Shown here: positions 1-51,113 of the stretch, one piece after another | How the letters are laid out: each line of letters opens with the position of its first letter | Position numbering within the stretch: the stretch's first letter is position 1 | From: a virus | Reading direction: 5' to 3' (one strand) | IMG/VR virus record: IMGVR_UViG_3300025769_016515 | Location: 1-51,113 of that record | DNA length: 51,113 nucleotides | Notes under the pieces: model-generated | Told to the model about the DNA's origin: nothing | What the model saw: only the letters and a program-made list of their open reading frames with translations | Database searches by the model: none | Program-made: the position numbers and the translations under genes

Positions 1-20
1 GTAAAAAATAAGTTGTAAAT

Positions 21-35
21 TATAGTTTTACTATA
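21..35. repeat. Short AT-rich inverted repeat upstream of first gene
   Basis: TATAGT and ACTATA are separated by TTT, giving a six-base-pair potential hairpin nine bases before the first start codon. No T-run follows, so it is not a convincing terminator. The first 43 bases hold no recognisable gene; they may be the tail of an upstream gene or a leader. Confidence 0.3.
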
Positions 36-43
36 AAAATAAA

Positions 44-1186
44 ATGGAGGAAAAGGTTAATAATATTTTAGGATTTAATCCTAGCCATCATGGTTCTGTA
101 TGTTTACTTCAAAAAGGGGATATTAAAGCCTTTATTGAAGAAGAAAGAATTACAAGGCAAAAATACAAAGGATATCCTTTTAAATCTTTTATAAATTTAC
201 TTCAAAATTATGAAATTAACCACTTAGCATGGGCTAGTCCTGGGTTATTATATCCTATAAACCATTTAGAATACGATCATTTTTTAGAAAATTCTATTCC
301 AATTTGGCTTCTTTTAGCTTCTTCTTACCAATCCTCCCAAAACATAGATTGCAGTGATTTATCCATAGAATTCCATCATACTGTCCATGCTGCTCACGCT
401 TTTTACAATTCAGGATTTGATGAAGCTTTAGCAATAGTAGTAGATGGAAGTGGTTCAGGAATTAAAAAAGACTACCAAAATAAAGAACACAAATCTTCTT
501 ATAAGTGTTCCTATCCAGATAACTTTATTCCTGTAGAAAAACTTTCCTTTGGTAGAAATTCTCCTAATAAAGAATATGTGAGTGATTGTAGAAGCTATGA
601 AGGTATAACACATTATTTAGGGTGGAATAGAAATGAAGCTGGAAAAACTATGGGATTATCTTCTTATGGAAAATATGATAAAAATATTCCTTCTTTTTTA
701 GGAAAACAAAAACATAAAGTTTGGAAAAATATATGGGATGATCCTGAATCTTTAGGTGATTTAGAATTAAATATATCTAATTTTCCTTATTTAAAATTAA
801 AAACTAACCCTAAAGAATGGCATAAAGATCCCTCTAAAATAACCGATCTAGAAAAAAATATAGCTTGGAGAATACAATATGATACTCAAAAACATATTGG
901 AGATTTTATAGAAAGATCTATAAAAAAAACAGGCCTTAAAAAAGTATGTTGTTCTGGAGGCTATTTTTTAAACTGTGTAGCAAATTATCATTTTAAAAAA
1001 CGCTTCCCAGACATAGAGTTTTATTTTGAACCTGTATCAAATGATGCTGGAACCGCTATAGGTGCTTCTAAATTAGTATGGCATCATGTTACACAGGATA
1101 CAACGATAAGACCACAAAAATCTGTATATTATGGTCCGGAATACACAAAAGAACAACTTTTAAAGGATATTCAAAAGTATATTTAA
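44..1186 (+). CDS. Carbamoyltransferase N-terminal (Kae1-like) domain protein, copy 1
   Basis: This 380-residue protein matches the N-terminal domain of the NodU/CmcH/TobZ O-carbamoyltransferase family, an ASKHA/Kae1-like fold that transfers a carbamoyl group from carbamoyl-adenylate to a hydroxyl. Visible signatures are FNPSHHGS at residues 11-18, an HxxxH metal motif at 111-115, DGSGSG at 134-139, AGKTMGLSSYGK at 199-210, SGGYFLN at 304-310 and DAGTAIGA at 334-341. In TobZ-type enzymes the HxxxH pair and a late Asp hold the metal. The usual C-terminal carbamoyl-adenylate-forming domain is absent; one is encoded separately at 6095-6655. The acceptor is unknown. A close paralogue lies at 1808-2932. 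The next gene overlaps in a TAATG junction. Confidence 0.85.
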   Translation: MEEKVNNILGFNPSHHGSVCLLQKGDIKAFIEEERITRQKYKGYPFKSFINLLQNYEINHLAWASPGLLYPINHLEYDHFLENSIPIWLLLASSYQSSQNIDCSDLSIEFHHTVHAAHAFYNSGFDEALAIVVDGSGSGIKKDYQNKEHKSSYKCSYPDNFIPVEKLSFGRNSPNKEYVSDCRSYEGITHYLGWNRNEAGKTMGLSSYGKYDKNIPSFLGKQKHKVWKNIWDDPESLGDLELNISNFPYLKLKTNPKEWHKDPSKITDLEKNIAWRIQYDTQKHIGDFIERSIKKTGLKKVCCSGGYFLNCVANYHFKKRFPDIEFYFEPVSNDAGTAIGASKLVWHHVTQDTTIRPQKSVYYGPEYTKEQLLKDIQKYI

Positions 1187-1806
1187 TGAAAAGTAAAATA
1201 GTTTTATTAAAAGATTTAGTTAACCCTAATTTACAAAATTATATATATGATATATGTCAAAAAGATTTAGCATATACCTATAACCCAACTACAAGTCCAC
1301 CTCTTTCTTTTCAAAAAACAAACCATCACATTCAAAATAATGTATATGATGATTTTATTCTTTCTTGCAATATTAAAAATATTTTTGATAATTCTAATCT
1401 TACAAATTATGGTAAAGTTAATTTTAATTTAGCACATTCCCTATTTACTCCTTTATACTTAGCTTTATCTCATCTTTTTATAAAAATAAAATATGAGGAT
1501 ATTGTTAGATGTCATGTAAATCACCAAATCCCAGTCTATAATAACTCTAATCAAAATAAGCATAATACTCCTCATTTAGATTTTCCTAATTTAAAAGATC
1601 CTTGTTTTACTTTAATTTATTATGTAAATGATAGTGATGGAGATACTGTATTTTTTGATGAGGATCTCAATATAAAGAAAAAAATAACCCCTAAAATGGG
1701 AAATATGGTTTTATTTAATGGGAATAGCCCCCATGCTGCTTCACACCCTATTAAAAGCCATAGATATATAATTAGCTATACTTTTTTATACAAAAATTTT
1801 AAGTAA
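1186..1806 (+). CDS. 2OG-Fe(II) oxygenase (first of five)
   Basis: A 206-residue protein of the double-stranded beta-helix 2-oxoglutarate/Fe(II) dioxygenase type. The iron ligands are the HLD motif at 130-132 and His183; Arg193 is placed to bind 2-oxoglutarate. The stretch YYVNDSDGDTVFFD (145-158) closely resembles the oxygenase at 17774-18313, so the two are paralogues. An in-frame start at 1078 would add 36 residues lying wholly inside the upstream gene; ATG 1186, overlapping the previous stop as TAATG, is far more likely. It sits between two carbamoyltransferase N-domain genes, so hydroxylation followed by carbamoylation is a possible sequence, but the substrate is unknown. Confidence 0.75.
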   Translation: MKSKIVLLKDLVNPNLQNYIYDICQKDLAYTYNPTTSPPLSFQKTNHHIQNNVYDDFILSCNIKNIFDNSNLTNYGKVNFNLAHSLFTPLYLALSHLFIKIKYEDIVRCHVNHQIPVYNNSNQNKHNTPHLDFPNLKDPCFTLIYYVNDSDGDTVFFDEDLNIKKKITPKMGNMVLFNGNSPHAASHPIKSHRYIISYTFLYKNFK

Positions 1807-1807
1807 A

Positions 1808-2932
1808 ATGGGTTATAAAATATTAGGAATAAATTTAAGCCACAACGGCTCAGTCTGTGTTTTAGATGATGGAGAAATTGTTTTCTTTTTAGAAGAAGAT
1901 AGATTAAGTAAAGTTAAACATGATCCCCATCCTATTAATCTTCTTAAAACAATATCTACAAAATTTAATATTGACCAAATATCTATTTCTGGTATTGATG
2001 GTTTTATATCTAATCTTTTTTATTTTAAAAGTATTAAATTTTTATTTCAAGAATACTTTCCACAAATTCCTGTTTATAATTACTTTCGATATCATCATCA
2101 TTGTCATTCATCTATATCTTTTTTCAATTCTGGGTTTGATAAAGCTTTAAGTGTAATTATAGATGGAAGTGGTAACTGTGATATACGCCATAAATCAATA
2201 ACTTCAGCCTCTAAAGAAAATGAAACTTTACAAATAGCTAAATATCCCTTTAAACCTCAAAATGTGTACAAAGGTTATTCTACTTTTAACCCTTTTAAAA
2301 TTGGAAAAAAACGACATGGGTATTCTTTAGTAGGTATTTCTAATACTTATGAAGCTATAACAAGGTATTTAGGTTTTCAATGGAATGAGGCTGGGAAAAC
2401 TATGGGTTTATCTTCTTATGGAAAGCCTGATAAAAATATTCCTTCTTTATATAAAAAATATAGAGGTAATCCTTCTTTAATAAAATTGGTTAGAGGTTTA
2501 AAAGGAGAAGTAAATCCTAAATCCTTCCCTTATTTAAAATTAAAAACCAACCCTAAAGAATGGCATAAAGATCCCTCTAAAATAACCGATCTAGAAAAAA
2601 ACATAGCTTATAAAACTCAACAAGAATCTCAACAAGTTGTAGGAGATTTAATTGAAAAAGGTTTAAAAGAAACAGGATTAAAACAAGTATGCTGTTCTGG
2701 GGGATACTTTTTAAATTGTGTAACAAATTATTACCTAACTAAACGTTTCCCAGATATAAAATTTTATTTTGAACCTATAGCAAGTGATGCAGGCACAGCA
2801 ATTGGTGCTGCAAAATTAGCATGGCATGAAAAAACATATGATAAAAAGTTAAGACCACAAAAAACCCTATATTATGGTCCAGAATACACAAAAGAACAAC
2901 TTTTAGAAGGAATTCAAAAATATTTGGATTAG
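1808..2932 (+). CDS. Carbamoyltransferase N-terminal (Kae1-like) domain protein, copy 2
   Basis: A 374-residue paralogue of the protein at 44-1186, with the same landmarks: INLSHNGS near the start, a His-rich HHHCH metal site at 96-100, DGSG at 119-122, AGKTMGLSSYGK in the middle, and SGGYFLN and DAGTAIGA towards the end. It also stops before the C-terminal domain. The N-terminal third differs clearly from copy 1, while the C-terminal half is nearly identical even in DNA, which points to a recent duplication or gene conversion. The two copies may carbamoylate different acceptors while sharing the single C-domain protein at 6095-6655; that is inference. It is followed by a 72-base non-coding gap. 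Confidence 0.85.
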   Translation: MGYKILGINLSHNGSVCVLDDGEIVFFLEEDRLSKVKHDPHPINLLKTISTKFNIDQISISGIDGFISNLFYFKSIKFLFQEYFPQIPVYNYFRYHHHCHSSISFFNSGFDKALSVIIDGSGNCDIRHKSITSASKENETLQIAKYPFKPQNVYKGYSTFNPFKIGKKRHGYSLVGISNTYEAITRYLGFQWNEAGKTMGLSSYGKPDKNIPSLYKKYRGNPSLIKLVRGLKGEVNPKSFPYLKLKTNPKEWHKDPSKITDLEKNIAYKTQQESQQVVGDLIEKGLKETGLKQVCCSGGYFLNCVTNYYLTKRFPDIKFYFEPIASDAGTAIGAAKLAWHEKTYDKKLRPQKTLYYGPEYTKEQLLEGIQKYLD

Positions 2933-2944
2933 TTAAATAGTTAT

Positions 2945-2955
2945 ATTATATTTAG
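2945..2955 (+). promoter_or_regulatory. Candidate promoter motif TATATTTA upstream of queE
   Basis: The TATATTTA octamer at 2947-2954 lies in one of the few non-coding gaps and recurs in almost all the others (see 20086, 20629, 22986, 27093, 44376, 46889 and 47246). It resembles the Bacteroidetes -7 element (TAnnTTTG) and, less closely, the T4 late element. Promoter activity is inferred from position and recurrence only. Confidence 0.45.
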
Positions 2956-2989
2956 ACCATTAAAAAGGTCGAGTGACAGTAAAACCACT
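2955..2989 (+). other. Two weak hairpins in the queE leader
   Basis: GACC (2955-2958) can pair with GGTC (2967-2970), and AGTG (2972-2975) with CACT (2986-2989), ahead of an A-run and the queE start at 3005. The stems are only four base pairs each. I compared the leader with the preQ1-I riboswitch consensus and did not find a match, so a regulatory role is speculative. Confidence 0.2.
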
Positions 2990-3004
2990 TAAAAAAATTC
3001 ACAT

Positions 3005-3778
3005 ATGCTCAAAAGAATAGAGGACTACTCTAAAGTCCTACCAATCGTTGAAGTTTATACAGCAGTACAATCAGAAGGTTCTAGACAAGGATATCCTACA
3101 ATCGTAGTTCGTACCTCAGGATGCACCCACCGATGTTATTTTGGTGAAGGAGGTTGGTGTGACAGCTGGTATACTTCAATACATCCCGAAAAAGGAAAAT
3201 ACACATTTCAAGATATAATTGACATGTACGATAAGCATCCTCACATAAAAGAGATGATGCTTACTGGTGGCTCTCCCACGATGCATCCTGCACTTGTAAA
3301 CGAACTAACACACCTTGCTAATGAAAGAAATATATTCATTACTATTGAGACTGAGGGAAGCCATTTTCTTGCTACTGACTATCCCATTGGTCTTCTTAGT
3401 ATTAGTCCTAAGTTTTCCAATAGCGTTCCTGTGGTTGGAGTGGAAACTCCTCAAGGAGCGATTACGGACCAAAAAATGGTCGATCGACACAACAAATTTA
3501 GATTAAATAAAGATGCTATTAAAAAAAGTATTGCTTATCACAATGACTACCATATTAAGCCTGTCCTTGACAAAGAGCTTTCAATGGTTGAAGAAGTTGA
3601 AGAATTCCTAAATGATCTAGAAATCCCAGATCATAAAGTATGGGCTATGCCTGCTGGTGATGATAGGGAATCTTTAAAAGAAAGTTATGGTCCCGTTATG
3701 AACTTTGTAAGGGACAGAGGATGGAGATTTACAGGTCGTGCCCATATTATGGCTTTCGATACTCAAAGAGAAGTTTAA
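3005..3778 (+). CDS. queE: 7-carboxy-7-deazaguanine synthase (radical SAM)
   Basis: A 257-residue QueE-like radical SAM enzyme, which contracts 6-carboxytetrahydropterin to 7-carboxy-7-deazaguanine on the way to preQ0, queuosine or deazaguanine-modified phage DNA. Evidence is the N-terminal substrate motif VEVYTAVQSEG (15-25), a cysteine cluster at C40, C44 and C52, and TGGSP at 87-91 in the SAM-binding region. The cluster spacing is C-x3-C-x7-C rather than the usual radical-SAM C-x3-C-x2-C; the extra residues (YFGEGG) lie between the second and third Cys. It starts a transcription unit behind the motif at 2947. FolE, which feeds the same pathway, is two genes downstream; queD and queC are not in this window. 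Confidence 0.88.
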   Translation: MLKRIEDYSKVLPIVEVYTAVQSEGSRQGYPTIVVRTSGCTHRCYFGEGGWCDSWYTSIHPEKGKYTFQDIIDMYDKHPHIKEMMLTGGSPTMHPALVNELTHLANERNIFITIETEGSHFLATDYPIGLLSISPKFSNSVPVVGVETPQGAITDQKMVDRHNKFRLNKDAIKKSIAYHNDYHIKPVLDKELSMVEEVEEFLNDLEIPDHKVWAMPAGDDRESLKESYGPVMNFVRDRGWRFTGRAHIMAFDTQREV

Positions 3779-3781
3779 CAT

Positions 3782-4420
3782 ATGGAAAAATTAAATTATA
3801 ATATTTTATCTATATTCCCCCAACCCTTACTACAAACAGTTCTACCCTCAAATTTATCTAAAATAATTTCTTTTTTTAATAGTCAAGAAACAAACAAAGA
3901 TACTATTGATACTATTCATATTAAAAATTATGGGAGTAGATCTAAAAATAGTTATATATTAAATCATCCTAAATGTAAATTTATTAGTAAGTATATTTTA
4001 TCTTTAGCAAAAGATTTTGGAACCCAAGTCTTAAATCATGACTATTCAGAATATAAATTTTCTCAATCTTGGATTAGTATTAAAAACCCAGGGGAAAGTC
4101 ATGCTCCCCATTTTCATGCTAATAGTTTAATTTCTGGGGTTTTTTATTATGGTAAAATTTTAGATAATACCCCTTCTATAGGATTTAAACCTAATACACT
4201 CCCAATGCATATACAACCTCTTTATAAAGAGAATATTGACCCCTTTTTATCAGACTTTTATCTTAAACCAAAACCCGGTACTTTGTATATGTTTCCTTCC
4301 CATTATGTACATTTTGTTCCCGAGAACAAAACTACTCTTCCAAGAAAAAGTGTAGCTTTTAATATAGTTCCTGTAGGAGGATTTGGAGATGAACATAGTT
4401 TAACTGAACTTAAATTTTAG
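3782..4420 (+). CDS. 2OG-Fe(II) oxygenase, TIGR02466/2OG-FeII_Oxy_5-like
   Basis: A 212-residue protein resembling the TIGR02466-type putative 2OG-Fe(II) oxygenases often carried by marine T4-like phages. The iron-binding region is HAPHFHANSLISGVFYY (107-123), followed by the GTLYMFPSHYVH block (166-177) with His177 as distal ligand and Arg188 as probable 2-oxoglutarate anchor. The substrate is unknown. It is wedged between queE and folE with three bases before and one base after, and is more T-rich than those neighbours, which suggests a separately acquired gene. Confidence 0.72.
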   Translation: MEKLNYNILSIFPQPLLQTVLPSNLSKIISFFNSQETNKDTIDTIHIKNYGSRSKNSYILNHPKCKFISKYILSLAKDFGTQVLNHDYSEYKFSQSWISIKNPGESHAPHFHANSLISGVFYYGKILDNTPSIGFKPNTLPMHIQPLYKENIDPFLSDFYLKPKPGTLYMFPSHYVHFVPENKTTLPRKSVAFNIVPVGGFGDEHSLTELKF

Positions 4421-4421
4421 T

Positions 4422-4619
4422 ATGATCTCAACTAAACTTCCCGTACTCCACGATATGTGGGTAAAAAATATTATAGAACCTTCCCATATAATTTCTTACT
4501 TAGATAAGTTGGATTATACATTAGGATTTATTACATTAAGCGAAATAAGCGTTATATCAAAAGATAAAAAGACAAAATACGAATGGAAAACAACAGAAAA
4601 AAACAACACACTGATTTAG
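4422..4619 (+). CDS. Small protein of unknown function
   Basis: A 65-residue open frame whose ATG lies one base after the oxygenase stop and whose end overlaps folE by 37 bases. It has no signal peptide, membrane segment or motif I recognise. The tight packing on both sides favours a real gene, but the overlap and small size leave doubt. Without it, the 4421-4582 interval would be an unusually long gap for this region. Confidence 0.5.
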   Translation: MISTKLPVLHDMWVKNIIEPSHIISYLDKLDYTLGFITLSEISVISKDKKTKYEWKTTEKNNTLI

Positions 4620-5278
4620 AAGTAGTACCTGTAGGATATGCAAATGGTATAGCTGAAGGCTTCCCATTTACAGATAAAGAAAAATCTAAAATGATAGATC
4701 GTGCTGCTAAAGCATATGGTAAATTTTTAGATGAATTAAAATGTGATTGGAGAAATGATCCTAACTCTGCTGATACACCTCGTAGAGTAGCTAAAGCATA
4801 TGTAAATGATTTATGGGCAGGGCGATATACTGCGATGAGTGAAATTACATCATTCCCTAGTGATGGTTATGATGGTGTCGTTATAGAGCGCAATATCCCA
4901 CTGACTTCTATGTGTTCTCATCACCACCAAACAATTCAAGGTGTAGTACATATTGGATATGTAGTTGGAAATGAAGGTAGAGTAATTGGCTTATCAAAAT
5001 TAAACCGTATTGTAGAATTATTCGGTAGACGAGGAGCAATCCAAGAACAACTAACCTCAGCAATTCATAATGCAGTAGATAAAATTTGTGAAAATAATAA
5101 AGGTGTTATTGTAACAGTTGTAGGAACGCACAATTGTGTATCTTGTAGAGGGGTTAAACATCAAGGTGCTTCTATGGTCACTACTAAAGTATCAGGAGTA
5201 TTCTTTGATAATGATAATGTAGCACGTAAAGAATTTTTTGATTCAATTAAAATCAACAACGGAAATCACCCAGTATAA
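4583..5278 (+). CDS. folE: GTP cyclohydrolase I
   Basis: A 231-residue FolE, which converts GTP to 7,8-dihydroneopterin triphosphate, the first step of both folate and deazaguanine synthesis. The zinc-site blocks are MCSHHHQ and THNCVSCRGV, and the family core GLSKLNRIVELFGRR is intact; RGVKHQGASMVTT matches the C-terminal RGVxxxGS region. Length is normal for the family. With queE nearby, the likely use is preQ0/7-deazaguanine formation for phage DNA or tRNA; supply of folate for nucleotide synthesis is the alternative. The start overlaps the upstream small gene, and the stop overlaps the next gene as TAATG. Confidence 0.9.
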   Translation: MENNRKKQHTDLEVVPVGYANGIAEGFPFTDKEKSKMIDRAAKAYGKFLDELKCDWRNDPNSADTPRRVAKAYVNDLWAGRYTAMSEITSFPSDGYDGVVIERNIPLTSMCSHHHQTIQGVVHIGYVVGNEGRVIGLSKLNRIVELFGRRGAIQEQLTSAIHNAVDKICENNKGVIVTVVGTHNCVSCRGVKHQGASMVTTKVSGVFFDNDNVARKEFFDSIKINNGNHPV

Positions 5279-5715
5279 TGATAAAAATAGAAGGTAAAGT
5301 AATCCTTAGTTGGGATGATATAAAAGATGCTATTGAAAAATTAGCTGAAAAAATTGAAAATTTAGAAAAGAAACCTTTTTACATTTACGGGATACCTCGT
5401 GGCGGATTAATCCCCGCCACTTGGCTATCACATAAAACAGGGATTAGTTACTATCAAATAAATGCCGCTCAAATATCTAAAATGGCAGATTTATCTCATA
5501 TTTTGATTGTAGATGATATCTGTGATTCAGGTAAAACTGTAAAAGAAATAAGAGAAAATTATCCTAAAGTTAGAGTAGCTTGTCTATATTATAAAGAAAA
5601 CGAAATTGCTAAACCTGATATTTATGGTGAACTTATGGGAGATGAATGGCTCGTTTTCCCATGGGAGGTAGATGAAACCGTTGGAAAAAGAGATAATACT
5701 TATGGACAATTTTGA
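5278..5715 (+). CDS. Phosphoribosyltransferase (type I PRTase fold)
   Basis: A 145-residue protein with the PRPP-binding signature ILIVDDICDSGKT in the middle and the earlier YGIPRGGLIPATWLSHKTG loop, as in xanthine/guanine and related purine phosphoribosyltransferases. These enzymes join a base to PRPP to give a nucleoside monophosphate. Its position straight after folE suggests base salvage, perhaps even of a deazaguanine base, but base specificity cannot be read from the sequence. The start is coupled to folE by TAATG. Confidence 0.75.
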   Translation: MIKIEGKVILSWDDIKDAIEKLAEKIENLEKKPFYIYGIPRGGLIPATWLSHKTGISYYQINAAQISKMADLSHILIVDDICDSGKTVKEIRENYPKVRVACLYYKENEIAKPDIYGELMGDEWLVFPWEVDETVGKRDNTYGQF

Positions 5716-6091
5716 CCCAAAACAAAAATCAAAAGGATTAGGAGATACAATTGCTAAAATAACACACGCTACTGGTTTAGATAAAGTAGCAGATGCTGTA
5801 GCAAAAGCTGCAGGAAAAGAAGATTGTGGATGTAATAGAAGAAGAAGAACATTGAACGAAATATTTCCATATACTAAACAAACTGAACCCGCAGAACCAC
5901 CTCATATTAATACTATTCCTTTAGATGAGGTAGCAGGTGAATATTTGGTTTTGCAAGAAATTCATTGTACCTTAGAAGGTATAGGTGCTACTATTTTGAA
6001 CATAGGTACCACTTTAGTTATAGATAAAAACCATCCTTTATATAATGATATTCCTCATTATTATAAAATAAATGCAATTAAAAAAATATAA
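5702..6091 (+). CDS. Conserved-looking phage protein with CGC motif, unknown function
   Basis: The protein is 129 residues from ATG 5702; an in-frame start at 5672 would only extend it further into the phosphoribosyltransferase gene. The N-terminal part carries KGLGDTIAKITHATGLDKV, then DCGCNRRRRTLNEIFPY, a block I associate with short hypothetical proteins of marine and Bacteroidetes phages. The two close Cys could bind a metal but only two are seen. The C-terminal 60 residues look like a small beta-rich domain. No function can be assigned. Confidence 0.65.
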   Translation: MDNFDPKQKSKGLGDTIAKITHATGLDKVADAVAKAAGKEDCGCNRRRRTLNEIFPYTKQTEPAEPPHINTIPLDEVAGEYLVLQEIHCTLEGIGATILNIGTTLVIDKNHPLYNDIPHYYKINAIKKI

Positions 6092-6094
6092 AAT

Positions 6095-6655
6095 ATGTTT
6101 AAACGTTATAGAGTAAATCATGCACAAGTTGCTAAATTAATCTCAAAACGAAATATAGTTACAATATTCCAAGGCCGCTCAGAAGCAGGACCACGTGCTT
6201 TAGGTAATAGATCAATTTTATATGATCCAACAGATCCAAATGGTAAGGATTTTGTAAATCAAGTTAAAAAACGTGAATGGTTTAGACCTTTTGCAGGTAC
6301 TGTCTTGAAAGAAAAAGCCCATGAATATTTTGATATGGCAGGACTAGAAGAATCTCCATTTATGATGTATGCTATGGATGTTTGGCCCGATAAACAAAAA
6401 ATAATCCCTGCAATTACCCACGTAGATGGCACTTGTAGAATCCAGACTGTAACTGAAGAACAAAACCCTCATTATTATAAATTAATTCAAGAATTTGAAA
6501 AAATAACGGGAGTACCTATTTTATTTAATACTTCATTTAACTTAGCAGGTGATCCACTTGTAGAAACAATTGAAGATGCTTTAGAAACTATGCTTAAAAG
6601 TGAAATGAAATACATGTATGTACCTGAATTAGAAATGTTATTAGAAAAAAAATAG
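6095..6655 (+). CDS. Detached carbamoyltransferase C-terminal domain
   Basis: A 186-residue protein that is only the C-terminal domain (Carbam_trans_C) of NodU/CmcH/TobZ carbamoyltransferases. Diagnostic blocks are GRSEAGPRALGNRS (27-40), REWFRPFAGTVL (60-71), THVDGTCRIQTV (108-119) and GVPILFNTSFNLAGDP (139-154). In TobZ this part makes carbamoyl-adenylate from carbamoyl phosphate and ATP. Added to either N-domain protein (374 or 380 residues) it gives about 560 residues, the size of a full enzyme. It is separated from the N-domain genes by about 3.2 kb holding five or six other genes, so assembly in trans is expected. Confidence 0.88.
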   Translation: MFKRYRVNHAQVAKLISKRNIVTIFQGRSEAGPRALGNRSILYDPTDPNGKDFVNQVKKREWFRPFAGTVLKEKAHEYFDMAGLEESPFMMYAMDVWPDKQKIIPAITHVDGTCRIQTVTEEQNPHYYKLIQEFEKITGVPILFNTSFNLAGDPLVETIEDALETMLKSEMKYMYVPELEMLLEKK

Positions 6656-6657
6656 TT

Positions 6658-7161
6658 ATGTCAAAATCAAATGTACCATTCGTTAATGAAGTTGAAGAGT
6701 TTAACGCACTAATGAACAAACCAAACAACTATGAACCTACAATCCCCGACCAAAAAGAATGGCAATTTGTCATTGACTTTGTCAAAGAAGAACTTGCAGA
6801 ATATGAGCAAGCTTGCAAAAATGGAAACATCGTGGAAATTTTGGATGCTCTGTGTGATATTGCTTATGTTTCCCTTGGGAACGGTACTATGCTACACGGC
6901 CTTAAGGATAAGATATGGCCGGCGTATCAAGAGGTCCAAGCTTCGAATTTATCGAAAGCTTGCTCAACTGAAGAAGAAGCCATACTTACTGTCTCCAAGC
7001 GTAGTAAGGAACAAGGTGAACCATGCCATTGGGAGAAAGTAGGCAATATGTATATCGTGTATCGTACGAGGGATAGAAAGGTCATGAAAAATATTAATTA
7101 TTTTAGACCTAATCTCCGTCAATTCTTTACCGATGAAGAACTTTCTAAATTTAATTCGTAA
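6658..7161 (+). CDS. MazG / phosphoribosyl-ATP pyrophosphohydrolase-like protein
   Basis: A 167-residue member of the all-alpha NTP pyrophosphohydrolase superfamily. The metal-binding helices are visible as EELAEYEQA and ILDALCDIAYVSLGNG, giving the ExxxE and DxxxD pattern. Phage relatives hydrolyse (d)NTPs or alter nucleotide pools; exact substrate is not predictable. The C-terminal third, after residue 120, is an extension with a short WEKVGNMYIVYRT strand region. Its last 29 bases overlap the start of the next gene. Confidence 0.75.
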   Translation: MSKSNVPFVNEVEEFNALMNKPNNYEPTIPDQKEWQFVIDFVKEELAEYEQACKNGNIVEILDALCDIAYVSLGNGTMLHGLKDKIWPAYQEVQASNLSKACSTEEEAILTVSKRSKEQGEPCHWEKVGNMYIVYRTRDRKVMKNINYFRPNLRQFFTDEELSKFNS

Positions 7162-8506
7162 GGGAACATTCCCTACTATAATAGCATTCTCTGCCCTGTC
7201 AGTTAGCGCTTCGGCCGCTTTCTATTCAGTTAGCGGCTTGAGCAAACTTTTTGCTGGGGCTTCCTTTGAGGTAATTATAATGGCTGGCTCACTTGAGGTA
7301 GCAAAATTAGTAATTGCCTCTTTACTATATCAATACTGGGATACATTAAATAAAGCACTTAGAGCATATTTAACTATAGCTGCAGTAGTACTGGTATTAA
7401 TTACTAGTATGGGTATTTATGGTTTTTTAAGTGCTGCTTACCAGGACACTTATCAACAACTTACTGTAACACAAAATAAAGTATTATTTTTAGAAAATAA
7501 AGCAAAATTCTATGAGGATGATGTGGCGAGATATGATGAGGAACTTAACAGAATTTCTAATAATATTAGCACTCTCAGTAATGCGAAGGCTACCTCGATC
7601 CAGGTACGAGACACCACGTCATCTACAGGTCTTCGATCAACCGTCTCCACTGCTGAACTTCGATTGGCTCAACAGCGTATTGAAGTTGAAGAAGAAAATC
7701 GTAAAGAGGTTAACGAAAGAAGAACAGTAGCAGCCGATAGTTTACAAAAATATAAACTTCAAATCCTAGAATTACAAAACAACTCAGCTGTAGCAGGTGA
7801 ATTAGGTCCCTTACAATATCTTTCTGGATTAACAGGAACGTCAATGGATAAAATTATTAACTGGTTATTACTTGTTATTATATTTGTATTTGATCCTTTA
7901 GCAATATCTTTAGTTGTAGCAGCAAATATGGCGTTTGCCAATGCCTTTCCTAAACGAGAAGAAGAAACATCTATACCGGGTGTGTTTAAAGATGAAGAAT
8001 TTGAACCTTGGGATGGTTCAGAAATAGAACTAGAAGCAGACCCAAATGATTTACCTGATTTAGAAGAAATTGAAGTTAATAAACCTGAAGTAGTCAAAGG
8101 CGATTCAAATTTTTTATCTAAATTAGATGAAATCGAAGCTCGAATGCTTAAAGAAGATACTATAGAAGAACAACATTTAAAAATCCAAGAGCAAGACGAA
8201 AAAATAAAACAACTAGAAAATGAAATAGATTTAGCACATGAGGAAATAAATGAATTAGATCGTGCTGCTATTAGAATGGTTGATGGTATAAAACATATAG
8301 ATGACTATTTAAAACACCACGGAAGATATTACGATGCAAGTGGTGTAAAATGGGATGATGTAAAATTAGGTTTTGCAGAAGAAAGTGATTATATTGAGAA
8401 ACGAAAATTAAGATCAAAACCTATAGGAAAAACAGATCCATACTTAGATAAAAATGAAGATCCTGATTATCCTAAAAATGATAAAGACAATATAATAACT
8501 TATTAA
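7133..8506 (+). CDS. Membrane protein with central coiled coil
   Basis: A 457-residue protein with about four hydrophobic segments: residues 12-35, 45-65 and 78-100 before, and 245-268 after, a long charged helical region (about 105-220) with heptad-like patterns. A D/E-rich cytosolic-looking tail from about 275 carries a second coiled coil near 340-385. The layout suggests an inner-membrane protein with its coiled coil on one side, known in marine T4-like phages only as a hypothetical membrane protein. No enzymatic motif is seen. The start overlaps the MazG-like gene by 29 bases. Confidence 0.7.
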   Translation: MKNFLNLIRKGTFPTIIAFSALSVSASAAFYSVSGLSKLFAGASFEVIIMAGSLEVAKLVIASLLYQYWDTLNKALRAYLTIAAVVLVLITSMGIYGFLSAAYQDTYQQLTVTQNKVLFLENKAKFYEDDVARYDEELNRISNNISTLSNAKATSIQVRDTTSSTGLRSTVSTAELRLAQQRIEVEEENRKEVNERRTVAADSLQKYKLQILELQNNSAVAGELGPLQYLSGLTGTSMDKIINWLLLVIIFVFDPLAISLVVAANMAFANAFPKREEETSIPGVFKDEEFEPWDGSEIELEADPNDLPDLEEIEVNKPEVVKGDSNFLSKLDEIEARMLKEDTIEEQHLKIQEQDEKIKQLENEIDLAHEEINELDRAAIRMVDGIKHIDDYLKHHGRYYDASGVKWDDVKLGFAEESDYIEKRKLRSKPIGKTDPYLDKNEDPDYPKNDKDNIITY

Positions 8507-8512
8507 AAATAA

Positions 8513-9139
8513 ATGTTTAATTTTCCTGATCAATATTCAACTCCTACTTCTATTGCAAATTTTAAAAATTTTTTAGATTTAAGAGAAATAAATAATTTAT
8601 TTGAATCTATTAAAACTTTACCTTATACACAAGGAACAGTTGTAAATTCTTCTAAATTTAAAAAGGATATAAGAAATAGTAATATTAAATGGGTCCCTCA
8701 TTCTGATGAATTTAAATGGTTATATCATAAATGTATTGATATAATTACCCAATATAATTCATATAATTGGAAATTTGATCTAAAAAGTGCCCCTGAATCT
8801 TTTCAATATACTGAATATAATAGTAATCAAAAAGGACATTATGATTGGCATATAGATATAGGCTCAGCCTTAACTTCTCATCGAAAAGTATCTGTTACAA
8901 TCCAACTCTCAGACCCCTCAGAATATGAAGGAGGCTATTTACAACTTTTTAATACAGGTGATGATAACCCTAACGAATATGATTATAGTTTGGATACCCC
9001 TTATTATATTAAAAGTGTTAAAAAAGAAATAGGTACTATTACAATTTTTCCTTCTTTTATGCCCCATAGAGTTAGTCGTGTAACTAAAGGAGTTAGAAAA
9101 TCTTTAGTATTATGGGTTGGAGGTTGTTCATTTAAATAA
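8513..9139 (+). CDS. 2OG-Fe(II) oxygenase, PKHD/prolyl-hydroxylase-like
   Basis: A 208-residue oxygenase with the full facial triad: HID at 113-115, His185 in FPSFMPHRV, and Arg195 for 2-oxoglutarate. The intervening blocks KVSVTIQLSDPSEYEGGYLQ (125-144) and GTITIFPSF are typical of PiuC/PKHD-type and prolyl 4-hydroxylase-like enzymes that hydroxylate peptides or small molecules. It is the clearest of the five oxygenases in this window. It immediately precedes the DNA polymerase, with 15 bases between. Confidence 0.85.
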   Translation: MFNFPDQYSTPTSIANFKNFLDLREINNLFESIKTLPYTQGTVVNSSKFKKDIRNSNIKWVPHSDEFKWLYHKCIDIITQYNSYNWKFDLKSAPESFQYTEYNSNQKGHYDWHIDIGSALTSHRKVSVTIQLSDPSEYEGGYLQLFNTGDDNPNEYDYSLDTPYYIKSVKKEIGTITIFPSFMPHRVSRVTKGVRKSLVLWVGGCSFK

Positions 9140-9154
9140 TATATTAATAAGGTT

Positions 9155-10915
9155 ATGTATAAAAAGATTTACGAACAAGGTAGAGGAGAAAATAAACATC
9201 TAATACATTTGTGGACAGATGAAGGTTACGAAAAAATAGAGTGGAACAATTATGCCTATAAAGAATGTCGCCCTGAAGAGGCTGAATTTACAGGTCTAAA
9301 AGGCGAACCACTCCGTAAAACCCATGACTGGGATAGAAAAACCCCTAACTTACATTTTGGTGACATTTCAGCTCACCAAAAGTTCTTAATAGAAAAATAC
9401 GGTACAAACGATGAAACCTCTAAAACTTGTAGAGAGGTTTTCTTTGATATTGAGTGTGAAATGGGGGGAGCACTTACAGAAGAATATATTTCAAATGCTC
9501 CTAAACCCATAACTTCAATTGCTTGGTATGATAAACAAGTTGACCAATGGGCAATTGTTATTTTAGATAAAAAGGGACAATTAAAGCGCACTAAAGTAAG
9601 AAACAAAGAAATTATACCTTTTAGACACGAGGCAGATTTGTTAGATTGTTTTATCTCTAGAATGGAAGAGATACAACCTGATATGCTTGTAGGATATAAT
9701 AGTGACTATTTCGATATTCCCTACTTATATTATAGAACTTGTATTGTATTAGGTGACAAAGAAGCTAAAAGATTGTCACCAATTGGTATTGTTAAGCACG
9801 CTAAAAATAATCAATATTGGTATACAAAAGATATGTTTGTTGATATTGCTGGTTTAGAATCAATGGATTATATGCGCTTACATAAAAAGTACAGTTGGGA
9901 AGATGAACCAAGTTGGAAACTCGATGCTATCGGCGAAAAATACGTAGGTATCAACAAAATTGAATACGAGGGTACATTAGATGATTTATTTGAAACTGAT
10001 ATTCAAAAGTTTATACAATATAACTTTGTTGACGTTGAAATATTAGTTGAACTAGACAAAAAATTACAATATCTAGCCTTAACAAGAAACCTGGCACACA
10101 AAGGTAAAATTAGATATGGTGAAGTATATGCTTCCTCTAAAATCCACGATGGTGCTATTTCAGCTTATTTATTATCCCAAGGAATTATCCCACCAGGTCG
10201 TCCACACGGAGAAAAGAAATTAAATTATGCTGGTGGTTACCTGTTTTGCCCTAAAGCAGGTTTATACAAGTACATGTTTGATGAAGATTTAACTTCACTA
10301 TACCCTTCAATTATAATGTCTTTAAATATAGGACGAGAAACAATTGTAGGTAAAATTGTACCTGAATCATTACCTGAAAATTTAGAAGAATTTGGACCCT
10401 ATGGAGGTAAACCAGATCGCAATAATTATTTAGGTTTAAACGATTTAGAGGCTATGAACCCTGAAGAAGAACTTATAGTTATGGATCCTAATAGAAGGGG
10501 CAATCCTAGAGCTACAGTTACAGTTGAAAAACTGGTAGGAATGATAAAACAAAATAAATGGGCTGTAGCAGCAAATGGTACATTTTTTAGAACAGATAAA
10601 GAATCTGTATTATCAACTATTCTTAAAAAATGGTTTGAAGAAAGAGTATTATATAAAAATGAAATGAAAAAATGCTATAAAGCAGGTGATAATGAAGGTG
10701 GTGCTAAAAATCACTTACTACAGTATACAATGAAAATCTTACTTAACTCATTGTATGGTGCTACAGCATTAAACTCATTTAGATATGGAATGCCTTTATC
10801 TATATTATCAGAAGCAATCACATTATCAGGGTGGCGCATTATACAAGAATCAGCATTATCCGCTAATCGCCATATGAACCAGGTATTAAGAAACCAAGTG
10901 AAACTAGAAATATGA
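9155..10915 (+). CDS. 43: DNA polymerase family B, N-terminal piece (exonuclease, motifs A and B)
   Basis: A 586-residue N-terminal part of a T4 gp43-type replicative polymerase. The 3'-5' exonuclease motifs are intact: FFDIE (D98, E100), YNSDYFDIPY (D187) and YNFVD (D293). Polymerase motif A is DLTSLYPS from D378, and motif B is KILLNSLYGA (527-536). The protein stops 50 residues after motif B, before motif C, which lies on the separate gene at 16854-17777. Together the pieces have 893 residues against 898 in T4 gp43, so nothing essential seems lost. The end carries no intein-like splice junction. The stop overlaps the next gene as ATGA. Confidence 0.92.
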   Translation: MYKKIYEQGRGENKHLIHLWTDEGYEKIEWNNYAYKECRPEEAEFTGLKGEPLRKTHDWDRKTPNLHFGDISAHQKFLIEKYGTNDETSKTCREVFFDIECEMGGALTEEYISNAPKPITSIAWYDKQVDQWAIVILDKKGQLKRTKVRNKEIIPFRHEADLLDCFISRMEEIQPDMLVGYNSDYFDIPYLYYRTCIVLGDKEAKRLSPIGIVKHAKNNQYWYTKDMFVDIAGLESMDYMRLHKKYSWEDEPSWKLDAIGEKYVGINKIEYEGTLDDLFETDIQKFIQYNFVDVEILVELDKKLQYLALTRNLAHKGKIRYGEVYASSKIHDGAISAYLLSQGIIPPGRPHGEKKLNYAGGYLFCPKAGLYKYMFDEDLTSLYPSIIMSLNIGRETIVGKIVPESLPENLEEFGPYGGKPDRNNYLGLNDLEAMNPEEELIVMDPNRRGNPRATVTVEKLVGMIKQNKWAVAANGTFFRTDKESVLSTILKKWFEERVLYKNEMKKCYKAGDNEGGAKNHLLQYTMKILLNSLYGATALNSFRYGMPLSILSEAITLSGWRIIQESALSANRHMNQVLRNQVKLEI

Positions 10916-11676
10916 GTTTACCCAGTGTTATGGATTTTATTGATATTAAAACATTTCTAAATAAAGGAGTTGGTCAGTACTCTGATAGATTTATAGAATT
11001 TTTAGAAAAAAACCCATCAAAAATAAATTTAATCAAAAAAATTCCAATAAATAAAATAAAAGAATTTTATCGTTGTAGAGTTCATACCCCTAGATTTACT
11101 GATTTTTCTTATATTTTAAATTTTTTAGAAATTCATAATTTTTTTAATAATCCTTTTTGTCAAGGTGTTTCTGAATATATTGAATGGAATCAAAAACCAA
11201 TGGCTAAAACTATAGAAGACTTTTCTTTATATACAATGTTATTACAAGAAATAAACCCTTTATCAGTTATTGAATTGGGAACGGGTAATGGGAATTTTAC
11301 TAACTATATGAAAGATGTTTTAGGAGATAAAACTAAAATAATGTCTTTTGATAAAAATGGAAATCATTATTTTTGTGATTCAAAAGATTTAAGTACTTTT
11401 GATCCTTATACTTCTGATTTTAATAATTTAAAACCCCCTATTCTTTTTATAGAAGATGTTCATGTAAATACATTTAATAATTTAGAATACTTCTTCCAAT
11501 ACTCTACCCCAAGTTGTTATTTTGTTATAGAAGATTGTAGTCCTAAATCTAAATTAAATGCTGTAAAAAAATGGTTTTTAAATCATAAAGAAGTTTTAGC
11601 TATTGATACTAAATATACTGGGATGTTTGGTACTTTTAATACAATTGTTGTAAAACATTTAAAAGCAAAAATATAA
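10912..11676 (+). CDS. CmcI-like class I methyltransferase
   Basis: A 254-residue protein with a SAM-binding glycine-rich loop VIELGTGNGNF (119-129), then the aspartate strand IMSFDKNG and the FVIEDCSP block, resembling the CmcI/rhamnosyl O-methyltransferase family. Members methylate sugar or small-molecule hydroxyls. The first 100 residues are helical and not recognised. It is the first gene of the block inserted between the polymerase halves and is translationally coupled to the polymerase N-piece. Confidence 0.6.
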   Translation: MSLPSVMDFIDIKTFLNKGVGQYSDRFIEFLEKNPSKINLIKKIPINKIKEFYRCRVHTPRFTDFSYILNFLEIHNFFNNPFCQGVSEYIEWNQKPMAKTIEDFSLYTMLLQEINPLSVIELGTGNGNFTNYMKDVLGDKTKIMSFDKNGNHYFCDSKDLSTFDPYTSDFNNLKPPILFIEDVHVNTFNNLEYFFQYSTPSCYFVIEDCSPKSKLNAVKKWFLNHKEVLAIDTKYTGMFGTFNTIVVKHLKAKI

Positions 11677-12017
11677 TGGAATTAGAAAGTAGACCTTGGG
11701 GTATGTATGAAGTTTTATTAGATTCACCTGAATGTAAAGTAAAACGAATAACAGTAAACCCAGGCCAAAAATTATCATATCAATATCATACTAAAAGACG
11801 TGAACAATGGACAGTAGTTAAAGGTAATTTAACTATAATTTTAGATGATAATGAAATATTTAGAGCACCTGGTGAATCAATTAAAATACCCTTAGGGGCT
11901 AAACATAGAGCTTGGAATGAAACAGATGAAATAGTACAATTTATAGAAGTCCAAACCGGAACTTATTTTGGGGAAGACGATATAGTAAGAATAGAAGACG
12001 ATTATAACAGAGAATAA
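11676..12017 (+). CDS. Stand-alone cupin, mannose-6-phosphate isomerase type II-like
   Basis: A 113-residue protein matching the C-terminal cupin domain of ManC-type bifunctional enzymes, which interconverts fructose-6-P and mannose-6-P. The family start RPWGMYEVL (6-14), VKRITVNPGQKLSYQYH (22-38), EQWTVVKG (43-50), IPLGAKHRAW (71-80) and GTYFGEDDIVRIEDDY (95-110) are all recognisable. Metal ligands are probably H38, E43 and H77. The guanylyltransferase domain is missing; sugar nucleotidyltransfer might come from 41696-43063. It would feed the GDP-mannose/GDP-fucose route with the phosphomannomutase at 18310. Confidence 0.82.
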   Translation: MELESRPWGMYEVLLDSPECKVKRITVNPGQKLSYQYHTKRREQWTVVKGNLTIILDDNEIFRAPGESIKIPLGAKHRAWNETDEIVQFIEVQTGTYFGEDDIVRIEDDYNRE

Positions 12018-12018
12018 T

Positions 12019-12282
12019 ATGGCATTATCAAAACAATCATTAAGAAAAGGTGTTCACATAATGATGAACGGAAAGTTAGCTACAAAAGAGGAACTTATAA
12101 AAATGAGCCAAGAATGGAGCGAAAAACGAGAAGTATTTTTTCGTAAAATGTTACAACAAGGAGGTAGATTTTCCTTTGATGGGATTAAATTTGAAATAAA
12201 AATTAGAGCTAACATATCTGAAAGATCGGATGGAGAAATAGATGGGGGCATAGTTACTATTCCCGGAGATAGTAGATTTTAA
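12019..12282 (+). CDS. Small protein of unknown function
   Basis: An 87-residue charged protein, soluble by composition, with a helical N-terminal half and a short beta-like C-terminal half (RFSFDGIKFEIKIR). I recognise no family. It fits exactly between the cupin and the glycosyltransferase gene, ending where the next ATG begins, so it is probably real. Confidence 0.6.
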   Translation: MALSKQSLRKGVHIMMNGKLATKEELIKMSQEWSEKREVFFRKMLQQGGRFSFDGIKFEIKIRANISERSDGEIDGGIVTIPGDSRF

Positions 12283-13721
12283 TGGAAAACTTTGTTTGGA
12301 TTACAGGTGGAGACAAGTCCTATATGGGCATGGTTAAAATCTTAGCTGAGAGTTTACTTAAATTTTCTAAGTATAAACTTATAGTTTATGGTTTTAATTG
12401 TGATGTTGACATTGATTTACCTAATGTAATTCAAAAAAGAGTAAATTTTGCACCAAAAAATACACACCATTTTAGTTATGAGCCTGATTTAATTAATAAA
12501 GATTATTCTTTATATTATGGGAAATACATAGCAAGTTTATATTCATTTGAAGAAAATTTTGAAAAATTTGCTTGGTTAGATGGTGATGCTTTTGTTACCG
12601 AAAATATAGATAATTCATTAAAACTCTTTAATGATTTACCATATTATCCACTATTCATGAGATATTATCACCCAGATGTGGCTCAATGGAAATTACATGG
12701 ACAAATTAAATTAGAAGGAAAATATGGGATGGAACTATCTACTTTAAAAAATATTCAAAGAAATCCTTTTAATAGAATTTTAGCTACTGGGTTTTATTTT
12801 TATGATAGAAAAAGTAAATGGTTTTTTGAAAAATGTATGGAATGGTACTCCGAATTAAGTAATAGGAGTATGCGTATCTTTGTTGATACAAATGCTTTTT
12901 CTGAAGAAAGAACAGCTAATTGTATTTTATGGCAACACAACCAAAACCAATACCTCCCAGTTACTTGGAACAATTATTATAGTTCTCCTGAAGAAACTAA
13001 AGTAAATAATTACTTTCTTAAAAAAGGTTTTGATATAATGTACAATGAAAATACATTAGAACCTTATTTTATACATGGACCAGATCCTCATATAATTAAA
13101 AAATCCCCAGAAATTTTAAAATCTACTTATAACGATTATATCTGCACCAAGTTAATGATTGTAGCTCACCCAGATGATGAAACTATTTTTGGGGGTATAG
13201 AATTAGCCCAATATGGGCCTGAATATAAAGTAGTTTGTTTAACTAATAGTTCAAATGAATTACGTAAAAAGGAATTTAATAAAGCTATGAGATCTTTAAA
13301 AGTAAGATCTTGGGAAATGTGGGATTGGAAAGATGATTTGTATAACTTTACAGATTTAGATATTAAAAAAATTAAAACCTTAATAAATAGTAGAACTTGG
13401 GAAAAAATTGTAACACATAATCCTATAGGTGAGTATGGCCATCCCCAACATAAAGCTGTATTTGATGCTGTAAAATCTATTACTGATAATTTTTATGTTT
13501 TTGGTAAATCAACTAAAAATGATATTAAATTGTTAAACAAAAAAGTAAAAGCTTTAAATTTTTATCTCTCTGAAAAAGATATAATTCAACAATTACTAAC
13601 CAAAAATGGAGATTGGTTTAAAAGTAATGATAATTCTACTAATTATATAGAGCACGAATCAATAGAAAAGTATAATCCTGAAAAGGATATTACTCCTTAT
13701 ATAGCTTGTTATGACAAATAA
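12282..13721 (+). CDS. Fusion: GT-A-like glycosyltransferase domain + PIG-L (LmbE) deacetylase
   Basis: A 479-residue two-domain protein. Residues 1 to about 280 look like a GT-A nucleotide-sugar transferase with a DxD motif in FAWLDGDAF (97-105). From about 290 it is a PIG-L/LmbE zinc deacetylase: IVAHPDDE (293-300) and GEYGHPQHK (383-391) supply the metal-binding His and Asp. PIG-L enzymes remove an N-acetyl group from GlcNAc-containing molecules. A deacetylase joined to a transferase suggests making or using an amino sugar on a glycan. It lies inside the gap of the split polymerase and overlaps the next gene by 11 bases. Confidence 0.72.
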   Translation: MENFVWITGGDKSYMGMVKILAESLLKFSKYKLIVYGFNCDVDIDLPNVIQKRVNFAPKNTHHFSYEPDLINKDYSLYYGKYIASLYSFEENFEKFAWLDGDAFVTENIDNSLKLFNDLPYYPLFMRYYHPDVAQWKLHGQIKLEGKYGMELSTLKNIQRNPFNRILATGFYFYDRKSKWFFEKCMEWYSELSNRSMRIFVDTNAFSEERTANCILWQHNQNQYLPVTWNNYYSSPEETKVNNYFLKKGFDIMYNENTLEPYFIHGPDPHIIKKSPEILKSTYNDYICTKLMIVAHPDDETIFGGIELAQYGPEYKVVCLTNSSNELRKKEFNKAMRSLKVRSWEMWDWKDDLYNFTDLDIKKIKTLINSRTWEKIVTHNPIGEYGHPQHKAVFDAVKSITDNFYVFGKSTKNDIKLLNKKVKALNFYLSEKDIIQQLLTKNGDWFKSNDNSTNYIEHESIEKYNPEKDITPYIACYDK

Positions 13722-14742
13722 AGAATGTTTTTTAGTTACAGCTTATTGTAATACAGAAGAAAAAAAACAAGTATTACAAAAAACTTTAAATGATTTAAAA
13801 AGATATAATAAAGAAATTATATTATATTCTCACTATCCTATTACTGAAGAAGAAAGTAATTTAACTAATTACGCTGTATATGATTATAGTAACCCTATAG
13901 TAGATATTCACCAAGGTTCTATGTTACATTGGGTAATGGTAGAAAACTTTAGGCTTTGTACTTTATATCCTGACTATGGTTATGCTGCTGTCCAACAGTG
14001 GAAACGAGGATTACTATATGCTAATATGTTAGGATTTAAAAAAGTTTATGTTTTAAATTATGATTTAGATATAAATGATCAATTAGTATATTTACTAGAA
14101 AAAGGTTTAGAACAACATAAAAGTGTTTTATTAGATTATGATCTACCTCAACAAAACCCGGGTATGCATATGTCTTTAGCAGGTATTCAAACCCAATATT
14201 TTTTAGAACTTTTAAACCAAATAAATTATTTAGACTATTTAAGCACTCATCATGACAATATCCCAGAAAATTATTTGTTTAATAAATTCAACTCAGATAA
14301 TACTATGGTAGTTCCTGTTGGGGAATGGGAAAATATTGCTACTACATCTATTAGAATGGGAGAACAAAGTTTTGTAGAAGAATTTTATACTAGAAATGGT
14401 TATAAGTGGATATTAGGTCAAGAAAAGATATTTGATAAAGGAGTTGAATCTAACCCTGATAAAGTAGTATTATGTCTTTGGGATGTTGAAGACAATTTAG
14501 AAGTTGAAATTTTTATAGATGGAAAAGGTATTCCTTTAAAAGATATTAAAAAAACAGATAGAACAATTCAAATATATCTTCCTATACCTTATAGTCAAAT
14601 TACTCAATATGTAGGTAAATTTGTAAATAATACATTTGAGCATGTAGAAGGAAGATTAAAAATTATTATAAATGGTGTGGAAATTGAAAAAGAATTACTT
14701 AGATTATGCACTATATCCGCAATTGAAAATATAAATGAATAA
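13711..14742 (+). CDS. Putative GT-A-fold glycosyltransferase
   Basis: A 343-residue protein with an N-terminal Rossmann-like start (CFLVTAYCNTEE) and a candidate DxD in VYVLNYDLDIND (D118 and D120). This pattern suggests a nucleotide-sugar-dependent transferase, but the family is not one I recognise with certainty. The C-terminal 100 residues form a separate beta-rich region (about 245-335). Neighbours are a GT/PIG-L fusion and a sugar C-methyltransferase. Confidence 0.5.
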   Translation: MTNKECFLVTAYCNTEEKKQVLQKTLNDLKRYNKEIILYSHYPITEEESNLTNYAVYDYSNPIVDIHQGSMLHWVMVENFRLCTLYPDYGYAAVQQWKRGLLYANMLGFKKVYVLNYDLDINDQLVYLLEKGLEQHKSVLLDYDLPQQNPGMHMSLAGIQTQYFLELLNQINYLDYLSTHHDNIPENYLFNKFNSDNTMVVPVGEWENIATTSIRMGEQSFVEEFYTRNGYKWILGQEKIFDKGVESNPDKVVLCLWDVEDNLEVEIFIDGKGIPLKDIKKTDRTIQIYLPIPYSQITQYVGKFVNNTFEHVEGRLKIIINGVEIEKELLRLCTISAIENINE

Positions 14743-15940
14743 CAAAGGTTATACCAAACGACTTACTTGTGCTTCTTGTAATAGTACCAATCTTCATACA
14801 ATACATGATTTTGGTATAGTTCCATTAGCAGGATATTTCCCTTCAGAAGAAGAAAAAAGTATTAAATCTGAATATCCCTTAGAATTTCAAATTTGTACAG
14901 ATTGTTCTTTAGCACAAACAGATAGTATTATTGATGCTGAAATATTATTTAAAGATTATAGATATATTTCTTCAGTGGGGATGCAAAATCATTTTAATCA
15001 ATATGCTGATTGGTTAGTTGAGAAAGAAGGTATAAATAAAGATACTAAAATACTAGAATTCGGATGTAATGATGGCCCCCTACTTTTAGCGTTACAAGAA
15101 AAAGGTATAAAAGCTACAGGTATTGATCCTGCATCCAATATTGTAAAATTAGGTAGAGATAAAGGATTAGATATTATTGATGATTTTTTTAATATAGAAA
15201 CAGTTGATAAGTATAATTTAATACAAAAGTATGATTATATTTTGTCAAGTAATTCTTTTGCCCACATTACAGATATTCAATCCGTTATTTCTGGAGTTAA
15301 ATGTGCTTTAAAATCAAAAGGAAAATTTATAGTTGAAGTACAATATTTAGTTGACTTAATAGATAAATTCCAATTTGATTTTATCTATCATGAACATTTA
15401 TACTATTATACTATAACCAGTCTAAATAATTTATTATTACCGCATGGGTTTTGTGTTGTTGATTTTGAACATATCCCTATCCATTCAGGATCAATTAGAG
15501 TTATTATAAGTAGATGTAAAGATTACGAAGTAAGCGATAAAGTTTATAAACAAATTGAATTTGAAAAATCATACCTTAACTTGGATACTTTTAGTACTAA
15601 AGTTAAAGAATCTTTAGATAATTTAAATAAATTTTTTAAAAATTCTGCAAATAAAACCATTATAGGATACGGAGCTTCAGGTAGAGCAAATATGATAATC
15701 AATACATTAAAACTAACTACAGATAATTTAAAATGTATTATAGATGAATCACCTGAAAGGTACAACCGTTATATAGCAAATCAAGAAATTCCTATTATAT
15801 CTTTAAATAAATTAGATATTAAACCAGACTATATTTTAATTTTAGCTTGGAATTTTGCGGATATGATAATTGAAAAAACAAAACATTTAAAAATACCTTA
15901 TGTTATACCCTTCCCAAATCTTAAAATTGTGCAACCATGA
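14735..15940 (+). CDS. NDP-sugar C-methyltransferase (zinc-binding N-domain, TylCIII-like)
   Basis: A 401-residue three-domain methyltransferase of the type acting on NDP-keto-hexoses. The N-terminal zinc domain has CxxC pairs at C12/C15 and C54/C57. The SAM-binding core follows (ILEFGCNDGPLL, 106-117), then the conserved YHEHLYYY block. A C-terminal Rossmann-like domain contains GYGASGRANMI. The family (Methyltransf_13/Methyltransf_23/Methyltransf_14 architecture) places a methyl on C3 or C5 of a 4-keto sugar. Substrates could come from the dehydratase genes at 15937 or downstream of 31145. It overlaps both neighbours by a few bases. Confidence 0.82.
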   Translation: MNNKGYTKRLTCASCNSTNLHTIHDFGIVPLAGYFPSEEEKSIKSEYPLEFQICTDCSLAQTDSIIDAEILFKDYRYISSVGMQNHFNQYADWLVEKEGINKDTKILEFGCNDGPLLLALQEKGIKATGIDPASNIVKLGRDKGLDIIDDFFNIETVDKYNLIQKYDYILSSNSFAHITDIQSVISGVKCALKSKGKFIVEVQYLVDLIDKFQFDFIYHEHLYYYTITSLNNLLLPHGFCVVDFEHIPIHSGSIRVIISRCKDYEVSDKVYKQIEFEKSYLNLDTFSTKVKESLDNLNKFFKNSANKTIIGYGASGRANMIINTLKLTTDNLKCIIDESPERYNRYIANQEIPIISLNKLDIKPDYILILAWNFADMIIEKTKHLKIPYVIPFPNLKIVQP

Positions 15941-16857
15941 AAGGTAAAAAAATTTTTATAACAGGAGGAGCTGGTTATTTAGGGTCTCATTTAGTAGAAC
16001 GTTACTACAATGATAATGATATTACTGTATACTCAAGAGATGAGGCTAAACATTACTATTTAAAAAAACGTTTTCCTAAAATTAAATGTATAATAGGAGA
16101 TGTACGAAATGCTGATTTATTAATTAGATCTGCTAAAGGACATAATATTGGTATATTTGCAGCATCCTTAAAACAAATAGAATCTGTAGATCAAAATGTA
16201 GAAGAAGCAGTTAGGGTTTTAATTGATGGGGCTATAAATTCTAGAAGAGCAGCTGAGGAAAACAATTTTCAAGCCGCATGTTTTATCTCATCTGATAAAT
16301 CAAGAGCAGCTACCACATTATACGGCTCAATGAAATTTATAGCCGGAGAATCATTTATAGTCAATTCCGAACAATCTAATGTTAAACTATCTTCAGCAAT
16401 ATATGGTAACGTTTTAAATTCTACAGGTAGTATAATTCCTTTAATATGGGATTCTATTGAAAAAGGATATCCTCTAACTTTATATTCTTCTGAAATGACT
16501 CGCTTTATGATTGATATTGAGGAAGCTATGGATTTAATAGAGGTAGGGTTACAATTAGATGGTGTTAATGTTATTCCCAAATTAAACTCATTTTTAGTTA
16601 AAGATTTATTTGAAATTTATGCTGATAAATTCGGCTTAAAGTATAAAATTGGTCAACCTCGTATATCTGAAAAAATACATGAGGTAATGGTATCCAAGGA
16701 AGAAATACCTAGAACTTACCTAATGGATAATTATTATATAATGCATTATAATGATTTATCATTAATCCCATTAAAAGAGGAATTTACTAGTGATAAAGCA
16801 GTTGTGTCTAAACAAGAATTAGATCGTATATTACAGACATATAATTACTTTAAATGA
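15937..16857 (+). CDS. CapD/PseB-like NDP-sugar 4,6-dehydratase or epimerase
   Basis: A 306-residue short-chain dehydrogenase/reductase of the polysaccharide-synthesis subgroup. The NAD-binding motif is GGAGYLG (10-16). SRDEAKHYYLKKRFP, IGDVRN and AASLKQIESV match the PseB/CapD UDP-GlcNAc dehydratase or epimerase pattern, followed by an ISSDKS block where the family has ISTDK, and a YGSMK active-site motif. Length is slightly short for PseB. It is the last gene of the block between the polymerase halves and overlaps the polymerase C-piece by four bases (ATGA). Confidence 0.8.
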   Translation: MKGKKIFITGGAGYLGSHLVERYYNDNDITVYSRDEAKHYYLKKRFPKIKCIIGDVRNADLLIRSAKGHNIGIFAASLKQIESVDQNVEEAVRVLIDGAINSRRAAEENNFQAACFISSDKSRAATTLYGSMKFIAGESFIVNSEQSNVKLSSAIYGNVLNSTGSIIPLIWDSIEKGYPLTLYSSEMTRFMIDIEEAMDLIEVGLQLDGVNVIPKLNSFLVKDLFEIYADKFGLKYKIGQPRISEKIHEVMVSKEEIPRTYLMDNYYIMHYNDLSLIPLKEEFTSDKAVVSKQELDRILQTYNYFK

Positions 16858-17777
16858 AACATTTAGAGAAAACACCTTGGTTTATTTGCGATGAAAATGA
16901 TACGAACCTTTGCGCGTATGTGGACACGGATTCAAACTATTTTAATGCTGAGCCTTTACTTCTTCATCTTTATCCTAATTTCGAAGAATTATCAAATGAA
17001 GAGAAAGATAGTAAGCTTGAAAAAGTGGCTCTCTATTACCAAGATTTTATTTCTGATCACTACAATAAATTAGCTAAAGAATGTTTTAATGTTGAAGAAC
17101 ACAGGTTGGAAATGAAAACTGAATGTGTTATTCGCGCTGCCTACTTTAGAGCCACTAGACGTTATGCTCAGTGGATTACAAAACAAGAGGGTATAACAAA
17201 AGAAACATTAGACGTAAAAGGTTTAGAATATAAAAAATCTAATTTTCCTCAAGTATTTAAAGGATTTTTTGAACAAGTAGTAGAAGATGTTTTAAAAGGT
17301 ACTAAACAAAAAGAAATAGATAGACGTATACTTGATTTTAAATCCCAAATATTAAAAGATATTCCTATTGAACAATTAGGTAATCCTACGGGAGTTAAAA
17401 CATTAAACAAGTATATCGAACGTAAGCCTGTAGGAGGTGAAGCATTCACTGTAATCGCTAAAGGAGCCCCTGCTGCCGTGCGAGCTACTATTAAGTATAA
17501 TGATTTACTTAAATATTGGAAGTTAGATAATAAACATGAAACAATTGTTCAAGGTAGTAAAGTTAAATGGATTTATTTAAAAAAGAATCCCTATAATATT
17601 GAAGCATTAGCTTATCTTGATTATGACATGCCTGATAAAATTAGAGAATTTTTAGATAAGTTTGCTGATAAGGAAAAGGTATTTGATACTATATTATTAA
17701 ATAAATTAGAAGGGTTTTATGATGACTTAGGATGGAAATTAGTTACAAACCCTTATGTTAATCAGTTTTTTATATGA
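16854..17777 (+). CDS. 43: DNA polymerase family B, C-terminal piece (motif C and thumb)
   Basis: A 307-residue C-terminal part of the gp43-like polymerase. Motif C is CAYVDTDSNYF, with both metal-binding aspartates in DTDS (24-27); the glycine usual before the first Asp is Val here. The rest corresponds to palm and thumb, including KPVGGEAFTVIAKGAPAAVR and a C-terminal end NPYVNQFFIF-like region where gp43 binds the clamp. The first 20 residues precede motif C and would align with the loop after the last helix of the N-piece at 9155-10915. It has its own ATG overlapping the preceding epimerase gene, so it is translated as part of the insert operon. Confidence 0.9.
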   Translation: MKHLEKTPWFICDENDTNLCAYVDTDSNYFNAEPLLLHLYPNFEELSNEEKDSKLEKVALYYQDFISDHYNKLAKECFNVEEHRLEMKTECVIRAAYFRATRRYAQWITKQEGITKETLDVKGLEYKKSNFPQVFKGFFEQVVEDVLKGTKQKEIDRRILDFKSQILKDIPIEQLGNPTGVKTLNKYIERKPVGGEAFTVIAKGAPAAVRATIKYNDLLKYWKLDNKHETIVQGSKVKWIYLKKNPYNIEALAYLDYDMPDKIREFLDKFADKEKVFDTILLNKLEGFYDDLGWKLVTNPYVNQFFI

Positions 17778-18313
17778 AAAAGTTTATAAAAGTTTATGAT
17801 AATATAATTTCACCCAAATTAGCAGATAATTTAGAAGATTTATTATTAGGACAATCCATCCCCTGGAATTATATTCAAAACATTACACACTCAAACTCTA
17901 CCACTAATTATCTCCCAGGATTCTCTTATTATTTTGTAAATAAAAATATAAATTTATATGAAAATTCTTGTTTTAATATTTCTCAAATATTATATAATCT
18001 TACATATAAATTAAATATTAATCTTTTAGATATTATTCAAGCTAGAGTTTTTTTACAAATTCCTTCTTTAAAATCTTCACCTAATGAAGTTCATGTTGAT
18101 TTAGAATTTCCTCATTGGGTATGTTTATATTATGTTTGTGATAGTGATGGTGATACTATTTTATTTGATAATAGTGGAAATGAAATTAAAAGAGTTTCTC
18201 CTAAAAAAGGCAGAATTGTTTTTTTTGATGGAAGTATAAAACACTGTAGTTCTAGTCCTTCTAAAACCCATAGAGCAGTTGTTAATTTTGATTTTATAGG
18301 AAAAAAATTATGA
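17774..18313 (+). CDS. 2OG-Fe(II) oxygenase (paralogue of the one at 1186)
   Basis: A 179-residue oxygenase with HVD at 107-109, His157 and Arg167 as the iron and 2-oxoglutarate residues. YYVCDSDGDTILFD (119-132) and the KRVSPKKGRIVFFDG block closely follow the protein at 1186-1806, showing common descent, although they are 16 kb apart. The substrate is unknown. It overlaps the polymerase C-piece and the phosphomannomutase gene as ATGA junctions. Confidence 0.78.
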   Translation: MKKFIKVYDNIISPKLADNLEDLLLGQSIPWNYIQNITHSNSTTNYLPGFSYYFVNKNINLYENSCFNISQILYNLTYKLNINLLDIIQARVFLQIPSLKSSPNEVHVDLEFPHWVCLYYVCDSDGDTILFDNSGNEIKRVSPKKGRIVFFDGSIKHCSSSPSKTHRAVVNFDFIGKKL

Positions 18314-19011
18314 TTTATATTTTTGATGTTGATGGAACATTAACCAAATCACGAAATGTTATAGATCCTAAATTTAAAACATTTTTTGAAGCCTTTATAA
18401 AAAGTAATCGTGTTTGGTTAATATCGGGTAGTGATAAAGATAAAACTATTGAACAAGTAGGTTTCAATATTTGGTTAGGTGCAGAACGTTCTTATCAATG
18501 CTCAGGTAATCAACTTTATCAAGGAGGTGATCTAATCAAAGAAAATAAGTTTGAACTACCCATAGCTGCTAGAATGTGTTTAGAAAAATTTCTAAAAGAT
18601 TCTGAATATCCTTACCGTTATGGTAATCATATAGAAGAAAGACCGGGCATGATTAATTTTTCTATAGTAGGTAGAAATTGTACCCAAGAGCAAAGAGATG
18701 ATTATTATAGATGGGATTTAGAAAATAAAGAAAGAGAAAAATTTGCTTGGGAGATTCGAGAAAGATATATTGGTTTAGATGCTGTAGTAGGAGGAGAAAT
18801 TAGTATTGATATCTACAATAAAGGTCAAGATAAAGGACAAATTGTGGAGGATGTTGATGATAAATTTACATTTTTTGGAGATAGACTAGAACCAGGAGGT
18901 AATGATTATCCTGTGATGAAAGCTATAATAGATAAAAAATTAAAGGGAAATAAATTTCATCACGTAAAAAGTTGGAAAGACACAGAAAAAATATTACATT
19001 CACTAATATGA
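18310..19011 (+). CDS. Phosphomannomutase, eukaryotic (HAD) type
   Basis: A 233-residue HAD-superfamily protein starting with the nucleophile motif FDVDGTLT (5-12). The blocks LISGSDK, EERPGMINFSIVGR, GGEISIDIYNKGQDKGQ and FFGDRLEPGGNDYP match eukaryotic PMM1/PMM2-type phosphomannomutases, which convert mannose-6-P to mannose-1-P. This type differs from the usual bacterial ManB. With the mannose-6-P isomerase-like cupin at 11676 and the GDP-mannose dehydratase at 32031 it supplies the GDP-fucose route. Confidence 0.82.
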   Translation: MIYIFDVDGTLTKSRNVIDPKFKTFFEAFIKSNRVWLISGSDKDKTIEQVGFNIWLGAERSYQCSGNQLYQGGDLIKENKFELPIAARMCLEKFLKDSEYPYRYGNHIEERPGMINFSIVGRNCTQEQRDDYYRWDLENKEREKFAWEIRERYIGLDAVVGGEISIDIYNKGQDKGQIVEDVDDKFTFFGDRLEPGGNDYPVMKAIIDKKLKGNKFHHVKSWKDTEKILHSLI

Positions 19012-19391
19012 AAATAGAAGTATCAAATGGTGAGATAGTTGATAAAATGACTATCCTAGAATTAAAATTAGATAAAATTAAGAATAAATCTCAATTAGAG
19101 AATATCTCTAAAGAATGGGAGATACTTAATGATTGTGTTATGTCATTATTTCAAATTTATGGTAATTCTAAACTATATAGTAAAGTAGATGAATTATCGG
19201 ACATTAACAGTAAGCTTTGGGATGTAGAAGATTGGATTCGTGATTGTGAAAAAGAACAAAGGTTTGATAAAGAATTTGTGGAATTAGCCAGATCAGTTTA
19301 TAAATTAAATGATCAAAGATCTGAAGTAAAAAGACAAATTAATATATTAACTAAATCTGATTTAATTGAAGAAAAGTCATATAGTAAGTAA
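19008..19391 (+). CDS. DUF6165-like protein
   Basis: The protein is 127 residues from ATG 19008; a start at 18972 would add 12 residues inside the previous gene. The beginning, KIEVSNGEIVDKMTILELKL, resembles DUF6165 proteins found near glycan and glycosyltransferase genes in bacteria. The rest is charged and helical with probable coiled coil. Function is unknown. It overlaps the clamp gene by 26 bases. Confidence 0.62.
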   Translation: MKIEVSNGEIVDKMTILELKLDKIKNKSQLENISKEWEILNDCVMSLFQIYGNSKLYSKVDELSDINSKLWDVEDWIRDCEKEQRFDKEFVELARSVYKLNDQRSEVKRQINILTKSDLIEEKSYSK

Positions 19392-20085
19392 TATTGAAAA
19401 ATACTATCTAAATGGTTTAACTAAAGAGGTAGTATGGAATCTAGTAGGTGGTAAAGCAACAATTGACTTTGCTACCGAAACTAAAGATGCTGTAGGTCAA
19501 GTTATATTTAATATGCCATTACCTGATGGTCCCTTAGCCATCTATAGTACAGATGCTTTACTAAGATTAATTGGTATTACAAGTGAAGAAATACAAATTG
19601 AACTAAGTAAAGGTCCTACAGGTTTAGTTGATAAACTAAAAATACAAGACAATAAATTTGATTTAAATTACCACTTGAGTGATATTAACTCAATCCCAGA
19701 AGTACCTAATGTAGCAGAGACTGACTATGATTTCTCATTTAAAGTAAATGATGAATTTATTACAGGATTTCTTAAAGCACATAACGCATTAGAAAAAATA
19801 AAAGACGTTACATTTAATACTGCTACTACTCCACAAGGTGAAAATATAGTAGAAATTATACTAGGTGAACGTTCACAACATTCACATAAAGTTAAATTTA
19901 CTGAATTAGCAGAATTTGAATCACAAAGTGACATTATCCCCTTTTCAGCTATCGTATTACGTGAAATGTTATCAGCTAATAAAGGTACAGAAGGTACAAT
20001 TTATGTAAGTAATAAAGGGTTAATGAAATTAGAATTTAACTCTGAAGAAAGCAGTGCAAAATATTTTGTTGTAAGACAACAATAA
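19366..20085 (+). CDS. 45: DNA polymerase sliding clamp, gp45-like
   Basis: A 239-residue protein close in size to T4 gp45 (228), the trimeric ring that tethers polymerase to DNA. Supporting segments are the two-fold pattern of short beta-rich domains, YSTDALLRLIG, KLKIQDNKFDLNYHLSD, the interdomain stretch INSIPEVPNV, and a C-terminal IYVSNKGLMKLEF strand pair. The start used is TTG 19366; no ATG offers a better in-frame choice. Genomic placement beside Hsp20/GroEL and the clamp loader gp44/gp62 supports the call. It is followed by a 92-base gap with a promoter-like motif. Confidence 0.82.
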   Translation: MKKSHIVSNIEKYYLNGLTKEVVWNLVGGKATIDFATETKDAVGQVIFNMPLPDGPLAIYSTDALLRLIGITSEEIQIELSKGPTGLVDKLKIQDNKFDLNYHLSDINSIPEVPNVAETDYDFSFKVNDEFITGFLKAHNALEKIKDVTFNTATTPQGENIVEIILGERSQHSHKVKFTELAEFESQSDIIPFSAIVLREMLSANKGTEGTIYVSNKGLMKLEFNSEESSAKYFVVRQQ

Positions 20086-20096
20086 TGTATATTTAT
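20086..20096 (+). promoter_or_regulatory. Candidate promoter motif upstream of hsp20
   Basis: TGTATATTTAT starts right after the clamp stop codon, in the 92-base gap before hsp20. It is a close copy of the recurring motif and would give hsp20 a leader of roughly 70-75 bases. Confidence 0.5.
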
Positions 20097-20146
20097 AGAA
20101 AAATAACTGAGACTCTAGGGCGAGCAGTTATGTTTTATGTTTAACC

Positions 20147-20162
20147 GGTGAGCTAAGCCACC
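20147..20162 (+). other. Hairpin in the hsp20 leader
   Basis: GGTG (20147-20150) can pair with CACC (20159-20162), with an inner GC/GC pair and a TAA loop, 15 bases before the hsp20 start. Leaders of small heat-shock genes often contain RNA thermometers, so this is a candidate, but the stem is short and no conserved thermometer class is recognised. Confidence 0.25.
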
Positions 20163-20177
20163 ACAAATTTTAATGAT

Positions 20178-20588
20178 ATGAGTACATTATTTTATGAACG
20201 TACACCGTTCGACATTTTATTCAAAAATTTCTTCCAAGATGGAAGCAGCTACAACCCAGTTGTAGATACCAAACTTTCCCACCCAGTAGATATTTACACT
20301 TCCGATAAAGGGCTAACATTTGAAATTGCCTGTACTGGGATCTCTAAAAGCGATATTGAGTTACTTACTCAAGACAATGTTTTAAGAGTTAATTATACAA
20401 AATCCAAAGAAGATAAAGACGTAGACTATATCCACAGAGGTATCGCTAAACGTTCATTCAATTTAGGATGGAAAATCGATAGTAAATTTGATTTATCTAA
20501 AGCAAATGCAAACTTTGCTGATGGATTATTGACAATTGAAGTACCATTTTCCAAAGGTTCGGAGTTAAAAAAGTTGCAAATTAAGTAA
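20178..20588 (+). CDS. Small heat-shock protein Hsp20 (alpha-crystallin type)
   Basis: A 136-residue IbpA/Hsp20-type holdase. The alpha-crystallin domain runs from about residue 34 (PVDIYTSDKGLTFEIACTGI) to 125, and ends in the typical DGLLTIEVPF strand followed by a short tail, KKLQIK. Such proteins bind unfolding proteins until ATP-dependent chaperones act, and are common in marine T4-like phages. It precedes GroES and GroEL but has its own promoter-like motif and a weak hairpin downstream. Confidence 0.9.
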   Translation: MSTLFYERTPFDILFKNFFQDGSSYNPVVDTKLSHPVDIYTSDKGLTFEIACTGISKSDIELLTQDNVLRVNYTKSKEDKDVDYIHRGIAKRSFNLGWKIDSKFDLSKANANFADGLLTIEVPFSKGSELKKLQIK

Positions 20589-20598
20589 AAAGCTTTGC

Positions 20599-20628
20599 CC
20601 TAGAGCTAGGTTATTTAATGAACCTTTT
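20599..20628 (+). terminator. Weak terminator-like hairpins after hsp20
   Basis: CCTA-GAGC-TAGG (20599-20610) and the overlapping AGGTT (20608-20612) / AACCT (20621-20625) followed by TTTT are alternative small stem-loops. Stems are four and five base pairs with a short T-run, so this is at best a weak terminator or attenuator, directly before the next promoter-like motif. Confidence 0.3.
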
Positions 20629-20638
20629 GTATATTTAC
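20629..20638 (+). promoter_or_regulatory. Candidate promoter motif before the GroES/GroEL unit
   Basis: GTATATTTAC, preceded by TTTT, lies 22 bases before the next ATG. It is identical over ten bases to the motif in front of the clamp loader gene (22986-22995). Confidence 0.5.
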
Positions 20639-20660
20639 ACAAATAAACAGTTATAAAAAT

Positions 20661-20942
20661 ATGGCAAATCCAAACTTTAAAGGAAGACCTGTTGGTTCAG
20701 GCAAATCCACATTTATTGAAGATCCTATATTAGGAGATTTTAAGATTGCTATTGATGAGTATAGCTTTAATGTAATTGATACTAATAAAGATAAAACTTT
20801 AGGTTATCATACTACATTACCACAAGCTATTTTATCAATTGCAAAATATCAGATGCTAGAAGATCGTACTTTTAGTTTGACTGAATATGCCGAGCAATTT
20901 GAACAAACACATCTAAAACTTAAAGAAGCAATTTTAAAATGA
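20661..20942 (+). CDS. Small phage protein of unknown function
   Basis: A 93-residue soluble protein beginning MANPNFKGRPVGSGKSTF. The GSGKST stretch looks like a nucleotide-binding loop but the protein lacks a Walker B and is too small to be a P-loop enzyme. The middle is beta-like (FKIAIDEYSFNVID) and the end helical. I do not recognise a family. It heads the chaperonin unit and overlaps the next small gene as ATGA. Confidence 0.6.
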   Translation: MANPNFKGRPVGSGKSTFIEDPILGDFKIAIDEYSFNVIDTNKDKTLGYHTTLPQAILSIAKYQMLEDRTFSLTEYAEQFEQTHLKLKEAILK

Positions 20943-21052
20943 GCAAGAATCGTGGACAATCAATGGGGCGAAGAGCTCGCCGTTATGATAGATTTAAATT
21001 AACTACTAATATGGGTAATAAAATAAACACTAGAAAATTTAGTAAAAAATGA
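20939..21052 (+). CDS. 37-residue very basic protein
   Basis: The frame ATG 20939 to TGA 21052 encodes MSKNRGQSMGRRARRYDRFK followed by LTTNMGNKINTRKFSKK. It overlaps the previous gene by four bases and groES by four bases, both ATGA junctions, exactly the pattern of genuine genes here. About a third of its residues are Arg or Lys and there are no acidic residues apart from one Asp, suggesting nucleic-acid binding. It is too short for any family call. Confidence 0.6.
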   Translation: MSKNRGQSMGRRARRYDRFKLTTNMGNKINTRKFSKK

Positions 21053-21339
21053 GCAAATTAAAACCAGTTAACGGAAACGTTATCCTTCGACCTATTGAGG
21101 AGGAGGAACAAATGGCAGGAAATATTATTATTCCTGACATGGGTAAAGAAAGACCTGAAATGGGTGAAATTATAGCCATTTCAGAAATTTATAACTTTAA
21201 TAAGGGCGAATACGCACCTACAATATTAAAAGTTGGTATGAAAGTGTTGATTCCAAAAATGGGTGCACAAGCAGTAACTATTGATGGAGAAGAATATTAT
21301 ATAACAGCACAAAGTTCAGTGCTATCAATCATTGAGTAA
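21049..21339 (+). CDS. groES: Co-chaperonin GroES
   Basis: A 96-residue GroES with the family start LKPVNGNVILRPIEEEE (4-20), a mobile loop containing NIIIPD, the GEIIAIS strand, VGMKVLIPKMGA and the closing ITAQSSVLSIIE. GroES caps GroEL and controls folding in its cavity. T4 has its own cochaperonin (gp31) but works with host GroEL; here the GroEL partner is encoded immediately downstream with a one-base overlap. Confidence 0.93.
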   Translation: MSKLKPVNGNVILRPIEEEEQMAGNIIIPDMGKERPEMGEIIAISEIYNFNKGEYAPTILKVGMKVLIPKMGAQAVTIDGEEYYITAQSSVLSIIE

Positions 21340-22976
21340 TGACAGAGACAAGTTTCGGAACAGAATTAAAAAACAAGCTTTTAGAGGGAGTTCAAAAGCT
21401 AAATAACAGTGTAGCATCGACCTTAGGGCCTGCTGGTAGAACTGTTTTAATTAAAGAACAAAATGGTGAACTTAAAATAACTAAAGATGGAGTTACTGTA
21501 GCTAAAGCCTTTAAAGAATTAGAAGATCAAACAGAATCTATTGGTGCTGAATTAGCTAAAAAAGTATCCATTAAGTCTGCTAATGAGGTAGGAGATGGTA
21601 CTACAACTTCTACTGTATTAGCCACAGCTATTCTAGAAGAAGGAATTAAACAAATTAATGATGGTTCCAACCCAGTTAATATTAAAAAGGGTATTGACGA
21701 GGCAGTATCAACAGTAGTATCTAAACTAAAAGAAATGGCTACTGAAATTACTGATGATTCACAAATTAAAGAAGTAGCCACAATCTCAGGTAACAATGAT
21801 ACTGAAATTGGCAATCTAATTGCTACTGCATTAGATAAAGTAGGTCGTGATGGTATTGTGACAATTGAAGAATCTAAAACAGGTGAAACATCACTTGAAG
21901 TTGTAGAAGGAATGCAATTTGATCGTGGTTTTAAATCACCTTACTTTGTTACAGATAATAATTCAATGTCTGCAGTATTAGATGATCCTTATATTTTAAT
22001 TTATGATGGCCGTATTACACAAGCATCAGAATTATTAAATGTATTAAATAAAGCAAGTGGTGAATCTAAATCAATTTTAATTGTAGCTGAGGATATTGAT
22101 GGTGAAGCATTAGCAACACTTATTGTTAATAAAATGCGAGGTACTATTCAAGCTGTAGCAGTTAAAGCACCTGATTTTGGTGATAGACGAACTATGGCTT
22201 TAGAAGATTTAGCTACTGTTACAGGTGGCCAAGTTTTATCTAAAAATAAAGGACATAAACTGGATAAACTTCAACCTATCCAACTTAATGAATTACTAGG
22301 TTCAGCTCGTAAAGTATCAGTTACTAAAGAAACTACTACTATTATTGATGGCAAAGGTGGTGAAGAAGCTATTGCAAATAGAGCTACAGAAATAAAAACT
22401 CAATTAGATAATGCTACATCTGCATTTGAAAAAGAAAAATTGCAAGAGCGATTAGGCAAATTAATTGGAGGAGTAGCAATCATTAACGTTGGTGGTAACT
22501 CAGAAATTGAAATTAGAGAGAAAAAAGATAGAGTAGAAGATGCTTTATTTGCTACTAAAGCTGCACTTGATGAAGGTATTGTAGCAGGTGGTGGAACAGC
22601 TTTATTATATGCTGCTGGAGCAATCGATATTCAAGGTAATGATGATATTGCTATTGGTCGTAGAATTGTAAAACAAGCAATCACCGAACCATTCGTTAAA
22701 ATTTTAACTAATGCTGGCCATGATATAAATGATATCCGTTATGCTTCATTTAAATTAATTGATTCAGGTAATGATTTATGGGCTGGATTAAATTATAAAG
22801 ATCTATCAGTAATTAATTACAAAGAATTAGGTATTATTGATCCTAAAAAAGTAACAAGAATTGCCTTAGAAAATGCTTCTTCAATTGCTGGAACTATATT
22901 AACAACAGAATCTGTTGTATATGAAAAACGAAAAGAAAAAGAAGAAACTTCTGACCCAATGGCGGGGATGATGTAA
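21339..22976 (+). CDS. groEL: Chaperonin GroEL
   Basis: A full-length 545-residue group I chaperonin. Hallmarks are STLGPAGRTVLI, KITKDGVTVA (ATP-site Asp), GDGTTTSTVLATAIL (catalytic Asp region), EGMQFDRGFKSPYFVT, RVEDALFATKAALDEG and GIVAGGGTALLYA. The C-terminus ends SDPMAGMM, a remnant of the GGM tail. The protein therefore looks active. A phage copy with matching GroES suggests folding of phage structural proteins independent of host GroEL. It lies between genes for the sliding clamp and the clamp loader. Confidence 0.95.
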   Translation: MTETSFGTELKNKLLEGVQKLNNSVASTLGPAGRTVLIKEQNGELKITKDGVTVAKAFKELEDQTESIGAELAKKVSIKSANEVGDGTTTSTVLATAILEEGIKQINDGSNPVNIKKGIDEAVSTVVSKLKEMATEITDDSQIKEVATISGNNDTEIGNLIATALDKVGRDGIVTIEESKTGETSLEVVEGMQFDRGFKSPYFVTDNNSMSAVLDDPYILIYDGRITQASELLNVLNKASGESKSILIVAEDIDGEALATLIVNKMRGTIQAVAVKAPDFGDRRTMALEDLATVTGGQVLSKNKGHKLDKLQPIQLNELLGSARKVSVTKETTTIIDGKGGEEAIANRATEIKTQLDNATSAFEKEKLQERLGKLIGGVAIINVGGNSEIEIREKKDRVEDALFATKAALDEGIVAGGGTALLYAAGAIDIQGNDDIAIGRRIVKQAITEPFVKILTNAGHDINDIRYASFKLIDSGNDLWAGLNYKDLSVINYKELGIIDPKKVTRIALENASSIAGTILTTESVVYEKRKEKEETSDPMAGMM

Positions 22977-22985
22977 TTATTGTTT

Positions 22986-22995
22986 GTATATTTAC
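22986..22995 (+). promoter_or_regulatory. Candidate promoter motif directly before gp44
   Basis: GTATATTTAC lies only four bases before the ATG at 23000. If transcription starts about 6-7 bases after the motif, as with T4 late elements, the mRNA would begin at or near the start codon and be leaderless. Confidence 0.45.
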
Positions 22996-22999
22996 CTTA

Positions 23000-23920
23000 A
23001 TGCTTAAAGAACATACTTTATTTACAGAACGTTTTCGACCAACTGATCCTAAGGATTATATTGGAAATGAAGTGTTCAAAGCAAGTTTAGACCAATGGAT
23101 TAAACAGCAGGATATTCCACATATCCTGTTGTATGGTCCTGCTGGTACAGGTAAAACTACTGCTGCTAAATTAATTGTAGCTAATTTAGATTGTGACCAT
23201 ATCTATATCAATTGTTCAGATGAAAATGGTATTGATACAATTAGAGAGAAGGTAAAATCATTTGCTTCTGCCGCGACATTTCGCGCTTTAAAGGTAGTTA
23301 TTATGGATGAAGCTGATTTTTTAACCATAAACGCACAAGCAGCTTTACGCAATGTAATTGAAGCCTTTTCTAAAACAACACGTTTTGTATTTACTTGTAA
23401 TTATATTGAACGTGTAATTGATCCTATACAATCCAGAACCTCAGTATTTGAAGTATTACCCCCTTCTAAAGCAGAAGTAGCAAAACGATGTAAAACAATT
23501 TTAAATGAAGAAGGATGTAATCATTCTATTGAAGATTTAGCTGCAATTGTAAACAAGACATACCCTGATATTCGTAAAACATTAAATTTATTACAATCAA
23601 GTATTGTATTCAAATCAGCAGGTACTTTTTTACAATTAAACAAAGAAATTACTAGTCAATATGAATACACAAAACAAATTATTGACTTAATTAAATCTAA
23701 TAATGATGATGCCTTTAATAAAATTAGACAAATAGTAGCAGATTCAAATATTAGAGACTATAACGAATTATACCGAGCCTTATTCGAAAACTTAGATTCA
23801 TTCCATAATCCTGTATTAGGTACTATTATTATCGCTGAGGCGCAGTACCAGTCAGCATTGGCTCCTGACCGCGAAATTACTTTTATGGCTTGTATCGCTA
23901 AACTGTTAAAACCATTCTAA
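23000..23920 (+). CDS. 44: Clamp loader large subunit, gp44-like AAA+ ATPase
   Basis: A 306-residue AAA+ ATPase of the RFC-small-subunit/gp44 type, which opens the sliding clamp and places it on primer-template DNA. Walker A is GPAGTGKTT (46-54), Walker B IMDEADF (101-107), sensor 1 FTCNYIERVI (131-140), and the arginine-finger motif SRT is at 145-147. Length agrees with T4 gp44 (319). It is followed by two small paralogous genes and then the gp62-like subunit. Confidence 0.92.
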   Translation: MLKEHTLFTERFRPTDPKDYIGNEVFKASLDQWIKQQDIPHILLYGPAGTGKTTAAKLIVANLDCDHIYINCSDENGIDTIREKVKSFASAATFRALKVVIMDEADFLTINAQAALRNVIEAFSKTTRFVFTCNYIERVIDPIQSRTSVFEVLPPSKAEVAKRCKTILNEEGCNHSIEDLAAIVNKTYPDIRKTLNLLQSSIVFKSAGTFLQLNKEITSQYEYTKQIIDLIKSNNDDAFNKIRQIVADSNIRDYNELYRALFENLDSFHNPVLGTIIIAEAQYQSALAPDREITFMACIAKLLKPF

Positions 23921-24153
23921 TGGAACAACCACAATTAAATTTAGATTTATCTAAAACAACTGCTATTGAAACTTCTACAGGAAGTAAAATTTGGGCACAA
24001 GGTGTTACACTGAGAAAAGTATCTAAATTTGTAACGGGTACTAGCGAAGATGCCATTGTACCAATTCCAATTTTTTATGATCCTGAAACTAAAGAAATTT
24101 TAGAGGATACTTTGCCTCGTGAATTAAGAGATGAATATATAACTACTAAATAA
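23920..24153 (+). CDS. Small protein, paralogue of the next gene
   Basis: A 77-residue protein whose core GSKIWAQGVTLRKVS and VPIPIFYDPETKEILEDTLP matches segment by segment the N-terminal half of the protein at 24161-24565. The two are therefore tandem duplicates. The short beta-rich domain is not one I can name, though similar hypotheticals occur in Bacteroidetes phages. Its start overlaps the gp44 stop by one base, suggesting a role near the replisome. Confidence 0.68.
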   Translation: MEQPQLNLDLSKTTAIETSTGSKIWAQGVTLRKVSKFVTGTSEDAIVPIPIFYDPETKEILEDTLPRELRDEYITTK

Positions 24154-24160
24154 ATTAAAA

Positions 24161-24565
24161 ATGAAAAAATCAAGAACTGGTATTAAACCACCTACACAAC
24201 CAAATTTTCGTGAAGCTATTCCTATGGATTTAGATTTAAGAAAAACAAACCCATTAACTCCTTGGAGTGGGGGACAATTATGGAAAATGGGATACATTTT
24301 AAGAGAAGTAACAGAAGAAAAAGCAGTAGTCCCTATCCAGGTATTCTATGACCCTAAAGATGGAAGAATATTATCTAACACTCTTCCCCCTGAAATTCGA
24401 CACCAATATGAAACCATTTCAGAAGAAAATAATGAAGTTCCTGAATTAAATTGGGAAGATGATCAAGAAAGTTGGGATGATAGTAACAATTCTAAATTTG
24501 AAAACAATAATGAAGAAGAAGATGATGATTTAGGTTTTGATAACTGGTGGGAAGATGAAGACTAA
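24161..24565 (+). CDS. Paralogue of previous gene with acidic C-terminal tail
   Basis: A 134-residue protein. Residues about 22-86 repeat the domain of the upstream gene (GGQLWKMGYILREV, VPIQVFYDPKDGRI). A tail of some 45 residues is dominated by Asp, Glu, Asn and Trp and ends DNWWEDED. Acidic tails of this kind are typical of single-stranded DNA-binding proteins such as T4 gp32, where they contact other replication proteins, but the folded part does not look like gp32. Function unknown; partner-binding near the clamp loader is a guess. Confidence 0.66.
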   Translation: MKKSRTGIKPPTQPNFREAIPMDLDLRKTNPLTPWSGGQLWKMGYILREVTEEKAVVPIQVFYDPKDGRILSNTLPPEIRHQYETISEENNEVPELNWEDDQESWDDSNNSKFENNNEEEDDDLGFDNWWEDED

Positions 24566-24568
24566 TTC

Positions 24569-24982
24569 ATGAATATATTTGACTGGCTTAACGAGATTTC
24601 ATATAATAAAAGAGATTGGAATGAATTTACTCCTGAACAACAATCAACATTCGATCCTTATATGATACATCGTTTCATATCAATGAAACAAGATTATGTT
24701 GAGCTAGTCAGTGATCTTCAACAATCCATAGGGTCTTTACCTAATAAATATATCTATAATTTATGGCGTAATATTATACCAAAAAGAAAAACATATTTTA
24801 GATATATAAAATCTAAAAGATCCTTGCCTAATGATAAACTCCTTATTATATTAGCTAATCATTGGAGAGTAAGTAAACGTGAAATAAAAGATAATTATCA
24901 TTTAATAAGTAAGGATTATATTGGACATTTACTTTATGAGATAGGTATCGATGGACGTAAACACAAAACATACTTGAAATAA
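24569..24982 (+). CDS. 62: Clamp loader small subunit, gp62-like
   Basis: A 137-residue, mostly helical basic protein, MNIFDWLNEISYNKRDW at the start. It is shorter than T4 gp62 (187 residues) and direct similarity is weak. The call leans on position behind gp44, on size and composition, and on blocks such as IIPKRKTYFRYIK and LIILANHWRVSKREI, which resemble the GKRYGKW and LIIKLLAKRYQV regions of gp62. gp62 joins four gp44 subunits in the loader. Confidence 0.65.
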   Translation: MNIFDWLNEISYNKRDWNEFTPEQQSTFDPYMIHRFISMKQDYVELVSDLQQSIGSLPNKYIYNLWRNIIPKRKTYFRYIKSKRSLPNDKLLIILANHWRVSKREIKDNYHLISKDYIGHLLYEIGIDGRKHKTYLK

Positions 24983-25206
24983 TGCAAAAATTATATGAAA
25001 TGCTTCGCAAAGAAGCTGAAGCTGAAAAATCAAAAGCCCTACTAACCTTAGAATTATTAAGCAACCACCCAGCGGGTATTGGAGATCATTCAACAACAGA
25101 TTTTTACAATAATGCTACAGAAGCATTACAAATGTTAGTTGATGCTGATGATAAATTATCAGCCTTAAATAGATATTTCCCTCAAAAAGAACTAATCAGT
25201 GAGTGA
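24982..25206 (+). CDS. Small phage protein of unknown function
   Basis: A 74-residue helical protein containing ELLSNHPAGIGDHSTTDFY, a block I associate with small hypotheticals of Bacteroidetes phages. No enzymatic motif or membrane segment. It starts on the last base of the gp62-like gene and overlaps the following gene by eight bases. Confidence 0.62.
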   Translation: MQKLYEMLRKEAEAEKSKALLTLELLSNHPAGIGDHSTTDFYNNATEALQMLVDADDKLSALNRYFPQKELISE

Positions 25207-25525
25207 TTCAGTAAAAAAATATCACGAAATGGAAGAAAACGACTTATATTGGAAGTCAAATGATACTAATGGCTCTATCTTAAGACGCTACCCAGGTGAT
25301 ATTGAAGTTACAATGGATGAACCTAAAAAAGATAGTTATGTTCAATTAGTTAAAGAAAAATTTGAACAACGTTCTCAAACTGGTATTAAAAAATATAATA
25401 CTACATTAGAACGTGAAGATTTAGATTTACAAGCCTGGCTTAACCATTTGCAAGAAGAGTTGATGGATGCTACATTATATGTTGAAAGATTAAAGGCTGA
25501 ATTAAAAAATGGAGGCATATCATAA
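25199..25525 (+). CDS. Small phage protein, possibly MazG-related
   Basis: A 108-residue protein using a GTG start at 25199, overlapping the previous gene; an ATG ten codons later is the alternative. The C-terminal half, GIKKYNTTLEREDLDLQAW then HLQEELMDATLYVERLKAEL, matches a common phage family with an EExxD helix similar to MazG-type nucleotide hydrolases. The second conserved metal helix of MazG is not visible, so catalytic activity is uncertain. Confidence 0.6.
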   Translation: MSDSVKKYHEMEENDLYWKSNDTNGSILRRYPGDIEVTMDEPKKDSYVQLVKEKFEQRSQTGIKKYNTTLEREDLDLQAWLNHLQEELMDATLYVERLKAELKNGGIS

Positions 25526-26153
25526 CCAATTTATTGGGACTTATTATAATGCTTTTTCTTCAAAATTTTGTGATAATATTATAAAAGAATTTGAAGAAAA
25601 TAGTAAATACCAAACCCAACGTAACAATGATAATGGAGCACTCTATGGAATTAGAGATTCATCACTTTTTTTACAAAACCACAAGATTAGACAATATTTT
25701 AATAAGGTTGTAACAAGTAAAATATTACCTCTTTATTTATATGAGTATTATTATGTCCATAATTTTTTATTTATTGATGATTGGAAAATTCAAAAAACAA
25801 ACCCTACAGAAGGTTATCATCCCTTTCATAGTGAATGGGGATATAAGCCAACCTTTCGTGATAGAATCTTAGTATATACCTTATACTTAAACGACATAGA
25901 AGAAGGTGGGGAAACCGAATTTTTATATCAATCTATAAGAATAAAACCTCAAAAGGGTATGTTATGTATTTTCCCTGCTTATTTCACCCATACACATAGA
26001 GGCAACCCTCCTTTATCAGAAACAAAATATATAATGACTGGGTGGATGCAAAGATTACATAAAGATAACCCTTCTGCTATAAAGCTTGGGTTAATAAATA
26101 AAGAAGGAGAATTTTTAGATGTAAATGGAAATATTTGTGATACGGGTAAATGA
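25509..26153 (+). CDS. 2OG-Fe(II) oxygenase with HxE motif
   Basis: A 214-residue prolyl-4-hydroxylase-like protein. The iron motif is HSE at 107-109, an HxE in place of the usual HxD. The distal ligand is His161 or His163 in FTHTHRGNPP, and Lys173 may replace the usual Arg for 2-oxoglutarate. The central LYLNDIEEGGETEF (125-138) is characteristic of P4H-type enzymes. The substrate is unknown. It overlaps the preceding gene by 17 bases and the nuclease gene as ATGA. Confidence 0.78.
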   Translation: MEAYHNQFIGTYYNAFSSKFCDNIIKEFEENSKYQTQRNNDNGALYGIRDSSLFLQNHKIRQYFNKVVTSKILPLYLYEYYYVHNFLFIDDWKIQKTNPTEGYHPFHSEWGYKPTFRDRILVYTLYLNDIEEGGETEFLYQSIRIKPQKGMLCIFPAYFTHTHRGNPPLSETKYIMTGWMQRLHKDNPSAIKLGLINKEGEFLDVNGNICDTGK

Positions 26154-27088
26154 AAATAAATTATACAATAGATAAAGTTGTATCTTTTTCGCAGTATTCC
26201 ACTTTTAAATCCTGCCCCCATAAGTGGTATTTGCAATATGTAAAAGGTTATAGAGACGAAAAGCCAAATATGCATTTCGTTTTTGGAACCTCTATGCATG
26301 AGGCCCTTCAACATTACTTACAAACCATGTTTGATTCAACTGCTAAGGCAGCTGATGAAATTAACTTAAACCAATTCTTCAAAGATAAAATGATTGAAGA
26401 ATATAATAAGTACAAGAAAAAACACGGACATTTTGCTACCCCAGAAGAACTACAAGAATTTTATTTTGATGGTATTGCTATTTTGGATTGGTTTAAAAAA
26501 CATAAACGTGGTAGAAAATTGTATTTTTCACCTCGTAAACAAGAATTAAAAGGTATAGAGGTACCTTTAATTTTGCAACCAATTAAAGAACGCCCAAATA
26601 TTAAGTATATGGGTTATGTAGATTTAGTTATCTACGATAAACGAAGTGAGGAATATACTATTTTTGATATTAAAACATCTACTAAGGGATGGAGTAAATG
26701 GGAAAAAGGAGACACTATAAAGCATAATCAACTTTATCTTTACAAACAATATTACTCTGAATTATTTAAAGTACCATTAGATAAAATTAAAGTAGAATTT
26801 TATATTGTTAAACGTAAAGTACTCGATTTTGATGATGAAAAATTACAATCTCCTCACCAAGCATATCGTGTACAAAACTTCAAACCAGTTGATAATAAAA
26901 AACGTTTACGAGAAGCAAAAGAAGATTTTACTAACTTTATTCGTGAATGTTACACCCCAGAAGGCAACCCAGTTGATAAAGATTTTGATAAAAAAATTGA
27001 TAAACCTTGTGATTGGTGTGAATTTGGAAAAAATAGAGAATTATGTGGGGCTGCACTAGCTCCTGAAGAAAAATTCTTCAGTTTCTAG
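26150..27088 (+). CDS. PD-(D/E)XK nuclease, RecB/Cas4-like
   Basis: A 312-residue nuclease of the PDDEXK_1 group. Catalytic residues are His50/Glu51 (SMHEAL), Asp158 (GYVDLVI) and the D-x-K pair Asp173/Lys175 (FDIKTS). Cys22 (KSCPHKW) and the C-terminal cluster CDWCEFGKNRELC could hold an iron-sulfur cluster as in Cas4 and AddB. Such enzymes are exonucleases in recombination or DNA processing. No cas genes are near, so it belongs to the phage replication/recombination set. Confidence 0.85.
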   Translation: MKINYTIDKVVSFSQYSTFKSCPHKWYLQYVKGYRDEKPNMHFVFGTSMHEALQHYLQTMFDSTAKAADEINLNQFFKDKMIEEYNKYKKKHGHFATPEELQEFYFDGIAILDWFKKHKRGRKLYFSPRKQELKGIEVPLILQPIKERPNIKYMGYVDLVIYDKRSEEYTIFDIKTSTKGWSKWEKGDTIKHNQLYLYKQYYSELFKVPLDKIKVEFYIVKRKVLDFDDEKLQSPHQAYRVQNFKPVDNKKRLREAKEDFTNFIRECYTPEGNPVDKDFDKKIDKPCDWCEFGKNRELCGAALAPEEKFFSF

Positions 27089-27092
27089 TTTT

Positions 27093-27105
27093 GATATATT
27101 TATAT
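27093..27105 (+). promoter_or_regulatory. Candidate promoter motif upstream of the ribbon-helix-helix-like gene
   Basis: GATATATTTATAT lies in the 36-base gap after the nuclease gene, about 20 bases before the ATG at 27125. It carries the common core TATATTTAT at 27095-27103. Confidence 0.45.
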
Positions 27106-27124
27106 ACGCATTAAGTTATAAAAT

Positions 27125-27316
27125 ATGGATAATAAAAAGTTACAATTAACAAGTGTAAAAGTACATAGACACTTGTTTGATGAATTCAAAGTTGAATGTG
27201 TTCGTACAAAATTTTCACTACAAAAACTTGCAGACCGAGCCCTTTATTTGTATCTTACAGATGAAGAATTTAGAAAACAGGTTCACAATCAAACAACACT
27301 AAATTTAGACAAATAA
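27125..27316 (+). CDS. Ribbon-helix-helix-like small DNA-binding protein
   Basis: A 63-residue protein with the layout beta strand (QLTSVKVH), helix (HLFDEFKVECVRTK), turn (FSLQKL), helix (ADRALYLYLTDEEFRKQV), which fits Arc/MetJ-type ribbon-helix-helix repressors, though family identity is not certain. It stands at the head of the long glycan operon behind its own promoter-like motif and could regulate it; that is inference. Confidence 0.6.
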   Translation: MDNKKLQLTSVKVHRHLFDEFKVECVRTKFSLQKLADRALYLYLTDEEFRKQVHNQTTLNLDK

Positions 27317-27323
27317 TAGTTTT

Positions 27324-28760
27324 ATGAAAGAAGGTTATTTACCTAAGGAGCAGCGTAAAAAAATTCTGTTTCTTTGCGATGATATTAGAATGCACTCTGG
27401 TATTGCTACAATGGCAAGAGAAATAGTATTAGGAACTTGTCATCATTACAATTGGGTTAATGTAGGTGCAGCTATTGATCACCCTGAAAAAGGAAAAAGA
27501 ATTGATTTAAGTGCTGATAGCGGAAAACGTGCTGGTATAGAAGATGCTTCTGTATTTTTATATCCCCAAAATGGATATGGTGATTCAACTATAATGCGTC
27601 AAATGCTCCAAATTGAAAAACCAGATGCTGTATTCTTTTTTACAGATCCAAGATATTGGGAATGGCTGTTTGCTATAGAAAATGAAGTAAGAGCTAAATG
27701 TCCTATGATTTATCTTAATATATGGGATGATTTACCTGCTCCTATATATAATAAATCCTATTATGAATCATGTGATACTCTACTAGCTATATCAAAACAA
27801 ACTAAAAATATAAATGAAGTTGTTTTAGGAGATAAAGCTAAAGGTAAAATTATAGAATATGTTCCTCATGGTATTAATGAAGAATATTTTTATCCCATTG
27901 ATAAAAATCATGAAAAATATCCTGAGTTATTAAAGGCAAAACAACAATTATTTGGAGATAAAGAATATGAGCATGTATTTTTCTTTAATTCAAGAAACAT
28001 TAGAAGAAAAAACACTTCAGCTTTAATTGCTGCTTATAGTATTTTTAAACAAAATCTCCCAGAAGATAAAAAAAATAAAGTAGCATTAGTATTACATACC
28101 CAACCTGTAGATAATAATGGTACAGATTTATTTGCTGTACGTGATTTATTTTTAGGAGAAGACGAAAGTGTACGGTTTTCTTCTGCTAAATTATCAACAG
28201 AAGGTTTAAATTATCTTTATAATATAGCAGATACAACTGTACTACCATCTACAGCTGAAGGATGGGGACTATCACTTACTGAATCAATGATGGCTGGAAC
28301 TATGATTTTGGCTAATGTTAGTGGTGGGATGCAAGACCAAATGAGATTTGTAGATGAAAATGGAAATTGGATTAATTTCTCTAAAGACTTTTGTTCAAAC
28401 CATTTTGGTACTTATAAAGAACATGGTGAATGGGCTATTCCTATATTTCCTAAAACTACAAATATAGTTGGTTCTCCTAAAACTCCTTATATATTTGAAG
28501 ATCAAGTTGATTTTAGAGAGTTAGCAGACAAAATGATGGAGGCCTTTAATTTATCTAAAGAAGAAAAAACTAGGAGAGGATTAGCTGGGCGTGAATGGGT
28601 AACCTCAGATGAATCCATGATGTCAGCTAGAAAGATGAATGAAAATGTTATTAAATATATAGATCAAACCCTTGATACTTTTAAACCACGTAAAAAGTTT
28701 GAATTTATTAAAATAGATAAATACCCCGTTAAACAGTTACAACATAAATTAGTATATTAG
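27324..28760 (+). CDS. GT4-type glycosyltransferase
   Basis: A 478-residue GT-B glycosyltransferase. The N-terminal Rossmann start KKILFLCDDIRMHSGIATMA carries the acceptor-side glycine loop, and the C-terminal donor domain has FFNSRNIRRKN and the signature LPSTAEGWGLSLTESMMAG, where E-x7-E contacts the nucleotide sugar. Donor and acceptor are unknown. It opens the 17 kb sugar operon and is followed after two bases by a second GT-B enzyme. Confidence 0.82.
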   Translation: MKEGYLPKEQRKKILFLCDDIRMHSGIATMAREIVLGTCHHYNWVNVGAAIDHPEKGKRIDLSADSGKRAGIEDASVFLYPQNGYGDSTIMRQMLQIEKPDAVFFFTDPRYWEWLFAIENEVRAKCPMIYLNIWDDLPAPIYNKSYYESCDTLLAISKQTKNINEVVLGDKAKGKIIEYVPHGINEEYFYPIDKNHEKYPELLKAKQQLFGDKEYEHVFFFNSRNIRRKNTSALIAAYSIFKQNLPEDKKNKVALVLHTQPVDNNGTDLFAVRDLFLGEDESVRFSSAKLSTEGLNYLYNIADTTVLPSTAEGWGLSLTESMMAGTMILANVSGGMQDQMRFVDENGNWINFSKDFCSNHFGTYKEHGEWAIPIFPKTTNIVGSPKTPYIFEDQVDFRELADKMMEAFNLSKEEKTRRGLAGREWVTSDESMMSARKMNENVIKYIDQTLDTFKPRKKFEFIKIDKYPVKQLQHKLVY

Positions 28761-28762
28761 TT

Positions 28763-30058
28763 ATGAGTAAACCATTTGTAGTAGTAAGCTGCCCTATAGA
28801 TACATTTTCAGGCTACGGCGCAAGAAGCCGCGATGTAGTTAGAGCATTAGTCAATTCTGAAAAATACGATGTAAAAGTTTTATCACAAAGATGGGGTAAT
28901 ACACCATATGGGTTTTTAAAGGAAAATAATCCTGAAGATAAAAAATTATTAGATTGTATTATTTCTCCACCTATACAACGTCAGCCCGATGTTTGGATAC
29001 AAATCTCAGTACCAGATGAATTCCAAAAAATTGGTAAATTTAATATTGGTATTACTGCTGGAATTGAAACTGATACTTGTGATGTAAGATTCATACAAGG
29101 GGCAAACAATATGGACTTAATTTTAGGTTCTTCAAATCATAGTTTGTATGCTCTTAAAAATTCGGTGTATGAACAAAAAGATAAAGCAGGTAATGTTAAA
29201 GGTGTTATTAAATTAGAAACACAAACTGACGTATTATTTGAAGGGGTAGATTTAGAAAAATATTTCTATATTGAACCTAAAGATTTACCTAAAACCGAAT
29301 TAGTACAATCATTAGATACAATTGATGAACAATTTTGTTTTTTATATGTTGGTCATTGGTTAAAAGGTACAATTGGAGAAGATAGAAAAAATACAGGTTT
29401 ATTAATTAAAACTTTTTTAGAAACTTTTAAAAATTCTAAAAAACAACCTGCTTTAGTTTTAAAAACTATGAGTGGTCCTGCTTCTATTATGGATAGAGAA
29501 GAAATACTTAAACGTATTGATGCTATCCGTAAAGGAATAAGTGGTAAATTACCTAATATTTATTTTCTTCATGGAGAAGTAGAAGACGAAGAAATTAACC
29601 ATTTATATAATCACCCTAAAATTAAAGCTATGATAAATTTAACTAAAGGTGAAGGTTTTGGTCGTCCTCTTCTAGAATTTACTCAAAGTAAAAAACCTAT
29701 TATTGCTTCTAATTGGAGTGGACATTTAGATTTTTTAAACAAAGAATTCACTAGTTTAGTCCCAGGAGAAGTAAAGCAAGTTCATGAATCTGTAGTTCAA
29801 GATAGATTGATTATAAAAGAATCAAAATGGTTCTCCCCTGATATTAATTTTGCTTCATTATTAATGAAAGACTATGTTAATAGCTATAAAGGATATCAAG
29901 TTAAAGGAAAACGTTTAGGACATCATTGTAAAACTAATTTTTCATTTGAAAAAATGCAGGAAAAATTGGAAGAGATTATGGATAAAAATGCTCCTAAAAA
30001 AGTAGAAATAAAACTACCCAATATAAAGAAAATTTCATTACCTAAAAAAAATGACTAA
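28763..30058 (+). CDS. GT-B glycosyltransferase
   Basis: A 431-residue glycosyltransferase with the N-terminal SCPIDTFSGYGARSRDVVRA motif and a C-terminal donor site INLTKGEGFGRPLLEFTQSK, including E-x-F-G-R-P-x-x-E, as in GT4 relatives. FLYVGHWLKGTIGEDRKN marks the start of the second Rossmann domain. Specificity is unknown. It follows another GT-B gene and overlaps the next by eight bases. Confidence 0.8.
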   Translation: MSKPFVVVSCPIDTFSGYGARSRDVVRALVNSEKYDVKVLSQRWGNTPYGFLKENNPEDKKLLDCIISPPIQRQPDVWIQISVPDEFQKIGKFNIGITAGIETDTCDVRFIQGANNMDLILGSSNHSLYALKNSVYEQKDKAGNVKGVIKLETQTDVLFEGVDLEKYFYIEPKDLPKTELVQSLDTIDEQFCFLYVGHWLKGTIGEDRKNTGLLIKTFLETFKNSKKQPALVLKTMSGPASIMDREEILKRIDAIRKGISGKLPNIYFLHGEVEDEEINHLYNHPKIKAMINLTKGEGFGRPLLEFTQSKKPIIASNWSGHLDFLNKEFTSLVPGEVKQVHESVVQDRLIIKESKWFSPDINFASLLMKDYVNSYKGYQVKGKRLGHHCKTNFSFEKMQEKLEEIMDKNAPKKVEIKLPNIKKISLPKKND

Positions 30059-30509
30059 AGATAATCTCGAATACTGTCCTAAGTGTGGTGGTGATGCTTG
30101 TTACACTACACAATTAAATGCTACAGCTAAAAACTACTTTTGTTTTGGTTGTGGCTTTACTTCTAATGATTTAATGATTATTGGTGAATTCGATTTTGAC
30201 CAATATGAAGAAACTTTACCTGAACTATATAAAGACATTAAAGTTGATGATGGTTCAGGACGTGTTTGGTATCCTATTACAATTAATATTGAAGATAAAG
30301 GTACAGTATTTGCTAAAGGTACTAGTTTAAGTGATTGGCAATGGGCGGGGATTAAAGTAAAAGAAGTATCAAAAGAAGAACAAGAAAAATTTAAAATCCC
30401 AGGCACAGATAAAGTTTACAAATATAAAACTGATATGTCTACTCTTCAAGAATTTCCACAACATGATTTTATGGAGGCTCTTGACTATATTGGTTTTTTT
30501 AAAAATTAA
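30051..30509 (+). CDS. Zinc-ribbon protein of unknown function
   Basis: A 152-residue protein whose first 35 residues form a zinc ribbon, CPKCGG plus CFGCGF (two CxxC pairs about 22 residues apart). The remaining 110 residues are alpha/beta and unlike any enzyme I know; they include ITINIEDKGTVFAKG and DWQWAGIKVKEV. Similar zinc-ribbon hypotheticals occur in marine T4-like phages. Placement within glycosyltransferase genes may be incidental. Confidence 0.65.
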   Translation: MTKDNLEYCPKCGGDACYTTQLNATAKNYFCFGCGFTSNDLMIIGEFDFDQYEETLPELYKDIKVDDGSGRVWYPITINIEDKGTVFAKGTSLSDWQWAGIKVKEVSKEEQEKFKIPGTDKVYKYKTDMSTLQEFPQHDFMEALDYIGFFKN

Positions 30510-30512
30510 AAT

Positions 30513-31148
30513 ATGGGAATAAGTTTTGCAATTACCGCTTATAACGAACATGAAGAACTAAAACAATTACTAAATCAGTTAATACAAATTGTAAGACCTG
30601 ATGATGAAATTGTTATTCAATTAGACAATAAAGCAACAGAAGAAGTAATTCAAGTTGTTGATTATTATTTTGAAAAATATAGTAAAGATATTACTATTAA
30701 AAAAACTCATTTCGGTTTAGATAATCATTTTGCTAACTTTAAAAATAATTTAAAAGAATATTGTGCTAAAGATTGGGTGTTTCAAATTGATGCTGATGAG
30801 ACATTAAGTGAAACCTTTAAAACAATAATTCATGATGTGTTGGAAGCAAATGAAGAAATTGACTTAATAGCTGTACCACGAGTTAATATTGTTAAGGGTT
30901 TAGAACAAAATGATGTTATAAATTGGGGGTGGAGATTAAACCCTCATGGTTGGGTAAACTGGCCTGATGCACAACATAGAATTTTTAGAAATAAACCCGA
31001 AATTAAATGGGTAAATAAAGTACATGAAAAAATAGTAGGATGGAAAACATATGCCGAATTACCATCTGAGGATGATTCATATGCTTTATATCATGTAAAA
31101 AATATAGATAGACAAAGAAAACAAAACGAGTTTTATTCAACATTATGA
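30513..31148 (+). CDS. GT2-family glycosyltransferase
   Basis: A 211-residue GT-A glycosyltransferase. The start GISFAITAYNEHEEL is typical of GT2, and the metal-binding DxD is in WVFQIDADETLS. It is short, lacking membrane helices, so it should act in the cytosol. Acceptor unknown. It overlaps the GDP-fucose synthase gene by four bases. Confidence 0.8.
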   Translation: MGISFAITAYNEHEELKQLLNQLIQIVRPDDEIVIQLDNKATEEVIQVVDYYFEKYSKDITIKKTHFGLDNHFANFKNNLKEYCAKDWVFQIDADETLSETFKTIIHDVLEANEEIDLIAVPRVNIVKGLEQNDVINWGWRLNPHGWVNWPDAQHRIFRNKPEIKWVNKVHEKIVGWKTYAELPSEDDSYALYHVKNIDRQRKQNEFYSTL

Positions 31149-32050
31149 AAAAGGTATTAATAACAGGAGGTGGTGGTATGGTAGGTTCCGCAATGGAATC
31201 CCCAATTAAATTAACTCGCGACTACTGCGATTTAACAAACCCAAGACAAACCACAAGTTTATTTTCAGCAATTAAACCCGATGGTGTAATTCATTGTGCT
31301 GGTAAGGTAGGTGGTATTGGTGGTAATTCAAATTATAAAGGTGAATACTTTTATGATAACATAATGATTAATACTAACGTTATTGAAGCCGCTAGACGTG
31401 CTGGTACAAAACATTTAGTAGCATTTTTATCCACTTGTGTATTCCCCGATAAAGTAAATTATCCACTTACTGTTGATCAAGTACATTTAGGAGAACCCCA
31501 TGAATCAAATTACCCTTATGCTTATGCTAAACGAATGGCTGATATTCAAATTAGAGCATATCGTGAGCAATATGGATTAAATTATACTTCAATTATTCCC
31601 TCCAACATTTATGGCCCTAATGATAACTTTTCTTTAGAACATGGTCATGTAATGCCTATGTTAATTCATAAATTATATTTAGCTAAGAAAAATAAAACAG
31701 ACTTTACTGTATGGGGTAGTGGGAAACCCTTAAGAGAATTTATATATTCAAAGGATATAGCTAAAATAGCAGAATGGGCTTTATTTAACTATGAGGGTAT
31801 AGATCCTTTAATTGTAAGTGGTGATGAAGAAATATCAATTAAAGATTTAGTAGGAATTTTAGTTGATGAATTTAAATTTAAAGGTAAAGTTATATTTGAT
31901 AAAACAAAACCGGATGGACAATTGAGAAAACCCTCTGATAATTCTAAGATAAAAGAATTACTGCCTGATTTTGAGTACACCCCATTTGAACAAGGAATAA
32001 AAGAAACAATTAATTGGTTTATAGAAAATTATGAAACGACCCGAAAATAA
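31145..32050 (+). CDS. fcl: GDP-L-fucose synthase
   Basis: A 301-residue SDR enzyme of the Fcl/WcaG type, which epimerises and reduces GDP-4-keto-6-deoxymannose to GDP-L-fucose. The NADPH motif is ITGGGGMVGSAM, CAGKVGGIGGN is the Fcl signature, FLSTCVFP and YAYAKRMAD hold the Ser-Tyr-Lys triad, and IPSNIYGPNDNF and VWGSGKPLREF complete the family pattern. It pairs with the GDP-mannose dehydratase immediately downstream (20-base overlap). Confidence 0.9.
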   Translation: MKKVLITGGGGMVGSAMESPIKLTRDYCDLTNPRQTTSLFSAIKPDGVIHCAGKVGGIGGNSNYKGEYFYDNIMINTNVIEAARRAGTKHLVAFLSTCVFPDKVNYPLTVDQVHLGEPHESNYPYAYAKRMADIQIRAYREQYGLNYTSIIPSNIYGPNDNFSLEHGHVMPMLIHKLYLAKKNKTDFTVWGSGKPLREFIYSKDIAKIAEWALFNYEGIDPLIVSGDEEISIKDLVGILVDEFKFKGKVIFDKTKPDGQLRKPSDNSKIKELLPDFEYTPFEQGIKETINWFIENYETTRK

Positions 32051-33041
32051 AATGCCCGGAGGGAGAACAAAAATAGCTTTAATTACTGGTATAGGAGGGC
32101 AAGATGGTTCTTATTTAGCAGAACTTCTTTTAGAAAAAGGATATATAGTACATGGTACTGTAAAAAGGAATTCAATAGCAGAAAACCAAACAGAAAGACT
32201 TGAATCTATTTATCCCCAACTTAAAGGTAAACTTCATTATGCAGATTTAACAGATGCAACTTCTTTATATAGAGTTGTTAAAGACGTATTTCCTGATGAA
32301 ATTTATAATTTAGGAGCCCAATCCCACGTACAAGTATCTTTCCAACAACCTGTTTATACAGCACAAGCCACAGGAATAGGAGTATTAAATCTTTTAGAAG
32401 TAGTTAGACAGCTTAATCCTCTTGGTATGAAAGTATACCAAGCATCAAGCAGTGAAATGTTTGGTAATAATATAGATAAAGATGGATTTCAACGTGAAAC
32501 TACACCTATGAATCCTGTATCACCCTATGGATGTGCTAAAGTATACGCATATAATATTTGTAGAAATTACCGCAAATCTTATAAAATGCATATTTCAAAT
32601 GGAATATTATTTAATCATGAATCACCAAGACGAGGAACTAACTTTGTAACTAATAAAGTTGTTAAAACTGCATGTGAAATTAAAAAAGGTTTAAAAACTG
32701 AATTACGTTTAGGAAATCTACATGCTACTCGTGACTGGGGACATGCAAAAGATTATGTTAAAGCTATGCAAATGATCCTTCAACAAGAAGAACCAGATGA
32801 TTATGTATGTGCTACAGGAATTTCTCATTCTGTACAAGAACTAGCAGAATATACTTTTAGTAGATTATACTTAGATTGGAACAAATATGTTAGAACCGAT
32901 AAAAAATATCTACGCCCAGAAGAACTAAATGATTTAAAAGGTGATTCAACTAAACTACGCAAAGCTACAGGATGGAAACCAGAATATACTTTTGAGAAAA
33001 TGATTGATGAAATGATTGTATACTGGATGAAAAGACTATGA
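32031..33041 (+). CDS. gmd: GDP-mannose 4,6-dehydratase
   Basis: A 336-residue Gmd. Signatures are ITGIGGQDGSYLAELLLEKG, GTVKRNS, YNLGAQSHVQVSF, YQASSSEMFGN, the catalytic YGCAKVYAY, ILFNHESPRRG and LGNLHATRDWGHAKDYV, all characteristic of the family. It makes GDP-4-keto-6-deoxymannose, the substrate of the upstream fucose synthase. GDP-mannose would derive from the phosphomannomutase at 18310 plus a guanylyltransferase, either host-encoded or the one at 41696. Confidence 0.94.
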   Translation: MKRPENKMPGGRTKIALITGIGGQDGSYLAELLLEKGYIVHGTVKRNSIAENQTERLESIYPQLKGKLHYADLTDATSLYRVVKDVFPDEIYNLGAQSHVQVSFQQPVYTAQATGIGVLNLLEVVRQLNPLGMKVYQASSSEMFGNNIDKDGFQRETTPMNPVSPYGCAKVYAYNICRNYRKSYKMHISNGILFNHESPRRGTNFVTNKVVKTACEIKKGLKTELRLGNLHATRDWGHAKDYVKAMQMILQQEEPDDYVCATGISHSVQELAEYTFSRLYLDWNKYVRTDKKYLRPEELNDLKGDSTKLRKATGWKPEYTFEKMIDEMIVYWMKRL

Positions 33042-33859
33042 AATTAAAGATTAAACATTTTGATACTAAAGTATTTGAATCTAAGATGCAACATCTTAAG
33101 GACATTAACTTTACTTTATTTGTAGATGATATACCGCAGTCTCAAGATGATTTAACTGATTTAAATATTTTAGTACTACAAGAACCAAATGAGTATTTTG
33201 GTTTACACGATTGGGCAATTCAAAACCAAAATTTGTTTTCTTTAATTTTAACTTGGGATGATAAAGTTTTAAATAATTGTGATAATGCTCGCTTTTTACC
33301 CTTTGGTCATACTTGGTTCACCCCAGATATTTGGAATAAATCTTATAACAAAAAATATCAAGTATCTCATTTAGCAGGTAAATTACAAAAAACATATGGT
33401 CATGGTTTACGTCATGAATTATTAGCTAGACAAAACGAAATAAAATTAGATAAGGTATTTCATCACACTTATGGTGACAGAAGTGATATTAATGATGCTC
33501 GTATAGGTAAAGTAGATGTGTTTGCTAAAAGTCAATATGGTGTAGCAATTGAAAATACCCAACATAGGGGGTACTTTACAGAAAAAATATTAGATTTATT
33601 TTTATTAAAAACTATTCCAATATATTGGGGTTGTTCTAATATTAAAGATTTTTTTAACCCACAAGGAATTATTTATATAACAAGTATAGATGAAGCCATT
33701 TATAAAATGAATTATCTATTAGATTCTGATTATTATAATAAGGTTTTGCCTGTTGTAGAAGAAAACTATAAGAAAGCACTAAAATATGTTGATTATGAAC
33801 AATCTATAGTTGATTATATAACTAAAATTTTTAAGGAAAATGGGATATTGGCCTTATAA
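33038..33859 (+). CDS. GT10-like fucosyltransferase
   Basis: A 273-residue protein whose C-terminal half carries the alpha-1,3/1,4-fucosyltransferase (GT10) donor motif: YGVAIENTQHRGYFTEKILD (167-186) followed by TIPIYWGCSNIKDFFN (192-207). In this family the conserved Glu, Lys and Tyr contact GDP-fucose. The N-terminal half holds the acceptor domain and is weakly conserved. It overlaps gmd by four bases, so synthesis and use of GDP-fucose are encoded side by side. Confidence 0.8.
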   Translation: MKLKIKHFDTKVFESKMQHLKDINFTLFVDDIPQSQDDLTDLNILVLQEPNEYFGLHDWAIQNQNLFSLILTWDDKVLNNCDNARFLPFGHTWFTPDIWNKSYNKKYQVSHLAGKLQKTYGHGLRHELLARQNEIKLDKVFHHTYGDRSDINDARIGKVDVFAKSQYGVAIENTQHRGYFTEKILDLFLLKTIPIYWGCSNIKDFFNPQGIIYITSIDEAIYKMNYLLDSDYYNKVLPVVEENYKKALKYVDYEQSIVDYITKIFKENGILAL

Positions 33860-34361
33860 AGTTTTATTTGAAAAATATAAATCTGATTGTACTACTTTTC
33901 TTGAAACAGGAACCTACAAAGGAGATTCAGTACAAGATGCTTATGATTTAGGATTTGAACGAATCGTGTCTATTGAAGTAGAAGAAAGCCTTTATAAAGA
34001 ATGTATGGAGCGATTTCAACCTTTAGATGCTTGGGAACAAATTAAATTGTTTGTAGGTAGAACTGAAGATAATATAGAGAATTTAGTATTAGATTGGACT
34101 AAAGGTAGAACTATGTTTTGGTTAGATGCACATAAAGGTAACAAATTTGCTAGTAGTCCTTATAAAATAGAAATCGAAGCTATAATGAAACATGAACGTA
34201 ATGATCATGTTATTATAATAGATGATGTAGATAGACCCTATATTGGAGAAAATGGAGTTAAGTGGATTAAAGAAACCTTGTCTAAGCATAACCCTTTTTA
34301 TAAATTCAAGATAACACAAATCCACCCTGAGTGTGGAGAACAATTAATAGCTTACATATAA
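33840..34361 (+). CDS. Methyltransferase-like Rossmann protein
   Basis: A 173-residue protein with a SAM-type fold start TTFLETGTYKGDSVQDA, an acidic strand end VSIEVEESLY, and MFWLDAHKG and VIIIDDVDRP later. This resembles class I methyltransferase-like proteins in sugar clusters. Catalytic residues cannot be assigned. It overlaps the fucosyltransferase gene by 20 bases. Confidence 0.6.
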   Translation: MGYWPYKVLFEKYKSDCTTFLETGTYKGDSVQDAYDLGFERIVSIEVEESLYKECMERFQPLDAWEQIKLFVGRTEDNIENLVLDWTKGRTMFWLDAHKGNKFASSPYKIEIEAIMKHERNDHVIIIDDVDRPYIGENGVKWIKETLSKHNPFYKFKITQIHPECGEQLIAYI

Positions 34362-35668
34362 TGCAAAAAATATTAGATCAAGTAGCAGAGTTTGTTAAAG
34401 ATAAACAATCAACTAAAAAATGGGAAGCTGGTAAAGATTTAGTACTGTATGCTGGTCCTTATGTTGATGAAAAAGAATCACAGGCTGTAGTTAAAGCTAT
34501 GCTTGAAGGATGGTTAGCATTAGGTAAGGAAGGTTCTTTATTTGAAAGACGTTTTCCTAAAAAATTAGGTAAAAAGTTAGGAGTATTAACTAATAGTGGT
34601 TCAAGTGCTAACTTACTTATGATGTTAGCTTTAACATCTAAACGTGGTTTAAATTTACCTAAAGGAACTAAAGTAATTACCCCTATAGCTGGTTTCCCCG
34701 CTACTTTATCTCCTACAATACAAGTAGGTTTTGAACCCATTTTTGTTGATATTGAACTTGAAACGTTAAATTTAGATTTAGATCAAGTTGAAAAAGCATG
34801 TCAAGAACACCCTGATGCAAAAATTATAACGTTTGCTCATGTATTAGGCAATCCACCTAATATGGATAGGTTAATGGAAATTGTAGAAAAATATAACCTA
34901 ATATTATTAGAAGATTGCTGTGATGGTTTAGGAACAACTTATGATGGTAAATTATTAGGTTCTTTTGGTAAAATGGCAAGTTGCTCATTTTACCCAGCAC
35001 ATCATATTACCATGGGTGAAGGTGGATTTGTAGGATGTAATGATATGGAAACTGAACGCATATTGCGAAGCTTTAGAGATTGGGGGCGTGGATGTTATTG
35101 TGTAGGCAAAGCTAATGCTTTACGAGATGGTAGTTGTGGATGTAGATTTAATAATTGGATGCCTAGCCTACCAGATGAAATATTTGATCACAAATACATT
35201 TATGAAGAAATTGGTTATAATTTAAAACCAACTGAGCTTCAAGCAGCTATGGGTAATGTTCAAATGGCTAAATTAGATGAAATAGGACAATTACGAAGAC
35301 GTAATCATGCTGCTATTGTAGATATATTTAAACCTTATGCTGATAAATTTATTTTACCCCAAGCCCAACCAAAATCAGACCCTGATTGGTTTGCCGTAGC
35401 ATTAACAGTTAAAGATGGGGCAGGATTTACACGAACTGAATTTTGTGAATATTTAGAAGATAATTTAATTCAAACCCGCCCTTACTTTGCAGGTAATATT
35501 ATGTTACAACCAGCATATAGTCATTTAATTGATGCTAAAAAAGTAATTAATGATTTTCCTGTAGCAAGAAAAGTAACAACGGATACCTTCTTTTTAGGTT
35601 GTAGTCCTGTAATTACTTTAGAACAAATAGATTATATTAAAACAATAGTAGACAAATATTTTAATTAA
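34361..35668 (+). CDS. rfbH: NDP-4-keto-6-deoxyhexose 3-dehydrase, RfbH/E1-type
   Basis: The protein is 435 residues from ATG 34361 (TAATG with the previous stop); a GTG at 34331 would add ten residues. It belongs to the DegT/aminotransferase fold but has His in place of the PLP-binding Lys, in YPAHHITMGEGG (211-222), the mark of the E1 and ColD 3-dehydrases that remove the C3 hydroxyl. E1 also holds a [2Fe-2S] cluster through C-x57-C-x1-C-x7-C; here C187, C245 and C247 fit the first three positions and C259 or C261 the fourth, displaced by an insertion. A 3,6-dideoxy sugar is therefore likely. E1 normally acts on CDP-sugars with a separate E3 reductase, not seen here. Confidence 0.88.
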   Translation: MQKILDQVAEFVKDKQSTKKWEAGKDLVLYAGPYVDEKESQAVVKAMLEGWLALGKEGSLFERRFPKKLGKKLGVLTNSGSSANLLMMLALTSKRGLNLPKGTKVITPIAGFPATLSPTIQVGFEPIFVDIELETLNLDLDQVEKACQEHPDAKIITFAHVLGNPPNMDRLMEIVEKYNLILLEDCCDGLGTTYDGKLLGSFGKMASCSFYPAHHITMGEGGFVGCNDMETERILRSFRDWGRGCYCVGKANALRDGSCGCRFNNWMPSLPDEIFDHKYIYEEIGYNLKPTELQAAMGNVQMAKLDEIGQLRRRNHAAIVDIFKPYADKFILPQAQPKSDPDWFAVALTVKDGAGFTRTEFCEYLEDNLIQTRPYFAGNIMLQPAYSHLIDAKKVINDFPVARKVTTDTFFLGCSPVITLEQIDYIKTIVDKYFN

Positions 35669-36654
35669 TGGTTAAATCAGTATATATTACAGGATGTTTT
35701 GGATTCATCGGTAGTTATGTAACTAGAGCATGTTTAGACAAAGGTTGGTATGTTTATGGTGTTGATAAAATGACATATGCTTATTTTGAAGATGCGTATG
35801 ATGAATTTATAGAACATCCGCGTTTTTCATTTGAAAACAGCGATATAAACGATTTAGACTTTTTATATGAATGTGATTATATAATTAATACAGCCGCTGA
35901 AACACACGTTGGTAATTCCATAGTTAAAAGCGAAGATTTTTTACATTCTAATGTAAATGGGGTTCATAATTTACTTGAGTTAATTAGAAACTATAGAGCA
36001 GAAGGTAAAGCTAAACCTATATTATTACACTTTTCAACTGATGAGGTTTATGGTGATATAACAGAAGGAGAACACTTTGAAACAGATCTACTAAAACCAT
36101 CCAACCCATACTCAGCTACTAAGGCAGCTGGGGATCAATTGATTATGGCATGGGGTAGAACTTATAATTTACCTTATGTAATTATTAGACCAACTAACAA
36201 TTATGGTATTGGTCAATATGTAGAAAAATTAATACCTAAAGCTACCAAATATTTGTCTTTAGGTAAAAGAATACCATTACATAATGATGGAACCCCTATT
36301 CGAAATTGGTTACATGCTAGTGATACAGCTGAAGCAGTAATTACAATTATTGAAGCAGGTGTTAAAAATGAGATATATAACATTTGTGGTGGTTACGAGC
36401 AAAGTAACTTGGATACAGTAAGCAAAATCATTACATTACATCATCCTAAAGACGATAAATTAGAGGAAGATTTTCCTTATTATAATCAAGGGGTAGAACA
36501 ATATTTAGATTTATCTTTTTCAAGACAAGGTCAAGACGTAAGATATGCTTTAAATGATGATAAATTAAGAGCATTAGGATGGGAACCCAAAGCGGTATTT
36601 GATAAAGAATTACCTGCTATAGTAGATTACTACAAGAAAAATTTTATATGGTAA
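35668..36654 (+). CDS. NDP-glucose 4,6-dehydratase (RmlB-like SDR)
   Basis: A 328-residue extended SDR. It has ITGCFGFIGSYVTRACLDKG for NAD binding, INTAAETHVGNSI, LHFSTDEVYGDI with the catalytic TDE, NPYSATKAAGDQL with Tyr-Lys, and RPTNNYG, all as in dTDP-glucose 4,6-dehydratase. The neighbouring RfbH-type enzyme needs a 4-keto-6-deoxy substrate, so this gene may provide it, on a CDP or dTDP carrier; the nucleotide cannot be read from sequence. Confidence 0.83.
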   Translation: MVKSVYITGCFGFIGSYVTRACLDKGWYVYGVDKMTYAYFEDAYDEFIEHPRFSFENSDINDLDFLYECDYIINTAAETHVGNSIVKSEDFLHSNVNGVHNLLELIRNYRAEGKAKPILLHFSTDEVYGDITEGEHFETDLLKPSNPYSATKAAGDQLIMAWGRTYNLPYVIIRPTNNYGIGQYVEKLIPKATKYLSLGKRIPLHNDGTPIRNWLHASDTAEAVITIIEAGVKNEIYNICGGYEQSNLDTVSKIITLHHPKDDKLEEDFPYYNQGVEQYLDLSFSRQGQDVRYALNDDKLRALGWEPKAVFDKELPAIVDYYKKNFIW

Positions 36655-37256
36655 GTTTAAAAAAACGTATTTTAGAAATTGCTTATAAAAATAAGTTATC
36701 ACATTTAGGTTCTTATCTATCTAGTGTTGATATTATAGATGAAATTTATTCTAAAAAATCTAAAGATGATATATTCATTCTATCATCTGGACACGCAGCC
36801 TTAGCTTTGTATGTTATATTAGAAAAATATGAAGGTAAAAATGCTGAAGAATTATTTCAAAAATATGGTGGTCACCCCCATAGAGCAGAAGAAGACGGAA
36901 TATATTGTTCTACAGGTAGTTTAGGTACCGGTATCACAATTGCTGTAGGTAGAGCTGTAGCAAATCCTAAATGTAAAGTATACGTTTTAATTAGTGATGG
37001 TGAATGTGCTGAAGGTTCAATCTGGGAATCATTACGTTTTATTAAAGAACACCCTGTTAATAACATTGAAGTACATGTTAATGTAAATGGTTATGCTGCT
37101 TATGATAAAATTGATTCGGAATACTTGGTTACGCGTTTAAAAGCGTTTTTACCTCATATTAATTTACATTATACTACAGTTAACCAAACCCCCTTTTTAA
37201 AAGGTATTAATGCTCATTATCATGTAATGAGTGAAGAAGATTATAAATCATTATGA
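36648..37256 (+). CDS. Transketolase-like protein, thiamine-diphosphate N-terminal half
   Basis: A 202-residue protein equal to the N-terminal domain of transketolase. FILSSGHAALALYV matches the LSKGHA region, STGSLGTGITIAVGRA the glycine-rich block, and the ThDP motif is SDGECAEGSIWES (116-128), with Ser for the first Gly of GDG, continuing to Asn147. The pyrimidine-binding half is the next gene, overlapping by four bases; together they form a two-subunit enzyme. Such pairs in O-antigen loci are thought to add two-carbon units to keto sugars or make unusual sugars. Confidence 0.83.
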   Translation: MVSLKKRILEIAYKNKLSHLGSYLSSVDIIDEIYSKKSKDDIFILSSGHAALALYVILEKYEGKNAEELFQKYGGHPHRAEEDGIYCSTGSLGTGITIAVGRAVANPKCKVYVLISDGECAEGSIWESLRFIKEHPVNNIEVHVNVNGYAAYDKIDSEYLVTRLKAFLPHINLHYTTVNQTPFLKGINAHYHVMSEEDYKSL

Positions 37257-37723
37257 GAAAACAATTTGCAGAGTATCTACATAGTGAAATGTCTATAAAT
37301 GAAGACATTTATTTACTTACAGGTGATTTAGGTTATGGTTTATGGGATAGAATAAAAATAGATTACCCCGACAGGTTTATAAACACTCTCTCCTCAGAAC
37401 AATTAATGTTAGGGATGGCTTGTGGTTTAGCTATGGAAGGTAAAATACCGGTTGTATATTCAATTACACCTTTTGTTTTATATAGACCATTTGAGTGGAT
37501 TAGAAATTATTTAGACCATGAACAAGTGCCTGTTAAACTAGTAGGTGGTGGTAGAGATAAAGATTACGGTTATTTAGGTTTTTCTCATTGGGCCGAGGAA
37601 GATAAAGACATAATGTCTAATTTTAAAAATATAGTTACACTTAAACCTGAAAAGTTAACTATATCCTTATTTAGAGAATTTTTATATAACAAATCAGCAA
37701 GTTATTTTAATTTAAAAAGATGA
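37253..37723 (+). CDS. Transketolase-like protein, pyrimidine-binding half
   Basis: A 156-residue protein corresponding to the central (pyrimidine) domain of transketolase. LTGDLGYG begins the domain, and SSEQLMLGMACGLAMEGKIP supplies the catalytic Glu49 that activates the thiamine ring. The third transketolase domain (C-terminal) is missing, so the pair totals 358 residues against more than 600 for metabolic transketolase. It probably pairs with the product of 36648-37256. Confidence 0.82.
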   Translation: MRKQFAEYLHSEMSINEDIYLLTGDLGYGLWDRIKIDYPDRFINTLSSEQLMLGMACGLAMEGKIPVVYSITPFVLYRPFEWIRNYLDHEQVPVKLVGGGRDKDYGYLGFSHWAEEDKDIMSNFKNIVTLKPEKLTISLFREFLYNKSASYFNLKR

Positions 37724-38526
37724 AAATATTAATCACAGGTGGTAATGGGTTTGTAGGTAAAAGTTTAGTTAAAGCATTAAAAACTGAACATGATGTATAT
37801 TTTCCTTCATCTCAAGAATTAGATTTAACTGATACAGATAGTGTAAACAAATATTTACAAAATAAATATTTTGACTGGGTTATTCATTGTGCTATAAGAG
37901 GTGGTAGAAGAACAGGTGAAGATTCACCTTACACAACTTACAATAATCTAAAAATGTTTTTTAATTTAATGAACAACAAAGATAGATTTGGTAAGTTAAT
38001 TAATTTTGCTTCTGGGGCTGAATTTGATAGAACAACTGCTGTTAATAGTAATACTAATAATTTACTAAGTAGTTATCCTACTGATTATTATGGAATGGCT
38101 AAAAATATAATCAGTAGAATAGTCCAAGATAACCACCAGTATAATTTTAGAATATACGGTGTATTTGGAGTTGATGAAGATGAAACTAGATTTATTAAAG
38201 CAAATATCCAAAAAGTAAAAAAGGGAGAACCAATTGAAATACACCAAGATAGATTTTTTGACTTTATTTACATAGACGATTTAATTAATGTTGTTAAATA
38301 TTATATTAATAACCCTAGTTATCCCTTAGATAATAATTTAGATTTAGTTTACCAAACCAAACTTAAATTATCAAACATAGCCCAACTAATCCCAGGATTA
38401 AATCAAATTAAGTTTAAAACAAAAACCCAAGGCAAATCTTATACTGGAAGTAATCTAGGGATACCTTTAGACATTGAATTAATAGGTCTAGAAGAAGGAA
38501 TAAAACGCGTTTATAATGCATTATAA
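37720..38526 (+). CDS. NAD-dependent epimerase/reductase (SDR)
   Basis: A 268-residue SDR with MKILITGGNGFVGKSLV for cofactor binding, a probable active site in DYYGMAKNII (Tyr, Lys), and a FDFIYIDDLINVVKYY C-terminal segment. It could reduce or epimerise the sugar made by the preceding dehydratase, dehydrase and transketolase-like pair. Exact reaction unknown. It overlaps both neighbours by a few bases. Confidence 0.76.
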   Translation: MKILITGGNGFVGKSLVKALKTEHDVYFPSSQELDLTDTDSVNKYLQNKYFDWVIHCAIRGGRRTGEDSPYTTYNNLKMFFNLMNNKDRFGKLINFASGAEFDRTTAVNSNTNNLLSSYPTDYYGMAKNIISRIVQDNHQYNFRIYGVFGVDEDETRFIKANIQKVKKGEPIEIHQDRFFDFIYIDDLINVVKYYINNPSYPLDNNLDLVYQTKLKLSNIAQLIPGLNQIKFKTKTQGKSYTGSNLGIPLDIELIGLEEGIKRVYNAL

Positions 38527-39430
38527 AGTTATATACCATGCAATGCCATGGGAATTAGACTATGTACTACTAACGTTTACTCAATTAAAAAAATCAAAAT
38601 ATTATTTGAGTGAAGAAGATACTATTGAAATTAATCCTATTTTAAATTTATCTTCATATTTAGTTAATTGGGAAAAAAGTAAACTTCCAAAACAATTACT
38701 AATAGACCGTTTCAACCAATATTTAAAATTACTTAAAGATTATAAAGTAACTCCTCAAATATATGAGGGAGATAAGTTATATGGGCATTTAGATCATCAA
38801 CGTGAAGCAGTATCATCTGAAGTTGATTTTTATATTAATATTTGTCCTGACATGTATTTTAGTGAGCATTTACTTGCTTTATTAATTGAAAGTTCTAAAC
38901 AAATTACTAACAAATACTTTGTTCTTACTCCTGAGATTCCTAAAATGTGGGATGGTACTTGGGATGAAATTACTAATCAAGATTATTTAGATCACTCTTA
39001 TGATAAATGGAATCAAGTAGATATTTTTGATATTAGAGCAAACATGAAATCCCAAGAAAAAGGTATTACATTAGATCCAACTCAAAGGTCTAAATGGGCG
39101 GGATGGTTTGATTTATATAATAAAACATTTTGGGAAGAATTATGTCCTATACAAGAAGACTGGAATGGTTATGGACCTCATGACTGGTATTCTTTAATGA
39201 TTACTGATTTTGTTAAATCAAAAGGAATTGATTTTCAACAATATGTGTTACGAGGTCAAACTATATTTGAATACCCAGTAGGCCCTTTATTAGAAGGAGG
39301 CTATACTAAAATGTACCGAGATTTACTTTATATAAATAATGTTCCTAATCAAAGAAAAATATTTGAATCAAATATGAAACTCTATATTGATAGAGGAGTA
39401 AAAAAATTACAAGAAAATAATATAATATGA
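38516..39430 (+). CDS. Glycan-operon protein, possible glycosyltransferase
   Basis: A 304-residue soluble protein. YHAMPWELDYVLLTFTQLKK at the start, YINICPDMYFSEHLL in the middle and FVLTPEIPKMWDGTWDE suggest a GT-A-like fold with a D-M-Y metal site, but I cannot place it in a named family. Its position among sugar genes and overlaps with both neighbours support a glycan role. Confidence 0.5.
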   Translation: MHYKVIYHAMPWELDYVLLTFTQLKKSKYYLSEEDTIEINPILNLSSYLVNWEKSKLPKQLLIDRFNQYLKLLKDYKVTPQIYEGDKLYGHLDHQREAVSSEVDFYINICPDMYFSEHLLALLIESSKQITNKYFVLTPEIPKMWDGTWDEITNQDYLDHSYDKWNQVDIFDIRANMKSQEKGITLDPTQRSKWAGWFDLYNKTFWEELCPIQEDWNGYGPHDWYSLMITDFVKSKGIDFQQYVLRGQTIFEYPVGPLLEGGYTKMYRDLLYINNVPNQRKIFESNMKLYIDRGVKKLQENNII

Positions 39431-40245
39431 GACATTTAGTATTAGGTTCTAGTGGCCAAATAGGAGCACATCTTGTAAAATATCTTCAAGATAAAGGAGA
39501 ACAAGTATATGAATTTGATATTGAATATAAACCTTATCAAGATTTAAGAGTAGCTAATAATGGTTCTTTAGTTACTTATCTTGATACTTGTGATATAGTA
39601 TATTTTTTAGCCTTTGATGTAGGTGGAGCTAAGTACTTAGAAAAAAACCAAGACAAACATCAATTTATTGATAATAATATGCGTATTATGACTAATACGT
39701 TTGACTTATTAAAAAAACATAAAAAACCATTTATATTTGCTTCTTCTCAAATGGCTGAAATGGGCTATTCGAGTTATGGGATGTTAAAGGCATTAGGTGA
39801 AAAAATAACTTATGATTTAGGAGGATTAGTAGTTAAATTTTGGAATGTATATGGTTATGAAACTGACCCTAACAAATCCCATGTTATAACTGATTTTATT
39901 AAGATGGCTAAGCACGAAGGTGTTATAAAAATGAGAACAGATGGAACTGAATCAAGACAATTTTTATATGCAGATGATGCTTGTGAAGCATTACTTACGT
40001 TAGCTAAAAAATATAAAAAATTAAAAAAAGATAAAGAATACTGTATTACTAGTTTTGAATGGAATAAAGTATATGAAATAGCCGAAATATTAGATGTGCT
40101 ATCAAGTTGTGAGGTAATACCCTCAGATAGAAAAGATGAAACACAACGTAATGCCATGAACGAACCAGATCCTTATATAGAAAAATATTGGCAACCTAAA
40201 ACTAGTTTGAAAGAAGGTATAATGAAATTATATAACATGTACTAA
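39427..40245 (+). CDS. NAD-dependent sugar epimerase/dehydratase (SDR)
   Basis: A 272-residue SDR. The cofactor loop is LVLGSSGQIGAHLVKYL, the first strand end YEFDIEY, the catalytic region FASSQMAEMGYSSYGMLKAL (Ser, Tyr, Lys), and SRQFLYADDACEALL is typical of NDP-sugar epimerases. Specific substrate unknown. It is followed without a gap by a WavE-like gene. Confidence 0.78.
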   Translation: MRHLVLGSSGQIGAHLVKYLQDKGEQVYEFDIEYKPYQDLRVANNGSLVTYLDTCDIVYFLAFDVGGAKYLEKNQDKHQFIDNNMRIMTNTFDLLKKHKKPFIFASSQMAEMGYSSYGMLKALGEKITYDLGGLVVKFWNVYGYETDPNKSHVITDFIKMAKHEGVIKMRTDGTESRQFLYADDACEALLTLAKKYKKLKKDKEYCITSFEWNKVYEIAEILDVLSSCEVIPSDRKDETQRNAMNEPDPYIEKYWQPKTSLKEGIMKLYNMY

Positions 40246-40934
40246 TGAAACAAGGAATTATTATACAAGGGCCAACTGAGTATTATAAAGAATTAGCTGA
40301 TCACTATTCACAATTTTCAAATGTAGTTTGGGCTACATGGAACGATGAATCAGTAGCACGTTTAGACTATATAAGCAATAAAGGTATAGAAGTTATATTA
40401 GTTGAAAAACCCCAAATACCCGGTTATATGAATGTTAATATGCAATTAGCATCTTCATATGCTGGGGTAAATCGTTTATTTGAATTAGGAATAAATGAAG
40501 CATTAAAAGTTAGAAGTGATACTATTGTAACTAATTTAGACAAATTATTACCTCGTTTACAAGGTAAAAAATTAGCATTTATGGCTACTTGTAAAGTAGG
40601 TGTCCGACGAGATTTAAGTTATGATTTGGTTTATTATCATGATAGCCATGACTACCCAGCTGATAATGTTATCTATGGTAAAGTAGAAGATTTAAGGGAT
40701 ATGTTTAATTTTCAAATTGAAGAAACATTACCTATACCTCCAGAATCACTTATTACTTGGAATTATATGACAACTCAGGATATGACTTTTTATTTAAGTT
40801 ATAAAAATATGGTTAATGAGGGTATTAGTTTCTTTTTACAAGAATGTTTAGATGAAAATGTTGAGGTAAATTGGTTAAAACGTAATGTAAACTTAGTAAA
40901 TTGGTATAAAGATAAAACAGCATATGAATGGTAA
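40245..40934 (+). CDS. WavE-like LPS/glycan synthesis protein
   Basis: A 229-residue protein starting MKQGIIIQGPTEYYKELADH, the (I/V)QGP opening of WavE-type lipopolysaccharide synthesis proteins, with VVWATWNDE and NEALKVRSDT, where the family has a STW and a KxRxD motif. These are thought to be GT-A-like transferases. Identity is moderately supported; acceptor unknown. Confidence 0.58.
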   Translation: MKQGIIIQGPTEYYKELADHYSQFSNVVWATWNDESVARLDYISNKGIEVILVEKPQIPGYMNVNMQLASSYAGVNRLFELGINEALKVRSDTIVTNLDKLLPRLQGKKLAFMATCKVGVRRDLSYDLVYYHDSHDYPADNVIYGKVEDLRDMFNFQIEETLPIPPESLITWNYMTTQDMTFYLSYKNMVNEGISFFLQECLDENVEVNWLKRNVNLVNWYKDKTAYEW

Positions 40935-41694
40935 AATAAAAATTGCATTATGTCTATCGGGAGAACCTAGAAGTTCTATGTTTTGTTTTCCTTATATTTA
41001 TGAATCTTTTATAAACCTAGGCCCAGAATATGAAGTAGATGTTTATATTCATACACTTAAGCCTTATAGGGCAATGTTACTCTATAATGCAAAGGTTTAT
41101 AATTTTGAACCTTTTAATTATTTTTCTTGGGCAAAGTATTTAAATGAAAAACTTTCACTACCTAAAGAATTAAAAGAATCCTTAGATTTTTATAATAATT
41201 ATACAAGTCAAACCAACTTTATCTTAAACCAACTTTTAATGGTAGATGGTATCCAAAAATCCTTTAATCTACTCCCTACCCACTCACCCCCAGATATTGT
41301 TATAAGGTGCCGCCCAGATATATTTACAGATTCAAAAATTGATATTGGTAATATTATACATGATATTATTAAAGGTGATTATGATATATTTATTCCTTCT
41401 AAACCTATAAATAGTAATAAAGTAATAAAAGAGCGTTTTTATAAAGAATATAGTGACCAATTTGCAATAGGAAATTATTCTTCAATGGCTTATTATTCAA
41501 ATATGTTTAATAATTTAAATTTTTTATTAAATGATACAAAAGAATGGAGAGCTGAAGCATGGTTAAAGTCTCAACTTGATTATTACAAAATTAAAGTTAA
41601 TTCTTATTATATCCCGTTTAATTTAATTAGAAGAGTAAATATAGCAAGTAATAGAGGACCTAAACATCATGATATAAGTTATTTAGATTTATAA
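40924..41694 (+). CDS. Glycosyltransferase-like protein
   Basis: A 256-residue protein beginning KIALCLSGEPRSSMFCFPYI, with VDVYIHTLKP and the acidic motif DIVIRCRPDIF. This pattern is shared by a set of uncharacterised proteins in polysaccharide loci that resemble the WavE group. No certain family. It overlaps the previous gene by 11 bases and is more T-rich than its neighbours. Confidence 0.52.
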   Translation: MNGKIKIALCLSGEPRSSMFCFPYIYESFINLGPEYEVDVYIHTLKPYRAMLLYNAKVYNFEPFNYFSWAKYLNEKLSLPKELKESLDFYNNYTSQTNFILNQLLMVDGIQKSFNLLPTHSPPDIVIRCRPDIFTDSKIDIGNIIHDIIKGDYDIFIPSKPINSNKVIKERFYKEYSDQFAIGNYSSMAYYSNMFNNLNFLLNDTKEWRAEAWLKSQLDYYKIKVNSYYIPFNLIRRVNIASNRGPKHHDISYLDL

Positions 41695-41695
41695 T

Positions 41696-43063
41696 ATGGT
41701 AAAATTAGTAATATTTGATTTAGACGGAGTTTTAGTATCCGCAAAAGAAATACATTATGATGCTTTAAACAAGGCATTAGGTGAATATGCTATTAGTTGG
41801 AATGAACATTTATCAACTTATGATGGACTAAAAACATCCCAAAAGTTAGATATGTTAACTAAAGAAAAAGGTTTACCTATAAAAGAACACCAACGTATTT
41901 GGGAAGATAAACAAAAATATACTCTTCAAATGCTTAGTGAATTAAAACCAAGTAAATCTATTTCAGCTGCTGTTTCTAGTCTATCAAGAAGTGGTTATAA
42001 AATAGCTTGTTGCTCTAATTCCATTCGTAAAACAGTAGTTACAGTATTAGCTAAATTAGAAATAATAGAATATTTTGATTTAATTATATCAAATGAAGAT
42101 GTAGTTAATTCTAAACCCCACCCTGAAATGTATTGGACAGCAATGTCTAAAATGGGGTATTTACCTGAAGAAACATTAATAGTAGAAGATTCTCCTTATG
42201 GTTTACTTGCAGCAGCAAGAAGTAAGTCGTATATTCTACGAGTAAAAAATCCATCAGAAGTAACATTCGCTAACCTAACTAAAAAATTAGTACAAATAGA
42301 AATGGGAAATAAACAAAATACACCTGCTTGGCGTGATGAAAAACTAAATGTATTAATACCAATGGCTGGTGCTGGTTCACGTTTTGAAGCCGCTGGTTAT
42401 ACATTCCCAAAACCACTTATTGAGGTAAGAAAAAAACCAATGATACAAGTGGTAGTGGAAAACTTAAATATTAAAGCAAACTTTATTTATGTTGTTCAAA
42501 AATCACATCGTGAAAAATATAATTTAGATGTTTTATTATCACTAATCACCCCAGGCTGTAAAATAGTAGAGACCGATGGTATGACTGAAGGGGCTGCCTG
42601 CACAGCTTTATTAGCTAAAGAGTATATTAATACAGATGCACCTTTATTTTTTGCAAATTCAGATCAATTTGTAGAATGGGATTCAAATGAGTTTTTATAT
42701 AAAATGAATGAAACAGACGCTGATGGAGGTATTGTTACATTCGAAGCAACACATCCAAAATGGTCATTTGCTAAAGTAGATGAACATGGTTTAGTAACTG
42801 AAGTAGCAGAAAAAAAACCAATATCAAATATAGCTACAGTTGGATATTATTATTGGAAACACGGAAGTGATTTCGTTAAGTATGCTGAACAAATGATTAA
42901 AAAAGATATTCGTGTTAATAATGAATTTTACGTAGCGCCCGTATTCAATGAAGCAATAGCGGATTGTAAAAAAATTAGAACATTTAACGTAAGTGGGATG
43001 TGGGGAATCGGAGTTCCTGAAGATTTACAATACTTTTTAGAAAATTACAAAGGAGCTATATGA
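41696..43063 (+). CDS. Fusion: HAD phosphatase + sugar nucleotidyltransferase
   Basis: A 455-residue two-domain protein. Residues 1 to about 200 are a beta-phosphoglucomutase-like HAD domain: FDLDGVL with nucleophile Asp8, CCSNS, NSKPHPEMYW and VEDSPYG. From about residue 215 it is a nucleotidyltransferase: LIPMAGAGSRFEAAGYTFPK with the GxGxRF and PKP binding motifs, then a FANSDQFVEWD metal site. Together they could dephosphorylate and activate a sugar, as in heptose routes where phosphatase and nucleotidyltransferase are consecutive. Which sugar is unknown; a role as guanylyltransferase for the GDP-fucose route is possible. Confidence 0.82.
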   Translation: MVKLVIFDLDGVLVSAKEIHYDALNKALGEYAISWNEHLSTYDGLKTSQKLDMLTKEKGLPIKEHQRIWEDKQKYTLQMLSELKPSKSISAAVSSLSRSGYKIACCSNSIRKTVVTVLAKLEIIEYFDLIISNEDVVNSKPHPEMYWTAMSKMGYLPEETLIVEDSPYGLLAAARSKSYILRVKNPSEVTFANLTKKLVQIEMGNKQNTPAWRDEKLNVLIPMAGAGSRFEAAGYTFPKPLIEVRKKPMIQVVVENLNIKANFIYVVQKSHREKYNLDVLLSLITPGCKIVETDGMTEGAACTALLAKEYINTDAPLFFANSDQFVEWDSNEFLYKMNETDADGGIVTFEATHPKWSFAKVDEHGLVTEVAEKKPISNIATVGYYYWKHGSDFVKYAEQMIKKDIRVNNEFYVAPVFNEAIADCKKIRTFNVSGMWGIGVPEDLQYFLENYKGAI

Positions 43064-43506
43064 TTTTAATATCACATAGAGGTAATTTAAATGGTAAGCA
43101 ATCTAATAATGAAAACCATCCTGACTATATATGGAGAGCAATCCAAGCAGGTTATGATGTTGAAGTTGATGTTTGGTTTATAAATGGTAAGTTTAAATTA
43201 GGACATGATGAACCAACTTATGACTTCCCATTTAGTTTGTTTGAAAATCATTTTGATAAACTGTGGTTACATTGTAAAAATGTAGAAGCAATAAGTGCTT
43301 TAAATGAATTTCCTAATCAACATATGCTAAATTATTTTTGGCATCAAGAAGATGATGTTACACTAACATCAAAAGGATATATTTGGGCATATCCAGGTAA
43401 ACAACCAATTAAAAATAGTATAGCGGTAATGCCTGAAATATATAAAGACGATTTAACACAAGCTATAGGAATCTGTAGCGATTATATAGAAAATTATAGA
43501 ATATGA
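43060..43506 (+). CDS. Minimal glycerophosphodiester phosphodiesterase-like protein
   Basis: A 148-residue protein with the GDPD active-site pattern: SHRGN (His6, Arg7), VEVDVWF (Glu35, Asp37) and GHDEPTY (His49). These residues hydrolyse glycerophosphodiesters in the full enzyme, which has about 240 residues; this one lacks roughly the last third of the barrel. Similar short versions occur in glycan clusters. Function may be removal or transfer of a phospho-linked group. ATGA overlaps on both sides. Confidence 0.68.
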   Translation: MILISHRGNLNGKQSNNENHPDYIWRAIQAGYDVEVDVWFINGKFKLGHDEPTYDFPFSLFENHFDKLWLHCKNVEAISALNEFPNQHMLNYFWHQEDDVTLTSKGYIWAYPGKQPIKNSIAVMPEIYKDDLTQAIGICSDYIENYRI

Positions 43507-44378
43507 AATTAAGCGCTATTGTAGTTACGAGAAATGATAACTACGGGGGAAATTTAAACGATAGAGCAACATATTGTCTCAACTCACTGATAGATACATT
43601 TGATGAGGTTATACTCGTTGATTGGAACTCACCTAATGATAGACCTTTGCTTTGGGATATTCAAGATCGTATCCAATTTAAAGGTAATTTAAAACATATA
43701 GTAATCACCCCTGAGATTGCTTCTATGTTAACTAACAATGATCCTCAAGCTCAAGTATGTAATGAGGTATTGGGGCGCAATATAGGAATTAGACGAGCTA
43801 CAGGCGATTATATTGTGTCAACTAATATTGATGTAATTGCTCCACGCAGAGATCAATTAGAACAAACTATTAAAAACGAGCTAAATGACAATACGTTCTA
43901 TACTATATCTCGAAGACATGTTGAATGGAAAGACATTGAAGAATTTCATGGCGGTGAAAGAAAATATAATGAATGGAAAGAATTACGTGATCATTTAATT
44001 GAAAACAGTGAAGAACGTAAATATGAAGAAACAGTAGTTGAAGGTGATAATTATAGTATTATAAACTGTTGTGGTGATTTTCAAATTGCTCATAAAGATA
44101 TTTGGAACGAAATAAGAGGATTTGAAGAAGAACTTATTTATGTTCTATATAGTGATACAAACGTTCAAAAGAAAGCTGTAATGCATGGTTTTGAACTTAA
44201 AGCAATTTACTCCCCAGCTTTATTTCATATTTACCATGGTAAAGGTGGAGGTGGATTTTTAGACGGTATTAATAGAAAAACCAATGATCCTTATAGAGCT
44301 GTAGTAGGTCAAGAAAAAACAGAAAATGCCGATACATGGGGGTTTGAACCCATTGAAATGGAGTATGAATTACTTTAA
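43503..44378 (+). CDS. GT2-like glycosyltransferase
   Basis: A 291-residue GT-A glycosyltransferase. SAIVVTRNDNYGGNL opens the nucleotide-binding fold, VILVDWNSP is the second strand, and RNIGIRRATGDYIVSTNIDV contains the substrate-side helix and an NID metal motif in place of DxD. FHIYHGKGGGGF resembles the C-terminal His loop of the family. Last gene of the long glycan operon; a promoter-like motif follows. Confidence 0.76.
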   Translation: MKLSAIVVTRNDNYGGNLNDRATYCLNSLIDTFDEVILVDWNSPNDRPLLWDIQDRIQFKGNLKHIVITPEIASMLTNNDPQAQVCNEVLGRNIGIRRATGDYIVSTNIDVIAPRRDQLEQTIKNELNDNTFYTISRRHVEWKDIEEFHGGERKYNEWKELRDHLIENSEERKYEETVVEGDNYSIINCCGDFQIAHKDIWNEIRGFEEELIYVLYSDTNVQKKAVMHGFELKAIYSPALFHIYHGKGGGGFLDGINRKTNDPYRAVVGQEKTENADTWGFEPIEMEYELL

Positions 44379-44386
44379 TATTTATA
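44376..44386 (+). promoter_or_regulatory. Candidate promoter motif after the glycan operon
   Basis: TAATATTTATA overlaps the stop of the preceding gene and lies 14 bases before the ATG at 44400. One base differs from the TATATTTAT core. Confidence 0.4.
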
Positions 44387-44399
44387 ACAAAATACTCTA

Positions 44400-44834
44400 A
44401 TGGAAAAATTTCAACTTAAAGATTTTTATTTAAACGAAGATTATAGTAAAGATGTTAACTATAGTGATGATACTGCTATGTATGATCCTTTAAGTGAAGA
44501 TGGTGAAAACCAAGAAGGTGTACTAAAGTATACTACTACTATTGATGGTAGAAAGTATAAGGTTAGTTTTGATGTCAATAAAAACCCAACTAAAAAAGGT
44601 ATTAAAGTTAAATTTTTCCCATTAAACGATCAGGGTATTGAAATCCAAAACCCATCAGAAGAACAAATAGCACAACTACAAAATGATGTTGCTACTCGTT
44701 TAGCCCCTAAATTTAATGATTATAAACTTGAATTCGATGAAGACGAAGATGCACCTGAAAAAAATGTAGCTGCATTTCAAGTACCATTATCTTCGTTTGT
44801 ATCGTTTGTTGCAAACGTAGTATTTAAAAAATAA
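44400..44834 (+). CDS. Acidic phage protein of unknown function
   Basis: A 144-residue acidic soluble protein. The middle (KYTTTIDGRKYKVSFDVN, GIKVKFFPLND) looks like a small beta domain and the region before the end is Asp/Glu-rich (EFDEDEDAPEKN). It is preceded by a promoter-like motif and followed by coupled small genes. I recognise no family. Confidence 0.62.
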   Translation: MEKFQLKDFYLNEDYSKDVNYSDDTAMYDPLSEDGENQEGVLKYTTTIDGRKYKVSFDVNKNPTKKGIKVKFFPLNDQGIEIQNPSEEQIAQLQNDVATRLAPKFNDYKLEFDEDEDAPEKNVAAFQVPLSSFVSFVANVVFKK

Positions 44835-45181
44835 TGGGTAAACAAAGACCATTTTTTAAAATAGAAATTTATGATGATAATCCTGTAGCTTTAAAACGCT
44901 TTGTGGATGATCAAAAAGATTTATTATTTAACGAAGCATTTATAGGAATAAAATCAGCGTATAGAAAAAACCGTTCTGAGGCTATTTTATGTTTTATAAA
45001 TGATATAAGTCTTAGAGCAACTTTACCTAAAAGTGATTGGGTTAATGCTTTAAGTTCAAGCCTAGGTTATTTTGAATCCCAAGATGAATTTGAAAAGTGC
45101 TTTGAAATAAACACTTTACTTAAACAGTTACAACATGAACCAAGATCAGGATCCTTTAAATATTCTGAATCAGTTACTTAA
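44834..45181 (+). CDS. Small phage protein of unknown function
   Basis: A 115-residue, mostly helical protein with FFKIEIYDDNPVALKRFVDD at the start. Its ATG overlaps the preceding stop by one base, and its last 47 bases overlap the next gene in another frame. No motif recognised. Confidence 0.58.
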   Translation: MGKQRPFFKIEIYDDNPVALKRFVDDQKDLLFNEAFIGIKSAYRKNRSEAILCFINDISLRATLPKSDWVNALSSSLGYFESQDEFEKCFEINTLLKQLQHEPRSGSFKYSESVT

Positions 45182-45605
45182 ACAACTTTTTCAAGGAGAT
45201 GTTAAGTTTGAATTTAGAGAAGAAATTATAAGTTCTTCTAATGATTCTTCTTATTATTTTGATGCCCAAAAGGACTTAGATTTTGATACTAAAAAACATC
45301 TTTTATATCAATTAGTATCTTTATATGAAAGAATGCTAAATCAAGATATATTATTAGAAAAAGAGTTTGGAATTAATCTTAATAATTTTACTGAAAATTT
45401 TTATAAAATTATAGATGCTTTACTTCTAATTTGTTTTGATAGAAATATAGCACAGTTATTATATTTTTATTTTTACGAAAGACAAAACCCAGATGGAAGT
45501 TTAAATGCATTAGAGTTAGACGAAGAAGAAATATTAATAGAAAATGTAAGGGATTTATTTAGAGTAATGTTAAAATTAAATCCCGATTTGTGGAGAAATG
45601 GCTAA
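45135..45605 (+). CDS. Acidic helical phage protein of unknown function
   Basis: A 156-residue, helix-rich acidic protein (LLYQLVSLYERMLNQ, LLLICFDRNIAQLLYF). No transmembrane segment is clear and no family is recognised. The 47-base overlap with the upstream gene is long for this genome, but no later in-frame ATG is near. Confidence 0.57.
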   Translation: MNQDQDPLNILNQLLKQLFQGDVKFEFREEIISSSNDSSYYFDAQKDLDFDTKKHLLYQLVSLYERMLNQDILLEKEFGINLNNFTENFYKIIDALLLICFDRNIAQLLYFYFYERQNPDGSLNALELDEEEILIENVRDLFRVMLKLNPDLWRNG

Positions 45606-46233
45606 ATTCGGTAGAAAACCTATAGTAATAACTAAAGAGCAATTATTAAATGCTATGAAAATGACTAAGTCAAACATGGCATGTGCTCGTTATTTAGGTA
45701 TTAGTTACATGCATTATAGTCGTTATGCCAAAAGTTATATTGATGAAGAAACAGGTAAAACATTATTTGACCTCCACAAAAACCAATCAGGTAAAGGTAT
45801 TAGAAAGCATTTGGGGGGTAAAGATCCTGATTTAAAAGCTTTAATGGAGGGTGAGTTATATATTAAATCCTATAATTTAAATCGTTACAAAGATAGATTA
45901 ATACAAGAAGGTTATATAGAAGAATGTTGTAATAGTTGTGGATTTAATGAACAACGAGTTAATGATTATAAATCACCACTTTTAATACATTTTAAAGATA
46001 AAAATAAAGAAAATTGGCGCATTGAAAATATAGAATTATTATGTTATAACTGCTATTTCCTATATATTGGCGATGTTTTTAATGAAAAACAAATAAAAAA
46101 CATTGAAGAAGATGCACCAGTTAAGAAAGATGATACCGTAGATTGGGAAATGGATGAGAATATGTTGGAACATTTTCGTGAAATCGGGTTAGTTGATGAG
46201 GATGATGAAGAAGATTATGTAGTTAAATTATAA
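45598..46233 (+). CDS. Helix-turn-helix plus degenerate HNH-like zinc protein
   Basis: A 211-residue protein. The N-terminus (ITKEQLLNAMKMTKSNMACA, then RYLGISYMHYSRY) fits a helix-turn-helix. Residues 110-153 resemble an HNH nuclease: CNSCGF (111-116), LLIHFKDKNKENWRIENIEL (128-147) and LLCYNCYF. The paired catalytic His-His becomes His-Phe and the His following the second CxxC becomes Tyr, so metal binding may persist without cleavage. An acidic tail ends the protein. It could be a DNA-binding regulator derived from a homing-type nuclease; cleavage activity cannot be excluded. Confidence 0.6.
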   Translation: MAKFGRKPIVITKEQLLNAMKMTKSNMACARYLGISYMHYSRYAKSYIDEETGKTLFDLHKNQSGKGIRKHLGGKDPDLKALMEGELYIKSYNLNRYKDRLIQEGYIEECCNSCGFNEQRVNDYKSPLLIHFKDKNKENWRIENIELLCYNCYFLYIGDVFNEKQIKNIEEDAPVKKDDTVDWEMDENMLEHFREIGLVDEDDEEDYVVKL

Positions 46234-46238
46234 TAAAA

Positions 46239-46886
46239 ATGTTAATTCATTTAAGCGCTCCACAAGATAAAAGCAAATGGCCTGATATTTGGCATCAATG
46301 TTATGAATATTGGATACACTCCCCATATAAAATTAAATTATGGAATGATAAAGAAATAGATTTATTTCTTAAGAAAGATGACTTAGAATTTTTTAATTTA
46401 ATAAATAAACTTCCTAAAATTTGTAAATTAGATTATTTTAGAGCTTTAGTTCTTGAAAAATATGGGGGAGCTTATTTTGATTTAGATATAGAAATACTTT
46501 TAGATTTTTTACCTTTAGTAGACCCTAAAAAAATATATATAATGGGGCATAGTCCTTTTCCATTAAAAAAAATGAAAGTACAAAATAGTCTAATTATTTC
46601 ATCAATAGAGAATTCTTTATTTTTTCATCATTTAAAAAACTACTTTAAATATACTACAAAAAAATATTTTAACTTAACTAAAGAACCATACTCACATATA
46701 ATCCCAGGATTAAACATTGGTGAAATAGCGGGTTCAATCGCACTTTCTAAATTTGTTAAAATATATGAAAAAAAATTTAGTTTTATAGAAATTTTAGATT
46801 ATAAATACTTTAATTATAGCCATAATTCTATTAGATTTTGTATACATCATGGTACTCACAACTGGGAATTTAATGATTTTAAATAA
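46239..46886 (+). CDS. DXD glycosyltransferase (GT32-like)
   Basis: A 215-residue protein of the Gly_transf_sug (DXD) group. The signature is KLDYFRALVLEKYGGAYFDL followed by DIEIL, giving the Y-G-G-x-Y-x-D-x-D metal and nucleotide-sugar site. PKICKLDYFR and KLWNDKEID are also typical. It stands alone among small phage genes, away from the main glycan operon. Donor and acceptor unknown. Confidence 0.8.
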   Translation: MLIHLSAPQDKSKWPDIWHQCYEYWIHSPYKIKLWNDKEIDLFLKKDDLEFFNLINKLPKICKLDYFRALVLEKYGGAYFDLDIEILLDFLPLVDPKKIYIMGHSPFPLKKMKVQNSLIISSIENSLFFHHLKNYFKYTTKKYFNLTKEPYSHIIPGLNIGEIAGSIALSKFVKIYEKKFSFIEILDYKYFNYSHNSIRFCIHHGTHNWEFNDFK

Positions 46887-46888
46887 AG

Positions 46889-46901
46889 TATTATATTTAT
46901 G
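46889..46901 (+). promoter_or_regulatory. Candidate promoter motif before the small membrane protein
   Basis: TATTATATTTATG directly follows the glycosyltransferase stop and contains the common core TATATTTAT at 46892-46900. The 57-base leader that follows can form an AGACA/TGTCT hairpin (about 46920-46938). Confidence 0.5.
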
Positions 46902-46957
46902 ATTGGAATTCCTTCAAGTCAGACAGTTATCTTTTGTCTAACTAAAATCAAATCAAC

Positions 46958-47197
46958 ATGGATTTATTGAAAAAAATTGGCTCTTGGGCTAATGGACTAA
47001 CAGAACTAGGTGTATCAGTTATTGCACTTGGTGTTGTACTTGAAGTATTATTTAAAGGTGCCACTATTCCTTTTTGGCCTGAAGTATCTGTAGTAGATAA
47101 TATTATGGGTATTCTAGCTAATCTAAGTAATGAGGGGCTCCTCGGGCTTGTAGGTGCTTTTGTATTGTACCACATCCTTAAAAATAAAAACGTATAA
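46958..47197 (+). CDS. Small membrane protein (two hydrophobic segments)
   Basis: A 79-residue protein with hydrophobic segments at about 16-36 (TELGVSVIALGVVLEVLF) and 58-73 (EGLLGLVGAFVLYHIL), separated by a polar loop, and a short basic tail KNKNV. The size and layout fit a class II holin or other small phage membrane protein, but no endolysin is nearby and no family is recognised. It is enclosed by a promoter-like motif and a strong terminator, so it is probably expressed alone. Confidence 0.68.
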   Translation: MDLLKKIGSWANGLTELGVSVIALGVVLEVLFKGATIPFWPEVSVVDNIMGILANLSNEGLLGLVGAFVLYHILKNKNV

Positions 47198-47220
47198 TCT
47201 CGTTTAGAGTTTTATAAAGG

Positions 47221-47247
47221 AAAGGGCGCGTAAGCGCCCTTTTTTTA
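47221..47247 (+). terminator. Rho-independent terminator
   Basis: GGGCGC (47224-47229) and GCGCCC (47234-47239) flank a GTAA loop; A-tract bases before and a run of seven T after extend the structure. It is the only strong GC-rich terminator I see in the window and separates the small membrane protein from the secreted-protein genes. Confidence 0.9.
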
Positions 47248-47256
47248 TATTTATCA
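47246..47256 (+). promoter_or_regulatory. Candidate promoter motif at the foot of the terminator
   Basis: TTATATTTATC overlaps the T-run of the terminator and starts a new transcription unit 15 bases before the ATG at 47271. Core TATATTTAT is at 47246-47254. Confidence 0.5.
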
Positions 47257-47270
47257 TTGAAGCGAGAAAT

Positions 47271-47747
47271 ATGTTAAAATTAACAGTTACATTAGTGTTA
47301 ACGTTGTTATCGTCCTTTGCGTTTGGGCAGGAGACTATTCAAATTGGAGAGGTAAACAACAAAATCGAGCTAGGTCCATTTGCGGGTAGTAGGGACCTAG
47401 CATTCGGTGTTCAATCTATACTTGAGGAAGCAATACAAGATAAAGGATATAACTTATCCTATAATGCTGAAACTCAAATCCAAGTAGACTTATTATTTTT
47501 TGATGTACAAAAAACAAATGTACAAATAGCCGTTTATAGTAAAAATACAGACGAGTATCAAATTATAGCTCGTGCTACATTACTTAAAAATGGTAAAAAG
47601 AAAAAACAAGCAGTAGCTAAAGGTACTGCTAAAGAAGTATCCACAGCTACTCTTATCATAGATGAAGGTGGTCAGTTTTCTCAAACAAATGTTTCAACAG
47701 CGCTGAAGAAGGTTTGTATTGAATTAATTGACAAATTAAAACTATGA
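47271..47747 (+). CDS. Secreted protein, possibly CsgG-related, unknown function
   Basis: A 158-residue protein with a signal peptide (hydrophobic TVTLVLTLLSSFAFG, cleavage probably before Gln20). The mature part has alternating strands and helices (AFGVQSILEEAIQDKG, IQVDLLFFDVQKTNVQIAVY) and recalls the CsgG/TolB-like lipoprotein fold seen in some marine phages; without a lipobox Cys this is a weak call. It should be exported to the periplasm or beyond. It overlaps the next secreted protein as ATGA. Confidence 0.55.
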   Translation: MLKLTVTLVLTLLSSFAFGQETIQIGEVNNKIELGPFAGSRDLAFGVQSILEEAIQDKGYNLSYNAETQIQVDLLFFDVQKTNVQIAVYSKNTDEYQIIARATLLKNGKKKKQAVAKGTAKEVSTATLIIDEGGQFSQTNVSTALKKVCIELIDKLKL

Positions 47748-49381
47748 AAAGATTTATACTATTTTTATTATTACCATTTATTAGTCTAGCTCAAGATATG
47801 AAGTTAGACCACTCTTATATTAACCCTGCCGGTTTTGTAGTAGGAGATGTAATTACAGTAAAATTTAACACTTTAGATTGGAACAACTCTAACTCTACCC
47901 CAAGTTTAGTACAATATGACTTCCAATACAATAACAAACTATTAGAATTAGTTGACTATACTTGGAAAGTAAAGACAAATGGAACAAACTCAACAGCACA
48001 AACGGCTTGGAATGAATGGGTTGGATATTCCTTTTCTCCACATACAGGAACTACTGAAAATTTACTCTCCGATCAGTATGCTCAATGGACTATGGGAAAT
48101 GCTTCTTATGGTGTTGATGCTGACTGGAATGTAGTTAGAGTTACTGTTCAAGATGGTCAAGCTATTACTCATGGTTTATCATTAATAGAAGTTAGATTTG
48201 AAATAAAAAATATAAATGCAACTACCTATACTGATTATTCTGAAACTACACGTTTAAATTGGGCTAGAGCACAAGATAATTCTACCAGCACTGACTATGA
48301 TGTACACGGAATGTCAATGCATGTAAATTTAGGTAATGTATCTGTTCCTACAAATGGAGGTATAACGTTAAAAGTAAATGTTCCTCATACTAATAAAACA
48401 AATATGAAGTATAACATTTACCATAACACTCAGTTAGATGCAGCAAATGGGAATCCAAAACAAGGAGAAATCCCTCAATTTAGTGGTGCTTTTGATGCTA
48501 ATGGAGAAGTAGTATTAAACAACCTATACCAAGATGAAGAATACTATGTAGATATTATAGCTGATAAAGGTACTAACCAGTGGTTAGATGATGTTATTAC
48601 CGTAACTGATGTATATAAAGTATTCAAATACGCTAAAGGAGATAATTTAGATGGAACAACAAATGGTTGGGAATACTATATCCAAAAAACTGCAGCCGAA
48701 GTAACTAATGATAATAAAGTTGATTTTGCAGATTCATATGAATTACTTGCCCATATAAATGGATATGCATCAAGTGGTAATGTAACATCAGATACTAACG
48801 GTTCATTTAACTTTAGTGGACTTATAAGTACATTTGGGGATGAAAATAATTTCTTTAATAAAAAATTCACACCAACAGCTAATACAACAGTATTTGTTTT
48901 TGGACACGGTTTAAGAGGAGATGTTGATTTTTCACATTCAACTGAACCCACCTCAGCTAATGCCAAAAATAATAATTTTACAGCTAAATCAGTAGTAGGT
49001 ACTTCTAAAGTAGTAGAACAAGCAAATTTAGATATAGCTTCATCCATTGTAGGGGATAAAGTAGAATTAGCCATCTCTACAGACAAAATAGGATTAGTTG
49101 GAACACAAATTACAATTAACTTTGACGATACAATATTAGAATTTGATAGCGTAGTATACGATACAGGAAATACTATGACTAACTTTTCAAGAGTAAATGG
49201 AAATAAACTATGGATTGGTTCTCTTGATTCAAACGGAACTACAGAAGTTAAAACTGGAACTCCTTATAAAGTAATATTCAAAACAAAACAAGCGATTCAA
49301 AATACAATTGGATTGATTAACTACAGAATAACAGAAGGAGTTAAAGCAAACGGAACTAAAGTTAAATTTAATATTCAGTAA
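47744..49381 (+). CDS. Secreted protein with cohesin-like and dockerin-like regions
   Basis: A 545-residue exported protein. The signal peptide MKRFILFLLLPFISLAQ is of Bacteroidetes type. Residues about 20-195 and 425-545 look like cohesin-type beta-sandwiches; the latter has LDIASSIVGDKVELAISTDK, QITINFDDTILEF and a final strand pair. About 295-345 is an EF-hand-like dockerin segment, TNDNKVDFADSYELLAHING, and GDVDFSHS follows at about 395. Cohesin-dockerin pairs assemble extracellular complexes, so this may bind the downstream protein, which has a similar EF-hand segment. Sorting to virion or host surface cannot be decided. Confidence 0.62.
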   Translation: MKRFILFLLLPFISLAQDMKLDHSYINPAGFVVGDVITVKFNTLDWNNSNSTPSLVQYDFQYNNKLLELVDYTWKVKTNGTNSTAQTAWNEWVGYSFSPHTGTTENLLSDQYAQWTMGNASYGVDADWNVVRVTVQDGQAITHGLSLIEVRFEIKNINATTYTDYSETTRLNWARAQDNSTSTDYDVHGMSMHVNLGNVSVPTNGGITLKVNVPHTNKTNMKYNIYHNTQLDAANGNPKQGEIPQFSGAFDANGEVVLNNLYQDEEYYVDIIADKGTNQWLDDVITVTDVYKVFKYAKGDNLDGTTNGWEYYIQKTAAEVTNDNKVDFADSYELLAHINGYASSGNVTSDTNGSFNFSGLISTFGDENNFFNKKFTPTANTTVFVFGHGLRGDVDFSHSTEPTSANAKNNNFTAKSVVGTSKVVEQANLDIASSIVGDKVELAISTDKIGLVGTQITINFDDTILEFDSVVYDTGNTMTNFSRVNGNKLWIGSLDSNGTTEVKTGTPYKVIFKTKQAIQNTIGLINYRITEGVKANGTKVKFNIQ

Positions 49382-51113
49382 TTGAAAAAGTTAGTTACAT
49401 TATTAGTTTTACTATTTACCACGATTGGGTTTAGTCAAACACTAACTACTCCTACATCACAAAATATTCCTGTTGGTGTAAATGGATTACCGATAAGTGG
49501 TTTTAGTTTGAGTGGATACGATGCTAATACAACTTATAAAGTATCTTTATCAATAACTGGTAATGCTAATACAACATTTAGTGTTGGTACAACAACTGGT
49601 CTAACAAGAGATTATGGGTACTATTCTTGGTTGAATATATCATCAGTTAACTTTACAGGTACTCCTGCTGATATAGAAAACGCATTAAACTCAATCAAAT
49701 TAAATACTACTTCTGTTGTTGATGCCCTTATAAACCTTTCAGTTCTTATTTCATCACAACAATCAAATACCTATTATAATCCTGATAATGGGCATATGTA
49801 CAAGTTTGTACCTGGTAGTATATCAGCTACCAATGCTCGTAATAATGCAAAAGCATCCTCATTTGAAGGAGAACCTGGCTACTTAGTTAATATAACTTCT
49901 ACTGCAGAACAAGCATTTATAAATCAAAAAGTAAGTGCACAAAACGTTTGGATAGGTTTAACAGATACTGCTCAAGAAGGAGTATGGAAATGGATGGATG
50001 GACCTGAAGCAGGTCAAACATCAACTTATTTTAATTGGTGTAATTCAGAACCAAACAACTGGGGTAGTGGTGAAGATTATGTAGTAACAAAATGGTATGG
50101 TGATGGTTGTTGGAATGATTATGGTCCACCAGCAACATTGTCTACTTTTTCTATTGGTGGGTATATTATAGAGTATGGGACTTGGACAGACCCAACACAA
50201 TCTACTTTTAACTCTACTCAACAAACACAAATCACATTTACTCAAAAAGAAATGTTATGGGTAGATTATACTTTTGATTTTGGTGCTAATATAGACCCAA
50301 CTGATTTTAGTGGTAAAATGTATCACCAAATCTCAGAACAAGAATGGGGTACAAATAATACTACCAATCTTTCTCTAAACTTATTAGGTAAGGTCAATAC
50401 CACCAATCAAATACAAGAAGAAACATTAGGTAAGAAAGCAACAACTGTTGGTGGTAATGTAGAGTGGTGTATCATTTATGATTATGATGCAAACTTAGGT
50501 GGACATAGGTTTTTGATTGATGAAAGAGAATTTGCTAATACAGGTGTAAATCCAGCAGATGTAAAACAAATACAATTATTTGATTTATATGATGGAGATG
50601 TAAGTGTTTATAATGTTAGTGGGTTTTGGAAACAATATATTTTACCTGGTGACCTTACATCACAAATATCAAATTCAAATTATAGTTCGTATTTAAGGAG
50701 ACAGAATAATTGGTATGGAACTCGTGCTGAAGTTTCTTTTGCTAATTATACAGGATACAGACCACAATCATTTATTTTCAATTCACCAACTCAAACTGAA
50801 ATAGAAACTTTAATAAGTAATGTAGTAACAGTTAGTGACGTAGTATTAGCCTTTAATGAACTAACGGGTGGTGGATTAAATGGAGGAACAGCTGGTAACT
50901 TAAACGGTTTACAATTAGGTAATGCTGATGTAAATGGAGATAACAACTTTGATTTTAACGATACTTACAAACTATTAGACTACTTAAATGGAGGTAATTT
51001 AGTTCAAGCTACTAATACGTTAGTTTACTTTATGAAAATAAAAAGTAAAGCTGATTGGGATACAACTACTACTTCAAATTGGACATCTAAATACAATGGT
51101 ACAACGTTGATGG
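49382..51113 (+). CDS. Secreted C-type lectin-domain protein with dockerin-like segment (partial, TTG start)
   Basis: The frame opens with TTG directly after the previous stop codon, in the same frame, and stays open to the window end (577 codons). It starts LKKLVTLLVLLFTTIGFSQ, a Bacteroidetes-style signal peptide. After a beta domain, about residues 134-260 form a C-type lectin domain: GYLVNITSTAEQAFI, VWIGLTDTAQEGVWKWMDG, EPNNWGSGEDYV, and CWNDYG. Later, ADVNGDNNFDFNDTYKLLDY is a dockerin-like EF-hand segment. It is probably a surface adhesin or carbohydrate-binding protein. Because it lacks an ATG and a stop it is easily missed. Continuation beyond the window is certain. Confidence 0.75.
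   Translation, partial: MKKLVTLLVLLFTTIGFSQTLTTPTSQNIPVGVNGLPISGFSLSGYDANTTYKVSLSITGNANTTFSVGTTTGLTRDYGYYSWLNISSVNFTGTPADIENALNSIKLNTTSVVDALINLSVLISSQQSNTYYNPDNGHMYKFVPGSISATNARNNAKASSFEGEPGYLVNITSTAEQAFINQKVSAQNVWIGLTDTAQEGVWKWMDGPEAGQTSTYFNWCNSEPNNWGSGEDYVVTKWYGDGCWNDYGPPATLSTFSIGGYIIEYGTWTDPTQSTFNSTQQTQITFTQKEMLWVDYTFDFGANIDPTDFSGKMYHQISEQEWGTNNTTNLSLNLLGKVNTTNQIQEETLGKKATTVGGNVEWCIIYDYDANLGGHRFLIDEREFANTGVNPADVKQIQLFDLYDGDVSVYNVSGFWKQYILPGDLTSQISNSNYSSYLRRQNNWYGTRAEVSFANYTGYRPQSFIFNSPTQTEIETLISNVVTVSDVVLAFNELTGGGLNGGTAGNLNGLQLGNADVNGDNNFDFNDTYKLLDYLNGGNLVQATNTLVYFMKIKSKADWDTTTTSNWTSKYNGTTLM

Follow-up and report, generated by a model that had tools for sequence, protein, structure and literature searches.

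The window analysed here is a stretch of 51,113 nucleotides from a virus (IMG/VR record IMGVR_UViG_3300025769_016515, positions 1 to 51,113). On its plus strand, a DNA polymerase of the T4 gp43 type is spread over two genes: the N-piece (9155..10915; 586 aa), with the 3′-5′ exonuclease, palm motif A, the fingers, and motif B, and the C-piece (16854..17777; 307 aa), with motif C, the remaining palm, the thumb, and the C-terminal tail NPYVNQFFI. Both ORFs had been reported in a first-pass annotation, which also set their sum of 893 residues against the 898 of T4 gp43; the lengths are right, and the chains of T4 gp43 indeed comprise 898 aa. Exo I–III and motifs A, B, and C follow one another in this order over the two pieces, as in T4-type gp43: the N-piece contains FDIE at residue 97, NSDYFD at 182, YNFVD at 289, DLTSLYPS (motif A) at 378, and KILLNSLYG (motif B) at 527, and the C-piece contains YVDTDS (motif C) at 22 and RRYA at 102. 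The N-piece matches the Pfam families DNA_pol_B_exo1 and DNA_pol_B and aligns with residues 159–609 of RB69 gp43 (E 7.7e-45). Within PHROG 262 (T4-like DNA polymerase), positions 18–568 are matched by the N-piece and 565–848 by the C-piece; the two matches tile the profile and thus represent one polymerase between them, in agreement with the annotated division of the motifs. The sequence of the C-piece alone gave no meaningful match in the PDB; its AF2 model (pLDDT 82) was matched by Foldseek to RB69/T4 gp43 (E 4e-11, TM ∼0.75).

The cut lies just before motif C, at a position equivalent to residue ∼597 of the Aeromonas phage 44RR polymerase. Residues missing from the junction were sought by alignment with uncut relatives and none were found: the two ORFs cover one gp43 without loss. 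Instead, the split form has ∼20–25 extra residues at the junction, located in the C-piece. This N-terminal extension (16854..16913, plus strand; MKHLExTPWxICD...N) is not present in uncut relatives and is nearly invariant among the split ones, with column counts of 0.93–1.00 at most conserved positions (188 loci). In the AF2 model of the C-piece alone, it is predicted with low confidence (pLDDT ∼50). Strong purifying selection acts on both pieces (dN/dS ∼0.02–0.12 in 13 pairs; 0.02–0.11 for the N-piece). The two-piece gp43 is most likely a functioning replicative polymerase that would be active in trans. A second family B polymerase, including a second intact gp43, was found neither in the window nor in 11 large relatives (65–166 kb).

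Between the two pieces lies an insert of 5.9 kb with seven genes, the longest among the sampled relatives and encoding mainly surface-sugar and methyl-transfer enzymes, all on the plus strand. The first (10912..11676) encodes a CmcI-like methyltransferase, as judged from phmmer matches of residues 90–250 to CmcI structures (1.4e-9); it had no Pfam match above the cut-off, forms a single-member cluster, and occurs in the break of no sampled relative. It is followed by a cupin of the mannose-6-phosphate isomerase type (11676..12017; PF01050, 5.8e-29), whose family has 28 members in the breaks of a set of 189 related loci, and by a protein of 87 aa (12019..12282), which is found in the break more constantly than any other (118 members in the same set). 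Pfam, PHROG, and further profile searches found no family for this protein, named phages contained no relative of it, and its AF2 model is of low confidence (pLDDT 65). The next product (12282..13721) contains a PIG-L deacetylase domain in its C-terminal part (PF02585, 5.4e-15 at residues 291–400) and has a homolog at the same place in locus L090; its N-terminal half matched no family, relaxed E-values included. The subsequent protein of 343 aa (13711..14742) also had no family match, and homologs of it are found in the breaks of L090, L112, L116, and L126. A sugar C-methyltransferase (14735..15940) combines zinc-binding (PF08421, 8e-12), Methyltransf_23 (PF13489, 6e-17), and Methyltransf_14 (PF08484, 3.2e-26) domains, and the last gene (15937..16857) encodes a PseB/FnlA-like nucleotide-sugar SDR (PF02719, 2.6e-41), which scores 3.4e-49 against the PseB model TIGR03589, under the equivalog cut-off. 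Of the labels given previously to these genes, CmcI-like, cupin, PIG-L, C-methyltransferase, and PseB-like SDR were retained, and the two glycosyltransferase assignments (N-terminal half of 12282..13721, and 13711..14742) were regarded as unproven for want of family support even at relaxed E-values. All cargo had likewise been described as coupled by overlaps; these amount to 1–11 nt, except at 12017/12019, where the genes are separated by a gap of 1 nt. No homing-endonuclease gene was recognised among the seven ORFs.

The split is no peculiarity of this phage; a whole clade has it fixed: the same cut was present in 113 of 113 loci in a first set and, subsequently, in 189 of 189 nonredundant relatives, among which no fused gp43 was found. 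In 52 of the 189, the halves merely overlap (by 4 or 1 nt; ATGA or TAATG, the former in 47 loci) and no insert is present, whereas most of the remaining loci hold changing cargo in the gap, the 87-aa protein being the commonest. As many relatives are split without insert or with the single 87-aa gene, the sugar cassette did not split gp43. Because the window is one metagenomic contig, a chimeric assembly, or a decayed gp43 in a genome replicated by another polymerase, could be suspected. The probability of either is minute: recurrence of the split in every relative, from many metagenomes, refutes them in substance. Four of the cassette genes also lie at the same place in L090, which stems from another metagenome, and have diverged to a similar degree as the polymerase, so the search for a chimera revealed no sign of one; decay is contradicted by the low dN/dS of both pieces and by the lack of a second family B polymerase in the 11 large relatives.

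In the sister group, ∼78 polymerases of which both halves could be read are uncut; the exception, that of the uncultured huge phage LR756508, was cut independently. One change on the tree suffices to explain the distribution of split and uncut forms. The split is thus derived and of single origin: gp43 was cut a single time, on the clade stem, and no re-fusion has occurred in any relative sampled. Distances among N-pieces and among C-pieces correlate (r 0.88) with few outliers, which indicates that the halves are seldom exchanged and lends little support to frequent re-assortment.

Two genes need not mean two polypeptides, and precedents exist for joining the halves into a single chain after expression, be it by trans-splicing via a split intein, RNA splicing, or frameshifting: motif C of the distant relative L200 carries a split intein, with an ORF between the halves, the split polymerase of Pseudomonas phage MIJ3 also has a split intein (PMC6892783), and LR756508 has inteins at motifs B and C. 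For the window, such joining appears highly improbable. No intein domain was found at the end of the N-piece or the start of the C-piece, so that the hallmark of a fractured gene with a split intein is lacking here, and no Rfam intron was found within 8000–20500; moreover, seven unrelated ORFs occupy the break, and at loci where the halves overlap, the C-piece retains its own ATG and the conserved MKHLE start. We hold it to be highly probable that gp43 of this clade consists of two polypeptides assembling noncovalently, and that the break is an intergenic slot for stop-start-coupled cargo. Following a single cut on the clade stem, the N-piece and C-piece would associate noncovalently and so reconstitute the active site of the palm, perhaps aided by the conserved ∼20-residue extension of the C-piece. 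With nothing but stop-start overlaps linking the halves, the break acts like an intergenic slot of the replication operon: genes bounded by ATGA or TAATG could enter, leave, or replace one another without taking the polymerase genes out of the coupled array, and translational coupling would presumably act across the overlaps. A further-reaching reading, which we consider rather unlikely, is that the split is maintained by selection and not merely tolerated, with gp43 as an obligate two-subunit enzyme, the conserved extension serving its assembly as a novel element, and polymerase supply coupled by the cut to a changeable cassette of the same operon. It derives from the observation that the 47 loci with an ATGA overlap are one base change away from being fusible, and yet none of the 189 is fused.

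That the break might be a landing spot for cargo had been suspected from the window, and the relatives, which hold differing cargo at the same break, establish that the site does collect it. Apart from the 87-aa protein, this cargo includes the cupin, DUF6165, methyltransferases, and sugar enzymes; the commoner families underwent 9–15 gains or losses on the tree, and at most cargo boundaries, the stop codon of one gene overlaps the start codon of the next (−4 or −1 nt). The next core gene after the C-piece in relatives, used as a reference for interval variability, is a gp45-like gene (19366..20085 in the window, plus strand), read as a putative sliding clamp from its position and sequence, its library match being an unnamed PHROG. 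A homolog is present in 111 of 113 loci, a median of ∼26 bp after the C-piece. Among 12 core-gene intervals tested, the one between N-piece and C-piece is the most variable (median 626 bp, maximum 5938 bp, compared with a median of 26 bp between C-piece and gp45). Conceivably, and with a probability below even, the break is nothing special, just one more intergenic gap in a region of small-gene turnover: the intervals MazG to N-piece, C-piece to gp45, gp45 to Hsp20, and GroEL to gp44 (up to 5.2 kb in the latter) also hold inserts in some relatives, and the DUF6165 and 2OG oxygenase families are found before as well as after the C-piece. However, the N-to-C interval has the highest 90th percentile and maximum of all 12 and by far the highest median among the nearby ones, and the 87-aa gene and the cupin are almost confined to it. 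The inserts elsewhere make the break a favoured, not an exclusive, slot.

What opened the break is a separate matter, and our leading guess, still somewhat short of an even chance and compatible with the two-polypeptide reading, is a homing endonuclease, or a fractured-gene element (split intein), that has since disappeared. The region of motif C has been invaded independently, by a split intein in L200 and by an intein as well as a cut of its own in LR756508; Aeromonas phage 25 offers a precedent, according to the secondary account in PMC2988022; and homing-endonuclease genes of three kinds are present in the breaks of five clade members (L069, L324/L326, and L345/L367). On the other hand, no more than 5 of the 189 breaks hold such genes, which may have entered a split that already existed. 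Parsimony places the 87-aa gene, which bears no resemblance to an endonuclease, in the break of the clade ancestor already. The notion that the polymerase requires the 87-aa gene was weakened, as this gene went undetected in several no-insert records of 40–95 kb.

Split phage polymerases as such are already known. In Aeromonas phages 44RR2.8t and 25, a T4-type gp43 is encoded by two adjacent genes (43A/43B), and the split enzyme of phage 25 is described as co-purifying and active (PMC2988022, where Petrov, Ratnayaka and Karam 2010 are cited for it). Because gp43 is cut before motif B there, motif A is parted from motif C on separate polypeptides in these phages too, and the separation of the catalytic aspartates is not new. 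The 44RR cut, however, is at residue 498, ∼70 residues upstream of that in the window, and the gap holds 49 bp in 44RR and one endonuclease gene in phage 25, with metabolic cargo in neither. Rhodothermus phage RM378, an isolated Far-T4 relative (PMC4360716; PMC7198788), also has its family B polymerase in two genes, but these are cut between the exonuclease and polymerase domains (313 + 522 aa) and lie ∼57 kb apart. Phage MIJ3 resembles the window in having a split family B polymerase with a gene, here of the HNH type, between the halves (PMC6892783, which cites Dassa 2009 on fractured genes); its split intein is expected to join them, whereas the window has no intein. In the OM43 phages MEP401 and MEP402, and in most of their phage group, the replicative polymerase is split by a small ORF of unknown function (PMC10580990), but this is a family A enzyme of another phage family, with a single small ORF and no metabolic cassette. 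LR756508 shares the layout of a family B polymerase cut just before motif C with several ORFs in the gap; it differs by its inteins and represents an independent event, given its greater similarity to the uncut Mel-JY01 group (42% versus 34%). New here are the position of the break, the fact that it became fixed with no re-fusion, and cargo other than endonucleases.

A replicative polymerase that is cut beside its catalytic center and has nowhere been observed in re-fused form within a diverse clade amounts to a natural experiment on the divisibility of an enzyme. At one exact spot, the relatives form a series from no insert through the 87-aa gene and endonuclease genes to as many as seven metabolic genes, which makes both the gain of auxiliary genes in an essential operon and the opening of slots by endonucleases testable. 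For annotators, it is a warning that the polymerase marker gene of these phages lies in two parts.

A DNA-level search of named phages gave no match, so none of them is a near cultured relative of the clade. Near gp43, genes for QueE, GTP cyclohydrolase, PRT, and Hsp20 were found; queuosine genes, GTP cyclohydrolase, PRT, Hsp, and PolB are the gene content of Far-T4 phages (PMC4360716), and by this content the clade would be placed among uncultured Far-T4-like phages. Far-T4 phages have been linked to Flavobacteriales (PMC13037479), and genome bins with clade members include two Flavobacteriales MAGs; the host of the clade probably belongs to this order.

The T4-type gp43 DNA polymerase of the window is encoded by two ORFs on the same strand, one for an N-piece of 586 aa (9155-10915) and one for a C-piece of 307 aa (16854-17777), which are separated by seven further ORFs. 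The two cover consecutive parts of the polymerase family profile PHROG 262 (positions 18-568 and 565-848, respectively). The N-piece carries the complete set of three exonuclease motifs together with polymerase motifs A and B, and its alignment with RB69 gp43 extends to RB69 residue 609. The C-piece contains motif C (residue 22), the RRYA motif and the thumb, and its AF2 model (pLDDT 82) matches RB69 and T4 gp43 (E ∼4e-11; TM ∼0.75 over the length of the C-piece). IMG/VR searches yielded 189 non-redundant loci containing both pieces, all of them split at one identical point. Thus, the split proposed in the first-pass annotation is real.

A chimeric assembly is contradicted by this uniformity and by a locus from a different metagenome (L090). 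Its polymerase is ∼76-80% identical to that of the window, and of the seven cassette genes, four recur there in unchanged order and place, diverged to a similar degree as the polymerase pieces. The pieces were also present, and separate, in four loci from bacterial genome bins. Both are under strong constraint, with dN/dS of ∼0.02-0.12 (13 pairs), and no second PolB was found in the window or in 11 relatives of 65-166 kb (records that are possibly incomplete). Compared with uncut relatives, no residue is lost at the junction; instead, there are ∼20-25 extra ones, mostly the start of the C-piece (MKHLExTPWxICD), which is 93-100% conserved at most positions across 188 loci. Domain and intron searches of the window found no intein domain and no intron that could join the pieces. 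Most likely, N-piece and C-piece assemble non-covalently into a working gp43, and the conserved extension may play a role in this assembly. For the split gp43 of Aeromonas phage 25, assembly into a working enzyme has been reported (PMC2988022).

As one of several split phage polymerases, the gp43 of the window is ordinary. Placed on a single alignment, the window is cut just before motif C, whereas 44RR is cut before motif B (window residue 515) and RM378 between the exonuclease and polymerase domains (window ∼355), its genes lying ∼57 kb apart. Phage 25 was grouped with 44RR, its 43A being of the same length. A polymerase with motifs A and C on different pieces is therefore not new. Furthermore, the PolB of MIJ3 is split and contains a split intein (PMC6892783), and in OM43 phages, a family A polymerase is split group-wide by a small ORF of no known function (PMC10580990). 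What is unusual is the break point, its fixation across a large clade, and the cargo; no report of this break point or cargo was found in the open-access literature searched.

In 52 of the 189 loci, the break holds no insert, and N stop and C start overlap as ATGA (47) or TAATG (5). Nearly all others carry inserts of 0.2-5.9 kb, that of the window being the longest. Contents include DUF6165, cupin, cytidylyltransferase, Smr, a PLP-dependent enzyme, aminotransferase, GNAT, halogenase, SET, epimerases and methyltransferases, and differ even between closely related polymerases (loci L126, L127, L145 and L157). Most cargo boundaries again show overlaps of -4 or -1 nt, and the polymerase genes should therefore stay coupled regardless of the insert. 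The N-to-C interval exceeds 11 other core intervals in both 90th percentile and maximum; its median is slightly surpassed by that of a single distant interval (median 690 bp), which is far more constant. Other intervals take inserts as well, so the break is best called a favoured rather than a unique slot. In two loci (L120 and L129), the break opens on its left side, directly after the N-piece stop, with a GC-rich near-repeat (CCGCGCAA...GCGTTAAACGCGCG), possibly a hairpin or recombination element. In the pairs involving L147, L430/L431 and L106/L107, the pieces, or a patch within the break, diverge unlike the flanks, which suggests recombination at the break.

The filler of the window had been described as a sugar cassette. 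Support was obtained for the CmcI-like methyltransferase, the mannose-6-P isomerase cupin, the PIG-L domain, the C-methyltransferase and the PseB-like SDR. The glycosyltransferase labels for the first half of 12282-13721 and for 13711-14742 are unproven, as family searches returned no match for either, nor for the 87-aa ORF (12019-12282). From N-piece to C-piece, neighbouring genes overlap by 1-11 nt, except for a 1-nt gap at 12017/12019. Close downstream of the C-piece gene lies a phosphomannomutase (PF03332; 18310-19011), which, together with the cupin, points to mannose metabolism. A 242-aa gene with the PHROG label "DNA endonuclease V" is flanked by two Nol-like carbamoyltransferase genes that resemble each other in size (44-2932). 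This label may be wrong, because it is also given to 17774-18313, which weakly matches a 2OG-Fe(II) oxygenase in Pfam. Cassette, phosphomannomutase and carbamoyltransferases together suggest the making or altering of surface sugars.

The closest uncut relatives are Microcystis phage Mel-JY01 and ∼78 IMG/VR polymerases, roughly 31-40% identical to the window. On a tree of 103 polymerases, a single change from uncut to split is required; because long branches separate the two groups, this rests on their clean division, not on fine topology. The 87-aa family has 118 members in the breaks of the 189-locus set; the protein was not detected in several no-insert records and is encoded 4-5 kb upstream of gp43 in two loci (L077 and L081). 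Parsimony on a larger, quicker tree with some weakly supported basal branches places its gene in the ancestral break, with ∼11 changes since. Five clade members carry endonuclease genes in the break: SegE-like GIY-YIG (L069), GIY-YIG with NUMOD (L324/L326) and CapR/HNH (L345/L367). These could be latecomers. In L324/L326 and L345/L367, the altered tail of the N-piece (ATKDFLENL, FKEEFLNSL) gives the impression that the insert has taken the place of the final codons. A distant T4-like polymerase (L200:7745-9250) has a split intein at motif C around a 322-aa ORF, the Intein_splicing domain following YGDTDS and the C-intein preceding SNHMS, which is a fractured-gene arrangement. The PolB of the uncultured huge phage LR756508 (L162:12001-19925) is independently cut before motif C, with ∼3 kb of ORFs in the cut, and contains one intein at motif B and another at motif C. 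Together with the five endonuclease-bearing breaks, these cases identify the motif C region as a repeated target of such elements.

The gene content (queuosine genes, GTP cyclohydrolase, PRT, Hsp20 and GroEL) fits Far-T4 phages (PMC4360716). These have been linked to Flavobacteriales (PMC13037479), the order to which two of the four genome bins containing the clade belong.
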